This document shows positions 1 through 55,068 of a stretch of 55,068 bases of DNA, one piece after another. The stretch is from Stentor roeselii (taxonomy: Eukaryota > Ciliophora > Heterotrichea > Heterotrichida > Stentoridae). Below the pieces are notes generated by a model that did not search any database, was not told where the DNA came from, and was given only the letters and a program-made list of their open reading frames with translations. The stretch lies in NCBI GenBank assembly GCA_006503475.1, contig RSEH01000291.1, positions 1 through 55,068 of the forward strand, given 5' to 3'. Positions within the stretch are counted from its first letter, which is position 1, and the number at the start of each line of letters is the position of its first letter. The translations under genes were made by a program, and so were the position numbers.

Positions 1-1244
1 TGAGAAACGACTCCTTTCCACAGCTTCAAAGAAACATTTAACAAGTTTTTAATTCCTTCAGTTTTTACTGGTTTATTGAGAGAAGAAGACAGACTTTTTA
101 ATGCCTCGACTTTGCATTCTTCAACATTCATGAAAATAGACCCGCGGTTTAGTCTTACTAAAAGTTTGCTGACGACATCGACTTCGAGGTCGACGATTTT
201 CTTTTCTTCTACAAGAACTGAACAGATGATTTTCGAGTTTCCATTGACCAAGTCAGCAGCGAAAGAAATAGTTGGGGACTGAGAAGCCCGGCAGATGACT
301 TTAGACTCTTTAGAGTTTCCTAGTTCTTTTGTTATGTCTTCGAAAACAGGTTCAAGCAAGTCAGTCGTGATGGCCAAGTCGAGGTCTTCCGTTGAGAACT
401 TGATGGGGCTATGTTCGTGCTCTGCCTTTAAAATTGTGTTCAACGAGTACTCCGAGATATAAAGACCGAAGTCCTTCTTACTTGTGTACTTCAAGGTCGA
501 TGTGTTCGGAATGTCAATCGGGTAGTCTTTTCCTGAGACCCTCGCAGTTCCGTCAATGAAAAACTTTATCAGGTCAGTTTCAATCACAGGACTTTCACTC
601 AACCCGAGGCTTAGTTCGACAGGCTTGTTCAAAGGTAAAGTCTTGGCGCCTTTAGCAATAATTTCAACATACCCAGAAAGTGACTTATTCACGATATCCT
701 CCAGAACACCCTTCATCTTCCTATTAGCTGCTTCTAACACCCAGTTATAAAAACCAGTAGGTTCATCAAAAAAAACCTCGAGTTTTTCAATCTTAAACTC
801 TGACTTTTTGACTGAAAAATAAGAATTCTTGGTTTTTTCACTTTTCAAAAGAGCGTCAAAAGTTGCCTTGTTTATCGAAATTTTTCCATTTCCTTTCTTG
901 AGACTCGAGATGGAAGACTTGATGTTCCAGACGAACTTCAAAGCAAGTGTCATGTCAGGGACAGTGAACTGAAGTTCATGTGCAGCGTTGATGAAAAGTC
1001 CTGAATTTCCAGCGTCGATATAAAGCGCAGTTATCTTTACCTGCTCCAGGTCCACTTCAGAAGCCATTCCTGTTTTTTCAAAGACTGGAACAGAGATCTT
1101 AGGAATGGGAAGTGACTTAATCGAATACTCCATCTGAGGAATCAGGTCCTGAAGCACATTGTTTAAAGCAGCAGGGGCCATTCCGAAGAGAATCCCAGGA
1201 AGTGACTGAGCATCGACAAGTACCAAGAGTAGAACAAAGACCAT
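1..1244 (-). CDS. BPI/LBP/CETP-family secreted lipid-binding protein (C-terminus off the window)
   Basis: The frame is open from an ATG at 1244 to the left edge, about 414 residues. It begins with a hydrophobic leader (MVFVLLLVLVDA), then a BPI-type pattern: 'PGILFGMAPAALNNVLQDLI' followed by alternating strands with the signature-like 'LPIPKISVPVF'. Two cysteines, in 'KVICRAS' and 'KIICSVL', could be the single disulphide common in this family. The family binds lipids or lipopolysaccharide outside the cell or in the secretory lumen. No in-frame intron is needed. It follows the dehydrogenase relic on the same strand, 10 nt after that relic's stop. Family assignment rests on fold-like pattern rather than strong motifs; the missing C-terminus prevents checking full length. 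Confidence 0.7.
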   Translation of the reverse strand, partial: MVFVLLLVLVDAQSLPGILFGMAPAALNNVLQDLIPQMEYSIKSLPIPKISVPVFEKTGMASEVDLEQVKITALYIDAGNSGLFINAAHELQFTVPDMTLALKFVWNIKSSISSLKKGNGKISINKATFDALLKSEKTKNSYFSVKKSEFKIEKLEVFFDEPTGFYNWVLEAANRKMKGVLEDIVNKSLSGYVEIIAKGAKTLPLNKPVELSLGLSESPVIETDLIKFFIDGTARVSGKDYPIDIPNTSTLKYTSKKDFGLYISEYSLNTILKAEHEHSPIKFSTEDLDLAITTDLLEPVFEDITKELGNSKESKVICRASQSPTISFAADLVNGNSKIICSVLVEEKKIVDLEVDVVSKLLVRLNRGSIFMNVEECKVEALKSLSSSLNKPVKTEGIKNLLNVSLKLWKGVVS

Positions 1245-1254
1245 TTTTAATAAA

Positions 1255-1990
1255 TCACGATAATAACCCTTTTTTAACAGCTCTGCCGATGAGCATTCTA
1301 ACTCCAAAAATACTGATCAAGTAAGGAGGTAATGTTAAGAAAAAGCCGAAGATTTTGTGTTTCCAGTAACCGTGATTCACACTTTCTCGCAACCCGCCTA
1401 TCGCCCCGCGAGCGAAGGTGTCAGGGTCAGTGCTCATCGGCAGGTCGCTTGTGTTGTTCGCTCTGGTTGTCGCAGTCGTCACCAGGCCAGGCTTCACCGT
1501 CGCGAATAACACCTTGCATTGGTATTCGTATCTCAGACCTTCACTAAAAAATGTGTTGTATCGCTTTGTTGCGGCGTAAACTGAATTGCCTGGAAAAATA
1601 CTTTCTTCCATCAATAACTGATGTTGATTACTAAAGACTTTTGACGGGTTTCTTCAAATCTGCATAGAAAACGATGTACAAGTCGATGAGTTATCATTTT
1701 GCTTGGGTAAATATTACCTCGGCTTACTTATCGTTATTCTCTTGTTCAGCTTGCTTTGTATATTTCGATGATATTTTTATATGGCATGTTGTCGAGTGGA
1801 ATTTTCGCTTCAAATATCTACTGCTTATGGTTTCTCCTCGTTTTTTTTTTAAAGGTTTAACTGGTAGTATCAGGGTTTTCGATCAATGACGGAGTACTTT
1901 TCATTTAAGCCCATATCATCTCCCAGTGAGGCCAGCAAGTTAATGAAGAATTATATGCAAAACATGGTTTATATTGAAAGCAAATTAACT
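1255..1990 (-). pseudogene. Short-chain dehydrogenase (HSD17B12/3-ketoacyl-CoA-reductase-like) relic
   Basis: The C-terminal 119 codons (1614 to 1255, stop TGA) are intact and carry the SDR catalytic signature Y-x3-K in 'SVYAATKRYNTFFSEGLRYE' and a downstream 'VKPGLV' typical of very-long-chain 3-oxoacyl-CoA reductases. Directly upstream the expected strand 'KSLVINIS' is present, but in another frame: one base appears lost around 1615-1620. Further upstream 'MITHRLVHRFL' and 'FEAKIPLDNMPYKNIIEI' resemble the preceding SDR helices but are broken by TGA and TAA codons. The NAD(P)-binding glycine motif is not recognisable. A 15-nt GT-AG candidate at the break does not restore the frame. I read it as a decaying gene; a sequencing error could explain only the first break. 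Confidence 0.6.
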
Positions 1991-2006
1991 ATTTACACAT
2001 ACCGTC

Positions 2007-3590
2007 TCACTCAGAATCTCTTATCACAAAGATGGTCACTGCTTTTTTCCCAAAGTTCTTTATCAGGAACATTTTTTTTTCAGCCACTCGAGCAATGTCA
2101 CTTTTGTTCAAGTATACTGTCGAGTTGTCCATGCTAAAGATGACAGAGTCTTTAGCAGAATCTGTCATTATTAGCATGGCATCTTCGTCTTGAACCTTTG
2201 AGTACTCGGAGAGTCTGCTAACTTTCAAAACACTTTTGATGTTTTTAGACCTCTCTGGAATACACATACTGCAGTACCCCGAATGCCCGTAGTTGCGGGC
2301 ACTCTCTGGAGAATGCCACTCGTTACCATCTTTTGGCCACTAATGGTAACGAGTGGCCTTTGCTCCCCTTGAAAATGACCTGGCTCGGTCTTTGAAGTTT
2401 CCAGTGACCTTATTTGAGGCCTTGCTTTGAAAACTAGAAAAGCTCAGACGATCTTGCCCCTCTTCTATGTTGTTTATCCTAGAGTTAGCATTAGTTCCAG
2501 GTGTTGTGTTAAAAACAGAGTTAATCCTAGTTCCAGCTGTTGTTTTAAAGAGAGAGTTAATCCTAGTTCCTGGATTTTCGTTAGAATCTAGTCCAGACCA
2601 GCAGACCTTTAAACTCTCGTCATTTTGTCTGTTCTCTTTCAATGCAATTCCTTTTAAGACTGATGAATTCTGGAGCTTTTCAGGGTCAGCATGTTTATCT
2701 TTGACAGAAATACTTAAAAGCTCATCAAATTGATGTTCAGAGGTTTTCGAAGACGAGTGCCTATTGTAATTTTCATTTATTTTTTTGTAATCCATTTGAC
2801 TGATCACTTTAGACTCGTCTAAATTCAAGGAAACGTTGTAAGGACTTTTAACACTAGATGAATTCATTTCATTTACGTTGATTGAGCAGTTTGAACTACT
2901 CGAGGATGACTTGAATTCTGGAGTGATTTTGATTGGTTTTTCATTGAAGCTGGATGAAGGAAAAATCGAAGGCTTTCCAAGGTTTACCAGGTCTTCATAC
3001 CTTTCCACTGGATTTGGACATTTTGCTTGTGGAGGGATGTCCATATCCATGTCACTAGTATATCCTGAAGGGGAAAAATGGCTGGTAATCGAAGATACGG
3101 TTTGAGATTTGCTGATATTGTTCGAAAAGTTTATGATTGAACTAGAATCGTGAGTAGTTGAGTTGAACACTGAGCAGCCTTCAATTAGTAAACATCTTTC
3201 CAGGGGTGATGTCCTGAACGCGTCTTCAAGTCTCTTCATTTGTTCTTCAAGTCTCTTCATTTGTTCTTCAAGTCTCGATGGGATTCTAATTAAGTTTACC
3301 TCTTCTCTGACTCTTCTGAGCTTGTCAAAAAAGCTGATGGTCTTATCTTGTAGTTATTGAGTATACGATCCATTTATAAGTTCACTTATCCATTTTAAGT
3401 AGTGCCCCATTTGCGTCATTTTGAAGGACTAGACTGAGGTGGCTGGACTACTCAAAGAGTATGATGAATATTTGAACCTTTTTTGTATAAAAGTCGGATC
3501 GAGGATGAGATGAATGATATTTTGTTTATTAAAGGAGACTTGGAGGTTCTAATGTGAGAGTTATAGTTATAATATATGTCAAGTTCTATC
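2007..3590 (-). pseudogene. Serine-rich protein with short N-terminal coiled coil, interrupted by several in-frame stops
   Basis: The longest intact piece is 3260-2340 (306 codons), starting with a heptad-like duplication 'MKRLEEQMKRLEDAF' and followed by Ser/Asn-rich low complexity with 14-residue repeats ('GTRINSLFKTTA', 'GTRINSVFNTTP'). Coding-like sequence continues in the same frame upstream through a TAA near 3357 to 'MGHYLKWISELINGSYTQ', and beyond a TAG near 3430; it also continues downstream past a TAG at 2340-2342 for about 110 codons to a TGA at 2007. None of these stops lies in a 15- or 16-nt GT-AG interval. No known domain was recognised. It may be a pseudogene with nonsense mutations; alternatively only 3260-2340 is expressed. 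Confidence 0.45.
2284..2357. repeat. Cluster of perfect inverted repeats (hairpins)
   Basis: A perfect 15-bp inverted repeat pairs 2315-2329 (gccactcgttaccat) with 2343-2357, leaving a 13-nt loop that itself contains tggcca. A second hairpin at 2284-2301 pairs tgcccg with cgggca. Between them ggcactctctggagaatgcc is close to a palindrome. The cluster is GC-richer than its surroundings and sits exactly at the TAG that interrupts the serine-rich gene. Confidence 0.8.
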
Positions 3591-3600
3591 AATTATTCTC

Positions 3601-5234
3601 AGGAGTATTTATTTATATCTTTTGGGTTTTTGTGGATGGTGTACCTGGGTAAGAAACTCAATTCACTCAAAGTCCCTTCACAAGTTAATCTTTTTGTTCT
3701 TCTATTCAAGACAGTTTTCAAGGAATTTCGTGGTTGAGTTCAACAGACATTGGTCCATGGGTCTGAGTTTATCATAAACGATCCTATCAACACTATGAAG
3801 GAACAAATCATTCAATATTATATATCTAAATGATATAAATAATAAGAATTTGCTAATCGAAGCGGTTTATCAGACAAGAAATAGAAGATAAGATTGGAGA
3901 ACAAGTAAAGCGAAAAATGAAATCTAATTCCTAGCCTAAAAAGCGAATGAAGACACTTAAGTAGGCAAATGATGCTCTTCATTAACTACTTTAAGAAGGA
4001 AATTCAAGAATATTAATCAAATATTATAGCTAATATCTAAGAAATCATCACAATTTTTCTCAATTCAATCAAAGTATTGGCTAAACTAATATAAATCCAT
4101 TCAATCTTCCAAATCAAAAAACTCTAGTTCTAACTACTAATTATTTATCTCTTACATAAAATGATGTACTTGAGTGCTTTTCTCAGCGCAAGGCAAGTTT
4201 GTCATGATCGAATTCTTTTTCACTTGGCATAATTCAAGCAGCAATCACAACTACCCAGGACTCTTAGGGCTTCATCTTTTGAACTTCTAACAAATATTGT
4301 TGAAAACAGTTTTAACCTGCTTAATACTGTAAGTTCCACTGGGTAACAAGGCTTTCAGCCCCTTGATGAATTTGCCAATTGAAGCTTTTTCTTAATAATT
4401 ACAGCTCTGGCTTTGGTTTCGAAGTCAGCGTGACTCAGAGATTTCCACACAAGAGCCAATAAATTCTTCACCTTTTTCAGTTTACAGACGACAAACGTGT
4501 CATATTCGTTGTCTTAAATCGCTGAAAACAATATTGAAGAATATCTTTTTCTTATTGTTAAGGCTTTTTACTTCTTCGACTTTCTTTTCTTCTTTCGGCT
4601 TCACTGGTATAGTGGCTTTTGACTTTTTTGCCTTTTCTTTGCTGGCTTATTTGATAGAACCTTTTTCGCCAGCTCGCACATGAAGTCCTGCTTTCTTTTT
4701 GATGTCTTTATGCCCTGGGTCTTCTAATTTCTTTGAAAAGGAACTGCTTGATGACTTTTTGTGACCTTTTTTTTGAAGACGAGCTGCTTGATGAATTTTG
4801 TGGCCTTTTTTCTTTGAAGAGAACTCGAACTTCTAAATTTCTTTCTTTTGCCTGGGACTTTCTTTTTATTAGCATTTGGTTTTGTAACGTCTGTAAGTAT
4901 GTTTTTACTCAGTTAACTAATAGGCCTGATTGGTATCAGAGCAGCACTTAACTAGTGAATGAACAGCTTTTGTCTTTGTCTAGAGTCTTAATATAGTTCG
5001 TGAAATCTTTTCTGCCTTTGCCATCTATGCCAGATCTAAAATTTTTGTTCTTGTCTACTCTGTCTACCTTTGCAGCATTAATTCGATAGTTAAGACATGT
5101 TTGATGATGGTAAAAGAAGTTAGAAATCCTTAAGACTGATAATATTGGAAGTATATGTAAATAGAAAAATTATTGTGTTGTGTTATATAAAGATTAATTT
5201 TTTGGTCTGATAAGTATAAATTTGAAATAAAATA
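3601..5234. other. Gene-free stretch with decayed, lysine-rich minus-strand coding remnants
   Basis: No intact gene. On the minus strand, from about 4875 down to 4200, Lys/Ser-rich coding-like sequence ('KRKKFRSSSSLQRKKATK') continues through frame changes into 'NKKKIFFNIVFSDLRQ' and, one frame over, 'EYDTFVVCKLKKVKNLLALV' and 'WKSLSHADFETKARAVIIKK'. These read like one former protein broken by frameshifts and stops. I do not recognise the family. 3601-4140 and 4880-5234 hold nothing I can support. Confidence 0.35.
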
Positions 5235-6387
5235 ATGGTAATAAATATGTCTTGCTCTTACAATGGCTGTCCTCTCGAAATCCGAAATTATTGTACAGGT
5301 TGCCCTACAATTACAAATTGGTGCGATGATCACTCAAATACTCATGAAAATGAGCCAGATCACTATCTTATATCTATCACCAATAAGGAGTTGAATATTG
5401 AATCTTTGAGTGATTTGAATTCAAAAATCCAAAATTATATTGTTCAGATTACTAATGATACTGAAAAAGTAATCTTAGCTTTGAAAAAGGCCTCAAGTGA
5501 AGCGATAAAGAACCTTAAAAAAGCAACAAGGAATATGAAGAGCGTCTCCGAATTAGAAGGATATCTAATTTCACAAGAAAGAATCTCGTTTCTAGTAGCT
5601 GAGGTGGGAGAGATCTCAAATGACATAAAAATCAGCACACTAAGCAAAATAAGTGATTTAAAACGAGAACTTTATGAAAAGGATCAGAACCTCCAAAATA
5701 TTGAGAGCCTAAAAACAACTATTGCAGCCTTAGAAGAAAAAGAAAGAGAAATGGAAAGGGAAAAGGAAAGGGAATTGAAAAGGAAATTGGAAAATACAAA
5801 AGGTTATACTTAAGTAGAACTTCAAGCCATGAATAAAAGTCAAAAGTTTCAATTATTATGGGAGATATTTGGCGATCAATTTAGGGCTAAGGATTTTTCA
5901 GAAGAAAAAGTACAAAAAGACTATGAAGAACTCTTATTTTCAAACAATGGAAAATATTGGTTTTTCTGTAATCAATATTAAGGTAATCTTCGAAAAAGAT
6001 CGTAACCTACAACAAAGTGAGTAACATACAACGAAGCTGGTAACCTGTAAGGAAGCTGGTAATCTACATCGAAGAAAGTAACTTACATTGAAGGACGTAA
6101 TTTACATCGAAGATGGTAACCTACATCGAAGAAAGTAACCTACATTGAAGAAAGTAACTTGCATCGAAGAAAGTAATCTACATTGAAGAGCGTAATCTAC
6201 ATTGAAGAAGGTAACCTACACTAAGGTAAAGGATATAGAAGTCAGTATCATCTACATAGTGGTGATTTGGAAGATGAAGTCCAGAGAGTTTGAGTTCGAA
6301 TCCATGAGCCCTGAAACCCACATGACAAGAGAATGGCTGGCCCGCTACCCGGAGTGTAGCTATAGCCCATGGGGCTACACTCTTTAG
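5235..6387 (+). CDS. B-box-like zinc-binding coiled-coil protein with one normal micro-intron and a tandem micro-intron array
   Basis: The N-terminus carries a B-box-like zinc ligand set (CSYNGC, CTGC, CDDH-x3-H, residues about 6-36), then a long charged coiled coil to about residue 190. A 15-nt intron (GTTATACTTAAGTAG, 5803-5817) removes a TAA and continues the frame to 'GKYWFF'. There a 15-nt unit (5968-5982) starts an array of intron-shaped units to 6241. With every unit excised the frame reads YLTAERHEKKKQV and enters an open frame ending at TAG 6385-6387 ('REWLARYPECSYSPWGYTL'). If the array is not spliced the protein stops at 5979-5981 after about 243 residues. The start ATG 5235 follows an A/T-rich leader; a second Met lies four codons later. 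B-box proteins form large families in ciliates; the ligand or partner is unknown. Confidence 0.6.
5968..6241 (+). repeat. 19-bp tandem array in which every unit is a 16-nt intron shape plus 3 nt
   Basis: Units start at 5983, 6002, 6021, 6040, 6059, 6078, 6097, 6116, 6135, 6154, 6173 and 6192. Each is GTAA, nine variable bases, AAG, then a 3-nt spacer (ATC, TGA, CTG, CTG, AAA, GAC, ATG, AAA, AAA, AAA, AGC, AAG). The array is bounded by a 15-nt unit GTAATCAATATTAAG (5968-5982) and by GTAACCTACACTAAG (6211-6225, 15 nt) directly followed by GTAAAGGATATAGAAG (6226-6241, 16 nt). By my count of the twelve full units against their consensus, the seven end positions show 0 differences in 84 sites, the nine inner positions 26 in 108, and the spacers 17 in 36. 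The 15/16-nt length matches heterotrich introns. Confidence 0.9.
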
Positions 6388-6895
6388 TTAGTACTTAATA
6401 GATTATTTTAGATTCAAAGATTACTCTTCTTTTCTCACACTTTAACTTACGTAATGTAGATTTTTTTAAGTGGAAAATGCTCTTGAAAGCAGGAGTGTAA
6501 ACTTGAGCTTGAGTAGAAGTCATTGATCGGGCCTAATCAAACCCCTGGGTATTTCGAAGAAAAACATTTTGGAGACAAAGAAAAAGATAGTCGTGATAAT
6601 CAAAGGTTTTTCAAACATACTCACCCAAGTACTCTAAAATCTTCAAAAAGTTAAATCCAGACTATTTCTTAAAAAATCCCTAACATCCTAACACCCAAAA
6701 CACTAAAATTCCAAAGTAAAAATTACGTTAAAACTACCTCAAAACCATTAAAATTAAAATCAAAAATAAAAATATATCCTAAAAAATCCAAACATATCTT
6801 TCACATCATCATAAATCTAAAAATTCTGATCCCTAATATTCCAATCTCTCGATCCCGATATCAACCCAATAATCGATCAGAATGTCTAACAAAAG
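6388..6895. other. Intergenic spacer, no gene seen
   Basis: AT-rich spacer between the B-box gene and the transporter. Its second half (about 6660-6850) is strongly A/C-biased on this strand with few G. No open frame, tRNA or clear repeat is visible. It presumably holds the 3' end of the B-box gene and the promoter of the transporter. Confidence 0.5.
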
Positions 6896-8191
6896 ATGTC
6901 ACAAGTTTCAAAGCAGCTTGCAATATACCTGGGTCTTCTCTTAGTAAACTCGACATACACGTTGATCGCTCCATTTTACCCTCTCGTCGCTCAAAAGAAG
7001 GGTCTTCCTCTATGGCTGATCGGTGTGATCTTCGCATTGAACCCATTAGGCAACATCCTGTGCACTCCTTTTCTATCCAAATACCTTCAAAAGCTCGGCC
7101 GAAAGCGAGTAGTCCTAGCGAGTTACATCCTAACAAGCCTATCCATGTTTATCCTTTCGCCAATCGAGTACCTGTCCCCGCCGTTCGTCGTTCTGCTCAG
7201 CGTGGTTTCTCGACTCGTCGGCGGGATGGGTGCCAGTTGTCTTTTCACAACAGTAATCACGATTTTCATCTCTGAATACTCAGACCAAATGCAAAAAGTC
7301 ATCGGGCGGATGGAAGCCGCCATCGGCCTCGGACTGATCATCGGGCCTATGCTGGGCACCTCTCTTTATATGATCAATCTTTTCGCAGCAATGACAGGAG
7401 TCGGTGTCATTATCTTGCTCTTCGTGCCAGTCGCTTGGAAGATGCTCGGCGAGTTCAGAGAGTATCAAGTAAAAGAAGTCAGTATTCAGCGAAAGTCACT
7501 ATTTTTTAAACCTGTAAATGAAAATTAGAGAATTTTACTTGGAGTGCTTATGAGTCTTGCTTATGTTTTTTCTTTTGGATTTTTAGCTTCGATTTTAGAG
7601 ATTCATTTACATGGCTTTGGACTTGGCACTCTTTATGTTGCGCTTTGTTTTATGCTTCAAAGTACGGTTTATGTGGTTATTTCACTTAGTGGAGGGTATT
7701 TGTTTAAAGGTATTGATGAGAGGCTGCTGATGTTGATTGGTGAAGGGTTTTTTGTTATTGCTTTTCTGATGCTCGGGCCTTGGCAGGTGGTATTTCCGAA
7801 GAGTCTCTGGGTGGTGATCGTCTCTCTTCCACTGTTTTCAGTTGGCCAGAGCTTGACCTACAGTAAGGCTTATTTAGTGTTCAGCATTCCTTTCATGATC
7901 AACAGCGCAGTCAACACCTACGGCTACTCTGAAGACGACATCTTGACTGACGTTATTTCTGCATTTTCAGTCCTCGGACAAGCAACTGGCGAAGTCATCG
8001 GCCCGATTTTCGCAGGATCGATTTCTGAGTATTTTGGAATCGAAGCCTGCTGTGTTTTTGCTTCGGTTCTTAGCCTTGGGTTCTTTTTTGTGTTTTTTTT
8101 TGCTTCTGGGTACTTTTCTGACCTGCTTCGAAGAAAAGGGATGAAAAAGAGTTCTTTGTTGATCAATACTAAAGTAGCTCCTCACTCTTAA
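6896..8191 (+). CDS. Major facilitator superfamily transporter, SLC18B1-like
   Basis: Two exons, 6896-7513 and 7529-8191, joined across a 15-nt intron GTAAATGAAAATTAG; 426 residues. About twelve hydrophobic segments are visible. The loop between TM2 and TM3 carries an MFS-type basic motif (SKYLQKLGRKR), and TM5 carries 'GLGLIIGPMLGTSLYM', resembling the antiporter motif of SLC18-type vesicular transporters. SLC18B1 moves polyamines in exchange for protons in animals; the substrate here cannot be told from sequence. Without intron removal the frame ends at TAG 7526-7528, so the intron is required. It converges on the SAM gene with only 3 nt between stop codons. The codon use of exon 1 is noticeably GC-richer than exon 2. 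Confidence 0.85.
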
Positions 8192-8194
8192 CTA

Positions 8195-9055
8195 TTAAAT
8201 AATCAAACACTCGCCACACACTGCTGTCTTTGTGTCGGAGTCTATTGTGAAAGGCTTCGCACCTGAGTCTTCTCGAATTTTTAGAAGAATTCTTTGACGG
8301 TAACCGATTTTAAAGATTCCCATTTCTTGAAGGACTTCGTCGGTGATTGGGTAGTTTGAGTGCATTAAAAAAGACATCTGGTCTAAACTTACAAAGCCGC
8401 TGTCTATGAAAATCTTGTAACAGTTGGATAAATTCATTCTTTGAAGCCAGTCCTTTAGATGGCCACTGGGGACAGCCGGCTGCTTACTACAACAGTTCGA
8501 CTTGATCGGAAAGGACTTTCTACAGAACTTTTCAGTTTCCGCTTCAAGATGTGCTAAAAGAATCATGCGATGTCCTATTTTTTCCACACCGATTTCTTCA
8601 AGCAAGGACAAAGTAATCGGCTCAGTCCTCATCTGTTCAATTAAAAAGTTAAGATCATCATATCCCTGAGAAACCAAAAGTTTAAACAAAGAGCAAAGCC
8701 CGATTTCTCCAAGCCACTGATAAAGTGAATTTTTACTAGTTTCTTCTGCCTCCACCTCTAAAAACGAAAGCGGCTCTTCAGGAGACGGGCTTGCCAAAGG
8801 TTCAGGAGACGTGACTTGGCTGATTTTTTCAGGGTTTTTCAATATTTCCGTTGCATAGATCGTTGAAAGCTTCTGACTCAAGCTGTCGACTGAAAGACTC
8901 GTCGGTTGTTTAAAAGGTTTCAATGAACTTTCAGAGGACTTCAACATCGTCGACTGCGTCGACTCAAACTGAAAGGACTGGAAAGATTTGAAAAGCGTTG
9001 GCGATTCGCAAGATTTTATCAGGTCTGATGAGTCGATTTTTACTTCTTCGACCAT
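8195..9055 (-). CDS. Tandem SAM-domain protein with a C-terminal CaaX-like motif
   Basis: 286 residues. The N-terminal third is Ser/Thr/Pro-rich and probably disordered. Two sterile alpha motif domains follow: residues about 110-180 ('LYQWLGEIGLCSLFKLLVSQ' to 'EEIGVEKIGHRMILLAHL') and about 200-270 ('LKDWLQRMNLSNCYKIFI' to 'QEMGIFKIGYRQRILLKI'). SAM domains mediate protein-protein oligomerisation. The protein ends in CLII, a fit to the CaaX prenylation consensus, suggesting membrane attachment (inference). A 15-nt GT-AG in-frame interval inside SAM2 was considered but its removal would shorten the domain relative to SAM1, so I keep it as coding. The start at 9055 lies 29 nt from a divergent small gene. 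Confidence 0.8.
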   Translation of the reverse strand: MVEEVKIDSSDLIKSCESPTLFKSFQSFQFESTQSTMLKSSESSLKPFKQPTSLSVDSLSQKLSTIYATEILKNPEKISQVTSPEPLASPSPEEPLSFLEVEAEETSKNSLYQWLGEIGLCSLFKLLVSQGYDDLNFLIEQMRTEPITLSLLEEIGVEKIGHRMILLAHLEAETEKFCRKSFPIKSNCCSKQPAVPSGHLKDWLQRMNLSNCYKIFIDSGFVSLDQMSFLMHSNYPITDEVLQEMGIFKIGYRQRILLKIREDSGAKPFTIDSDTKTAVCGECLII

Positions 9056-9084
9056 TGGGTTATCAGGATTATTTGAATATATAA

Positions 9085-9261
9085 ATGGGCAGCCTTTGCA
9101 ACAAAAGCCAAGAAATTAAATGTAAAGCTCCTGAGATAAGATTGATTTTTATTAGGGATGATTTCGTTTTTATCAGGGATAAAGTTTTGTTTATTATTCC
9201 GGAAATGAATCAGGAAATGGAGTACTCGGAAGTCAGGAACTCGCCTAAGTCGATATTTTAG
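9085..9261 (+). CDS. Small protein of 58 residues with possible N-terminal lipidation
   Basis: An open frame of 58 codons begins at ATG 9085, preceded by atatataa, and ends at TAG 9259-9261. The N-terminus MGSLCNKSQ has Gly2 and Cys5, compatible with myristoylation and palmitoylation, and the rest ('IRDDFVFIRDKVLFIIPEMN') looks like alternating beta strands of a folded protein. Its composition is coding-like rather than AT-random, and it stands head-to-head with the SAM gene, like the other divergent pairs here. No family recognised. It could be a chance frame, or the first exon of something longer, though no following intron was found. Confidence 0.4.
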   Translation: MGSLCNKSQEIKCKAPEIRLIFIRDDFVFIRDKVLFIIPEMNQEMEYSEVRNSPKSIF

Positions 9262-9621
9262 GAATTTTGTATTTTAGGATTTTTTTTTAGTTTAAGAAGG
9301 AATTTTTGGGGGTTTTGAAGGTTGGAGGGTGCTGGGTTTAGAGTTTTTTTATGTTTGGGATGGGTTATAGCAGTGTAGAGAAGGTTGATGTCATTCGCTG
9401 GGTTGATTAGGGATAAATTTACTTAAAACTAATGTTTTTGAAAGAATTGAAGGTTTCAATAAAAGGGATTATCTATGAGCCTGAACTAATTCTCTTAATC
9501 ATTAATAAAACCCATTATTTTTTTCAGCCTTACGAATTCTCTAGTCATTTTTATTGAATATATTAAATCACGCTGAAACCTTTCCTTAAACCTAGTCTGA
9601 CCCAAACCTTCCTCTTAATTT
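9262..9621. other. Intergenic spacer, no gene seen
   Basis: T/G-rich then A/T-rich sequence between the 3' ends of the small 9085 gene and the Arl-like gene. No open frame, repeat or RNA gene is apparent. Confidence 0.5.
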
Positions 9622-10143
9622 TTACTTTTCAATCATTTGACACAACCAAATCATAGCATCCTGAAAGTCCTGATCCTCCTGCATTAAATCCACAACAACC
9701 GATTTCATATTAACCAAAGGATGAACCATATCAGCCCCAACACGATTAACAATTTCCGGCAAGTCTCTTATTTCAGGTGACCTGCTATTAAAAACAATTA
9801 AAAAGCTAGCATCTCTGAGTTCTTCTTCATTGACAAGAACATGCAGTTCTTTCCTGGCTTCGTAAAATCGGTCAGGTTTATCAGCATCGACAACAAACAC
9901 AACAGCCTTGAATTTAATATTTTTATAAACAGTTGGCCACAAACACCTCAAAGTCGACTTCCCGGGCAAGTCCCAAACAGCAACTTGGACGATTCCTCGA
10001 AGTCGGATTTCTTCGTAGTTGAATCCGTAGGTCGGCTCGAAGTTGTCCCATTTGTCTGCGTATAAAAATGTTGTCTTACCTGCACTGTCAAGACCGACTA
10101 TTAAAACTTGGGGAAGGGAATCAGAAGATGAGCATATTCCCAT
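9622..10143 (-). CDS. Arf/Arl-family small GTPase with degenerate switch 2 and G4 motifs
   Basis: 173 residues, normal Arf length. MGICSSS at the N-terminus gives Gly2 for myristoylation and Cys4 for palmitoylation. The P-loop is GLDSAGKTT (residues about 17-25), and the switch-1 threonine lies in 'FEPTYGFN', as in Arf proteins. The switch-2 motif normally WDxGGQ reads WDLPGKS, losing the second glycine and the catalytic glutamine, and the G4 motif NKxD reads FNSRSPE. So nucleotide hydrolysis and guanine specificity may be altered; it may be a constitutively GTP-bound or nucleotide-weak Arl (inference). Arf/Arl proteins recruit effectors to membranes. The stop is TAA and no intron is needed. 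Confidence 0.8.
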   Translation of the reverse strand: MGICSSSDSLPQVLIVGLDSAGKTTFLYADKWDNFEPTYGFNYEEIRLRGIVQVAVWDLPGKSTLRCLWPTVYKNIKFKAVVFVVDADKPDRFYEARKELHVLVNEEELRDASFLIVFNSRSPEIRDLPEIVNRVGADMVHPLVNMKSVVVDLMQEDQDFQDAMIWLCQMIEK

Positions 10144-10270
10144 GAAATTTAATTTTTTATGGAAATTTTTTGATTTTTGGAGAATTTGGAAGGATTTTGG
10201 AATTTGGGGTTTTTTAGATTTTAGAGAGGATTTTTTTTTTTGAGGTTTTTGGTTTTTGGGTTTTAGGGTT

Positions 10271-10849
10271 ATGAAGGTTTTAGAAGTTTATAATATGAAA
10301 AAAAATCAGGTTTTTCAAGAAAAAATCAGGCAAAAAAGATCTATTGTGAAACGATCTTTAACTACTGCACTTCCTAAAAATACGAAGAAGCTTTCTTATG
10401 ACAATGCAAGTAAACTTATTCCTAAAACTGAAACCCTCTTAGAGTTTCCACCAATCGATCCTATTATTTTTCAGCTGCAAATAAAACAGACTCCTAAAAT
10501 AATCAAATACAACATAAAACGACTTAATAACTCAACTTTGCTATATAAAACCGACAATGGAATGTTTCGATGCCGTTTTGACCCTTCAAATCTTGGAAAG
10601 TCTAGATCTCATAAGTCTTTTTCTACTTTTGCACAAGAAAACAGCGACCAACTTGTATTAAGCACTGAGAATGCTTTGCACGATTTGTATAATCAATCGA
10701 TTCGACTTCAGAACATGATAAAAAAGAAGGAAAAAGAGAAGAAACTCGATTTCGGGGCTTTTTGTAACTTTTCTTATAAACTTTCATCAATAAATCAAAG
10801 TATTGTTAAAGAACAGAGTAGAATTTCGAGGTCTTTTTATAGTATGTAA
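10271..10849 (+). CDS. Hypothetical basic protein, 192 residues
   Basis: The first true ATG of the open frame is at 10271; a second Met 8 codons later (10295) starts 'MKKNQVFQEKIRQKRS' and is an alternative start. The protein is Lys/Ser/Asn-rich with a basic N-terminus, a central 'LLEFPPIDPIIFQLQIKQTP' and an amphipathic C-terminal region ('IRLQNMIKKKEKEKKLDFG'). No domain was recognised. It ends with tandem stops TAA TAG. The upstream leader is unusually T/G-rich. It lies head-to-head with the Arl gene, 127 nt between starts. Confidence 0.55.
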   Translation: MKVLEVYNMKKNQVFQEKIRQKRSIVKRSLTTALPKNTKKLSYDNASKLIPKTETLLEFPPIDPIIFQLQIKQTPKIIKYNIKRLNNSTLLYKTDNGMFRCRFDPSNLGKSRSHKSFSTFAQENSDQLVLSTENALHDLYNQSIRLQNMIKKKEKEKKLDFGAFCNFSYKLSSINQSIVKEQSRISRSFYSM

Positions 10850-12193
10850 TAGATAAAAGTTAAAAATATTGTTTTTAATTATTAGGTGATTGTTGGAATT
10901 GAAAAAAGGTTTAATGTTTTTAGTTAATTTATCACTTAAACTAAATCTTTATGATAAGTCGAAAGAATTTAGATTTGAGAAAGTTGTTGATGATCATACC
11001 TTTCAAGATTTCTTCAGAAGCCACCATTGATCAAGATCTCATAGAAACTATTGAATTTTCTCCTTGTTTTAAGTCGAAAATTGACTATCCACTTGATTTC
11101 ATTTACAGCATGATAATTAAAGACAATAGATAAATATACAGGCTATTATTTTACCTGATAAATTGCATGAACTGATATTTTTCAAACAATAGTATGAGTT
11201 CATCAGACTAGAAAAATACGAATGAGAGCTTTTATTCTTATAATTTTGCTTAATAATCCATCAAATGAATAATTTAAATTGTCTATAAAAAACCAGAATA
11301 TCAGTTAAATTCTTTCAATTCAGCCTCAGTCATCACTTAAGTCAGAGCTGTAGATTCAATAGTAAGAAAATACAAACAGGGTTTATCATTATGAATGAAA
11401 AAAAATCATTGAGTAGAGTAAGATTTAAACCAAATTTAAAAGAACTTGCCTAGTTTTCAAAGGATATAATCTGAAAATGTGAAATCGCTGGCGGTAAGTA
11501 TAAGCTGAAGATGTATAGCTTTTAAGCTTTAATGAATCAATCAATCTATCAAATAAACAATTCAGTTAACTTCTCTTATATTTTCTGCACATCACACTGA
11601 AAATTAAGCTAAGTGAAAAGAAGAATTCCTGACATCAAATATACTAAAACTAAAAGATTTATGTCAGTTGCTATAAAAATTTCGGATTTAAGTTAGAAAT
11701 CGATAAAATGAGAAAGAATGATCAAAAGTTTTATCTAAAAGAATTAGATCATAATCACTCAAACAATATCATATCAGTTCATTCTTGAGATATTAATACC
11801 CTTCATGAAGATTGAATCCTAAAATCTTATATACCATCTCTTAATGATGTAAAATAACTTTCTGTTGCCTTAGATGGTAAATTTTTCCTATTCATTGAAT
11901 TTCTTGATATTTTAATCCTTTCACTAAGTGGCTGAGAAATTTTTCTTCTTCTATTTATTTAATTAAACTTATAAAGATCTAAATATCCTCTTAATAAAAT
12001 AGCATAAAATAATACCCATATTGATATAACTATCGTTATCCCTTGGTATTTATTTGTTTAGTGATATCAGCAGTTTTATTACTAAACCTTAGATTATGTA
12101 AATATCACAACCCTCCAATATCTCTCCAAATTAATCTCTTTAACAGAAATTTTCCTTGAAATCCCATTATTCTTTCCCTATAAAAATATATAC
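10850..12193. other. Gene-free stretch with a weak plus-strand coding relic
   Basis: No intact gene. From 10951 a 60-codon frame ('EATIDQDLIETIEFSPCF', 'YPLDFIYSMIIKDN') reads like real protein, and similar-looking pieces continue in shifting frames to about 11880 ('LPDKLHELIFFKQ', 'SVALDGKFFLFIEFLDIL'), each broken by stops. This suggests a decayed gene, but I cannot name the family. The last 60 nt before 12194 include ctataaaaatatata, a likely promoter element for the next gene. Confidence 0.35.
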
Positions 12194-12766
12194 ATGGCTG
12201 AATCACCAAAATTCTCTCCTAAAAAAACATCCGCCGATGTCAAAAATCCTCAATTTCTAGTCCTTCCAGTAAAAAAATTTCCCAAGATCAGATCATCAGC
12301 GGAAAAATCAAAAATCCTAAACTCAGCCTTAACCCGAAATGTAGCGAAAACCCTTCCAGTCCTTTCAGCAAGTAAATTTTCTAACGGCCCATTGAAATCT
12401 TGCATTTCTAACAAGTTTAAAGGGCATTCGAGTCAAAAATTTTCAGACCCAAGCAACTCTTGCAATTCCTCGCCAAATTTAACAACACGAAAATTTCCTC
12501 CAAGGTACAAATACTTGGAAGAAAAGTCTCCGGCGCAACAAAAAACCAGGAGTCAGTGGAAAGTGAATAAAGCCGATTTAGAATTAATACATCAGTCTGA
12601 CCCAAGGCACCTAAAAGCATTGATCGACTTCACAAAATTATCAATCACAAGCCAATATTCCCACTTTCGAAGTGTTTTACGTCCACACACCAGAAAGCTA
12701 AGCTGGAAGTGGGAAACTCCAAAATCAGTCTCATCAAAGACAGTGCGTTTCCAAGAAGAGCCTTAA
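12194..12766 (+). CDS. Hypothetical basic Ser/Lys-rich protein, 190 residues
   Basis: ATG at 12194 is preceded by ctataaaaatatatac. The protein is rich in Lys, Ser, Pro and Asn through residue 120 and probably disordered. The C-terminal part ('KADLELIHQSDPRHLKALID', then 'KLSWKWETPKSVSSKTVRF') is more ordered-looking and holds a tryptophan pair. No known domain. It ends in TAA followed two codons later by another TAA. It converges with the 12873 gene. Confidence 0.5.
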   Translation: MAESPKFSPKKTSADVKNPQFLVLPVKKFPKIRSSAEKSKILNSALTRNVAKTLPVLSASKFSNGPLKSCISNKFKGHSSQKFSDPSNSCNSSPNLTTRKFPPRYKYLEEKSPAQQKTRSQWKVNKADLELIHQSDPRHLKALIDFTKLSITSQYSHFRSVLRPHTRKLSWKWETPKSVSSKTVRFQEEP

Positions 12767-12872
12767 ACATAATCAATATTTTCCATAAATTCTTTATTTT
12801 GAGAGAAACCTCAAAATATGCACTATGCCCGGCCTTTCAACAAAATTTAGTTTGAACATTATTTAAAATACA

Positions 12873-13178
12873 TTAAAACATTGAGTCTTCCGTCGTACTT
12901 GCTGAAGAATCCAGCTCTTGAAACTTCTCATCGAATATCATCGGGTTCACTTGTTGTCTGATGGGAGCTTTGTGTCTATTTGAAGGCTTTTTAGGAGAGT
13001 CGTTGGCTTCCAGGATTTTCCGAAGGTCATTTGCTGCTTTTTCTTCTTGAATGCCGAGGCTCACGGGAAATTTGTCTAAAAACGGATTTGGCCTTTCTGC
13101 AGAGACTTTTATCTTCAATGGTCTTGGTTCTGGAGATATTAAGTTGCTAACAGTTCTTTGTTTCTTGCCAAATTCCAT
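12873..13178 (-). CDS. Hypothetical small protein, 101 residues
   Basis: The frame runs from ATG 13178 to TAA. The N-terminus is basic ('MEFGKKQRTVSNLISPEPRP') and the C-terminus acidic and Ser/Thr-rich ('ELDSSASTTEDSMF'). The middle 'GIQEEKAANDLRKILEAND' could form a short helix. No family recognised; coding is supported by composition, an in-frame ATG and its tight placement between neighbours. Confidence 0.45.
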   Translation of the reverse strand: MEFGKKQRTVSNLISPEPRPLKIKVSAERPNPFLDKFPVSLGIQEEKAANDLRKILEANDSPKKPSNRHKAPIRQQVNPMIFDEKFQELDSSASTTEDSMF

Positions 13179-13412
13179 TATAGCTTAGTGACATATTTAA
13201 GTTAATTTTTTTCAAATTTACTTAGAAATTGGCAAAGACTTTGAAGAGAGTTCTTTGTGAAGGATGATCGATTTAAATATTTTACTTGATTCAGGAGTAT
13301 TAATTCATAATTTTCTTATAAAAAACCTGAAACTATTATCAACCCAATCTTTACCGATCTGAGTCAATCAAGCATTTTGACATATTTCCCTTTCCTCTTA
13401 TAACCAATTTAA

Positions 13413-15068
13413 TTACTCAAAAACACACCAAGAAGAAAGTCCATCAAAATACGGTACCCAAGGTCCAACACTTTCAAAAGTGAGAAACGAGTAGACGTTA
13501 GTAGCTTGCTCATAATTTTTCTCTTTCAGCAGCGTCAGATGATCGCTCATGACTTTGAGAGTTGGAATCGAAATAGGACGACCACAGTTCTGAACTGGGC
13601 ACTTGTAACAAAAATCGTTTTTTATAATGCTTTGGTCGACTTGGTACTGTTGAAAGAATTTCGTTATTTCAGCTAAACATGCAAGGTTTAAGCAAAACAC
13701 GCATAAGTTGTGATTGCATAAAAAACCTTTAATGTTGTGAAAACCTCGACATTTTGTGCAAGAAACACTCAAATCAATTGACTTTGATAAAATTGGAGAT
13801 GAAATTTCTTGAAGACTTTCAGGAGAACTCTCTGATTTCAACTCGTTAAATGAAAGTTTAAATGAACTTGGGTTTGATGATGGCTTTGATATCTTCTTTG
13901 GAGATGTTGGAAGTAAGTTGATTTCTGGGTCTTTTGAAGTTTTTAAATGAATTTCATCATTTTTTGAGTTTTTTAAGTATCCTGCCTGGATTTCATGTAT
14001 TTTTTTAGTATTTAAATGAGTTTTTGATTGGGTCTCAGGTATTTTTTCATTATTTAGATGAGTTTTTAAGTGAATCTCAGACATTTTCCCATCTTTTGAA
14101 TCAGATCTTTCCCGAATTCCAGAAACTTTACCCTCACCTGAAGAGTTATTAAAAAAATTCTCATTACTTTCATCTCTCAAGTGTTTTTTTGCAATAATTC
14201 CAAAATTTTCCATTTCACTTGACTGACTTTTAACAAGATTAAAAAAAGATTCAGATTCTTTTGATTTCTGTTTAACTAAAATACCAGAATTCGCTGAAAT
14301 TTTAGGACTTTTGATTAACTCAAGTCCAACAATGCAATCATGACAAGAGGCAAGATTTTCCAGATGTTTACTTTGATTCTTTTTGATGAAAGCGAAGCAA
14401 ATCTCGCAATAATCATGAACATTGCATTTCGATATTTTATGACGAGGAAAGGCAGGACAAAGGTTGCATCTTAAAGCACCCTTTGATGGTTGTTCTCCAA
14501 TTAAGCTAAGATACTGAAGACAAAAAGGGCAGAAGTCACTTCGCTTCGTTGATAACTTTTTAGAGATGCATGAGGAGCAGTAATAATGTTCTTTACATTT
14601 AGAAGTTTGCAAAATTGTTGAAGAATTCAAATCTTTTTTGCAGAGATTGCAAAATTTATTCTGGGAATTGTTTAAAATTCCAATATTTTCGTGATTTTCA
14701 TAGTTTTCTATTTTTTTCATGTTTTTTAATTGTTTTTCTGATCCTTGATCGACAAGAATTGATGAGACATGCACTTTTGAAGAGGGTCTCGCTTTATAAG
14801 AACTGTTTATTTGGCTTAAAGGTGGCTTTGAGACCTTTGGAATGTCTGAAGCTCCTGAATCATGAAGTTTTCGAGTGCTTTTCATTTGGTCGTTGAATGT
14901 GCATCGGCTTGATGTTCTTACTGATGCGCGGGATGGATTTTGAAAAATGTTTGAAATTGAATTGCTGCTTAGTTGTCGCGGTGCTGAGTGGTTTGATCTT
15001 GTTTCTGATCGATTTTCAACCTCTATCTTATGTGAGAATCTTGAGAATTCTTTGAAGTTCTGACTCAT
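13413..15068 (-). CDS. RING-like multi-cysteine zinc-binding protein, 551 residues
   Basis: After a Ser-rich N-terminus there are three cysteine clusters: residues about 140-185 ('KFCNLCKKDL' ... 'HYYCSSCI' ... 'DFCPFCLQYL', a RING-like C-x2-C ... H-x2-C-x2-C ... C-x2-C layout), about 200-245 ('LRCNLC', 'CNVHDYCEICFAF', 'CHDC'), and about 435-510 ('SCTKCRGFHNIKGFLCNHN', 'CVFCLNL', 'CYKCPVQNCG'). Between clusters 2 and 3 lies a tract of imperfect 14-residue repeats around 'EIHLKTHLNNEKI' and 'TQSKTHLNTKKI'. RING-type clusters often mark ubiquitin ligases; the three-cluster layout is also reminiscent of RING-between-RING proteins, but no catalytic cysteine can be assigned. Stop TAA, no intron required. 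Confidence 0.65.
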   Translation of the reverse strand: MSQNFKEFSRFSHKIEVENRSETRSNHSAPRQLSSNSISNIFQNPSRASVRTSSRCTFNDQMKSTRKLHDSGASDIPKVSKPPLSQINSSYKARPSSKVHVSSILVDQGSEKQLKNMKKIENYENHENIGILNNSQNKFCNLCKKDLNSSTILQTSKCKEHYYCSSCISKKLSTKRSDFCPFCLQYLSLIGEQPSKGALRCNLCPAFPRHKISKCNVHDYCEICFAFIKKNQSKHLENLASCHDCIVGLELIKSPKISANSGILVKQKSKESESFFNLVKSQSSEMENFGIIAKKHLRDESNENFFNNSSGEGKVSGIRERSDSKDGKMSEIHLKTHLNNEKIPETQSKTHLNTKKIHEIQAGYLKNSKNDEIHLKTSKDPEINLLPTSPKKISKPSSNPSSFKLSFNELKSESSPESLQEISSPILSKSIDLSVSCTKCRGFHNIKGFLCNHNLCVFCLNLACLAEITKFFQQYQVDQSIIKNDFCYKCPVQNCGRPISIPTLKVMSDHLTLLKEKNYEQATNVYSFLTFESVGPWVPYFDGLSSWCVFE

Positions 15069-15537
15069 TCTTATATCTGATTTTTATTAGAGTATTTGAT
15101 ATGGAATCTATTAGATTGATTAATTGTTGTAAGTGAAATGATTTTTTATTTATTTTGAGAAGGCTTTGAGATGAAATTTTTGCATGATCTTTAGTTTATC
15201 ACCGGAATTGAACTTTTGATTTGATTAAGGTGTAAATCTTGGCTTTAAGATTTAATCTTCTGTTTTTAATACAATTAAATTATGATGATTAACATTTATA
15301 TTCATATTTCTAGTCAATTACTTATTCTTTAGATGAGAGCTAGGTTTTAAACATGTAATATTGAAATATTGTGAATAAGGCTTCTGAATCAAACTTCTTC
15401 AAATTTTCTCCCAACTCATAACATGAAAATAACTAAATTGTTAAAAAGATACTAATTATCACATTAATCCATCAAATATCAGTCTAAATTTCATTCCGTA
15501 TTAAAAAATATGACATTTTCAACTCTCAACAAAATAA
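15069..15537. other. Bidirectional promoter-length spacer, no gene seen
   Basis: AT-rich spacer between the divergent starts of the RING-like gene and the kinase. No open frame or repeat is apparent. It is much longer than the other divergent spacers in the window. Confidence 0.5.
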
Positions 15538-16404
15538 ATGGAAATTCCAAGCCTTGATAATCTATTCTCCCAATTTCATGAAGTAAAAGTTTTATACACA
15601 TCCTCAGCTAGTCCGACAACAGTTTACCTTTACGAGGACTCAGGCTGCAATAAACTGATTTTAAAGAAACTAGAGAAATCGAAGATCTTGTCAAGTCAGC
15701 AGCTCGAATCAGCCGTTCGAGAAATGCAAATTCATTCGAGTCTCCGTCATCCTAACATTGTGCAGCTTTACGACTACCGCGAGACTCCTTCAGAATTTTA
15801 TTTGTTAATGGAATTCATTTCACGACATGACTACTTCACAGAAAGAATCGAAGTGGTAAAATCCAAACAGAACAACAAGCCATTTAACATGAAGCCAGAT
15901 GGAAACATCGAGAAATTGCGTTCATTTTCATTTGATATACTTTCAGGTCTGGAATACATGCATAGTAATGGTTTTATCCATATGGACTTAAAACCAGCGA
16001 ATCTTATGGTCAGGCCAGAAGTGAGTTCAAATGAGTATCCTTTAGTAAAAATAGCAGATTTCGGACTTTCACGGAAAATTGACAGTCAAGGGTTGTGCAT
16101 AATAGAAAAGAAGTGTGGAACTGACAAGTACATCGCTCCTGAAGTCAAAGACGGGGCAAGGGTTTCATGTGTTTCTGACATGTGGGCTTTTGGATTGATT
16201 CTTCATTTGTTGACAGTCGGATACCTTCCATTTGCTTTGAAATGGTCACCTGGACAGCCTTTGAAGTTCATGCCGAGACATTGGAAGAAATATGAGCAGA
16301 CAAAACTTACTGACCTGATCCAATCATGTCTACAGGTCAACCCCGAGCAAAGAATCTCATCAACTGAAGCCATATGTCACGAGTGGTTCTCTTGTGAAGT
16401 CTAA
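15538..16404 (+). CDS. Serine/threonine protein kinase, single domain
   Basis: 288 residues, essentially a bare kinase domain. Visible landmarks: lysine in 'KLILKKLEK', 'LRHPNIVQLYD', catalytic loop 'FIHMDLKPANLM' (HMD in place of HRD), DFG in 'IADFGLSRKI', APE in 'KYIAPEV', and 'DMWAFGLILHLL'. The glycine-rich loop is degenerate (YTSSASPTTVYLYE has no GxGxxG), so ATP binding may be unusual. The loss of the HRD arginine makes it a non-RD kinase, often not controlled by activation-loop phosphorylation (family knowledge). A stop-free in-frame 15-nt candidate intron, GTAAAATCCAAACAG at 15856-15870, would shorten it by five residues in a variable loop. It resembles ULK/CAMK-like kinases; the substrate is unknown. 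Confidence 0.85.
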   Translation: MEIPSLDNLFSQFHEVKVLYTSSASPTTVYLYEDSGCNKLILKKLEKSKILSSQQLESAVREMQIHSSLRHPNIVQLYDYRETPSEFYLLMEFISRHDYFTERIEVVKSKQNNKPFNMKPDGNIEKLRSFSFDILSGLEYMHSNGFIHMDLKPANLMVRPEVSSNEYPLVKIADFGLSRKIDSQGLCIIEKKCGTDKYIAPEVKDGARVSCVSDMWAFGLILHLLTVGYLPFALKWSPGQPLKFMPRHWKKYEQTKLTDLIQSCLQVNPEQRISSTEAICHEWFSCEV

Positions 16405-16413
16405 TTAATAAGT

Positions 16414-16860
16414 TTAATTGTACTTGAAGTACTTCCTTAGTAATGAAAAATTTACTTGCCCCAGGTCTTTATGACAGTCAATGTGATGCTTGTCGATAAG
16501 ACTCAAAATCGAACGAATTTCTTTACCCAGGTTGGAATGGCTCAGGTTCAGTCCTTCTCTTGTAAAAAATGATTTTGAAGGCTGTGGAAGAGAACTTTTT
16601 CTTAGCCGGATTCGATTTTTTACTGTTTTTTCTAAACCTGTGAAACCTGAAGAGTTCTGAGGAGTTGGAATCAGTTGGACTGAATCTGGCTTTAAAAAGA
16701 TTGATGAAAATGAATTCAGCTCTGGAAGACGTGAGGCTTTGTTTGAACGAAGGGAAGTGTTGTTGGATGAGAGTTTGCTTGATATGTTTGCGAGTCTTTT
16801 GGAGTAGTTTTCTAATATTTTCTGGTCTTCAGGGTCAAGTTTTGAATAGTAAGACATCAT
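16414..16860 (-). CDS. Hypothetical protein, 148 residues
   Basis: The frame runs from ATG 16860 (second Met at 16857) to TAA. The N-terminal 'LDPEDQKILENYSKRLANI' is helical and charged; the rest is Ser/Leu/Arg-rich, ending in 'LIDKHHIDCHKDLGQVNF'. No family recognised. It converges on the kinase with 9 nt between stops and diverges from VPS36 with 112 nt between starts. Confidence 0.5.
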   Translation of the reverse strand: MMSYYSKLDPEDQKILENYSKRLANISSKLSSNNTSLRSNKASRLPELNSFSSIFLKPDSVQLIPTPQNSSGFTGLEKTVKNRIRLRKSSLPQPSKSFFTREGLNLSHSNLGKEIRSILSLIDKHHIDCHKDLGQVNFSLLRKYFKYN

Positions 16861-16972
16861 ATGAAAGATTAAATACCAAATTAACTAAAACAAATCAAAA
16901 CATAAAAACAAAAACTCCAAATTTCTAATAACCTCTAAACTCCTAATCTCATTAATCCTAATTATTCTCATC

Positions 16973-18106
16973 ATGGATGCCAAACTAACTGAAAGCTCTC
17001 GTCCAGTGCTAATCCCATCAGAAGTGATACTAAAAGAGCAAAACAACGTAGAAGTCTTATTCGAGTAAGCTCCAATCAGTGACTCTTCAAAAGGCGAGTG
17101 TTACACCTACTTAACCTCTTTCCGTCTCGTCTTCATCTCAAGGTCCAGTTTCGCCCTTCCCCTTTTCTTCCTCAATTCTCCACGTCAAGGCGGAGGTTTT
17201 TTACGCAGTGAAAGAATCGAAATTTCAATAACTCCAAAGTCCATCCCCTCCAATCTCCAAGAATATTTCCAGTCATCAATTCTCCTTCCAAAGCAAATAT
17301 CTTTAAAATTCCGTTCAGGTGGTCGAAACGATTTTTTCAACAGTTTAATTTCAGCCCAATCAGGAGAAGCTTGGCTTCGACCATTGTCCGTAGAGCAAAA
17401 ACAAATAAAAGTCGAAGGATATGGAATTCTCGGAATAAAACAAGCATTAAAAGAAGAAACAAAAGACAGAAATGAAACAATGTCAACAGGCTTTAGAGAT
17501 TTAAAAAGCCTTGTTGATAAATCACAGGAACTAAAAAATCTTGCAGCGAAGTTAAAAATGATGGACGATAGTCAAGACCCTGAATTAAAGGAAATCAAAG
17601 AGTCTATGGCGAGCATGGGATTTACTTCTGGAGTCACAAAAGAATCGGCTGGGAAGAACTATTTAAGTCAACTTGCAAGAGAAGTCTCTGATTTCATTAA
17701 AAGTCAATTGGAAAAAAGTGGAGGATTACTTCCTATGGTCGATGTTTTTTGCATTTATAATCGTGCAAGAGGGGGAAATGTTGTCAGTCCTAAAGACCTT
17801 AATGACGCTTGTGAAATGCTTGAAACACTTTGTTTACCTGTGAGACTTAAAGAACTTGCCTCTGGAACAAAGGCTCTTACTTTGGGAAATCAAGCTATGG
17901 AAGTTTTAATTAAAAGAGTTGTGGAAAAAGTAAGTGAAGTTGGAAATCTTAGTGCTAAAGCTGTTGCTGATGCTTTTGATATTAATCAGATTATTGCACT
18001 TGAATGTCTTTTTAGTGCTGAAAGAAATGGAGACTTGTGTAGAGATGAAGGTATTCAAGGATTACAGTTTTATGAGAATTTGTTTAGGAGGGGAAGGGTT
18101 AATTAA
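16973..18106 (+). CDS. VPS36: ESCRT-II subunit VPS36 (GLUE plus EAP30 domain)
   Basis: Two exons, 16973-17064 and 17080-18106, joined over the 15-nt intron GTAAGCTCCAATCAG; 372 residues. The N-terminal ~130 residues form a PH-like GLUE domain ('YTYLTSFRLVFISRSSFALP' is its characteristic early strand pair; 'KQISLKFRSGGRNDFF' a later one). From about residue 225 the EAP30 winged-helix region is clear: 'LAREVSDFIKSQLEKSGGLL', 'LNDACEMLETLCLPVRLKEL' and 'GLQFYENLF'. VPS36 binds ubiquitin and phosphoinositides and, with VPS22 and VPS25, sorts ubiquitinated cargo at endosomes. Without the intron the first exon would end at TAA 17066-17068. The length fits the family. Confidence 0.9.
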
Positions 18107-18298
18107 GAGGTTAAGGATTAGGTAGATTGGTTTAATTAATATGACTGTTAAATAGTTTTAAAGATTTTATAGAGAAAGAATTCATTGAAATATAATTTCT
18201 TTGAATTGTGAAAAGAATCATTTAGAAGAAGAAATTTATTCAATGATTCCAATATCAGACAAAGAATCAACTTAAAATAGCTATATTTTCATACAGCG

Positions 18299-19936
18299 TT
18301 ATTCATAAGTTAAATACTTACTAGATCCTACTGTTGTTATACTCGCAGTGTCAATGCGATCAAACAACTTACTCTCATCAATAGAAAAAGCTCTTCTTTT
18401 CATCATCATACTAGAAGGAATATCAGTACTCATGCATCTCTTCCTTTTCTTTTCCCTGAAAAACAAAGGAGCGACGTTAAAATAAATCGAAATCATTTTA
18501 AACTCCGGTACTTCCGAATGAAAAGGAAGAAAAATATTAGTCAAGCAAAGTTCTCCTTGAAATCCAAAAGTTTCAACAAGTTCTTCATATTCCAACCCTT
18601 CCTGTAAAGCCAAACCTTTCATCCCATCGATTTTTTTAACAACTTTCGTGAGTTTTTCACAAATTTTCTCATTTTTCCAGAGTTCTTTTTTATAAGCGAC
18701 TAAAAAAATGACGTATTTCAAGACATGTTTCACGTTATTTAGTCTTGCATCGATTTTACAGTTCTTTAAGCAATAATAAATCATGTACTTGACGCAGATG
18801 CAAGTAAGACTCGGATAAATGAGTAAAAAAGATGCGAGATAAGAACTTGCTGCTTGAACATGTCGATGAAAAAACATGCTTTTTATTAGAACTGATAGAA
18901 AAAGCTCTGTATTCGTTTGTGACTTTTCACAGAGGTTTAAGATAAGATGATGAATGTAAAGCACTTGAGATGTGCTTAGAATATGTGAGGAAAACACTTC
19001 AAGTATATGTTTAAATAAACTTGGCGAATAGTTCTTGTGGACGAAACAGAAAAAATTACAGGCGACCTGGTCAAACTTGTCTTTATCTGACAAAGACTCA
19101 ATTTCAATCAGCTTTTCCATACAGTGATTCAAGGAAAACTGAAGAAGACCTGGAATTTTTTCAGTGATAACTAAAAGATTCTTCATGTAGAACTTTAAAT
19201 ATTTCGTTTCCATTGATTTGTGAGGAGCTTGCTTCCTAATCTCTTCTTTAGCTGAATTTATTAAAAGTGGACTATCTCGAAGGACTTTTACTAAAATTTC
19301 AATGACTTGATTGACAACATTTTGAAATTTATTCAGAGATTCACTTTCAGCAAGACTGATAGAAAACTGCAGAAAGCCATTAATAGCCTTGATATAAGAA
19401 ATATCACTTTTTTCTCCATCCTTCTCAATAATAAAGCATTTCGTTTCATTCTCTCCTTTTTTATGTACTCCAACTGAAATCCTAGTCAAATTCGGTAACT
19501 TCAAATAAGCATTTGGATGATGACTGAAAAGAGCCACCAAGAACTTCAAATGAGTTTCAGAGACTTGACTTCCATTCGGGTAGTTCTGAAGTAAATGAAA
19601 AACAAAACACTTCAGTTCTTGCAGATCTTTAAACTTCTGACCATTCAGTTCCAAGTCAGGCACAAGAGAAGGCAGATTTAATCTAAATGACTGTTACACA
19701 AAAACACTTTTAACTAAAGAAACAATGAAATCTTTAATTCGACTCGGTTCATTTGTAGCTAAAAAGTAAGTCGCGAGACTGGAAAGGTCAGAAAGCAGAT
19801 GAAGGTCCTTTGAAAGAAGAGTCGTCCAGTTAATTGAGTGAAGAATGGATGTGTGGGTTGTTTTAGATTTGAGAGAATTCAAAAGACGATGAAAGTTTTC
19901 TAAGCTAAGGACAGGCTCTTGAGAAGACTCCATCAT
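18299..19936 (-). CDS. RRN3/TIF-IA-like RNA polymerase I initiation factor
   Basis: Exon 1 is 19936-19698 and exon 2 is 19682-18299, joined over the 15-nt intron GTAACAGTCATTTAG (19683-19697); 540 residues. The protein is all-helical, HEAT-like. 'HVQAASSYLASFLLIYPS' followed by 'CICVKYMIYYCLKNCK' resembles the RRN3 segment with invariant Ala-x2-Tyr-Ile/Leu-x-Ser-Phe-Leu, and 'CLTNIFLPFHSEVPEF' resembles its FFPFDP motif. 'KFYMKNLLVITEKIPGLLQF' resembles the earlier RRN3 helix with LL-x-x-P. A basic C-terminus ('REKKRKRC') could be a nuclear signal. RRN3 bridges Pol I and core promoter factors for rRNA transcription. The assignment is by pattern only, so it remains tentative. It diverges from the COG5-like gene with 15 nt between start codons. 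Confidence 0.55.
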
Positions 19937-19951
19937 TTTATTATTGGATAA

Positions 19952-20419
19952 ATGGACTTTTTGGATATGGACTTGATGAGAACTGAAGAAGACGTCGTCA
20001 AAGCAGTCCTTAACAATTCTTTGCCTTTAAAGACAAGTATTGTTGAACTTGATAAGGTCCAGGCAATGCTTGCTGTTAAGATTCAAGCTTTAGCTGCGAA
20101 TTATCATGAAAATATTTTGAATCATCAGAATAGTCTTGAAAACCTAGGAAGTCAAATCAAGACTTTACAGAAAAAAAGTGAAAATTTACATCAAAAAACT
20201 GTGAAACTTGGAAAAGACCTGGAAAGTAACCTTGAAAAAATGACGAATGGCATTGAAAAATTAGAAAAGGTTCAAAAAACAAGTGATATTGTAAGACTAC
20301 TTCAGACATTTTGCATCAAAGTGAAGAAAACTAGAGGAGTTGACCAAAAAGAAATAGAAAGTTTAGCAAATGAGTTAAAAGGTCTCAATATTGTTTCTAA
20401 GTTGATGAATAGGTCATAG
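19952..20419 (+). CDS. Coiled-coil protein resembling the N-terminal domain of COG5
   Basis: 155 residues, nearly all helical. The order of features matches the COG5 N-terminal region: an early 'KAVLNNSLPLKTSIVELDKV', then 'LAANYHENILNHQNSLENLG', a heptad stretch, and 'LEKVQKTSDIVRLLQTFCIK', which in COG5 is the L-x-x-x-Q-x-x-x-D-x-L-R-x-x segment. COG5 belongs to the Golgi tethering complex, but known COG5 proteins are several times longer; this one ends at TAG 20417-20419 with no continuing frame. Either a minimal version, a truncated copy, or an unrelated coiled coil. It converges with the 20429 gene, 9 nt between stops. Confidence 0.45.
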   Translation: MDFLDMDLMRTEEDVVKAVLNNSLPLKTSIVELDKVQAMLAVKIQALAANYHENILNHQNSLENLGSQIKTLQKKSENLHQKTVKLGKDLESNLEKMTNGIEKLEKVQKTSDIVRLLQTFCIKVKKTRGVDQKEIESLANELKGLNIVSKLMNRS

Positions 20420-20428
20420 TTACAGTTT

Positions 20429-21511
20429 TCAATAGTAACTTAAATTATTTCTTGATCTATTCGAAGAGTTTGATCGATTTGTAAGATTTTCTCTTCTCAT
20501 CGTCTCTCGAAATTCGTTTTCACTGCCGAGTTTACTTTTCGCCTTCATGAGTTTTCCAATTAAAATCTTGATCTCATTTTTAAGATTTCTTTCATTTTCA
20601 CAGTACTTGTCTTGAAACCTTAAAAGTTCCATTTTTTGCTTTTTTACTTCAAGTTGAGCTTTTTCAAGTTCCAGAGAAATTTTCGAGTTCTGAAGAGTCA
20701 AGTTTTCAATTTCATTTAAAAACTTCTGACGTTCAACAGTTTCCGCAAGGCTTCCTTTGTTAGAAAGAGTTTTATTCGCGTTAAGGTAAAGTTCTTTATA
20801 ATACTCGATTTGACATTCAAGTTCATCAGTCCTTGAATCGATTAATTCACTTCCTTTGTCTTTTAACTCGTCGATTAGAAGAAGACTTAACTTTAACTTG
20901 CTTTGAAGCTCGGAAACTGTTTTGCGAAGGTTTTGGTTCTCGTTTTCGTAAAGAGACTTTAACTCGTGGATGGATTTTTCGTAGTCTTCTCGGATTCGCT
21001 TTGAGTCGTTTTGGAGTTCTTCTTTTTCTTTTGCGAAGGACTTGCTTAGGTCTTGCAGTTGGAATTTTTGAAGGTCTGATGATGGCTTTTGAGAATATTT
21101 GGAAAGATTTGAAAGGGTGAAGTTTTCTCCTTCGAGTTTCTGGATCGTTCCTAAGAGTTGCAACTTTTCTCCTTCAAAACTGATTTTTTGCTGTTTCATC
21201 AAAAGTTCCGATTCCCGGACAGCCAAATTAAGTTCTTGTTTTTCTTGTTCAAACTTCTTTTTCACTTCCGAAATCTTCAGCTTTAAATCATTATTTTCTT
21301 TTTCTTGAATTTCCAGTCGTTTTTGCAGTTCAATGACAGTATGAGTCTAAATCTTTCTTACATTCAAAGGATTCGAATTATTTTCACTGAGCGCTCTTAA
21401 AAGCGAGTCATTAGTTTTTTTTAAATTCTCTTCTTTTTGTTTGTATTCTTCAAGTTGACTAAGTGTGAACTCAAGCTGCTGTTTTATTAAAGCTTCTTGT
21501 AAAGAATTCAT
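20429..21511 (-). CDS. Coiled-coil protein, 355 residues
   Basis: Exon 1 is 21511-21362 and exon 2 is 21346-20429, joined over the 15-nt intron GTAAGAAAGATTTAG (21347-21361). Almost the entire protein is heptad-patterned coiled coil ('LEEYKQKEENLKKTNDSLLR', 'LENYESS'-like charged repeats are absent but Leu/Glu/Lys dominate), ending in a Ser/Asn/Arg-rich tail ('NRSNSSNRSRNNLSYY'). The stop is TGA, one of few in the window. The function is probably structural (cytoskeleton or basal body), by inference only. It diverges from the MORN gene with 16 nt between start codons. Confidence 0.7.
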
Positions 21512-21527
21512 TGAAATAATAATAACA

Positions 21528-22880
21528 ATGAAAGATAATCAAGAAGTCCGAGGAGTGAAAAATGAGAAAAAAACTCAAAAAGAAAGAAATAAAATTTATT
21601 TAAAAGACTTGAAACAGATGGCTTTTGAAGAAGAGACCCAATATTTGAATGATGAACTTTTTTATAAAGGATTCAATGAATCGGTTATTGGAAGAGGATT
21701 AAATGGCTTGAATGGACGTGGAGTTCTTGTAAAGAACAGAGTTTTTAAGTTTGTTGGAAGTTTGATCAATGGGAAAAAAATTGGCTTCGGGCAGATAATG
21801 ATGAAAAAACTTTACAAATATCGAGGAATGTTTGAAAATGATTTGAAATCTGGAAAGGGTGATTACCTTGATTATACAAATGGACTTTTAATTAAAGGGG
21901 TTTGGAAAGACGACTTTATTCAAGCCTTTCTAAAAATTAATGGTTTTCAATTTGTTTGTATTGCGCAGAATATTGAGAAGGAAATATTTGGATTTGTTTT
22001 TCAGAAAAATGCTAAAGAATATTATATCGGCTTTCTTGATTTTGAATTTAATAGGCAAGGTTTCGGTTTTCTTGTTAACGAAAAAGACAAACAATTCAGA
22101 TTTTTTGAAAGAAAAACTCAAGAAAAACAGCAAGATCTAGAAATAATTGAAAATAGCTTCGATTTGATAGATATTCAAAATTTCATTCATAAATTTTTTA
22201 CCTTCTTTCAAGAATCAAATTTAGAAAAATTCAAAAAATACTATTTAAAGTATTTCAACTCTTTATCATCAAAAAAATCTCAAGATTTTAAAGCGACGTT
22301 AAATGTTAAACAATTTTGGAAAATTGCAAAAATTCTTTACTCTTTTATCAACTTTTTCATGAAGCTTAATTCAGATCATCTGATAATAGGAGATGACTTA
22401 AAAGAAGATTATTTCGATAACCTTTTTAATGATTTTTGGACTTTAATTCCTGAGAAATATAAATATTTTTCTAAAACTTCAGAAAAAACATCAGAATTCC
22501 TAAAAAGTGAAAAGCCTTCAGTATCAATATCAAACTCATCATTAATCAACAAAACCTCTTCAAATTTTTCCGCATTTTTTAAAAACACTGACACTTTGAA
22601 AATAAATTCGAAAGATTATTACGGAATAAGTACCGGAACTTACAAATTTAACAGTAAAAAAGACGAAAAAGGCAATTCCCAAGTTTACAAAGGCCAGTTT
22701 CTCAATGGCAAGCCTCATGGTCTAGGAACAATGTACTATCAAAACAACAGTATATATGAAGGTGAATGGAAAGAAGGTGAAAAATACGGAATCGGTATTT
22801 ACCATGTTTCAGGAGAAACTTTTTATCTGGAGACTTCAGAAAACCAAGAAATTCCCAAAATTTTTAATTTAATAAAATAA
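21528..22880 (+). CDS. MORN-repeat protein, 450 residues
   Basis: I place the start at ATG 21528; upstream in-frame codons overlap the divergent coiled-coil gene and are unlikely to be used. MORN-type repeats occur near residues 75-130 ('GSLINGKKIGFGQ', 'YRGMFENDLKSGKGDYLDY') and at 385-440 ('YKGQFLNGKPHGLGTMYY', 'YEGEWKEGEKYGIGIYH'), separated by a ~200-residue Lys/Phe-rich helical region without recognised domain. MORN repeats bind membranes or scaffold cytoskeleton in ciliates and apicomplexans. The stop TAA lies inside the 3' end of the opposing gene; the two coding regions overlap by 12 nt. Confidence 0.8.
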   Translation: MKDNQEVRGVKNEKKTQKERNKIYLKDLKQMAFEEETQYLNDELFYKGFNESVIGRGLNGLNGRGVLVKNRVFKFVGSLINGKKIGFGQIMMKKLYKYRGMFENDLKSGKGDYLDYTNGLLIKGVWKDDFIQAFLKINGFQFVCIAQNIEKEIFGFVFQKNAKEYYIGFLDFEFNRQGFGFLVNEKDKQFRFFERKTQEKQQDLEIIENSFDLIDIQNFIHKFFTFFQESNLEKFKKYYLKYFNSLSSKKSQDFKATLNVKQFWKIAKILYSFINFFMKLNSDHLIIGDDLKEDYFDNLFNDFWTLIPEKYKYFSKTSEKTSEFLKSEKPSVSISNSSLINKTSSNFSAFFKNTDTLKINSKDYYGISTGTYKFNSKKDEKGNSQVYKGQFLNGKPHGLGTMYYQNNSIYEGEWKEGEKYGIGIYHVSGETFYLETSENQEIPKIFNLIK

Positions 22881-23315
22881 ATGTTTTGATGACTTGCTCA
22901 GTGCAGCGTCTCTTGTGATAGGTCGACAGATGGGCAGATGTAAGTTGATCTTGATTTTATATTTAACAGGCTGGAAATATTCAAAGGGGTTCACTGAAGG
23001 TTCTTCTTTTATTGAAGAGTTCAAAGCTTTTAAGTATTTTTTAGGACTTGGAATAGAAAAAGGCTTTTCTTTTAAATATTTTGAACGGACTTGAGTTGGG
23101 GACAAGTCTTTTGGACTTGTGGATTTCAGCTTGTAATGAAAGATTTTAGCTAATGACTTCATCGGCTTTTCTGAAGGAAGGTCTTTGAATTCGTAAGATT
23201 TGGTTGGAAGGTTCAAGGATGGAGCTTTTCCTGGCGGCTTTGAAGGAAGCATTGACCGGAAGTTTTGTCTTAAAGCTTGAGCCTTTTTAATAACTTCAGT
23301 AGATGAACATATCAT
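22869..23315 (-). CDS. Hypothetical basic protein, 148 residues
   Basis: The frame runs from ATG 23315, which follows ctata, to TAA 22869. Lys/Pro/Ser-rich, predicted extended, with repeated 'KP' and 'SPK' motifs ('LKSTSPKDLSPTQVRSKYL'), as in many ciliate cytoskeletal linker proteins. No family recognised. Its last four codons overlap the MORN gene's end on the opposite strand, so the two transcripts must have overlapping 3' ends. Confidence 0.5.
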   Translation of the reverse strand: MICSSTEVIKKAQALRQNFRSMLPSKPPGKAPSLNLPTKSYEFKDLPSEKPMKSLAKIFHYKLKSTSPKDLSPTQVRSKYLKEKPFSIPSPKKYLKALNSSIKEEPSVNPFEYFQPVKYKIKINLHLPICRPITRDAALSKSSKHLFY

Positions 23316-24777
23316 TATAGGATAATGATTTTTAAAGGAATGAATTGATTAGATGGAAATTTTAAGTTTGTTTTGGTTTAAGGTGGTTGTATGATGAGGA
23401 GATAATTTTTCGACTTTTCTTTGTGGATGTGATTTATTTTAACTCTTTCAGGAAATTTTTAGAGTTTTGATTTAATTTTTCAGATTTTTGTTTTATTCTA
23501 TGATTTTTAGATTAATTTAAAGACTTAAAAGTAGTTTTTTGGAAAAGATTTTGGGGTAAGAGATTTTTCATTGTTTTGTTGTTGAATACTTTAAATAATT
23601 GGTCAATTCGCAGTTATTTGTCGCTGGAGTATTCGAATATTAGAAAAAAATCGTAATTTTGGATCACTTTACCCTTTTTTTCAACTTTCGCTGGTAGTCA
23701 AAGAGGAAAACTTTGGATTCACTGCTTTGTTTGATTCTGCCATCGAATGCTGGATTGATTTAGACATTAAGTCAATAAAAAGATTTTTTGAAGTTTTGTC
23801 AGGCTTATCATGTGAATAATTGTGCACATTTCGTCATTTCTCAAGATATTGAGTTTTATAATAATTCATTTATGAATCTGCAAGCAGGCCTTTAAGAAAA
23901 ATCGATTTTGATAGAATTCTATACCGATACAGCAATATACTGAAATGAATAAGCCACAATTCATCTAGTTCTGCAAAAAAATAAAAATTTTATACAAGAA
24001 TCACTTGATCTTTAATCTTTTTCAAAATTTCTTTGATTATAAAGAATTTAGATACAAAGTAAAAATGCTTTCAGCCTTTGGAGTATTACTTTGACAGGGT
24101 AATTTAATAGAGAAAGTCAGTATTTTATTCAGACATACAACAAAAACCTGATCATGATTCTAAGAGTGGACAAAAATTTTTAATGAAACATATTTCTTTG
24201 GAATAGATAATCAAAACTTTATTGATTAGTAGAGGGTTCTAAAAATAATAATCTTTGAAATTAATTTAAAATATTTAATCTTCAAGCCAAAACTTTGGAT
24301 TAATGCTATCTCATGTTATCAATCTCTAAATCATATCACAGATTTACAAAAAAACTTTAAGAAAGTTTTTTCATTCTATTTTATATGTGAAATTCAACTT
24401 TGTAATTGATAAAATATGATTATAGAGAAAAAATCAAATTTTTAATAGATCAGCTTATCTTATCAATTAATTGATAAGTTTCACAAAGTCAAGATTGTAG
24501 TAAGTCATGAGCCACTTTAGTCAGGAACCACATTAAACAAGGGCTTAGTACTCAGAATGATATATCTTAATAGCTTAAAGCCTGAGTAAGTAAATTCAAT
24601 TATTAATTGATATTGTGAGTCTTTAATTAGAAAGTCTGAGAAACTTTAAATACTTCAGCAAGATTCAATACCGAATAAAAATTTTGATTAATGCTGGACG
24701 TTTTTAAGAACTGATTAGAGTTAATTAATTTTTAATATAAGAAAAAAATATAACTCAGCATCTCAGACATCTTTATA
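23316..24777. other. Gene-free AT-rich stretch
   Basis: No frame that I can support as a gene. A perfect 20-bp palindrome lies at 24459-24478. The first 300 nt are T/G-rich. The last 60 nt lead to the AAA/nuclease gene with 'ctttataATG'. I see no tRNA or other RNA gene. Confidence 0.5.
24459..24478. repeat. Perfect 20-bp palindrome cttatcaattaattgataag
   Basis: The sequence equals its own reverse complement over 20 bases. It sits about 300 nt upstream of the AAA/nuclease gene in otherwise featureless AT-rich DNA. It could be a binding site for a dimeric protein, a relic, or chance in AT-rich sequence. Confidence 0.7.
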
Positions 24778-26841
24778 ATGTTTAATTGGCTAACTAGGAA
24801 TACTAAGAAAGTAATCTCCTCTGTCAAAACTTTCAAAAATGATATCTCAACAGATAACACTTACTCTTATGAACCTAGAGAGATCATAGCAGAGTTTAAG
24901 GAATTTGATGATGTTCTTTATGGAAAATTGCTTAGAGTAGATAAATCGCTACTAATAAAAGATTTACTTGACAGAAAATCTGTGCTTATAACAAGGCCAA
25001 GGAGGTGGGGTAAATCACTGAATTTGGACATGCTTAAGAGTTTTTTCCAACCTAAATTCTCACCAGAAGGACATATTATCAACGATGATCAACAAAAGAA
25101 AAATTTTACCAAACTGCTAATAGGCTCTGAAGTATTAGAAAATCATCCATTTACAGGCAAGGCAGAAAAAACTAAAATAATTGATTTACAGGGAACAATT
25201 CCTGTGATATCTCTTAATTTCGATAGCATTGCAAATATGTCTGTGGATGGAATAAATACAAGTTTTATAGATTTACTCAGAGATGGAATTGAGCCACATC
25301 GTTATTTGTTACATTCATCAAAGATACCAAGTGAAGATTATAAAAAAATTCTAACAAAATATCTTTTTTAAGGCATCAACACTCTTCAAACAGATGATAT
25401 TACTCGTAGTCTTGATTGTTTTATAAAATCTTTAAATAATCATCACAATAGAAAAGTGATACTTCTAGTTGATGAGTACGATAAAATATTAGTTCAAATA
25501 AAAACTGAGAGTCCAAATCTATATTTATATGCTCTTAATTTATACAAAAAAATATTTTCTGTAGTAAAAAATAACTCTCAGCAAGTACAGCTATCAGTAT
25601 TTACTGGAGTTTCACGAATTTCCAAAGAGGACATTTTTTCAGGTATAAACAATTTCTACCACGATTCAGTTGTTGACTCATCTATTAATAGAACTGGTGA
25701 ACATTATGGCTTCACTGAAGCAGAAGTTAACCAATTGATCAGACATGTGATAAGAATTTCAAAAATAAAATTGGATGAAGAAAAAATAAAACAACAATTA
25801 TCTCAATACTATAACGGGTATAAGATAGGAAACACTTTGGTTTATAATCCTTGGACAGTTATGAACTGTCTAGATCGTCTGGCATATGATAAACTGGCCT
25901 ATCAAAATTTCTGGCTTAAGAGTGGAGATCCTACTTTCATCACAAATGCAATTAAAGAACATAGAAAAATTAAAGAAAATGAAAACAATCAAACAAACAA
26001 AAATAATGCAGAAATAAATAAAATTGAAACTTTAATTAAATCAGGGCAAGTTAAATTCAAACCTATTGAAGGAATAAATTTTGATAAGATTTATAATGAC
26101 CAAGTTGCATTATTGACACTTATGTTAGATGCAGGATATTTAACCTCAGTAGATAATATTATTGAATACAAAATTCCAAATTATGAAGTGAGATATGAAT
26201 TTTTTACTAGAATTATTAAGGCTTGGTTTAATGAGGAAGATCAAAATCTCTTGAATTTAACTCTTGATCAAAATGAATTTGAAGATGGAAGAAAGTTTAT
26301 AGAATTATTCCAGGATAGAATTCTGAAATACTTAAAACAAGAAAAATATCCAGAATTTTTTTTTCAATCAATGCTTTTCGCATGTCTTAATAATGAGTCA
26401 TATTTAGGGTCTTTAGATTATAGGACCTCGAATAACAGAAGGATTGATATTTTAATATGGCCGTCTAATAATAGCGAAATTGTTTATATTGTTGAAGTTA
26501 AAAAGAATGGTAAAAATTATAAGGAAGTTACCATTAATGATGATTTGATTCAAATATTAGAAAAAAAGTATGCTGAAGATATAATAAAAACAAATGAAAA
26601 ATTTAATATGGTTATCATTAGGGTAATTTATTTTGAAATGGACAAAGATTCAAAATGGAATATTTCAATGGCTGAACTCAAATTTACAAGAGAAAAATTT
26701 AAAACAGCAATTGAGTGTTTTGTCCCTAAAAAAGACTCAAATAAGAAAATTCAAGAAGTTGAAAATCAAGAAAAGATGAATAATAAAGATATTTTCAACG
26801 ATTTGAAGAAGTATGCTATCGAATATGCTTTAGTTAATTAA
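24778..26841 (+). CDS. AAA-like ATPase / PD-(D/E)XK nuclease fusion of bacterial type, interrupted by one in-frame TAA
   Basis: 687 codons in a single frame with one TAA at 25369-25371 (codon 198). N-terminal AAA-ATPase-like domain: 'VLITRPRRWGKSLNLDML' (Walker A, residues about 69-86), Walker B 'VILLVDEYD' (about 226-234, after the TAA), sensor-like 'VFTGVSRIS'. C-terminal PD-(D/E)XK nuclease: 'RRIDILI' then 'VYIVEVKK' about 17 residues on, giving D...ExK. This is the DUF1703-type architecture common in Bacteroidetes and scattered in eukaryotes by transfer. No GT-AG interval of 15 or 16 nt spans the TAA. It is AT-richer than its neighbours, without micro-introns, and flanked by long gene-free DNA, consistent with horizontal or mobile origin. 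It may be a recent pseudogene or use readthrough. Confidence 0.75.
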
Positions 26842-28429
26842 TTAGATTTATAGAATAATTAGTTTAAAGATTAACAAAAGTTTTATTATAAAGTTAGTCA
26901 ACATAGAGAGGCTTTGTATAGTTACCTAAAGAATATAAACTAATTTCATCATAGAATTGGACTTTATTCCAAAATCTTAAACTGAGAGATTTCTTCTTAT
27001 GATGAAAACTCGTGATTCTCTAATCATTTTTATTCGACTCTTTAATATTTAAGCTTTCCTAATCTGATTTAAACCAAAATCACCGACTAATAAAATTCCA
27101 TCATTATTTATAAATGAGTGAAACTAGCTCCGTTAAAGGTGTTTTCCATATTTTGATAGGTAAATGTTTCAAATACTTAAATTTTTCATGCAAGTTTCAA
27201 ATATTCATTAGTATTAAAAATGTTGAATGCTCTGAATTGTGTTCTGTGTAACTCACAAAAGTTCTAAAAAGACCAAAAGACTTGCACTTAGAATACAAGA
27301 TCCTGAATATTCCGTGAAAAAATTATAAGAAAAGTAGTTTAGGAAATGGAGACATAGTTAATACGAATGAAAAATCGTGAAATTTACAAAGTTTTCAGAA
27401 AAATTGATCTGAGAAAGGTGAAAAGTTCAGAATAACTGCAACAAATCTTAAAAGATAGAAATTTGAGTTTCCTTTTTTGCTCATGTTTTCGAAAACTGCA
27501 TTCATTAACTTCAAGAAAACGACATTCAAAAAAATCATTTGTGATATGAACTTATTATTCTTCAAGAAACTAAAATCAATAACTAAAGCTTCGAAAGTCT
27601 GGGAAAGACCTTTCAATCTTGTATCGAATAAATTAATAAAGAAAATTACAGAACCTGCTCAAAAATTTCAAAAATAATAAAAAAGTCTTTCAACGGAAAA
27701 AAATATTAAAGTTTGATAAGAAAAATCTAGAAAATTCCAGAACCTGCTCAAAAGTTTTATAATAATAAAAAAGTCTTTAAATTTAAGAAAGGTTAAAGTT
27801 TAATAAGAAAAATCTAGAAAATTAGCACCAAAGAGCTATTTTCAAGTAGGATTTCTCGATAACAAATGATATTTATTTATTAGTTAAATTTGATTAATAT
27901 AAGACTGAATCAACTAAAATATTATCTTCCAAGAAATAGAAAAGTATCTGGTTATGATTTGTGACTATTTATATTTAAAACTATGTAATGATTACAGTAT
28001 AGAATTTTTTATCAGACTTCAATTTTACACGATTTATAATTAATCAACTGAGACTAGTTGGAAGTTAAAACTTAAATTTATCCAATTATATCAAACCTAA
28101 ATAGACCAGAACTTAAAGTATTTTATTAAAGGAGCATTATTTTATTTCAATCATATACATATAAATAATGATAAAAAAAACATCTTCTGAGAATATGATT
28201 TTTATAGAAAATTCACTATAATTTGCTTATAAGAATCAGGAAATTTTAAGATTTTTGATTGATTATCTAATTAATTAGTATAAATTTCCTACTTTCAATA
28301 GGATTAAACCAAAGCAGTGATTTACTTAGTAAAGAAATTATAAGGTGATTAGATTATTTGTGCTTGAAATTAAACTAATTAATTTAAACCCACTTAAAAT
28401 AACTCTTCCACTTTCTAAATAATTAAGAT
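26842..28429. other. Gene-free AT-rich stretch
   Basis: No supported gene. A 66-codon frame at 27477-27674 is basic and low in complexity and I do not trust it. A two-copy tandem duplication is present at 27641-27824. The rest is AT-rich without clear structure. Confidence 0.5.
27641..27824 (+). repeat. Two-copy tandem duplication, period about 89 bp
   Basis: cagaacctgctcaaaa occurs at 27649 and 27738, ataataaaaaagtcttt follows in both, and gataagaaaaatctagaaaa or taataagaaaaatctagaaa closes each copy. The copies differ by substitutions and small indels. It lies in gene-free DNA. Confidence 0.75.
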
Positions 28430-29677
28430 TTATGAATTAATTCTGCAAATATAACTACTTGAATTAGTTGAGTAGCGAATCCATTTTGTAATATCTTTTT
28501 GTTTCTGTTCCAATGTCTTAAAATACTTGATCGACATTCCTGATGTTGAATATCCAGAAATCTCAAATTTCAACGAAACTTGTTTCAAAACCGGTTTATG
28601 CAACAAGGCCGAGTCAAGTGAAACCACCGCTTTAAAAGTAATTTCTTTCGACCCTTTAAATTCCTCTATTTCCCAAACAACCTTCTTAAGCGTTTTATCA
28701 AAAAACGATTTTTGCCCTTTAGTTTTTTTCAAATGTTCAATAATAACAGAAGCAGTTACTTTAGGTACATGAAAAGTGGCTTTGACAATAGAAGCTGTAA
28801 GTTTATTCGAAAACATTGACTTGATTTTGACTAAAATTTCATATTTATACGAGTTGATTTTTTCCACATAAGGAAAAACCTTGAAAGGAGTGTCAACCTG
28901 TTCCAAGATCCGATAGTTCATGACAATTATTTCCCCTAAAGGCGGGTCAACAGTAAGTACTTTATCCTGACAAAACCTGGAATAATCCACTTTTGAATGA
29001 AAATTAAAGTTTTTCAATTCCGTATTTAAAGTAATTTGCCTGTCAAAGTAACTAGAAAGTCCTATTTCCACTTCAGGTTTTCCTTTCAAAAAACTTCTCA
29101 ATTTTATACACCCGTCAATATTTCCATTCAGTAAAAATCCATGAGAATTGAATAAAGCTGTCACTTTTTCAATCACGTCAATGAAAACCTCTTCTTTTGA
29201 CTCAGAAGTCTTCACAGGTTTAGATGGAATTGATAAAGAAGGATAAGAAGGTAAATAATCTTCTTTTAAAATCACATCGTTTACTAGGTAGTCTCGGATT
29301 GAATCACTTGCTGTTGTTTGGATGAACCCGAAGTCAACTACCTCGTCGATTATCTCGTAGAGAAGAAGGAAGTTCTTACGGATTATGTCTTCGGAGACTG
29401 ACCCGCAGAAATCGATGATGAGATTTTTTATCAGGAATAAAAAGTCTACTCCGTATGAAGGAGATATGTTGTCTTTTGTTGTACACATAAATATTAAGTG
29501 GCCATGGGTTGTGTGAATGAAAGTTGTCTCTTGATCTGAAAATATTGGAGGAAGGGATTCTGAGTTTCGTAAACGACGGAAGAAGTACTCGTTTGAGCTC
29601 TTGTCATTGTCCCAGGTAAATTCACGCTTTAGAATGACATCTCCTCTTAATGATAATATATAGAGCTGACTTATCAT
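28430..29677 (-). CDS. AP4M1: Adaptor complex medium subunit, AP-4 mu type
   Basis: 415 residues, the usual mu length. The N-terminal longin-like domain begins 'MISQLYILSLRGDVILKREF' and contains 'FIHTTHGHLIFMCTTKDNIS' and 'LLYEIIDEVVDFGFIQTT', diagnostic of mu chains; the 'FILSxxGD' start fits AP-4 mu best. The C-terminal mu-homology domain follows a linker at about residue 140-165 and includes 'CIKLRSFLKGKPEVEIGLSS' and 'DPPLGEIIVMNYRI'. Mu subunits recognise tyrosine-type sorting signals at the trans-Golgi network. No intron needed. Distinguishing AP-4 from AP-1/2/3 rests on the N-terminal start and would need a tree. Confidence 0.85.
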   Translation of the reverse strand: MISQLYILSLRGDVILKREFTWDNDKSSNEYFFRRLRNSESLPPIFSDQETTFIHTTHGHLIFMCTTKDNISPSYGVDFLFLIKNLIIDFCGSVSEDIIRKNFLLLYEIIDEVVDFGFIQTTASDSIRDYLVNDVILKEDYLPSYPSLSIPSKPVKTSESKEEVFIDVIEKVTALFNSHGFLLNGNIDGCIKLRSFLKGKPEVEIGLSSYFDRQITLNTELKNFNFHSKVDYSRFCQDKVLTVDPPLGEIIVMNYRILEQVDTPFKVFPYVEKINSYKYEILVKIKSMFSNKLTASIVKATFHVPKVTASVIIEHLKKTKGQKSFFDKTLKKVVWEIEEFKGSKEITFKAVVSLDSALLHKPVLKQVSLKFEISGYSTSGMSIKYFKTLEQKQKDITKWIRYSTNSSSYICRINS

Positions 29678-30045
29678 TATGAGGTAATCTTAGAAATATG
29701 TAATTAGGTAGATGTTGAAAATTGTAACTCTTGATATTTACAAAGAAAATTTCTTTTAGATCTTAGAGAGTTTAATGAAATTTGTAAAGGAATAGAGCTT
29801 AATTTGTTTAAAATCATAAAACTTAACGATTTATATTAAAACTATTAGGATTATTGTTTACCATTTTCCCAAAATACAACCTAGGGCTATTTATAATTAA
29901 ATACTGTACAAACGAAGCAAAATAGAGCTTTATTAATAATTAAATCAATCTTATAAATATTAAGCACTTAGTTAAGGTTTAGAGTTGAAAATATTAGCTT
30001 ACGAATAATTGACTAAAATATGTTTTATCTTCCTACAACGTATAA
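29678..30045. other. Divergent promoter spacer, no gene seen
   Basis: AT-rich spacer between the divergent starts of AP-4 mu and the PA/RING gene. It ends in 'cgtataaATG', the recurrent start context of the window. Confidence 0.5.
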
Positions 30046-31995
30046 ATGAATCCAAGATTATTCTACATTTTAAGCTTTTTAGTAGTATTCCACGCCGAGC
30101 TCAGAATATTTGATTCAACAACTTCAAATTCCCCAATAATCCCATACGCACCTTCAAGTTTCGGATCACCCTCATATCTCGTCATTTCAAGTGAAATTCT
30201 CATAACATCAGCGAAATCCTGCAAAGTAAAAATCTCTTCCCAATCAAAAGTCACAGTAATAAAATCCGATCTCTGCCCTCCAGAGGACTTGGCTCTTTCA
30301 GCTCAAGAACAAGGTTCTAAACTTGTAATTCTTCCACTCGGCACTGATTCAATCCTCTTTCCTTCAAACTATTCCAAATCAACAGAAGTAAAAATTCCAG
30401 TAATTTCAATAAACAAAAAAGACCTTTCAAAGTTAATTCAAGGAACTAAGATTTTTTTCAGTCATGACTTGAAACAAAAGGAAATTCTTGAAATAATCTG
30501 TTTTTTAACTGGAAATTTTGATTTAGATTTTAAAGTTTTAAAGGAAGTTAAGGATGTTGTTGATTCATTGAAGATTGATAAGGTGGAGTTAAAGATAGGA
30601 GTGAGTTATTTGAGTGAAAAAAGTGAATTGATAAAAGACTGTTCAAAAGATTGTTTGCTTAAAGATCATCGTTATTACTGCCGACCTTCAACATCTTCAC
30701 TTACAGGAAAAGAAAATTTAGAACTTTCATTAAAAATATCCTCATATCAAAGATCCATCAATTATTTCCCTTCAAAATCCTTAGAAAAAATCCTAAAATC
30801 TTTAGAAACCTGTAAAAAAGATTCAATATGCTTAAACGATTCTTTTTATTCTTTCAAAGAAATTCCTTTATCAGACTCCCCTCCTTTCTTCCCATTTCTA
30901 CTTCTAAACTCACAGCCAATTCTCTGGCTTCCTTTTTTATCACAAGCAATTTCCCTAAGCCTTCAATCCAACTTCAACATTCCTTCAAAAATCTCTAAAA
31001 AAAGATTTTTAACCATCGAAAACTGTGAAAGATGTCAAATTTTAACCCAAGACGATGAATGTCCAAGTGAATGTTCAAATTGTTTTTCCCTTTGCAACCC
31101 TCAGGTCTGGTGCAGTGCCGGATGTAAAAAAAGTGACTGGACGGAAGGGATCTGTTCAGTTGACTGTACCGAGGACTGCTTTCAACAATGTGAAAATCAA
31201 AGATGTTCAAATGAATGCCCGAATAAAGTCTTTTCTGAAGGAAAGTGTCCTGTTCAATGTTCTGAACAATGCTTTAAAAAATGTGATAAACAGAAATTTT
31301 GCTCACCTGGATGTGAATATGAAGATCTCGCTGCAGGAGTAGAAAAGTACTGCACTGAACAATGTAAACAATGGGTAAAGTCAGGGTGTTATCAAGAATG
31401 TGGACCTATTCAAGGGTGCAGGTCTCGATGTTCTAAAAAATGTTGCAAAGCTCAAGATGATGAAAGTGAAGAAAATGAGAAAAAAGAAGAAAATTCTAAA
31501 GTTGTTGTTCCAGTTGTTGTTGTTGTTATTGTTGTTTTTTTGTAAGGGTTATGAAGGATTGCTGTTATTGCTTTTTTTGCTTATAGGAAAAAATGTTGGA
31601 GAAAGGAAAAATGCGAGTTTCCTGATAGTCCTGAATCGAAGGATTGTAAAAAGGTGGAATTTGGAAATGAGAATTTTTTTAGATCTAATGAAAGTCATGA
31701 TATTGAAAATTCTTGTGGGGCTTCAATTGGACTTGCTGGGAAGTCGGGTAAGGATGAACAGGGAAATCATTTTATTCGACCTTTTGAGTTTAGAAGAATT
31801 GGAGATTTTGTTGGGGAGTCAATTTGTTCTGTTGATCTTTGTGGATTCGCTGCTGATGACCTTGTATCGAAAATGCCTTGTGGGCATATTTATCATCCTC
31901 AATGTATTACTAGGTGGCTGGAAAATCCTCAGAGTGAAAAAAAATGTCCGAATTGTCAGAGTGATCTTAGGGTAGTTAGGATTTTACTTAAGTAG
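30046..31995 (+). CDS. PA-domain, Cys-rich, transmembrane RING E3 ubiquitin ligase
   Basis: Two exons, 30046-31541 and 31557-31995, joined over the 15-nt intron GTAAGGGTTATGAAG; 644 residues. Signal peptide (RLFYILSFLVVFHA), then a protease-associated-like luminal domain (about 40-230). A Cys-rich stretch follows (about 325-475; repeated C-x3-C and C-x2-C such as 'CTEDCFQQCENQRCSNEC'). The transmembrane segment spans the intron ('VVVPVVVVVIVVF' joined to 'LIAVIAFFAYRKK'). A C-terminal RING-H2-like domain has 'CSVDLC', 'MPCGHIYHPQCITRWL' and 'CPNC'. PA-TM-RING proteins ubiquitinate membrane cargo in the endolysosomal system. The intron falls inside the membrane helix and its removal restores it perfectly, which strongly supports the model. 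Confidence 0.8.
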
Positions 31996-32069
31996 ATAGA
32001 TTTTAAAGATTCCAAAAATTCCCAAATTACCCTACCCAAAAAAGCAATACTACCATAAAAACCATTCAA

Positions 32070-32588
32070 TTAATTTACCCCTAAATTCGCAGATCTTTTA
32101 TGATCCTCCTGTATGAATTCCTGTATCTGAGTCCTAACCTTCGCCCCATACGCAGCTCTATCCTTTTGATACAATTGATAAGGTTCTCCTTGAGCCGGAC
32201 TAGAAATATTAGGATTATCCAAAAGGTCCTGAATTCCAAGTAAAATCTGTCGAATGGTAATACTCGGCCTCCAGTCCTCATCTTCATTCAAGATACTGAG
32301 ACAAACAGTTCCAGAAGGATAGATATTTGGATGAAACAAGACTTTAGTGAACTTGCACTTCGGTGGCTTTGAAGGAAATTCATCACTGAAGTCAATAGTT
32401 AGCTTATAAGTGTATCCTTCCCATAAAGTATTTGATTTTCCTGGAATTCCGCATTCCCACCGGAATAAATTTAATGAACCGTCGGGATTTGGCATTGGTT
32501 TCGCTGAAAAACCTGGAGGACGGTCTCTTCGCCAAAGCTTTCTTTCTTCGCCTAAACGAGTTGTGACTATTGCGTTCCTTGTTGACAT
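32070..32588 (-). CDS. UBC9: SUMO-conjugating enzyme UBC9-like (copy A)
   Basis: 172 residues. Strong UBC9 signature: '[15 protein letters not shown]', '[11 protein letters not shown]', HPN motif in '[17 protein letters not shown]' with the catalytic Cys, and '[20 protein letters not shown]' followed by '[17 protein letters not shown]'. All Trp codons are TGG. UBC9 transfers SUMO from the E1 to lysines in substrates. The C-terminus is about 10 residues longer than in animal or yeast UBC9. It diverges from a second UBC9-like gene 339 nt away. Confidence 0.93.
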
Positions 32589-32927
32589 TTATATGGGGGA
32601 GGTTTAGTGATTTTTTATGGGGGGCTAAGGTTTGAATTTTTTGGGATTGGATGAAGAGGAGTGGGAAGATTAGAGTTTTGGAGGAGATGGGATTTTAATT
32701 AATGGGGTTTTTTGGGATTATTGGAGATTGGATAGTTTTTTTATTGTTCCGAATTTTTTGGATTCGTGAGATTAGGGATTGATGGAGGAGATTGAAGAGG
32801 AGATGATTAACCAGACCAAAAACAATACCAAAAAATAAAAAATTCCACAAAAATCAAGTTCAAACCTCCTCAAACATTCAAACTCTTAACCCACCCTGAT
32901 TCCCCATAAACCCATCTCTAAATAAAA
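32589..32927. other. Spacer between the divergent UBC9-like genes
   Basis: The left half is T/G-rich and the right half A/C-rich on this strand, an abrupt strand-composition switch near 32810. No gene is seen. Confidence 0.5.
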
Positions 32928-33413
32928 ATGAATAACCAAGTAATTATTTCACGTTTGGCACAAGAGCGAAAAAGTCTCCGCCAAGACCGTCCAGTGGGTT
33001 TCTACGCAAAGCCAACAAGCGACAATAAAGGAAATCTAAATCTCCTGAAATGGGACTGCGGAATTCAAGCAAAACCATCATCAATCTGGTCAGGAGTGAC
33101 CCTTAAACTAACGATGACCTTTCCAGAGGACTTTCCATTAAAGCCTCCTCAATGCATTTTCAAAGAATCTTTATTTCATCCAAATGTTTTTCCTTCAGGA
33201 AGGGTTTGTTTAAGTATTTTGAATGAAGATGATGGGTGGAGTCCAAGTCTTTCAATCAAGGAAATTTTGATTGGAATTCGAGATTTGCTTGATAATCCTA
33301 ATGAATTCAATCCTGCTCAAGGGGAACCGGCGAGGCTTTATAGGGTTTGTAGAAGAGAGTATTATTTTCAGGTTAAAAGACAAATTCTTCAAATTAAAAA
33401 AAATTATTTATAA
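32928..33413 (+). CDS. UBC9: SUMO-conjugating enzyme UBC9-like (copy B)
   Basis: 161 residues, clearly paralogous to the 32070-32588 gene: 'RLAQERKSLRQDRPVGFYAK', 'LLKWDCGIQAK', HPN and catalytic Cys in 'LFHPNVFPSGRVCLSIL', 'IRDLLDNPNEFNPAQGEP'. Differences from copy A include GWSPSL in place of DWRPSI and a basic tail 'QILQIKKNYL'. The active site is intact, so it is likely an enzyme, perhaps with different E3 or substrate preference (inference). Its TAA is followed after one nucleotide by the ATG of the next gene on the same strand. Confidence 0.9.
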   Translation: MNNQVIISRLAQERKSLRQDRPVGFYAKPTSDNKGNLNLLKWDCGIQAKPSSIWSGVTLKLTMTFPEDFPLKPPQCIFKESLFHPNVFPSGRVCLSILNEDDGWSPSLSIKEILIGIRDLLDNPNEFNPAQGEPARLYRVCRREYYFQVKRQILQIKKNYL

Positions 33414-33414
33414 T

Positions 33415-34347
33415 ATGAGCTTTTATTACTCGCAGGATTCACTTTCTTCTATGATGTCGGATTTTTCATCTTCGAGACAGAGTAGCTCGAATAGTAGGAC
33501 TTTTGGGCTGAATGGAGCAAGGATTATGAATAGTAGCTACCCGTTGGTCAGTAAGAAGAATGAATTTAGGAAGGAGAATGAAACTTATGCTTTTTTAGAG
33601 AAATTAAAACCGGCTCAAAAAGAGGAAAACCGGATTGAGCACATCCATCATATGAGATATCTCGACTTTTTAGATTACTCATTTAAAAGTTCCGAGCCAG
33701 ACACAAGCCTCAACCTAAAAAACAACCCGGAAGAAGTCCCTTTAACCGACTCAGAAACCATAAACCCCCATCTTCCAGCCATTCCAAAAACATCAGAACT
33801 CCGTAAGTCTCTACTCCGTCTAATCCACCCCGAAGAAGAGCATATCGGTTCAATGCTTCCCTGCGGGTTTGTCTTAACAATCCCTAAAATAAACCGAAAC
33901 TATTTAAAATCTCTAAAAATCCAAGACTTCGAAGGAAACCATTTAACTAAAAACAAGTTTGGTCCATTTATAACAACCGAAGACTTTTCTCTATTCACAA
34001 TAAAAACCTCTCAGTCAACATTAAACCCTTACATTTCATTCAAACTAAAAAAACTAGACAAAGTACTTCTTTTATCTCGAATTGACGAGAGTTATTTATC
34101 AGTCATCGACATAACCAATCAATACTTCGTCTTTTCCAGTTTAACAATGCAACCATTCAAACCATCAGAGCCAGTCTTTTCCCATCAAGGCGAGCTTCAA
34201 GGTTTTTACAGTCACAGTGTATTAAACCTTCACTTTGCAAAGCGACTAGAGCCGATTTTCGCTTATCTTTTAAAAGAGCAAAAAATGATAAAAAGTGAAG
34301 AGCTTGATAATTTTTTACTTCCTTACACAAGATTTTATTATAGTTAA
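33415..34347 (+). CDS. Hypothetical protein, 310 residues
   Basis: ATG 33415 lies 1 nt after the stop of UBC9 copy B; the frame is open further upstream, but that sequence is the out-of-frame shadow of the E2. The N-terminal 45 residues are Ser-rich ('MSFYYSQDSLSSMMSDFSSS'). The C-terminal half is globular with beta-like strands ('GSMLPCGFVLTIPKINRNYL', 'LLSRIDESYLSVIDITNQYF'). No family recognised. It converges on the PUB-CAP gene, 21 nt between stops. Confidence 0.6.
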   Translation: MSFYYSQDSLSSMMSDFSSSRQSSSNSRTFGLNGARIMNSSYPLVSKKNEFRKENETYAFLEKLKPAQKEENRIEHIHHMRYLDFLDYSFKSSEPDTSLNLKNNPEEVPLTDSETINPHLPAIPKTSELRKSLLRLIHPEEEHIGSMLPCGFVLTIPKINRNYLKSLKIQDFEGNHLTKNKFGPFITTEDFSLFTIKTSQSTLNPYISFKLKKLDKVLLLSRIDESYLSVIDITNQYFVFSSLTMQPFKPSEPVFSHQGELQGFYSHSVLNLHFAKRLEPIFAYLLKEQKMIKSEELDNFLLPYTRFYYS

Positions 34348-34368
34348 AAATTTCTTTACTAATAAGTC

Positions 34369-35421
34369 TCATGCTAAAGCAAATAATTGAGTAATGAAGA
34401 AAATACCTTGAGGACTCACATATACCCCGACACCTGTAAAGTTAAACTTTCCTAACATGTTCTTTTTGTGAGGGGCAGAAGATACCCAGGCGTCAATGCA
34501 GACCCTTGCAGGGTCTGAAAATCCTGAATTGTAAGCAACGTTCTCGGCACCTCCCTTTTTGTTTTTAAATGGGAAGCGCTTGTAACGTTGTTTGTAACCG
34601 TCGTGGCCTACTGGGACTTTGCCTTGTGCCATGTCTCTTGAGTGCTCCCAGGCGATTATGCTTAGGTCCTCGTTCCAGATTAAGGCTTGCTTTCCTTGGT
34701 TTACTCGGAAGTAGTTTCCCTTTTTATGGATTACTAGTTCGAAGATACGGGTCATTAGCGCTCGAGGGTCGTTTGGAAGGCTGTGGGAAGAGGGGGGAGG
34801 GGTATAGGCAGGTTGAAGGGTGTTAACTTGATGTATTTGATGCACTTGATTCACAATACCTTGACTCCTCTGAGACCCAGGTCTGGCTTTTTGCAAACTG
34901 CGATATTCAGCAAGTTGCTGACTAATATCCGGTTCTTTACCCCCTTGATTTGGTCGTATATAAACAGCAGGTTTTTTAACTTCCGGTTTCGCAAGACTTT
35001 CAACTTTTTTAATCGGTTTCAAAGCTTCTTTCGAAGCGATTTCAGCGACTCTGAATAAAAATTACTTAGAAAGGGTTTGAAGCTCAGTGTAATGATATAT
35101 CAGGATCTTTTCTGTATCATGAACTACTTCAAAGCCCAGGCTTTCTAAGATGATCAGAGCTGTCGGAAACTGCCCGACACTTGAGAAGAATTTAGGGTTG
35201 GACATCTTGATTGTTCGGAATTTCTCTTCTTCTGGGTTTTTTACTATGTTTTGAAGAATCACTGAAAGAAGTCGGCAACAATCTGGGAATTTTTCTTTTG
35301 ATTCTTCTTTTAACTCGTTTTTTATCAGAAGTTTTATCACCTCGGATATGTCTGATTCAGCTGGTTGGACTAGAGTACCTTTGTCTGTACCTTCAAGAAG
35401 GTCTTTCATTTCGATTTCCAT
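34369..35421 (-). CDS. PUB-domain / CAP (SCP) domain fusion protein
   Basis: Exon 1 is 35421-35066 and exon 2 is 35050-34369, joined over the 15-nt intron GTAATTTTTATTCAG (35051-35065); 345 residues. Residues about 40-115 form a PUB domain ('LSVILQNIVKNPEEEKFRTI', 'KFFSSVGQFPTALIILESLG'), the module that binds the p97/VCP C-terminus. After a Lys/Pro/Gln-rich linker, residues about 220-345 form a CAP domain of the bacterial YkwD-like type: 'LIWNEDLSIIAWEHSRDMA', 'GHDG', 'GGAENVAYNSG', 'SSAPHKKNMLGKFNFTGVGV' and 'GIFFITQLFA'. No signal peptide, so a cytosolic CAP domain is implied. Without the intron exon 1 would stop at its TAA and exon 2 would have no ATG. Confidence 0.8.
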
Positions 35422-35722
35422 TTTTTGTAGGTTTATCGGATGTTTAAGGGTTAAGGGTTTTAGAGGTTTAGATTTAGGGTTTGGGTAATTTTGGATTGGA
35501 GATGAATGACTGGGATTGGATGAGGGATATTGAGATTCTTGTTATTTGAGGGTTATTTGAGGATTTCTGAGGGGTTTTAAAGGCAGTTTAAGTATTTTTC
35601 TTAAGTTTATCTTCATTCTCATCGTTAAAATTTCAACAAATTTGGAAAACTTCATCAAACCCAATAAAAAAATTCAACAATTTTATCATTCAATATTCAT
35701 ATAAAGAAATTAACTAACCAAA
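35422..35722. other. Spacer downstream of NUP98, no gene seen
   Basis: T/G-rich next to the PUB-CAP start, then A/C-rich towards the NUP98 end. No open frame or repeat is apparent. Confidence 0.5.
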
Positions 35723-37090
35723 CTAAACATTATGAAAATTCTGAAAACTCCTGATCCTAAAGGCCCATTTCCCCGTTTTTTTATCCCAGCTTAAAAACTT
35801 GCTTTCAAAAATTCTACACAATTCAGTAAGCACATCAACAAAATCACTAACAGGTATCGGTTTATTCGGAAAACAATCAAAAAGTGAAACAACAGCAGGT
35901 ACATTAATTCCTGTTCCAATTTTCGGTAATTCCTTTCCAGAATAAGCAGAAATTTTTCCTTTTTCAATTAAAACATCATTCACTAAATCAACTTCATTTA
36001 AATTAACAGGACCTTCAAACCTAATGATTCCAAATTCATTCTTCAAAGAAAAACCTTTAATCTCAGCAAGTTTTTCCTCATTCAATTTATTCAAAATTTC
36101 TAAAGAAGGGCAAGTTTCATATCCAGGTCTAAGAAAGAGCAGTTTTTCTCGATTTCTTTTTAAACCCACCTGTTCTTTAAGTACAAATTCAATACTTACA
36201 CAAGGCAAATTGAATTCAGAAGATTTTTTCGATTTCTTAAAAACTTCTGAATTTTTTTCACTTTTTAAAATCACCTCAAAAGGGTTCTTCTCATCTTTTT
36301 TCTTCAACTTGACCTCTTCAAACCGAAAAACTTTTTTTTCTTGTTTTTTCGTCTCAGTCTTCGAATTGATTTCATTTTGCAAAAATTCCAGTCCTTGAGG
36401 GTCTTTAAAAGCTTTATCCAAATGAGGAAAATTTCCAGGTTTAGGTTCAAAAACTCCTGGACTAAACAAAACCTTTATTTTTTCCTCTTCACTTTTAAAA
36501 TTACTTAAATTCTGCAAGTTTTGACTTGAATTTCCAAATAAAATCTCACATTTTTGACTATACTTTAAAGAAGAACTTGCTGAATTACTTTGACCTGAAA
36601 AAAGCGAAGTTGTGTTAAACTGTCCCAATGAAGTCGTGAAGCCATTTTGAAAAAGAGTCTTAGTTTGACTTGTAGAGACTGAATTTTGATTAGGAGAAGA
36701 AAAAATTGTAGAATTTTGTAAAGATGATTCAATAAAGCTACTTTTTTTCTCTGCAGGACTTGAAAACAACGTGACTGGTCGAATGGTATCAGCAGAAGAA
36801 ATCGTAATACTCGGTCGTTCTGTTGGAGGTGGTGCTAAATTATTGTTTATTCCGAAGTTTTCACTGTGACTTTTCTTTGTAATAGTGAGATCATCTTCTT
36901 GAACGTCTTTATATCTGTCTCGTTTTGGAGAAATCGTAGAATCATCAGCAGGTATCACATTTATCACGGTTTTTAAAGTGCCTTGTCTTGGAGATTCACT
37001 GATATTTGTATTTGGCTTTTTTTGTATTGGCTCTGAGTCACCTGTTGAGGTATTTGAAGAAGATTTTGATGTATCTTGTCTTTCAGCCAT
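35723..37090 (-). CDS. NUP98: NUP98-type nucleoporin with C-terminal autoproteolytic-domain fold, no NUP96
   Basis: 455 residues from ATG 37090; an earlier in-frame Met would overlap the divergent GNAT gene. The N-terminal 230 residues are Ser/Thr/Asn-rich with few FG-like spots ('NGFTTSLGQFNTTSLFSGQS', 'ILFGNSSQ'). Residues about 320-450 match the NUP98 C-terminal domain: 'GYETCPSLEILNKL', 'IRFEGPVNLNEVDL', 'KIGTGINVPAVVSL', 'WDKKTGKWAFRIRSF'. In NUP98-NUP96 precursors this domain cuts itself at HF|S; here the position reads SF|Q and the protein ends six residues later, so no cleavage or NUP96 is expected. It anchors to the pore scaffold in other eukaryotes. Only 8 nt separate its start from the GNAT start. 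Confidence 0.75.
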   Translation of the reverse strand: MAERQDTSKSSSNTSTGDSEPIQKKPNTNISESPRQGTLKTVINVIPADDSTISPKRDRYKDVQEDDLTITKKSHSENFGINNNLAPPPTERPSITISSADTIRPVTLFSSPAEKKSSFIESSLQNSTIFSSPNQNSVSTSQTKTLFQNGFTTSLGQFNTTSLFSGQSNSASSSLKYSQKCEILFGNSSQNLQNLSNFKSEEEKIKVLFSPGVFEPKPGNFPHLDKAFKDPQGLEFLQNEINSKTETKKQEKKVFRFEEVKLKKKDEKNPFEVILKSEKNSEVFKKSKKSSEFNLPCVSIEFVLKEQVGLKRNREKLLFLRPGYETCPSLEILNKLNEEKLAEIKGFSLKNEFGIIRFEGPVNLNEVDLVNDVLIEKGKISAYSGKELPKIGTGINVPAVVSLFDCFPNKPIPVSDFVDVLTELCRIFESKFLSWDKKTGKWAFRIRSFQNFHNV

Positions 37091-37098
37091 TATAAATA
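37091..37098. promoter_or_regulatory. 8-nt bidirectional spacer 'tataaata'
   Basis: The entire sequence between the start codons of NUP98 (minus) and the GNAT (plus) is tataaata. It is TATA-like on both strands. Any core promoter must use this element or lie within the opposing coding region. Confidence 0.5.
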
Positions 37099-37551
37099 AT
37101 GTTAATTCGACAAGCAAATATTGAAGACTTGGAAATTATCTCTAGGTTTAATAAGGCACTTGCTTTTGAGTCAGAAGGAAAAGTGCTCGATGATGAGATT
37201 GTTTCTAGAGGAGCTTCTGAATTGCTGTTGAATCCGAATAAAGGAATTTATTATGTCGGTCAGATTGAGGAACAACTGGTAGGGTGTCTTATGGTGAACT
37301 TTCAGTGGATTGATCATGAGGCTAATTTTATTACTTATATTCAGTCGGTTTATACAAGGCCTGAATTTAGAGGACAGGGCGTTTTTAAGGCGCTGTTTCG
37401 ACATGCAGAGGCTGAGTCCAGATCTCGAGGAAAGTCACTCCGTCTTTACGCAGACCTGAGTAATTCCCGAGCAATGAACGTTTACCGTCATTTAGGCATG
37501 ACCGAGTTGACTGAAAAATTTTACGAAATCGACTTTGCCTTTAATAAATAA
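37099..37551 (+). CDS. GNAT-family N-acetyltransferase
   Basis: 150 residues, one GNAT domain. 'MLIRQANIEDLEIISRFN' is the typical opening; 'YTRPEFRGQGVFKALFRHAE' is the acetyl-CoA-binding motif A (R/Q-x-x-G-x-G/A shape, here RGQGVF); 'LYADLSNSRAMNVYRHLGM' is motif B with the usual N-x-x-A-x-x-x-Y. The substrate is unknown; the small size suggests a metabolite or peptide acetyltransferase. Its TAA overlaps the ATG of the next gene by one base (TAATG). Confidence 0.88.
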   Translation: MLIRQANIEDLEIISRFNKALAFESEGKVLDDEIVSRGASELLLNPNKGIYYVGQIEEQLVGCLMVNFQWIDHEANFITYIQSVYTRPEFRGQGVFKALFRHAEAESRSRGKSLRLYADLSNSRAMNVYRHLGMTELTEKFYEIDFAFNK

Positions 37552-38963
37552 TGATTTTAGTAAAACTCGCATTCCTTTCCCTTATCTCATCAATGACGAC
37601 TTTTTTAGGAGTTCAAGACGATGAAGTCACAACGACGACATCATCTGGAAGAATAGCTGAAGGAGTAGAAAACTTAGGGCAACAGTTGTCTGATTTTTCC
37701 GCTAATGTCGCTCAGGCCTTTCAGGACTTGGATAAACAAATTGATAAGAATATTGATGTCAGCAAGGACCTTGGCGTCACTTTGATTGATAATGAAATCA
37801 AAGAACTTGAAAATGAACAGGAAGATACTTGGGATGAAATCGATGATTTGAATGATGATGTCGAAACCGTCAAAAAAGAATGCTTGGAGCTTAAGTCATG
37901 TGCCAAGTGCCTTTTTAATGAAAATTGTGGATGGTGCTCGAGTGATAAAATATGCTATGCCAGTGATGATGATCAACCTTTGGATGGAGAATGTGATGAT
38001 TTCGTTAGGGATACTTGTGAAGAATCTTGTGAAGATCTTCAGGATTGTGAGGAATGTCTGGCTTATACGAATTGTGGATGGTGTGAAGACGGAGAATACT
38101 GCTCCGAAGGCACTGCAGATGATGCAGGCAACTGTGAGTCAGACCTTTACTTCCATTCCGAGTCTTGGAATAACTACGAATGTCCAGCTCATTATACTGA
38201 AAATCAAGGTACCAGCAAGTACAACTTGCATAAGATTTTGAAAGAATTAGATGAAAATTATGAAGATTTGGAAGAAAATAGTGAAATGATTCATGACTTG
38301 CAAAGTGATAAGGATAGTATTGAAACTATGGCAGAAAGTGGAAAAGATGTCATTGTTCATGATGTTTTTGTTAGTAACCTCGCTGATGGCATCAGTGATA
38401 GTGTTGACCAGAGGTTCCAGGAGGAACAAGACGAGCAAAAAGATTATCATGAAAGTTTGGCTCAAGAAGTTCAAGAAAATGTTATTAACAGTGTTAATCA
38501 AAATATTGATCAAAGCAAGGATGAAATTATTGGGGAAGTTGATAGTGAAAATCAGAAGGTTGTTGATGAGATTGATGAAATGGAAGAGCAGAATGAGGAT
38601 TACTACAAGGATATAGAAGATGACTTGGATGATATTTTAAAGGAAATTGATGAGTGTCAAGAAGAAAATGATGATGCTGAGGAAGATGATGAAGAAGATG
38701 AAGAGAGTACAGATAATGAAGGCCAGTCAGATTCAAGCACCGAGGTTCAGGAATCCAAAACAACTGAATCTGCTTCAGTATCAACTGAATCTACTTCAGT
38801 ATCAACTGAAACATCAAGTATCGATTCGACATCAACAAGTGAAAATCCAGAGAATAACTCGAATGAATCAAATTCAACTACCACTGAGTCAGGCTCAACA
38901 AGTACAGAAACCACAGAGGAAGTCTCATCAAGTTCCTTCATAGATCAGCGGCTTACTAGTTAA
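37551..38963 (+). CDS. Secreted acidic protein with two PSI-like cysteine modules
   Basis: 470 residues. Signal peptide MILVKLAFLSLISS from the first Met, which supports this start despite its overlap with the GNAT stop. Two PSI (plexin-semaphorin-integrin) modules: 'CAKCLFNENCGWCSSDKICY' (about residue 118-140) and 'CEECLAYTNCGWCEDGEYCS' (about 166-187). The remainder is very acidic, helical ('NEQEDTWDEIDDLNDDVE') and ends in a Ser/Thr tract with 8-residue repeats (ESTSVSTE). No transmembrane helix or GPI-type tail is seen, so it is likely secreted or vesicular. The Ser/Thr tract is a candidate for glycosylation. Confidence 0.75.
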   Translation: MILVKLAFLSLISSMTTFLGVQDDEVTTTTSSGRIAEGVENLGQQLSDFSANVAQAFQDLDKQIDKNIDVSKDLGVTLIDNEIKELENEQEDTWDEIDDLNDDVETVKKECLELKSCAKCLFNENCGWCSSDKICYASDDDQPLDGECDDFVRDTCEESCEDLQDCEECLAYTNCGWCEDGEYCSEGTADDAGNCESDLYFHSESWNNYECPAHYTENQGTSKYNLHKILKELDENYEDLEENSEMIHDLQSDKDSIETMAESGKDVIVHDVFVSNLADGISDSVDQRFQEEQDEQKDYHESLAQEVQENVINSVNQNIDQSKDEIIGEVDSENQKVVDEIDEMEEQNEDYYKDIEDDLDDILKEIDECQEENDDAEEDDEEDEESTDNEGQSDSSTEVQESKTTESASVSTESTSVSTETSSIDSTSTSENPENNSNESNSTTTESGSTSTETTEEVSSSSFIDQRLTS

Positions 38964-39020
38964 TCCAAAATAATCTCTAAAAATCAGCATCTTACTAATA
39001 ACTCCAAAAAATCTTTATAA
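38944..39020 (+). repeat. Tandem duplication of about 39 bp around the PSI gene stop
   Basis: atcagcggcttactagttaa at 38944 recurs as atcagcatcttactaataac at 38983, followed in both by tccaaaa...tctttataa-like sequence. The first copy holds the stop of the PSI gene; the second ends directly at the ATG of the next gene (39021). Confidence 0.7.
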
Positions 39021-41612
39021 ATGGGTTGCTTTGTTTTAAAATCGACATACACCTCATACATCTCCCAACTAGAATCCTTGACAAAACAAGCAGACGATCT
39101 CGAAGACGAGCTTCCATCTCGTCGATGTTTACACGACCTTCACAGAATCGACCCATCAGACTCTCTATCCTATTTGCAATACCAAGAGCAATACAGAGCG
39201 AATGAATTCATGAAAACTCTTGACAAAATGATGAAAATCCCAGAAAAACCTCCATCAAAACCAACTGATTCAAACAACTTGTTAACCCCTTCAGATTACT
39301 TCAAACAAAGACTGGAACAAACTGAGTACATCGAAATTTTCACTGAAAAATTCACAGAAATCAGTAAAAAACTTGAAGAAATCCACAAAACCAAAACAAA
39401 AGATTTCACTAAAAGACTTGAAATTCTCATCAATTTCATCAATGAAAAAGTGAAACACCCTGAACCTCGAATTGAAGAACTTAAAAAAAACGTCGAAAAC
39501 ATTCAAAATTTTACTTCACTCGATGAACTCACTCAAAGTTTGATAAAATTATCAGAACTTCAAAAAGAACTTGAAATTCTTCAAAGAAAATACGATTTTA
39601 AGAACTATTTACTTATGCAAGAAGCGAAAAATAAAGAAAAAGAAGCTATGAAGGCTAGAATTGAGGAAGTCAAAGCACATATCGAAAAATTAAACTCAAA
39701 CTGGGCAGATATGAAAGACGAGCAAAGAAAAAAAGCTGAAGAAATGCAAAATTTACAAGATTCAATCGTGAAAAACAAGACAAAAATCTTAGAACTCACT
39801 GAAAAAAAAGAAGATTTACAAGAAAACCTTAAAAAATTCGGAAAAAACATGCAAAGCTACGAAGAAACTCTTCAAATTTTAAATGAAAAAACCTCAGATC
39901 TTGAAAAACTTCAGAAAGAACTCGAAGAAATTAATGAAAAAGTCACAAGTCACTCTCATAACCACTTAGAAATGGAAACTCTTAAAAAACGCAAGTCTTG
40001 TTTAGCAGGAGAAGTTGGAGACCTCAGTGGACAGATCAACTATTTACTTGACTTGCAAAAGCGGGCAAATGAAGAATCAGCGAAAAAAGATGAAGAAGAG
40101 ATGAAGTTAAGACTTGCAATGATCAAAGAGCTTCAAGAAGAAATTCAATTTAAATCACAACAAATGGAAAAAATCAGTGAAATGTATGTAAATGACTTGA
40201 GAAGTCAAGTAGCTCAGAACCTTATTCAAAGATTTAAAGAAATTCCTAAAGCTTTTCTGATGAAATGGAAAATATTCGCTATTTCAAAAGGTGAAAAAGT
40301 AGAAAGTAATGAAAATAGAAATATTATTACACAGGTTATGACGAAAGTTAAAACTGAGAATTCTTGGGAAAAGCAGAGATTTTTAACTTTTTTCATCAAG
40401 TTTCTTTCAGAGAAGTATAAAAAAGATGAACAGGCTCTTAAAGAAAGTAAACTTCCAATGCCTATCAATGAGTTCCTCGAGATTTACATGAAAACTCTTT
40501 ATGATGAGGACTGGGAAGTGCAATGCAAGATGATGTTAAACCTAATCACATCAGACATCACAGACGACTTATTCAACATAATGAAATCTTTAACAGGTCT
40601 TTCAAAAGACCACATTTCTTACACCTTTTCTCTTTTTCTTCCAGAAGCTCTTCATTACTTCGAGACAAACAAGACCTTCGGTTCAGAAACAGTTTCTTTC
40701 GAAAGTATCTTCACCTTAGTCGAGTCTTTCACTGAAAACAAACGAGAAGTAATGGTGCCTTTACTTTACAAGATGAAGTCTGAAGGTATAACAGATGAAA
40801 ATTATGTCTTGCACATGTTAAAGATAAAATTGAATAAACTTGGAATGCAATTCACTGACTATTGCGATAGTGCTGAGTCTTTTATGGATGTCGCTTTAAA
40901 TGACTTTGAACTACTTGTTGATGAACAGGTCCTTCTGGACTTTAAGGAAAAGTGTGAAAGGGAATTTGATATGAACTTTGATATGAAAATCGATGTAAGT
41001 GTTAACACTCTTGTATCTTCTAAATTTCAAGTAAATAGAGCCACTTTTTTAACAGCTTTTGTAGAAGTTTATAAAGAATTTCTTGCAAAAGAAGTCCTTG
41101 TCTTAGAAAAAATTGTAGCTCGTGCTGAGAATATCAATGAAGAACTTTTTACGAAATTTCTCAGTCAAATCGCGCCAGAACTTGCAGGTGATACGATTTC
41201 AGGGGTTTTTAACGAGGCACTTGCAGATTCCTCTGATAGTTCATCATTAAAACCTCAGAATTTCATTCAAATCATCTTGAAGTACGCGATTGGAGGTTTC
41301 GGAATCGGTCCATTCCGTACAAGTAAACTTCAAACAATATCAAAAAATCTTCTAAGCACTGTTCTTCGTTCTCGCAAGTCAGAAGAAACAAAAAAAGTAA
41401 TAAAGCCGAAAGACCTTCCAATTAAAATCTTCCTTGCGAAAGAAGACATACCTACTTCAATAGCTACTCCGAATAACCGCCTGTTACGAGCGGGAACAGT
41501 AGGAAAAAAACTGGGAGATATAAGAAAAAGCGCTTCTCCTTCATATAAATCTGAGAAAAATATTAGAAAAGAACTACCTTTGCCTCTAAGGCCTCCAAGT
41601 AGGAATAAATAA
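39021..41612 (+). CDS. Large coiled-coil protein, 863 residues
   Basis: ATG 39021 is preceded by ctttataa. Residues about 100-390 are continuous coiled coil rich in Glu/Lys ('KAEEMQNLQDSIVKNKTKIL'). Residues 400-780 are helical and globular, with 'FLSEKYKKDEQALKESKLPM' and 'LTGLSKDHISYTFSLFLPEA', resembling EF-hand-like helices without calcium loops. The C-terminus is basic. MGCF at the start offers Gly2 and Cys3 for lipidation, although position 6 is not Ser/Thr. No family recognised; likely cytoskeletal. Confidence 0.7.
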   Translation: MGCFVLKSTYTSYISQLESLTKQADDLEDELPSRRCLHDLHRIDPSDSLSYLQYQEQYRANEFMKTLDKMMKIPEKPPSKPTDSNNLLTPSDYFKQRLEQTEYIEIFTEKFTEISKKLEEIHKTKTKDFTKRLEILINFINEKVKHPEPRIEELKKNVENIQNFTSLDELTQSLIKLSELQKELEILQRKYDFKNYLLMQEAKNKEKEAMKARIEEVKAHIEKLNSNWADMKDEQRKKAEEMQNLQDSIVKNKTKILELTEKKEDLQENLKKFGKNMQSYEETLQILNEKTSDLEKLQKELEEINEKVTSHSHNHLEMETLKKRKSCLAGEVGDLSGQINYLLDLQKRANEESAKKDEEEMKLRLAMIKELQEEIQFKSQQMEKISEMYVNDLRSQVAQNLIQRFKEIPKAFLMKWKIFAISKGEKVESNENRNIITQVMTKVKTENSWEKQRFLTFFIKFLSEKYKKDEQALKESKLPMPINEFLEIYMKTLYDEDWEVQCKMMLNLITSDITDDLFNIMKSLTGLSKDHISYTFSLFLPEALHYFETNKTFGSETVSFESIFTLVESFTENKREVMVPLLYKMKSEGITDENYVLHMLKIKLNKLGMQFTDYCDSAESFMDVALNDFELLVDEQVLLDFKEKCEREFDMNFDMKIDVSVNTLVSSKFQVNRATFLTAFVEVYKEFLAKEVLVLEKIVARAENINEELFTKFLSQIAPELAGDTISGVFNEALADSSDSSSLKPQNFIQIILKYAIGGFGIGPFRTSKLQTISKNLLSTVLRSRKSEETKKVIKPKDLPIKIFLAKEDIPTSIATPNNRLLRAGTVGKKLGDIRKSASPSYKSEKNIRKELPLPLRPPSRNK

Positions 41613-41626
41613 TTCTTATTTTAAAA

Positions 41627-42328
41627 ATGTTCAAACTTCTACCGACTGTACTTGAAACTTGTGAGTCTTGGGAAAGTCCTTCTGAGGAAAAAATTGTTAA
41701 TAGTAAAAAGTCGACAATTACTACTGCTGATACTAGCACTGTTAGTATTCTTCAAAGCCAAAAAGAACTAGATTTAAAAATTTCTTTTCTTAGGAATAAA
41801 GTCAAAAATATTCAGATGAAAAACACGAAAATATTAAGAACTGAAGAAAATCTGAAAAAAAAACAAGAAGATTTGAATTTTCTTAGGAAAGAGGTTCAGC
41901 AGTTTAAAATTGAAAAACAAACAAAAAAAAATGAAGAATTTCTTGAATTGGAAATAAGGAAAAGACTTTTTAAAGCTATGAAAAATAATAGAAAAGTGAA
42001 AATCGCTCAAGAAAAGGAAAAGGTTTTAAAAAAAAATAAAGAAAATCAAGCTTTGGTCTTAAAGGAAAGAATGGAAAATGAGAAGTTTATTGAAAGACGT
42101 GAAAAGTTTTATCTTCAACAAGTTAAAGGCAGGTCTTTAGAAAGTGTCCGACAAGAGCGCGGTAAGAGTTTCAACAACTCATCAAGAGATTTAAAAATAC
42201 AAGAAAACCTGTTACTTCAAATGAAAACCCAACAAGTCCTAATAGAAAAGCTAGAAAACGCTCTAAAAGCTGAAGAAACCTTAAAAGCTCATTTAAAAAA
42301 AAGAACTCAAAAAGATAATCCTGCTTAA
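41627..42328 (+). CDS. Coiled-coil protein, 233 residues
   Basis: It starts 14 nt after the stop of the preceding gene on the same strand. Residues 35-230 are almost uninterrupted Lys/Glu-rich helix ('KKKQEDLNFLRKEVQQFKIE'). No family recognised. It converges with the EF-hand gene, 17 nt between stops. Confidence 0.6.
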   Translation: MFKLLPTVLETCESWESPSEEKIVNSKKSTITTADTSTVSILQSQKELDLKISFLRNKVKNIQMKNTKILRTEENLKKKQEDLNFLRKEVQQFKIEKQTKKNEEFLELEIRKRLFKAMKNNRKVKIAQEKEKVLKKNKENQALVLKERMENEKFIERREKFYLQQVKGRSLESVRQERGKSFNNSSRDLKIQENLLLQMKTQQVLIEKLENALKAEETLKAHLKKRTQKDNPA

Positions 42329-42345
42329 AAAGAATTAACCTGTAA

Positions 42346-44181
42346 TTATTTCTTCACCCTTCTAACATTCACCTTTTTCTTCGCTTTCCACTGTTTCTGT
42401 ATAAAAATCGCAGCCTGCTCTACTTCCCCCAATTGACTTCCAACAAGCCACCTAAACCTCAAACTAAAACTTGCCTTTCCAGGCAGTGCAACAATAGCAG
42501 GAACAGTCCACTTAAAAGGTGTAGAAATTGCATGAATCCAAAAAACACTTCCTTTTGTATTATTTGCCGAATAATACAATTCAAAAGGTTTCGAAAGTCG
42601 TAATTCTTTTATCTCTAATTTTTCTCCGACATTCTGAAAATTATGATTTTTTTCTAAATATGAAAGTTGAAGACCTGCCACATTATTAAGTCTCAAAAGT
42701 TCCACCCACAAGTTGCCTCGAATTCTTTTTTTGTCAGGAATTGTTGAAATTGATAAGTTTGGGTTGATGATGATTCTGGGAAGAAGGGACTCAAGGTCTT
42801 CTTCTGGAAAGACTGAAGATGATAAAATCGTGTCTTGAGGGACCTGGTCAGTGAAAGCAGGGTGTAATTGACAGTAAATTCCTTTAGTTACTGAATAAAT
42901 TCCTAGTAAAAAACGCTTTCCTTGCGCGGTTATTGTTTTTCTTTGAAGGAGTTTTTTGGATTTTTTTAAGGTTAGATGATTTTCAGAGTATTGACGCCAG
43001 GCTCTTTGAATTAGAAGAGCTGAACGGTTTTCTTTGGCTTCTTGAGCAGTCATTGTTTCGTATTTGGCAAGAAGAAAAATTTCGTAATGACCCAGCTTTG
43101 CCCGTGCTTTGAATTCACTTTGAACACCTGAGGCAAGGTCTATTGAGCCGTTGTTTCCGTTGTAATCGAGAGTTAGTTGACATGAAATTCGTTTATTTGC
43201 CTTGATTCTTAAAGTTTCTCCCCAGATTGGCATTTGAGTGGTTTTTAGACTTTGTCTTTGAAATTGAAGGAAAAGGGTTGAGTCGTTTGGAATCGTTCCT
43301 GAAAGAAATTTTAAAACGAACTCGCCTGGAGCGTCGAATGATGATGACCTGCTTGCGGGGAGAAGCTTTTTGGGTCTAGAGCCTAGTTCTTGGAGTTTTG
43401 ATTTTAACTCGCTTAGGGATATTGATTTGGAATTGTCTCGGTCGAGAAGGGCGAATAGACTTTTGCTGTCTTTTAGGTCTATGTTCAGCTCAAGTGCACG
43501 CACCCCACTACGAAACTCTTGAAAATTTAACCTTCCATCACGATTCTTATCCAAATCTCTAAAAACTCGTTCAATCCCTCCAGGTAGCTGTGAAAAAGCA
43601 TTAAGAACTTTATTAATCAACTGAAACTCTTTCAACTTCCTCTCACATCCCGATCTTCCAATCAAATCACAAAACCCAGCAATAGGAACAAAGTTAATCC
43701 CAGGTCTAAACCCAGCAATTCTAATACAAGAGACAATATCATAAGGACTTAACTCAATTTTCTCAAGTGCATCGACAAGTTCACTTTTAGTCATAAAGCC
43801 ATCTCCATCAACATCACTTAAAACAAGAATTTTCAATAAAGACTGATTTTTACTTTTAAGACTTTCTGAAAGTTTCTGCAAGACTGAGTCATCAGGAAGG
43901 ATGTATTTTGGCATCACTTGATTAGAACTTGAGTACTGGTCTAAACAATGTAAAAAGGCTTTTCCTGAATTGTATCTGTAGAACTTGTCAGGGTGCTCTA
44001 AATGATGCTCCAGGATTGGAAGATAAGAATCTTGAACTTCACTCCACATTTGACCGGTCTGCTCGTAAAAATAACTTGAAAAGGAAGGGTCTAGACTTGT
44101 GAGGCAAATTTCAGCAGGTGACAAATGATTTATTCCGAGTTTTTTGTACTTGTCGAGAATCGCTGGAAAGAATCTTTCCAT
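42346..44181 (-). CDS. EF-hand calcium-binding protein with IQ motifs and C2-like region, 611 residues
   Basis: Three canonical EF-hand loops: DVDGDGFMTKSE (about residue 146), DKNRDGRLNFQE (about 216) and DRDNSKSISLSE (about 252), each with acidic ligands at positions 1, 5 or equivalent and Glu at 12. Residues about 285-375 resemble a C2 beta sandwich ('TTQMPIWGETLRIKANKRIS'). IQ-like segments, possible calmodulin sites, occur at 'ALLIQRAWRQYSE' and at the C-terminus 'AAIFIQKQWKAKKK'. It is probably a calcium-responsive scaffold of cytoskeleton or cortex (inference). No intron needed; stop TAA. Confidence 0.8.
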   Translation of the reverse strand: MERFFPAILDKYKKLGINHLSPAEICLTSLDPSFSSYFYEQTGQMWSEVQDSYLPILEHHLEHPDKFYRYNSGKAFLHCLDQYSSSNQVMPKYILPDDSVLQKLSESLKSKNQSLLKILVLSDVDGDGFMTKSELVDALEKIELSPYDIVSCIRIAGFRPGINFVPIAGFCDLIGRSGCERKLKEFQLINKVLNAFSQLPGGIERVFRDLDKNRDGRLNFQEFRSGVRALELNIDLKDSKSLFALLDRDNSKSISLSELKSKLQELGSRPKKLLPASRSSSFDAPGEFVLKFLSGTIPNDSTLFLQFQRQSLKTTQMPIWGETLRIKANKRISCQLTLDYNGNNGSIDLASGVQSEFKARAKLGHYEIFLLAKYETMTAQEAKENRSALLIQRAWRQYSENHLTLKKSKKLLQRKTITAQGKRFLLGIYSVTKGIYCQLHPAFTDQVPQDTILSSSVFPEEDLESLLPRIIINPNLSISTIPDKKRIRGNLWVELLRLNNVAGLQLSYLEKNHNFQNVGEKLEIKELRLSKPFELYYSANNTKGSVFWIHAISTPFKWTVPAIVALPGKASFSLRFRWLVGSQLGEVEQAAIFIQKQWKAKKKVNVRRVKK

Positions 44182-44265
44182 TTAAAATGAAGAAGTTTTG
44201 ATTATTTTAGGAGATTTTTTATTGGTTTACTTTTTGAGGAAGTGATTGGATTTGTTTGGAGATGT

Positions 44266-45255
44266 TTAAAGTTGGGAGAATTTTTTAGAAGTTAGGTTTT
44301 CTCTGAGGAGTTGAGAACTTTCCATGCTGGAGGAGTTGATTTCGGAAAACTCGTAAGAAATTTCGAGGCCTTTTTCTTTTAATTCATCGAATTTTGATAG
44401 GAGGATTTGTTGATTTTGCTTGTATACTTCGATTTCCTTTGACATGCCTTTGCTTAAGAGTGCATAATAGTTTCTTTCTAGGATTAGGGATTTCCATTTA
44501 TCAGGACTACTGGGAACCTCTTCAATTTTGAAACTATGAATAATATCTAATTGATTTTTCAACTCCGATATGTAATCTACACATTTTTCAACATCTCTGC
44601 TAAGCTGAATATTTTCTCTTGAAAGATTTTCAACAGTTCTATGAATAGAAAGCTTTTCTTTATTTAAATTTTCAATAACCAAATCTTTTTCTTTTTTGAT
44701 TTTTTCCAACTCAACATTCATCAAACGTATTTTTTCCTCATAGTAAAAATTTAAGAACTTTTTAATAATCACCAGGTACTTCGCGAATTGTTTATCTTTT
44801 TCTATTATTTCCTCAAATAATTTATTAAAAAGCTCAAATTTTTCACTGCAACCTGAAAAGAACTGAAAGTTTTTTGATTGAAAATCGAAATTTCTATCAA
44901 TCTTGACAATTTTCTTAAAGATTTCTTCGATTTTTCGATGGTTTTCATTGGGAATAGTTGGAGAATTCAAGGTTTTTTCGTATGAGTCTTCTTTTGTTGT
45001 ATGAGGGACTGAATTTGAAGGAGACTTATTCAGAGGTTGTTTGAATGATTTTAATGATCTTTTTTGCTTTAAGTGACCTGCTGACCTGAGGCTTGAGATT
45101 GAATTTAAACGGTTTTTATTTGGCTGGATTATTAGGTTCGATGATTGGTTTGCTGCGTTGGAATAAGCGATGCTGATTTGATTTGATTCAGTTTGTTTTA
45201 GCCGTGGTTTGCGCTTTTTATCTAATGACAGGTCTGGAGATTTGCTTCTTGACAT
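44266..45255 (-). CDS. Coiled-coil protein, 329 residues (parent of the relic at 52140-53197)
   Basis: The N-terminal 110 residues are Ser/Asn/Lys-rich, residues 145-290 are coiled coil ('KEKDLVIENLNKEKLSIHRT'), and a Ser-rich tail follows. No family recognised. The 5' two thirds of the gene plus about 400 nt of upstream DNA recur in decayed form at 52140-53197 in the same orientation. The intact frame here and the indels there show that this is the functional copy. Confidence 0.65.
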   Translation of the reverse strand: MSRSKSPDLSLDKKRKPRLKQTESNQISIAYSNAANQSSNLIIQPNKNRLNSISSLRSAGHLKQKRSLKSFKQPLNKSPSNSVPHTTKEDSYEKTLNSPTIPNENHRKIEEIFKKIVKIDRNFDFQSKNFQFFSGCSEKFELFNKLFEEIIEKDKQFAKYLVIIKKFLNFYYEEKIRLMNVELEKIKKEKDLVIENLNKEKLSIHRTVENLSRENIQLSRDVEKCVDYISELKNQLDIIHSFKIEEVPSSPDKWKSLILERNYYALLSKGMSKEIEVYKQNQQILLSKFDELKEKGLEISYEFSEINSSSMESSQLLRENLTSKKFSQL

Positions 45256-47301
45256 TAATTTATTTTAACTCAGATGGTAAGTATATGAAACTAGTTAATT
45301 TTAGCTTTTTAGGATTATTTATTTGATTGTCTTTTTAATAGAATCAGATCATTTAGAATCTTTGAAAATGATAAAAAATTTTAATTATCATGTTTTTTTC
45401 AAGCAAGAGTATCTAGAACTATCAAGATTTATGAAATTATTTGATAATCATAAATAATGCACTCTCCAAAGAGGATTTTTTTCAATTTTTATTTATTTAG
45501 TAATTGATTCATCTTATTGATTACTCTATAGTCACAAATCAATAAAAATGAATCTTGATCTTAAAATTTTTCAAATTGTTACTTATTAAGAATTTTTAAT
45601 AAATCTTAGAATAATTTGAAACTCGGATCACATCAAGTGACTTTCATATACCCGACTCTCAGAGTTGATCTAAGGATTCTGATCAGACATAAGATCAACC
45701 AAGGAAAAGTCAGCTAAATTCGACCCTCGTCTAAACCATCTTCCTACAGATCATGCTGAAATCGAATCAAAAATCGATTCAGCGAGTCCAGTATCAAGAA
45801 AAGAGCAGTTAAAAATCTTATCATCCCACTTCATTTTCAACTTTTATAACATCTCACCTAGCAAACCTGGCCCATTCATTCAAATTCATCCATCTAGAGG
45901 CTAAAAACATAATCTACACTGAAGGCTATCGTTTTCAGCACTTTTACATCAGTTCAGGTCTGTTCAAGGCCTTTTGAGCAACCAACGAAAAGAAATTATT
46001 TCAAAAAATAGACATTTTGGAGATCTTGCATATAATTCCAAAAGTACCTCCACTATCAAGACTTTAGAAAAAAATGAATGCTGGGTGTTGAAAAGGATGA
46101 TTTTAAAGCTGCAATTCAGCTGATTTCAAATGAAAATTAGAGAAGAATAAGGAATTTTTGATGAAATGTCATTTTTTAAACAGCTTTTAGAATGTCAGTG
46201 GGAGTTTTTGATAAGTTCATGAATTCGGGCCTGGCGAGGAATGGTTTTTTATATAAAAATATATAAAATATACTGATTGTTGATATTTATTGGAAAATTT
46301 TTTTCATTATATACTAACCTTCGTTGAAGTAATAAATCGTTAAAAAGTCAATAAATTTTAGTAACTAATTCATATTTTGAGATCTAAATGGTATTCCCAT
46401 AGTTTCTTTCTAATAACCTTATGTTCTTTATAGAAATGATATGAAACTGAGCCTTTCTATAAAAAAGTTATAATAATAGACATAATTCAATTTCAAATCA
46501 ATTTACGCATAGGTTGATTATCTAGTTATCAAAGATCGTTAATTAAATTTAAGAGTCTACCTCAAATATCGAATTAAAGGTAAAACTCCTTTGAAAATTT
46601 AGTATACTTAGTAATTAGGTATATTATGTTCCATAAAAATCATTCTTTTTACTATTTTAAGGAGATTAGCCATGCCCTGCTAAACACTTGATAAATTTAA
46701 AAGTTTAACCTAATATTTATTTTGGCATAGAAAACTACTATTTAAAAAAGATTTTTACAGCTAATTTTGTTTATCACGAGAATGTCTTGATGCTCATAGT
46801 AAGCTTTTATTTGAATATTATTTTCTCAGTTAATCTAAAAGATTTAAAAATTTGAAATTGCGAAACTAGATAATACGTGATTTTTTTATTCTTAACTCTT
46901 CACTTTTATGGATTTTATATCAAGTATACTTAATGGAGTTGATCTTTTGTATAAATATAAAATTCAAATACTGTATTACTAAAAATTTATAATTTTATAA
47001 AGTAATTCAAATTTTTAATATCTTCTGTCGTCAAAAAAGATGATGATACAAATATACATTTTTTAAGCTTTCTAAGTAGGAATTTTTCTATTAGATAATT
47101 AGGGAAATCAAATAAAAATCAATTAGAGGATAATCAGCCTGGGTTATTTCGGTTTTAAGTCTCACAATTATTGATAAAATCAAAATATTTTGGAATAATT
47201 ACATATAAAAATTGACTTCTTGCTGATTTCGATAGAATTTAAATAAAAAATTAAAGTTTATTTGAAAATCGGGTTAAAAATTTTTAGAATGTCTATATAA
47301 A
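45256..47301. other. Long gene-poor stretch; duplicated left end and a cyclic-nucleotide-binding relic
   Basis: 45256-45640 is non-coding DNA also present at about 52860-53197. 45690-46230 holds a decayed plus-strand gene listed separately. 46240-47290 is very AT-rich with no supported feature; it ends in ctatataaaATG, the start of the receptor gene. Confidence 0.5.
45690..46230 (+). pseudogene. Relic of a cyclic-nucleotide-binding-domain protein
   Basis: In one frame 'DHAEIESKIDSASPVSRKEQ' and later 'RHFGDLAYNSKSTSTIKTLE' plus 'KNECWVLKR' are readable; the next frame gives 'KDDFKAAIQLISNEN'. Together they match the conserved end of a cyclic-nucleotide-binding domain (FGELAL...RSATVKAL...LWVLDR...F). 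Frameshifts and stops between the pieces show decay. It was probably a PKA-regulatory-subunit or PKG type, not determinable. Confidence 0.5.
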
Positions 47302-50300
47302 ATGGAAGCTTTCATGATCATTTTTCATATAATATTGTCTCAAATCAGTGCTAGTTTAATCCTTCAATACAAATTTGAGACTAATTTCGGTCAGATATTC
47401 TATGATTACTCAGGATTCGAAAATCATGGAATTAATGGGGAATCTACTTTACCTGACAAGTATGATACTATTCCTACTGATAGAGGAGCATACTTTGATT
47501 GTTCTAATAATGACAAAATGATATTTTTTCATGAAAACAATCCGCTACTATTTAATCTATATTTATATGATTTTTCAGCAGTCCTATGGTTCAACACCCC
47601 AAATAATCAACTCCTAAGAAATTTCGATTTATTTTATCATAATGAATGTCAATATTTTTGGTTTGAAATTCAATCTAACTCAAAATTCGTTCAGGTGCAA
47701 ATAAAAAATCCTAATTATCATGGTTATAATATATCTAACACTAATATATGGGATTATGGTATTAATTATTCAGGAACATGGACACTTTATTCAATAATAA
47801 GAGAAAACAAAACGATCAAATTGTATCTGGATAGCAAGTTAGCAGTTTTATTTACATTTGAGTATACTACTTGTGAAAATAAAATTCGGTTCTACAATTA
47901 TTTTTATACTGCAATGTCTCTGTATTTATGGAATTTTTATTTATTTAATTCAACAGTTAATCCGAACATATTCTACTCTGACTCTAGTATAAGTGATACT
48001 TGCCCTGATCCAAGTTGCATCCAAGATTGTGAGATTGCATTGAAAGAAAATAATAAAATATACTGTCTTCCAGCCACTAGCCACTCAACTTGCTTGGACT
48101 GTAATTTCGGATGTAATGGAAATATTTGTCTTAATTGTAGCGGGTGTGATTCAAATAGCTGTTTTTATCATTCTGGGAGAAGTTACTGTATTGTCCTTGA
48201 GTCTAATGTCACCTTACTAAAATGCTCTCCAGGATATTACTACAGTCCAAAAGATATCATTTGTGCTAATTGTCAAGACGTTTTAACGAACTGTAATACA
48301 ACAGTTAAGTGTGAAAATTGCTTAGATGCTAGTTCAAATGTTTACAGCACGACTGGCTTTACTTGTTTAGATAACTCATCTAATATCTTTGCAATGATCA
48401 ACAATATTATATGCTATCAATGCCATCCTGAATGCTCTTTATGTTATGAAGCAGATGTTTGTCTTGAATGCAAAGATAAAAATGCAATTCCTGATCTAAA
48501 TATTGGATGTGCCTGCAATGAAGGATACTTTAATACTTCAAATCTTATTAATGATGGTGTGTGTATTAAGTGCTATTCATCTTGTAAGTCATGTAATCAA
48601 AGTGAAATCTGTTTGAGTTGTAGAGATCCTCATTCATTTACTAGATTAGATTATGGATGTTTATGTAGTGAAGGGTATTTCAACTCAACATCATTAGAAG
48701 ATAATGGAGCATGCTTTAGTTGTCATTCAAACTGTAAGTCCTGCTCTCTGAAAAATATATGCGAAAAGTGTAAAGACGAAAATGCGAAACCTGATAGTAA
48801 TTCAGGTTGTGTTTGCAAAGAAGGCTACTACAATGAATCAACCCTAGACACAGAGTCCTCTTGTCTGCCATGCTCAATCGAATGTAAAAGCTGCTCAAGT
48901 TTCTCCATTTGCAAAGAATGCATTGACACCAACTCCATTACGACCTCCTCAGGTGGCTGTTTATGCAAAGAAGGTTTCTTTAATACAAGTCAACTAACCT
49001 CAAACAAATCATGCGTCAAATGTCACAAAGACTGCAAAACATGTAGTGAGTCCTCTGCATGTTTAACCTGCTTAGATATCAACTCTCATCCTTCTTCACC
49101 TGAAGGTTGCGAATGTCTAGAAGGCTTCATTAAAGACGCCAACGAAAAATGCAAATTGAACGTCTTTTACGCGAATCTTTCAATAAGTCAAAACTACGAA
49201 GCGACTCTTTGGTTTACCCAGCCTCTCAGATTCCCCCTGACAAAAGACCAGATTTCAGTCTTCCTAGGAGAAAAAGTCCTGAAATACGACCTGGAGCTTC
49301 TCGATAAAAAAAGCTTCAAGATCACTTTCGACCTTAGCGATTTAACTGAATCAGGGATTTTTCAAGTTAACTTCTTAAAAACAATCTATTCATCTACTTC
49401 AGCAGTTCTTGAAACTAAAACCTTGTAAAAAAAAATTACTTTGAATCAAGAGCTAAGCCAACAAATCGAAATAATGAAAAAAGCTGCGGAAGTTGGAAAA
49501 GTTGGAAGTACTGGATCAGTTGCAGGAGCTTCTGTGTCTCTTGGGGTGAGTATACTGAATTTTGACTTGAATATTTTGATCGATTTTTTGAATACAGCTG
49601 AACTTTTTTATTCAGTGGTTTTATTTAACTTGACATTCAATCCAATTTTGTATCAGTTTCTTCTTGGGATTAGAATTCATAAGCAGTATCCTCCTCTTAT
49701 TGAAAAATTTTATGATGTGAATAAAGGAACAAGGCTTGAGTCGAAATTTAAGTCCTTTGGATATAAGACTAATTTGATGTTATTGAATACTGAACCGTTT
49801 TTGTTAACTTTTATGGTTTTGCTTGGAATTTTTGTTGTTTTGTTAGTCCTGATGAGGGTGCAACAAATTGCTAATAAGATACAAGGCGTCTATGTTTATG
49901 TCAAGTACTCTTTATTTTTTAAGTTCTTTATTCAATCTTTTTTGGAGTTTCTGATTTGTTTAAGAATCGGATTTCAGTTTAATCGTGCTGAAAATGTTGA
50001 ACAAATTTTAGATTTAGTGCTTTGTGTTATTATTTCTGTAAATTTTAGGTAGGCTGTTGAGATTTTGTTTGTTTTTAACTTAGTCAGAAGTGTTATTCTG
50101 AGGTCCAAGCTGAAAACAGAAGAAGAAATTGAAAAATTTAATAAAATATTCGGAGTTTTCTTCGTCGAATTCAAATCTGAGAATTTTGTTCAAAGACTAT
50201 TTTACATCCAATTCATTTTAAGAAGAATACTCTTAGTCTTCTTAGGATTAATAGTGGATGATGGTTCATTTCAAATAATGATAACAGCAGTATTCTCATT

Positions 50301-50661
50301 TATCGTAATTTTTATTCAGATATCGCTTTACACTATTTATTTTAGACCTTTCAAAGATAACCTTTATAATCTTTATCATACAATTAAAGAATTGGCCATG
50401 AGTATTTTTTATGCAACTCTTTTTTACTCATGCTTAGGAAATAACATACAAACAGAGGCAATTTCTTACTATTGCATTTATCTTATTACTTCTATTTGGG
50501 CAGTGAACATGGTCTTTAGTCTTATCAATACTGGTAGAAATTTTGTTGGAAAAATCAAAAAATTTTTAGAAAATCGACGAATTTCTAAAGTGCATGTCAT
50601 TAATCTGAATGAAACTAATCTTCAAAGCAGCCCGAATGTGAAAGAAGAGAAATTTAGTTAG
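47302..50661 (+). CDS. Large Cys-rich multi-pass membrane receptor-like protein (copy 1)
   Basis: Exons 47302-49424, 49440-50037, 50053-50304 and 50320-50661; 1104 residues. A signal peptide (FMIIFHIILSQISA) is followed by a LamG/concanavalin-like domain (about 22-230), a furin/GF-receptor-like Cys-rich region of about 38-residue repeats ('CKSCNQSEICLSCRDPHS', 'GCLCSEGYFN'; about 240-625), a beta domain, and about seven hydrophobic segments in the C-terminal 400 residues. Introns GTAAATTTTAGGTAG (50038) and GTAATTTTTATTCAG (50305) are shared with copy 2. The first intron, 49425-49439, reads GTAAAAAAAAATTAC and ends in AC instead of AG, but its removal takes out a TAA and keeps the frame. Such proteins are common in ciliates; the ligand is unknown. 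Confidence 0.7.
49425..49439 (+). other. Non-canonical GT-AC micro-intron candidate
   Basis: GTAAAAAAAAATTAC is 15 nt, contains the TAA that would otherwise end the receptor frame, and its removal is in phase (ACC TT joined to T TTG). All other introns here end in AG. Either a 3' splice-site mutation G to C, a rare GT-AC intron, or a base-call error. Confidence 0.5.
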
Positions 50662-52139
50662 TAATAGTTTATTCTAGGATTAAGTCAGTCTGTTTTCATA
50701 AACATTAAGTAGATTTATGAAGGTTAAATCATATTTTAAGTAATATGATATTTTGGGATTTTAATTGTTTTTAAAAGAGTTATTTATATGAAGGTCTATA
50801 TGTTAAATTCATAAGGTTACCTTTGATCCAATAGATCGCAATACTATCCTGATCCTTTTATAATTTTCCTATTATTAATTAAACAATCTCAACCCTTCAA
50901 CATTTTCCAGTCAAAATTTTATCTTCCACAGGAGATTATTGCTAAACTTGGAAATTTTTCTATTAAACCAGATAAGAGCAGGACTTTGCTAAAATATAAC
51001 CAGCTAAGGTAAATTAGTTATTGTGGAGGAAATTAAAACTAAATTAATCTGAGAATCTGGAAATTAATAAACATTTCATTCGTTTTGATGATGCAGTTAC
51101 TTTACAAATATTAATTTATGATTATAAGATTGACTTTGGATAGACCTTTGAATAAAAATTCAAGGTATATGATCACTGATCTATAACCTTGTAAGTCTGT
51201 TTATACGATCATAAAGCAATCTGGAAACTCATTAGCCTCAAATATTTAAAAAACTATAAATACTGTTAATTGATTATCATGGAAGCAAGAATTGATATCA
51301 TTTTTAGATAGTAAAATTTGACAGAGAATTTAATATTAATAATAGAGGATTTATATAAGTTGATACAAGAAGTGATCATATTAAAATTTCAAGAAATATG
51401 CAAATAGAGACAACTGACAATTCCAGCTATGATACATCAGATTTGGAGAGTTATCATTAATTATACAAAAAATGAATAATATATGCAGAATAAATGAGGT
51501 GACACAAAGACGTGGACATGAGAAATGCAAGTTTTTCTAGTTCTAATATCAAATATAAAAATATCATAATTTCAATGAATTAAACTCTAATAAAAATCAG
51601 CTTGATTCTTATAAGGATTCGATTTACAACAACATATTGAAACATATTCAGAAGATAACCTAATAAATAAGAAATAAATGAATAAATTATACAATCATTC
51701 ACCAAATCTCTTAATAAAGAAAATCTATTAAATAAGTTTCCAGAGCATATATTGAAATCTTTCATCAAAAAAATTCAGATAGACAGTGTCTTTAGCTTAA
51801 GGTAGTTTATTGAACTTAAATAGTTTTCTGCACTAATTATCTTAATATTTAAATTGCATTAATCGATTATTCAAAAGATTTGTCTTATCTTTGGTATATA
51901 TCCAAGAATAGGCCCTATTAGGGGAGAATGGGCCACCAGGAATTATTTTAGATTGAATTTTAATTTCCTTCATTTTAACTTTAAAATATACATACACTCA
52001 TTTATTTGAATTGACTCTTGAATTATCTATATCATCAACATATCTTATTTTAAAATAAATAAAAATCCCTCAAACATAAGAAATTCGAGTAAATTAAAAC
52101 AAATCAATAACAGGGAACCTCTTAAATTTTAAAATTATT
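50662..52139. other. Gene-free AT-rich stretch
   Basis: The first 120 nt are shared, in inverted orientation, with sequence at about 54300-54405 downstream of receptor copy 2. The rest is AT-rich. A 62-codon minus-strand frame at 51580-51768 is low in complexity and not supported. No RNA gene seen. Confidence 0.5.
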
Positions 52140-53197
52140 GAATATATCTAATTGATTTTCATTTCCAATATGCAATCAACACATTTTTCAACATCTCTAC
52201 AAAGCGGAATATTTACTTTAAAGAATTTCAACAGTTCCATAAATAGAAAGCTTCTCATTATTAAAAGTTTCAATAACCAAATCTCCTCTTTTTTGATTTT
52301 TTCCAACTCAAAATTCATCAAACATGTTTATTCCTCATAGTCAAAATTTAAGAACTTTTTAATGATCACCAGATACTTCGAGAATTATTTATCTTCTTCT
52401 ATTATTCCTCAAATAATTTATTAAAAAGTTAGAATTTTTCACTGCAACCTGAAAAGAACTGAAAGTTTTTTGATTGAAAATCGAAATTTCTATAAATCTT
52501 GATAATTTTCTTAAAGATTTCTTCGATTTTTCGATGGTTTTCATTTGGAATAGTTTGAAAATTAAAGGTTTTTCGTATGAATCTTCTTTTGTTGTATGAG
52601 GGACTGAATTTGAAAGAGACTTATTCAGAGGGTGTTTGAATGATTTTAATGATTTTTTTTGGTTTAAGTGACCTGCTGACCTAAGTCTTGAGATTGAATT
52701 TTAAGGTTTTTATTTAGTTAGATTATTAAATTCGATGATTGGTTTGCTGGGTTGAATATGCGATGCTGAGATGATTTGATTCAACTTGTTTTAGCCGTGG
52801 ATTGTGCTTTTTATCTAATGACAGGTGCAGAGATTGCTTCTTGACATTATTTAATTTCAGATGGTAACCATATCAATCTAATCATTTTTTTAACAGAATC
52901 TAATCATTCGAGAATCTCTGAAAATGATCAAATTTTTAATTTTAATGTTTTTTCAAGCAAGAGTATCTTCAGCTATCAAGATTAATGAAACTCTTATATT
53001 CATGAATAATGCACTCTTCAAAGAGGATTTTTTTCAATTTTTATTTATTTAGCAATTAAATTATCTTTTGATTATATCCATAGTCAGCAAATAAAAAATG
53101 ATGAATTCTTGATCTTTAAATTTCTCAAATTGTTACTTTTCAAGAATTTTTAATTAATCTTTAGAATAATTTGAAACTTGGATCACATCATTTAACC
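52140..53197 (-). pseudogene. Decayed duplicate of the 44266-45255 coiled-coil gene and its 5' flank
   Basis: Long near-identical blocks match about 44540-45640 in the same orientation, for example tttaagaactttttaatgatcaccag against tttaagaactttttaataatcaccag, and gacttattcagagg in both. Single-base indels (such as loss of bases around 52560 and 52690) destroy the frame. The 3' third of the parent gene is absent. The duplicated flank extends to about 53197. Confidence 0.85.
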
Positions 53198-53475
53198 TCA
53201 CTTTTTAATTATCACAAATAAGGTTATTTTATTATTGTTTTATTTTGAATGTAAAAAAACATCACCTATTATTGTTAAAAGTTTTCATGTGTATGAGAAT
53301 TTTTGAATATAGGTTCTAGATGGCAAGCCACAATAGAAAAAGATTTAAATAATAGATCAGTTTTGACATTATGTACAAGATTCTATTAATTAAATTGAAA
53401 ACTTGTAAATATTGAGACTTTTAGAATGAATTTATTATATGCAGGCACCATGTTTTAAAATTAATGGATAAATAA

Positions 53476-54162
53476 CTAGACCCTGTCTTCACTCACCGTA
53501 TTCAAATCACTTAATTCTTCTCGATTCCTCTTATTCGGTAAAGAGATATTTTCGATCCCCTCACTTCCAGCAGTTTTGAATAGAGCCGGCTGGACAAAAG
53601 GTAACTTTCCTCTATTTTTTCCATTCAACGTTGCAGACTCACATAAAAACGCAGAATTCCTTAGAATCAAAGCAGCGACTAAATGAACATCTTTGAAAGA
53701 ACTAGAAAAATGATAAGAATTCTGATGATAGTCCGCATGAGGAAACACAAAAGAACTATGCACTTGTCTTTGACAAAGAGAGCACATGTAAAGATTGACT
53801 CCTACTCTGTTAAAGTCAATATTCATCGCTGAAATCGTGCATCGACTACATATATGAGAAGTTTCTTGCTCTTGAGGTATCAGCTTACCGCAGTGATTAC
53901 ATTGAGAAATCTCTTCTTCTGTCGGGAAAAGACTTGAAAGTAATTCACTTGGCACTAGTCGATTAAATTTCAGGCAGGAATCAGCTTGAGACAGCTTTGA
54001 TAAGGATTCCATGTCGATGTAGGGCTGTAGTTTTCCTGTGCAAGATCCACTCATATGGCTGAAACAGTGATTTTGGCAGATGTATTGGTTTGGCTGACAT
54101 TTGCAGAGGAAAACTGGAGGAAGACCACAGGATTTTATAGAACATTTTACTTGAGCTTGCAT
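53476..54162 (-). CDS. B-box-like zinc-binding protein, 228 residues
   Basis: ATG 54162 follows ccataa. The N-terminal module 'KCSIKSCGLPPVFLCKCQ' plus 'YICQNHCFSHMSGSC' has the C-x4-C ... C-x-C ... C-x2-H-x3-H spacing seen at the start of the 5235 protein, so the two may belong to one heterotrich family. A second cysteine cluster at about 88-140 ('CNHCGKLIP', 'HICSRC', 'MCSLCQRQVHSSF', 'PHADYH') looks like another zinc module. The rest is unstructured. Partners unknown. It ends at TAG. Confidence 0.6.
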   Translation of the reverse strand: MQAQVKCSIKSCGLPPVFLCKCQPNQYICQNHCFSHMSGSCTGKLQPYIDMESLSKLSQADSCLKFNRLVPSELLSSLFPTEEEISQCNHCGKLIPQEQETSHICSRCTISAMNIDFNRVGVNLYMCSLCQRQVHSSFVFPHADYHQNSYHFSSSFKDVHLVAALILRNSAFLCESATLNGKNRGKLPFVQPALFKTAGSEGIENISLPNKRNREELSDLNTVSEDRV

Positions 54163-54406
54163 TTATGGGGGCCTATTCTTGGATTTATTCCATTAATAAG
54201 AAAAATTCTTTGAATAATTGATTAATGCCATTCAAATATTTAGATAATTAGCGCAAAAAACTATTTAAGTTAAATAAACTAATTGTAGTGTTCTTTTAAA
54301 TAAATGAATCTTTAAAATCTCAGAATATCATATAACTTTAAATATGCTTAGCCTTCATAATTCTACTGAAATTTTTTGAAAATAGATTACTAAATCCTAG
54401 AATAAA

Positions 54407-55068
54407 CTATTGATCACTAAATTTCTCTTCTTTCACATTTGAGGTGGTTTGAAGAGTAGTTTCGTTTAGACTAATGACACGCACCTTAGAAATTCGCCGA
54501 TTTTCTAAAAACTTTTTTATTTTTCCAACAAAATTTCTACCAGTATTGATAAGACTAAAGATCATGTTCACAGCCCAAATAGAAGTAATAAAATAAATGC
54601 AAAAGTAAGAAATAGCCTCTGTTTGAGTGTTCTTTCCTAAACATGAGTAAAAAAGAGTTGCATAAAATATAGTCATGGTCACTTCTTTAATTGTATGATA
54701 AAGATTATAAAGGTTATCTTTGAAAGGTCTAAAAAAGATACTGTAAAACGATATCTAAATAAAAAATACGATTAATGAATATACTGCTGTTATCATTATT
54801 TGAAATGGACCATCATCCACTATTAATCCTAAGAAGACTAAGAGTATCCTTCTTAAAATGAATTGGATGTAAAAAAGTCTTTGAAAAAAATTCTCAGATT
54901 TGAATTCGACGAAGAAAACTCCGAATATTTTATTAAATTTTTCTATTTCTTCTTCTGTTTTCAGCTTAGACCTCAGAATAACACTTCTGAATAAGTTAAA
55001 AACAAACAAAATCTCAACAGCCTACCTAAAATTTACAGAAATAATAACACAAAGCACTAAATCTAAAA
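54407..55068 (-). CDS. Receptor-like multi-pass protein, copy 2 (5' part beyond the window)
   Basis: Inverted paralogue of the 3' end of the 47302 gene. Exons 55068-55037 (partial), 55021-54770 and 54754-54407 are joined over introns GTAAATTTTAGGTAG (55022-55036, identical to copy 1) and GTATTTTTTATTTAG (54755-54769). The encoded C-terminal region is nearly identical ('NKIFGVFFVEFKSEN', 'INTGRNFVGKIKKFLENRRI'), with a two-residue extension (DQ). The second intron contains TAG in copy 2 but no stop in copy 1, showing why splicing must be applied to both. Hydrophobic segments are conserved. It is probably functional as far as seen. Confidence 0.75.

Follow-up and report, generated by a model that had tools for sequence, protein, structure and literature searches.

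The closest described relatives of the locus reported here are the micro-introns of heterotrich ciliates. Stentor introns are described as 15 or 16 nt long with a branch A at position 10 or 11 (PMC9505925), those of Blepharisma stoltei as predominantly 15 and 16 bp long (PMC9942806), and one account assigns about 95% of heterotrich introns to the 15-nt class (PMC11441545). Intron-bearing Stentor genes are summarized as having mostly one or a few introns, counts above eight being noted as uncertain (PMC9505925). Exons of a few nucleotides are reported among plant microexons, which include the 1-nt exons of APC11 and VPS55 and are described there as single or two adjacent (PMC8831610), and ratchet points are presented as intermediate stages in the splicing of long introns (PMC8605326, among others). 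For a potato RdRp gene, tandem duplication is reported as a source of intron gain (PMC4974935).

The arrays described in this study have elements in common with each of these systems and differ from them in arrangement. With the introns of Stentor and Blepharisma they share length and a branch A at 10 or 11, in addition to the GT-AG ends that the parse presupposes; unlike Stentor genes, they carry 6 to 57 introns, mostly 0 or 3 nt apart, and unlike the known heterotrich introns, 16-nt units dominate the main family and 14-nt units occur in divergent arrays. As with microexons, exons of a few nucleotides would be retained between introns, here as strings of one-codon exons instead of one or two. 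As in recursive splicing and zero-length exons, an AG is followed directly by GT, here at the junction of two 15-16-nt introns. In tandem exon duplication a unit is copied head to tail; the same head-to-tail copying of a unit is seen here, whereas the unit is only 18-19 nt, has a single-codon exon and reaches up to dozens of copies. Keyword searches of the literature showed no such micro-intron arrays among the titles and beginnings of abstracts listed. Micro-introns of heterotrichs, microexons, splice sites that abut and duplication in tandem are each known, and their arrangement, as predicted here, did not appear among those listings.

The window (the whole stretch analysed, 55,068 nt of Stentor roeselii, contig C221 among the 522 contigs of the 44.39-Mb genome searched) contains at 5968-6259 an array of 16 intron-shaped units with lengths of 15, twelve times 16, 15, 16 and 15 nt and spacers of 0, twelve times 3, 0 and 3 nt (Table 1). 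An earlier sequence-only reading had located the units and their GTAA-N9-AAG shape exactly to the base, and its tallies of departures from consensus were reproduced (0 of 84 at the end positions, 26 of 108 at inner positions, 17 of 36 in spacers); the array it proposed stands, and its count of 15 introns becomes 16, the unit at 6245-6259 having been overlooked. TRF reports a 19-nt repeat at 5996-6220 (score 177). A frame-blind search of both window strands for chains of at least 5 units returned only this array and a second chain, of 5 units, whose spacers are 1, 2, 1 and 2 nt; when 2 Mb were simulated on one strand from a first-order Markov model of the window, the longest chain had 4 units and occurred once. 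Removal of the 16 array introns together with an upstream 15-nt intron yields a single frame of 294 aa from the ATG at 5235 to the TAG at 6385-6387, so that the downstream frame ending at 6387 is indeed entered after excision, as had been claimed.

Table 1. Predicted features of the array gene, in window coordinates
Feature	Position	Strand	Remark
Exon 1	5235-5802	+	ORF; start ATG 5235 or 5247; Cys/His-rich N-terminus and coiled coil by eye
Ordinary 15-nt intron upstream of array, GTTATACTTAAGTAG	5803-5817	+	Required for joining the frames
Exon 2	5818-5967	+	Ends ...ELLFSNNGKYWFF plus first base of next codon
Micro-intron 1, GTAATCAATATTAAG	5968-5982	+	15 nt; abuts micro-intron 2, zero-length exon between
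Micro-intron 2	5983-5998	+	16 nt
Twelve 16-nt GTAA-N9-AAG units	5983-6207	+	3 nt after each
3-nt exons 1-6	5999-6001, 6018-6020, 6037-6039, 6056-6058, 6075-6077, 6094-6096	+
3-nt exons 7-12	6113-6115, 6132-6134, 6151-6153, 6170-6172, 6189-6191, 6208-6210	+
Eleven 16-nt introns alternating with 3-nt exons, first six	Starts 6002, 6021, 6040, 6059, 6078, 6097	+
The same eleven 16-nt introns, remaining five	Starts 6116, 6135, 6154, 6173, 6192	+	Block 5999-6210
Micro-intron 14, GTAACCTACACTAAG	6211-6225	+	15 nt; abuts micro-intron 15
Micro-intron 15, GTAAAGGATATAGAAG	6226-6241	+	16 nt
3-nt exon TCA	6242-6244	+
Micro-intron 16, GTATCATCTACATAG	6245-6259	+	15 nt; in paralogs same place, mostly 15 nt, some 16
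C-terminal exon	6260-6387	+	...VIWKMKSREFEFES...REWLARYPECSYSPWGYTL stop; TAG 6385-6387

The array is one of many. The sequence-only reading had proposed looking elsewhere in the genome for tandem GTAA-N9-AAG arrays, and the pair pattern GTAAN9AAG-N3-GTAAN9AAG has 151 genome matches against 9 for the reversed control, 142 of them inside 42 parsed arrays; its description as a minisatellite of micro-introns falls short for what is a multi-gene phenomenon and more than a minisatellite. The arrays come from 43 loci picked by pattern or protein matches (loci and contigs are numbered with L and C), 39 of which yielded 41 arrays, the window adding one more; the stretches examined at L024, L025, L026 and L039 held none. 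Pattern matches in C257, C324 and C338 were set aside, since by eye they look like ordinary coding sequence, WD40-like in C257 and C324. The architecture is conserved at both ends: a leading pair of abutting introns is present in 39 of the 42 arrays and a trailing pair in 37, and the last unit lies 8 nt upstream of a conserved Trp position in all 42. In some arrays (L029, L034b, L035, L043) this last unit is 16 nt long, and the frame there requires its removal.

Arrays were parsed from GT to the first AG at 14-17 nt, with a chaining penalty blind to spacer length modulo 3; the parse presupposes GT...AG ends and the 14-17-nt range and rewards GTA and, mildly, a branch A. It gave 515 introns in the 42 arrays, about 12 per array on average, 303 of them being 16 nt long, 202 of 15, 9 of 14 and 1 of 17, so that 505 of 515 have the heterotrich length of 15 or 16 nt. 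Among the 473 spacers, 466 are multiples of 3 (363 of 3 nt, 77 of 0, 15 of 6), compared with 235 of 613 in block-shuffled control arrays. Where units are 18 nt long, it is nearly always the intron that is one base shorter and the codon that stays whole (83 of 85 are 15+3, two are 16+2); 272 units have 19 nt and none has 20. When chains with spacers of at most 12 nt were sought on both strands of the loci from L009 onward (207,150 bases), 55 chains of at least 6 introns emerged, and 651 of their 662 spacers are multiples of 3. Arrays and units share descent, so these counts are not independent.

These figures bear directly on the view that the array is a non-coding minisatellite lying in the 3' UTR of a gene that ends at a TAA in or before it. 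The 19-nt periodicity would suit such a repeat, and unspliced, every one of the 42 arrays meets a TAA or TAG within 2-36 codons of the upstream frame (at L037 and L051 that frame is itself not established). However, spacers in threes and the absence of 20-nt units are unexplained by a DNA repeat without a coding role, in which insertions and deletions would come regardless of codon length; the spliced frame is open in 36 of the 42 arrays and leads to a conserved C-terminal exon, and one divergent array (L060, below) has 38 different introns and hence no repeat at all. We consider this explanation very improbable.

Spliced, with TGA read as Trp, 36 of the 42 arrays keep frame, and all 36 are open into the C-terminal exon. 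The standard genetic code, used initially, was dropped for TGA = Trp on account of the WD40-like gene L053, where by eye TGA stands where Trp belongs (IKI-TGA-DL), and of the array gene L049, which ends better under this code; Trp in the window's long ORFs is mostly encoded by TGG. UGA is reported to code for Trp in Blepharisma stoltei (PMC9942806). That the TGA spacer of the window is split between codons, as the sequence-only reading pointed out, would not matter in any case, since TGA apparently encodes Trp here. Six arrays lose the frame in the parse: 2-nt spacers occur in L041 and L046, and a 22-nt spacer each in L037, where it resembles a unit whose AG has been lost, and in L029, where it resembles a GC...AG unit; L027 and L033 are in frame only by later by-eye parses. 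L034a is in frame though one of its trailing introns is without its AG.

The split codons are conserved as well. At the first junction, which one intron or a pair of them interrupts, the split codon is Tyr (TAT or TAC) in 40 of the 42 arrays; in the two exceptions, L037 and L051, the start of the array is poorly placed. The codon split by the last intron encodes Leu, Met, Phe or Val in all 42. In the joined spacers of the 36 in-frame arrays, TAA or TAG occurs 0 times in 385 codons of the true phase and 4 and 25 times in 349 of each of the other phases. These observations argue against removal of 5968-6259 as one composite intron, or by skipping, with the 3-nt pieces absent from mRNA: end-to-end removal likewise keeps the frame (1+2 nt), yet spacer length would then be unconstrained, stop codons would have no cause to be missing only in the true phase, and Tyr is kept across the first junction. 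Such removal seems to us exceedingly unlikely. We also doubt very strongly that the arrays are relics of once-spliced genes, most of them now silent pseudogenes. Some copies do look broken (L037, L041, L046), and pN/pS is not low (see below); against this, 36 of 42 are intact at about 12 introns each.

Intron-type signals are conserved in the units, whereas the exons vary. Position 10 is A in 152 of 165 distinct 15-mers, and position 10 or 11 is A in 181 of 190 distinct 16-mers, values mildly favoured by the parse; in the 16-mers A10 (164) is commoner than A11 (71), unlike in Stentor. GT...AG ends are present throughout, as the parse demands. Mean within-array diversity of the 16+3 units (38 arrays) is 0.0-0.15 at GTAA, A10 and AAG and 0.65-0.69 at the exon positions. 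The prevalence of 16-nt introns in the main family runs counter to the figure of about 95% quoted above for the 15-nt class. Paralogs have 15-nt GT..AG counterparts of the ordinary intron upstream of the array, with A10 in 15 of 15 distinct sequences tested; of the 17 distinct sequences in all, one was omitted by oversight and one, from L051, is part of its array.

Ciliates also precisely excise intragenic DNA, about 70% of the predicted Blepharisma IESs being described as intragenic (PMC9942856), and the units might in principle leave as DNA during macronuclear development in an IES-like manner, not as RNA. However, the arrays sit in an assembly with telomere-repeat contig ends, and both the A at 10 or 11 and the 15-16-nt length match spliceosomal introns; we give DNA excision hardly any credence. 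The repeats in question, CCCTAACA, lie on the contig-end side of L042 and L046 and have the sequence reported as the telomere repeat of Blepharisma stoltei (PMC9942806). Telomere repeat and genetic code together suggest that this genome is that of a Blepharisma or a close relative.

The splicing interpretation extends to more divergent genes. A pattern of two 15-nt introns with A10 around a 3-nt exon (15+3+15) has 280 genome matches against 14 for the reversed control, and seven places chosen among these matches and examined as divergent arrays contain 211 introns, 43 of them 14 nt long, with 200 of 204 spacers being multiples of 3 (the others are 1 nt each in L061 and L062 and 13 and 2 nt in L063). 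The 38 introns of L060 (C92:179500-180900), 14-15 nt long, are all different, and its 37 spacers are all 0 or 3 nt. L059 has 57 introns in 951 bp, all of 15 nt, with 56 of 56 spacers in threes and mostly alternating 3-nt and zero-length exons, and continues at the edge of the stretch; L065 (C98:85700-86700) has 36 introns and 35 of 35 spacers in threes. If the 14-nt units (10 of 38 in L060, 17 of 36 in L065) are real introns, they would fall below the 15-nt length given for heterotrich introns in the papers cited above.

Read-through was followed for L060, L063, L064 and L065. In L060 and L064 an open upstream frame joins a C-terminal exon in phase 1, L060 passing from ...MTKDGGYILV through 35 array residues to MFVYDAKSGKALTAF...; L065, followed from the array onward, likewise joins a C-terminal exon in phase 1, and L063 as parsed misses the expected C-terminal frame. 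L064 (E 1e-5) and L063 (E 0.004) match the family C-terminus by tblastn; L060 resembles the family in layout only. Additional arrays were read by eye in C23 and C232. Among the 15+3+15 matches listed, all but about 60 of the 280, long clusters at C477:1614-2715, C416:14277-14938 and C516:704-1831 are possibly genes with dozens of micro-introns. Further matches lie at contig ends (C8:151494-151621, C127 at both ends, C354:30-227, C51:12, C82:12, C497:1), where perhaps the assembly breaks inside the repeat or the location is subtelomeric.

Taken together, it is highly probable that the array belongs to a coding gene in which spliceosomal micro-introns alternate with one-codon or zero-length exons, the introns having spread partly by tandem duplication together with a codon, and very likely that the arrays as a class represent real splicing architecture, as judged from sequence comparison. 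The intron duplication with one-codon exons proposed by the sequence-only reading is thus supported by spacers in threes, open spliced frames and conserved split codons, and again by divergent arrays of the same architecture, one of them without any repeated intron. Each unit would comprise a complete intron of heterotrich type, GT...A...AG over 15 or 16 nt, plus a phase-1 exon of 3 nt; toward either end of the array two introns would abut, leaving a single zero-length exon between them. The spliceosome would presumably remove the units, abutting introns leaving either stepwise or together, and tandem duplication of an intron with its codon would add one residue while preserving the frame, the codons diverging later. 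Five of 259 adjacent unit pairs are identical in intron and codon and 15 in the intron, which fits recent tandem duplication of this kind as the candidate mechanism.

Divergence is higher at exon positions (0.66) than at free intron positions (0.42); array codons may be under diversifying selection, and homogenised or constrained introns are also compatible with this difference. For the C-terminal exon, pooled pN/pS is 0.77 (177 of 820 pairs, standard code) versus 0.90 and 0.89 in the other frames, and where the N-terminus was usable and close, in 12 of 55 pairs, it is 0.50 versus 0.64 for the N-terminal part. Modest purifying selection on this exon is indicated; strong purifying selection is not borne out by pN/pS. 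A large nonsynonymous excess separating L009 from the window gene (Fisher p 0.007, computed from rounded counts) was discarded as evidence of selection, this pair being picked post hoc from 820 and proving nothing alone.

The encoded protein could be given no convincing database name by Pfam, PDB profile or phmmer searches. The spliced domains align around ELLFSNDGKYxFxY ... VWNLETKxxE ... WKxRYPEC, the C-terminal exon being conserved around WNLETK...RYPEC, and F45, Y47, W63 and E91 are invariant in 28 aligned sequences (of 33 assembled). The Trp is not universal, being replaced by Arg in L016 (one of the five outside the alignment), Leu in L014 and L047, Val in L051 and Tyr in L027. At E<=5 a profile of the 28 spliced domains matched 16 sequences of the PDB, the best with E 0.011. 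Of these, 14 bear the names of WD40 proteins (RACK1, also as receptor for activated C kinase; SMU1; ribosome assembly protein 4), and the remaining two are named mitogen-activated protein kinase. These matches lend weak support to a WD40-like domain. In the Pfam results that show cut-offs, including those for the window member, no match exceeded them; four WD/beta-propeller models match 1-3 of the 28 members each (best E 0.068-0.18), and phmmer with a single family member gave no match. In three spliced proteins Pfam gave no B-box zinc finger match, the Cys/His spacing being B-box-like by eye only.

If the domain folds as a WD40 blade, the array-coded part would correspond to the b-c hairpin, and in the window protein the array residues would occupy this place as ...FSNNGKYWFF-Y-LTAERHEKKKQVMV-IW.... 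The distance from the split Tyr to the residue before the Trp position varies from 8 to 28 residues in the 36 intact genes, and such a variable hairpin might possibly serve in recognition. The window's upstream protein has at least 113 own-genome matches (150 of 204 candidates scored). A broader idea, which we find conceivable and rather doubtful, is that of a gene class encoding one segment codon by codon, each codon fenced by a 14-16-nt intron, in which an in-frame expanding and contracting cassette diversifies a recognition hairpin in dozens to more than 100 genes, as a splicing-based system of protein diversification. Among the family members, the C-terminal part of L025 and L026 resembles by eye a ubiquitin-like domain, and L030 has a very long coiled-coil-like stretch in a 630-residue model.

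The predicted arrangement would be of importance both for the study of splicing and for genome annotation. A large gene family with stretches in which nearly every codon is set off by its own 15- or 16-nt intron would represent an extreme of RNA splicing. From one transcript the spliceosome would accurately remove 16 to 57 introns at intervals of 3 or 0 nt, the exons being much too small for exon definition and the introns near the physical minimum; if so, they would offer a direct test of splice-site pairing models, steric limits and the order of splicing. Such proteins might vary one amino acid at a time, and the arrays may show ongoing intron gain via tandem duplication of an intron with its codon. 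In genomes of this kind, RNA-seq-guided annotation could truncate a whole gene family.

The window proved to be without tRNA (ARAGORN) or known structured RNA (Rfam, gathering thresholds). Other tandem repeats are found at 27640-27824 (period 87 bp) and 2481-2570 (period 36 bp), the latter overlapping the chance chain with spacers of 1, 2, 1 and 2 nt. Finally, a 15-nt intron-like sequence, GTAAATGAAAATTAG, lies at 7514-7528 within an apparent MFS transporter gene, with MFS_1 matches flanking it on both sides, the second being weak (E 0.00022, below the cut-off).
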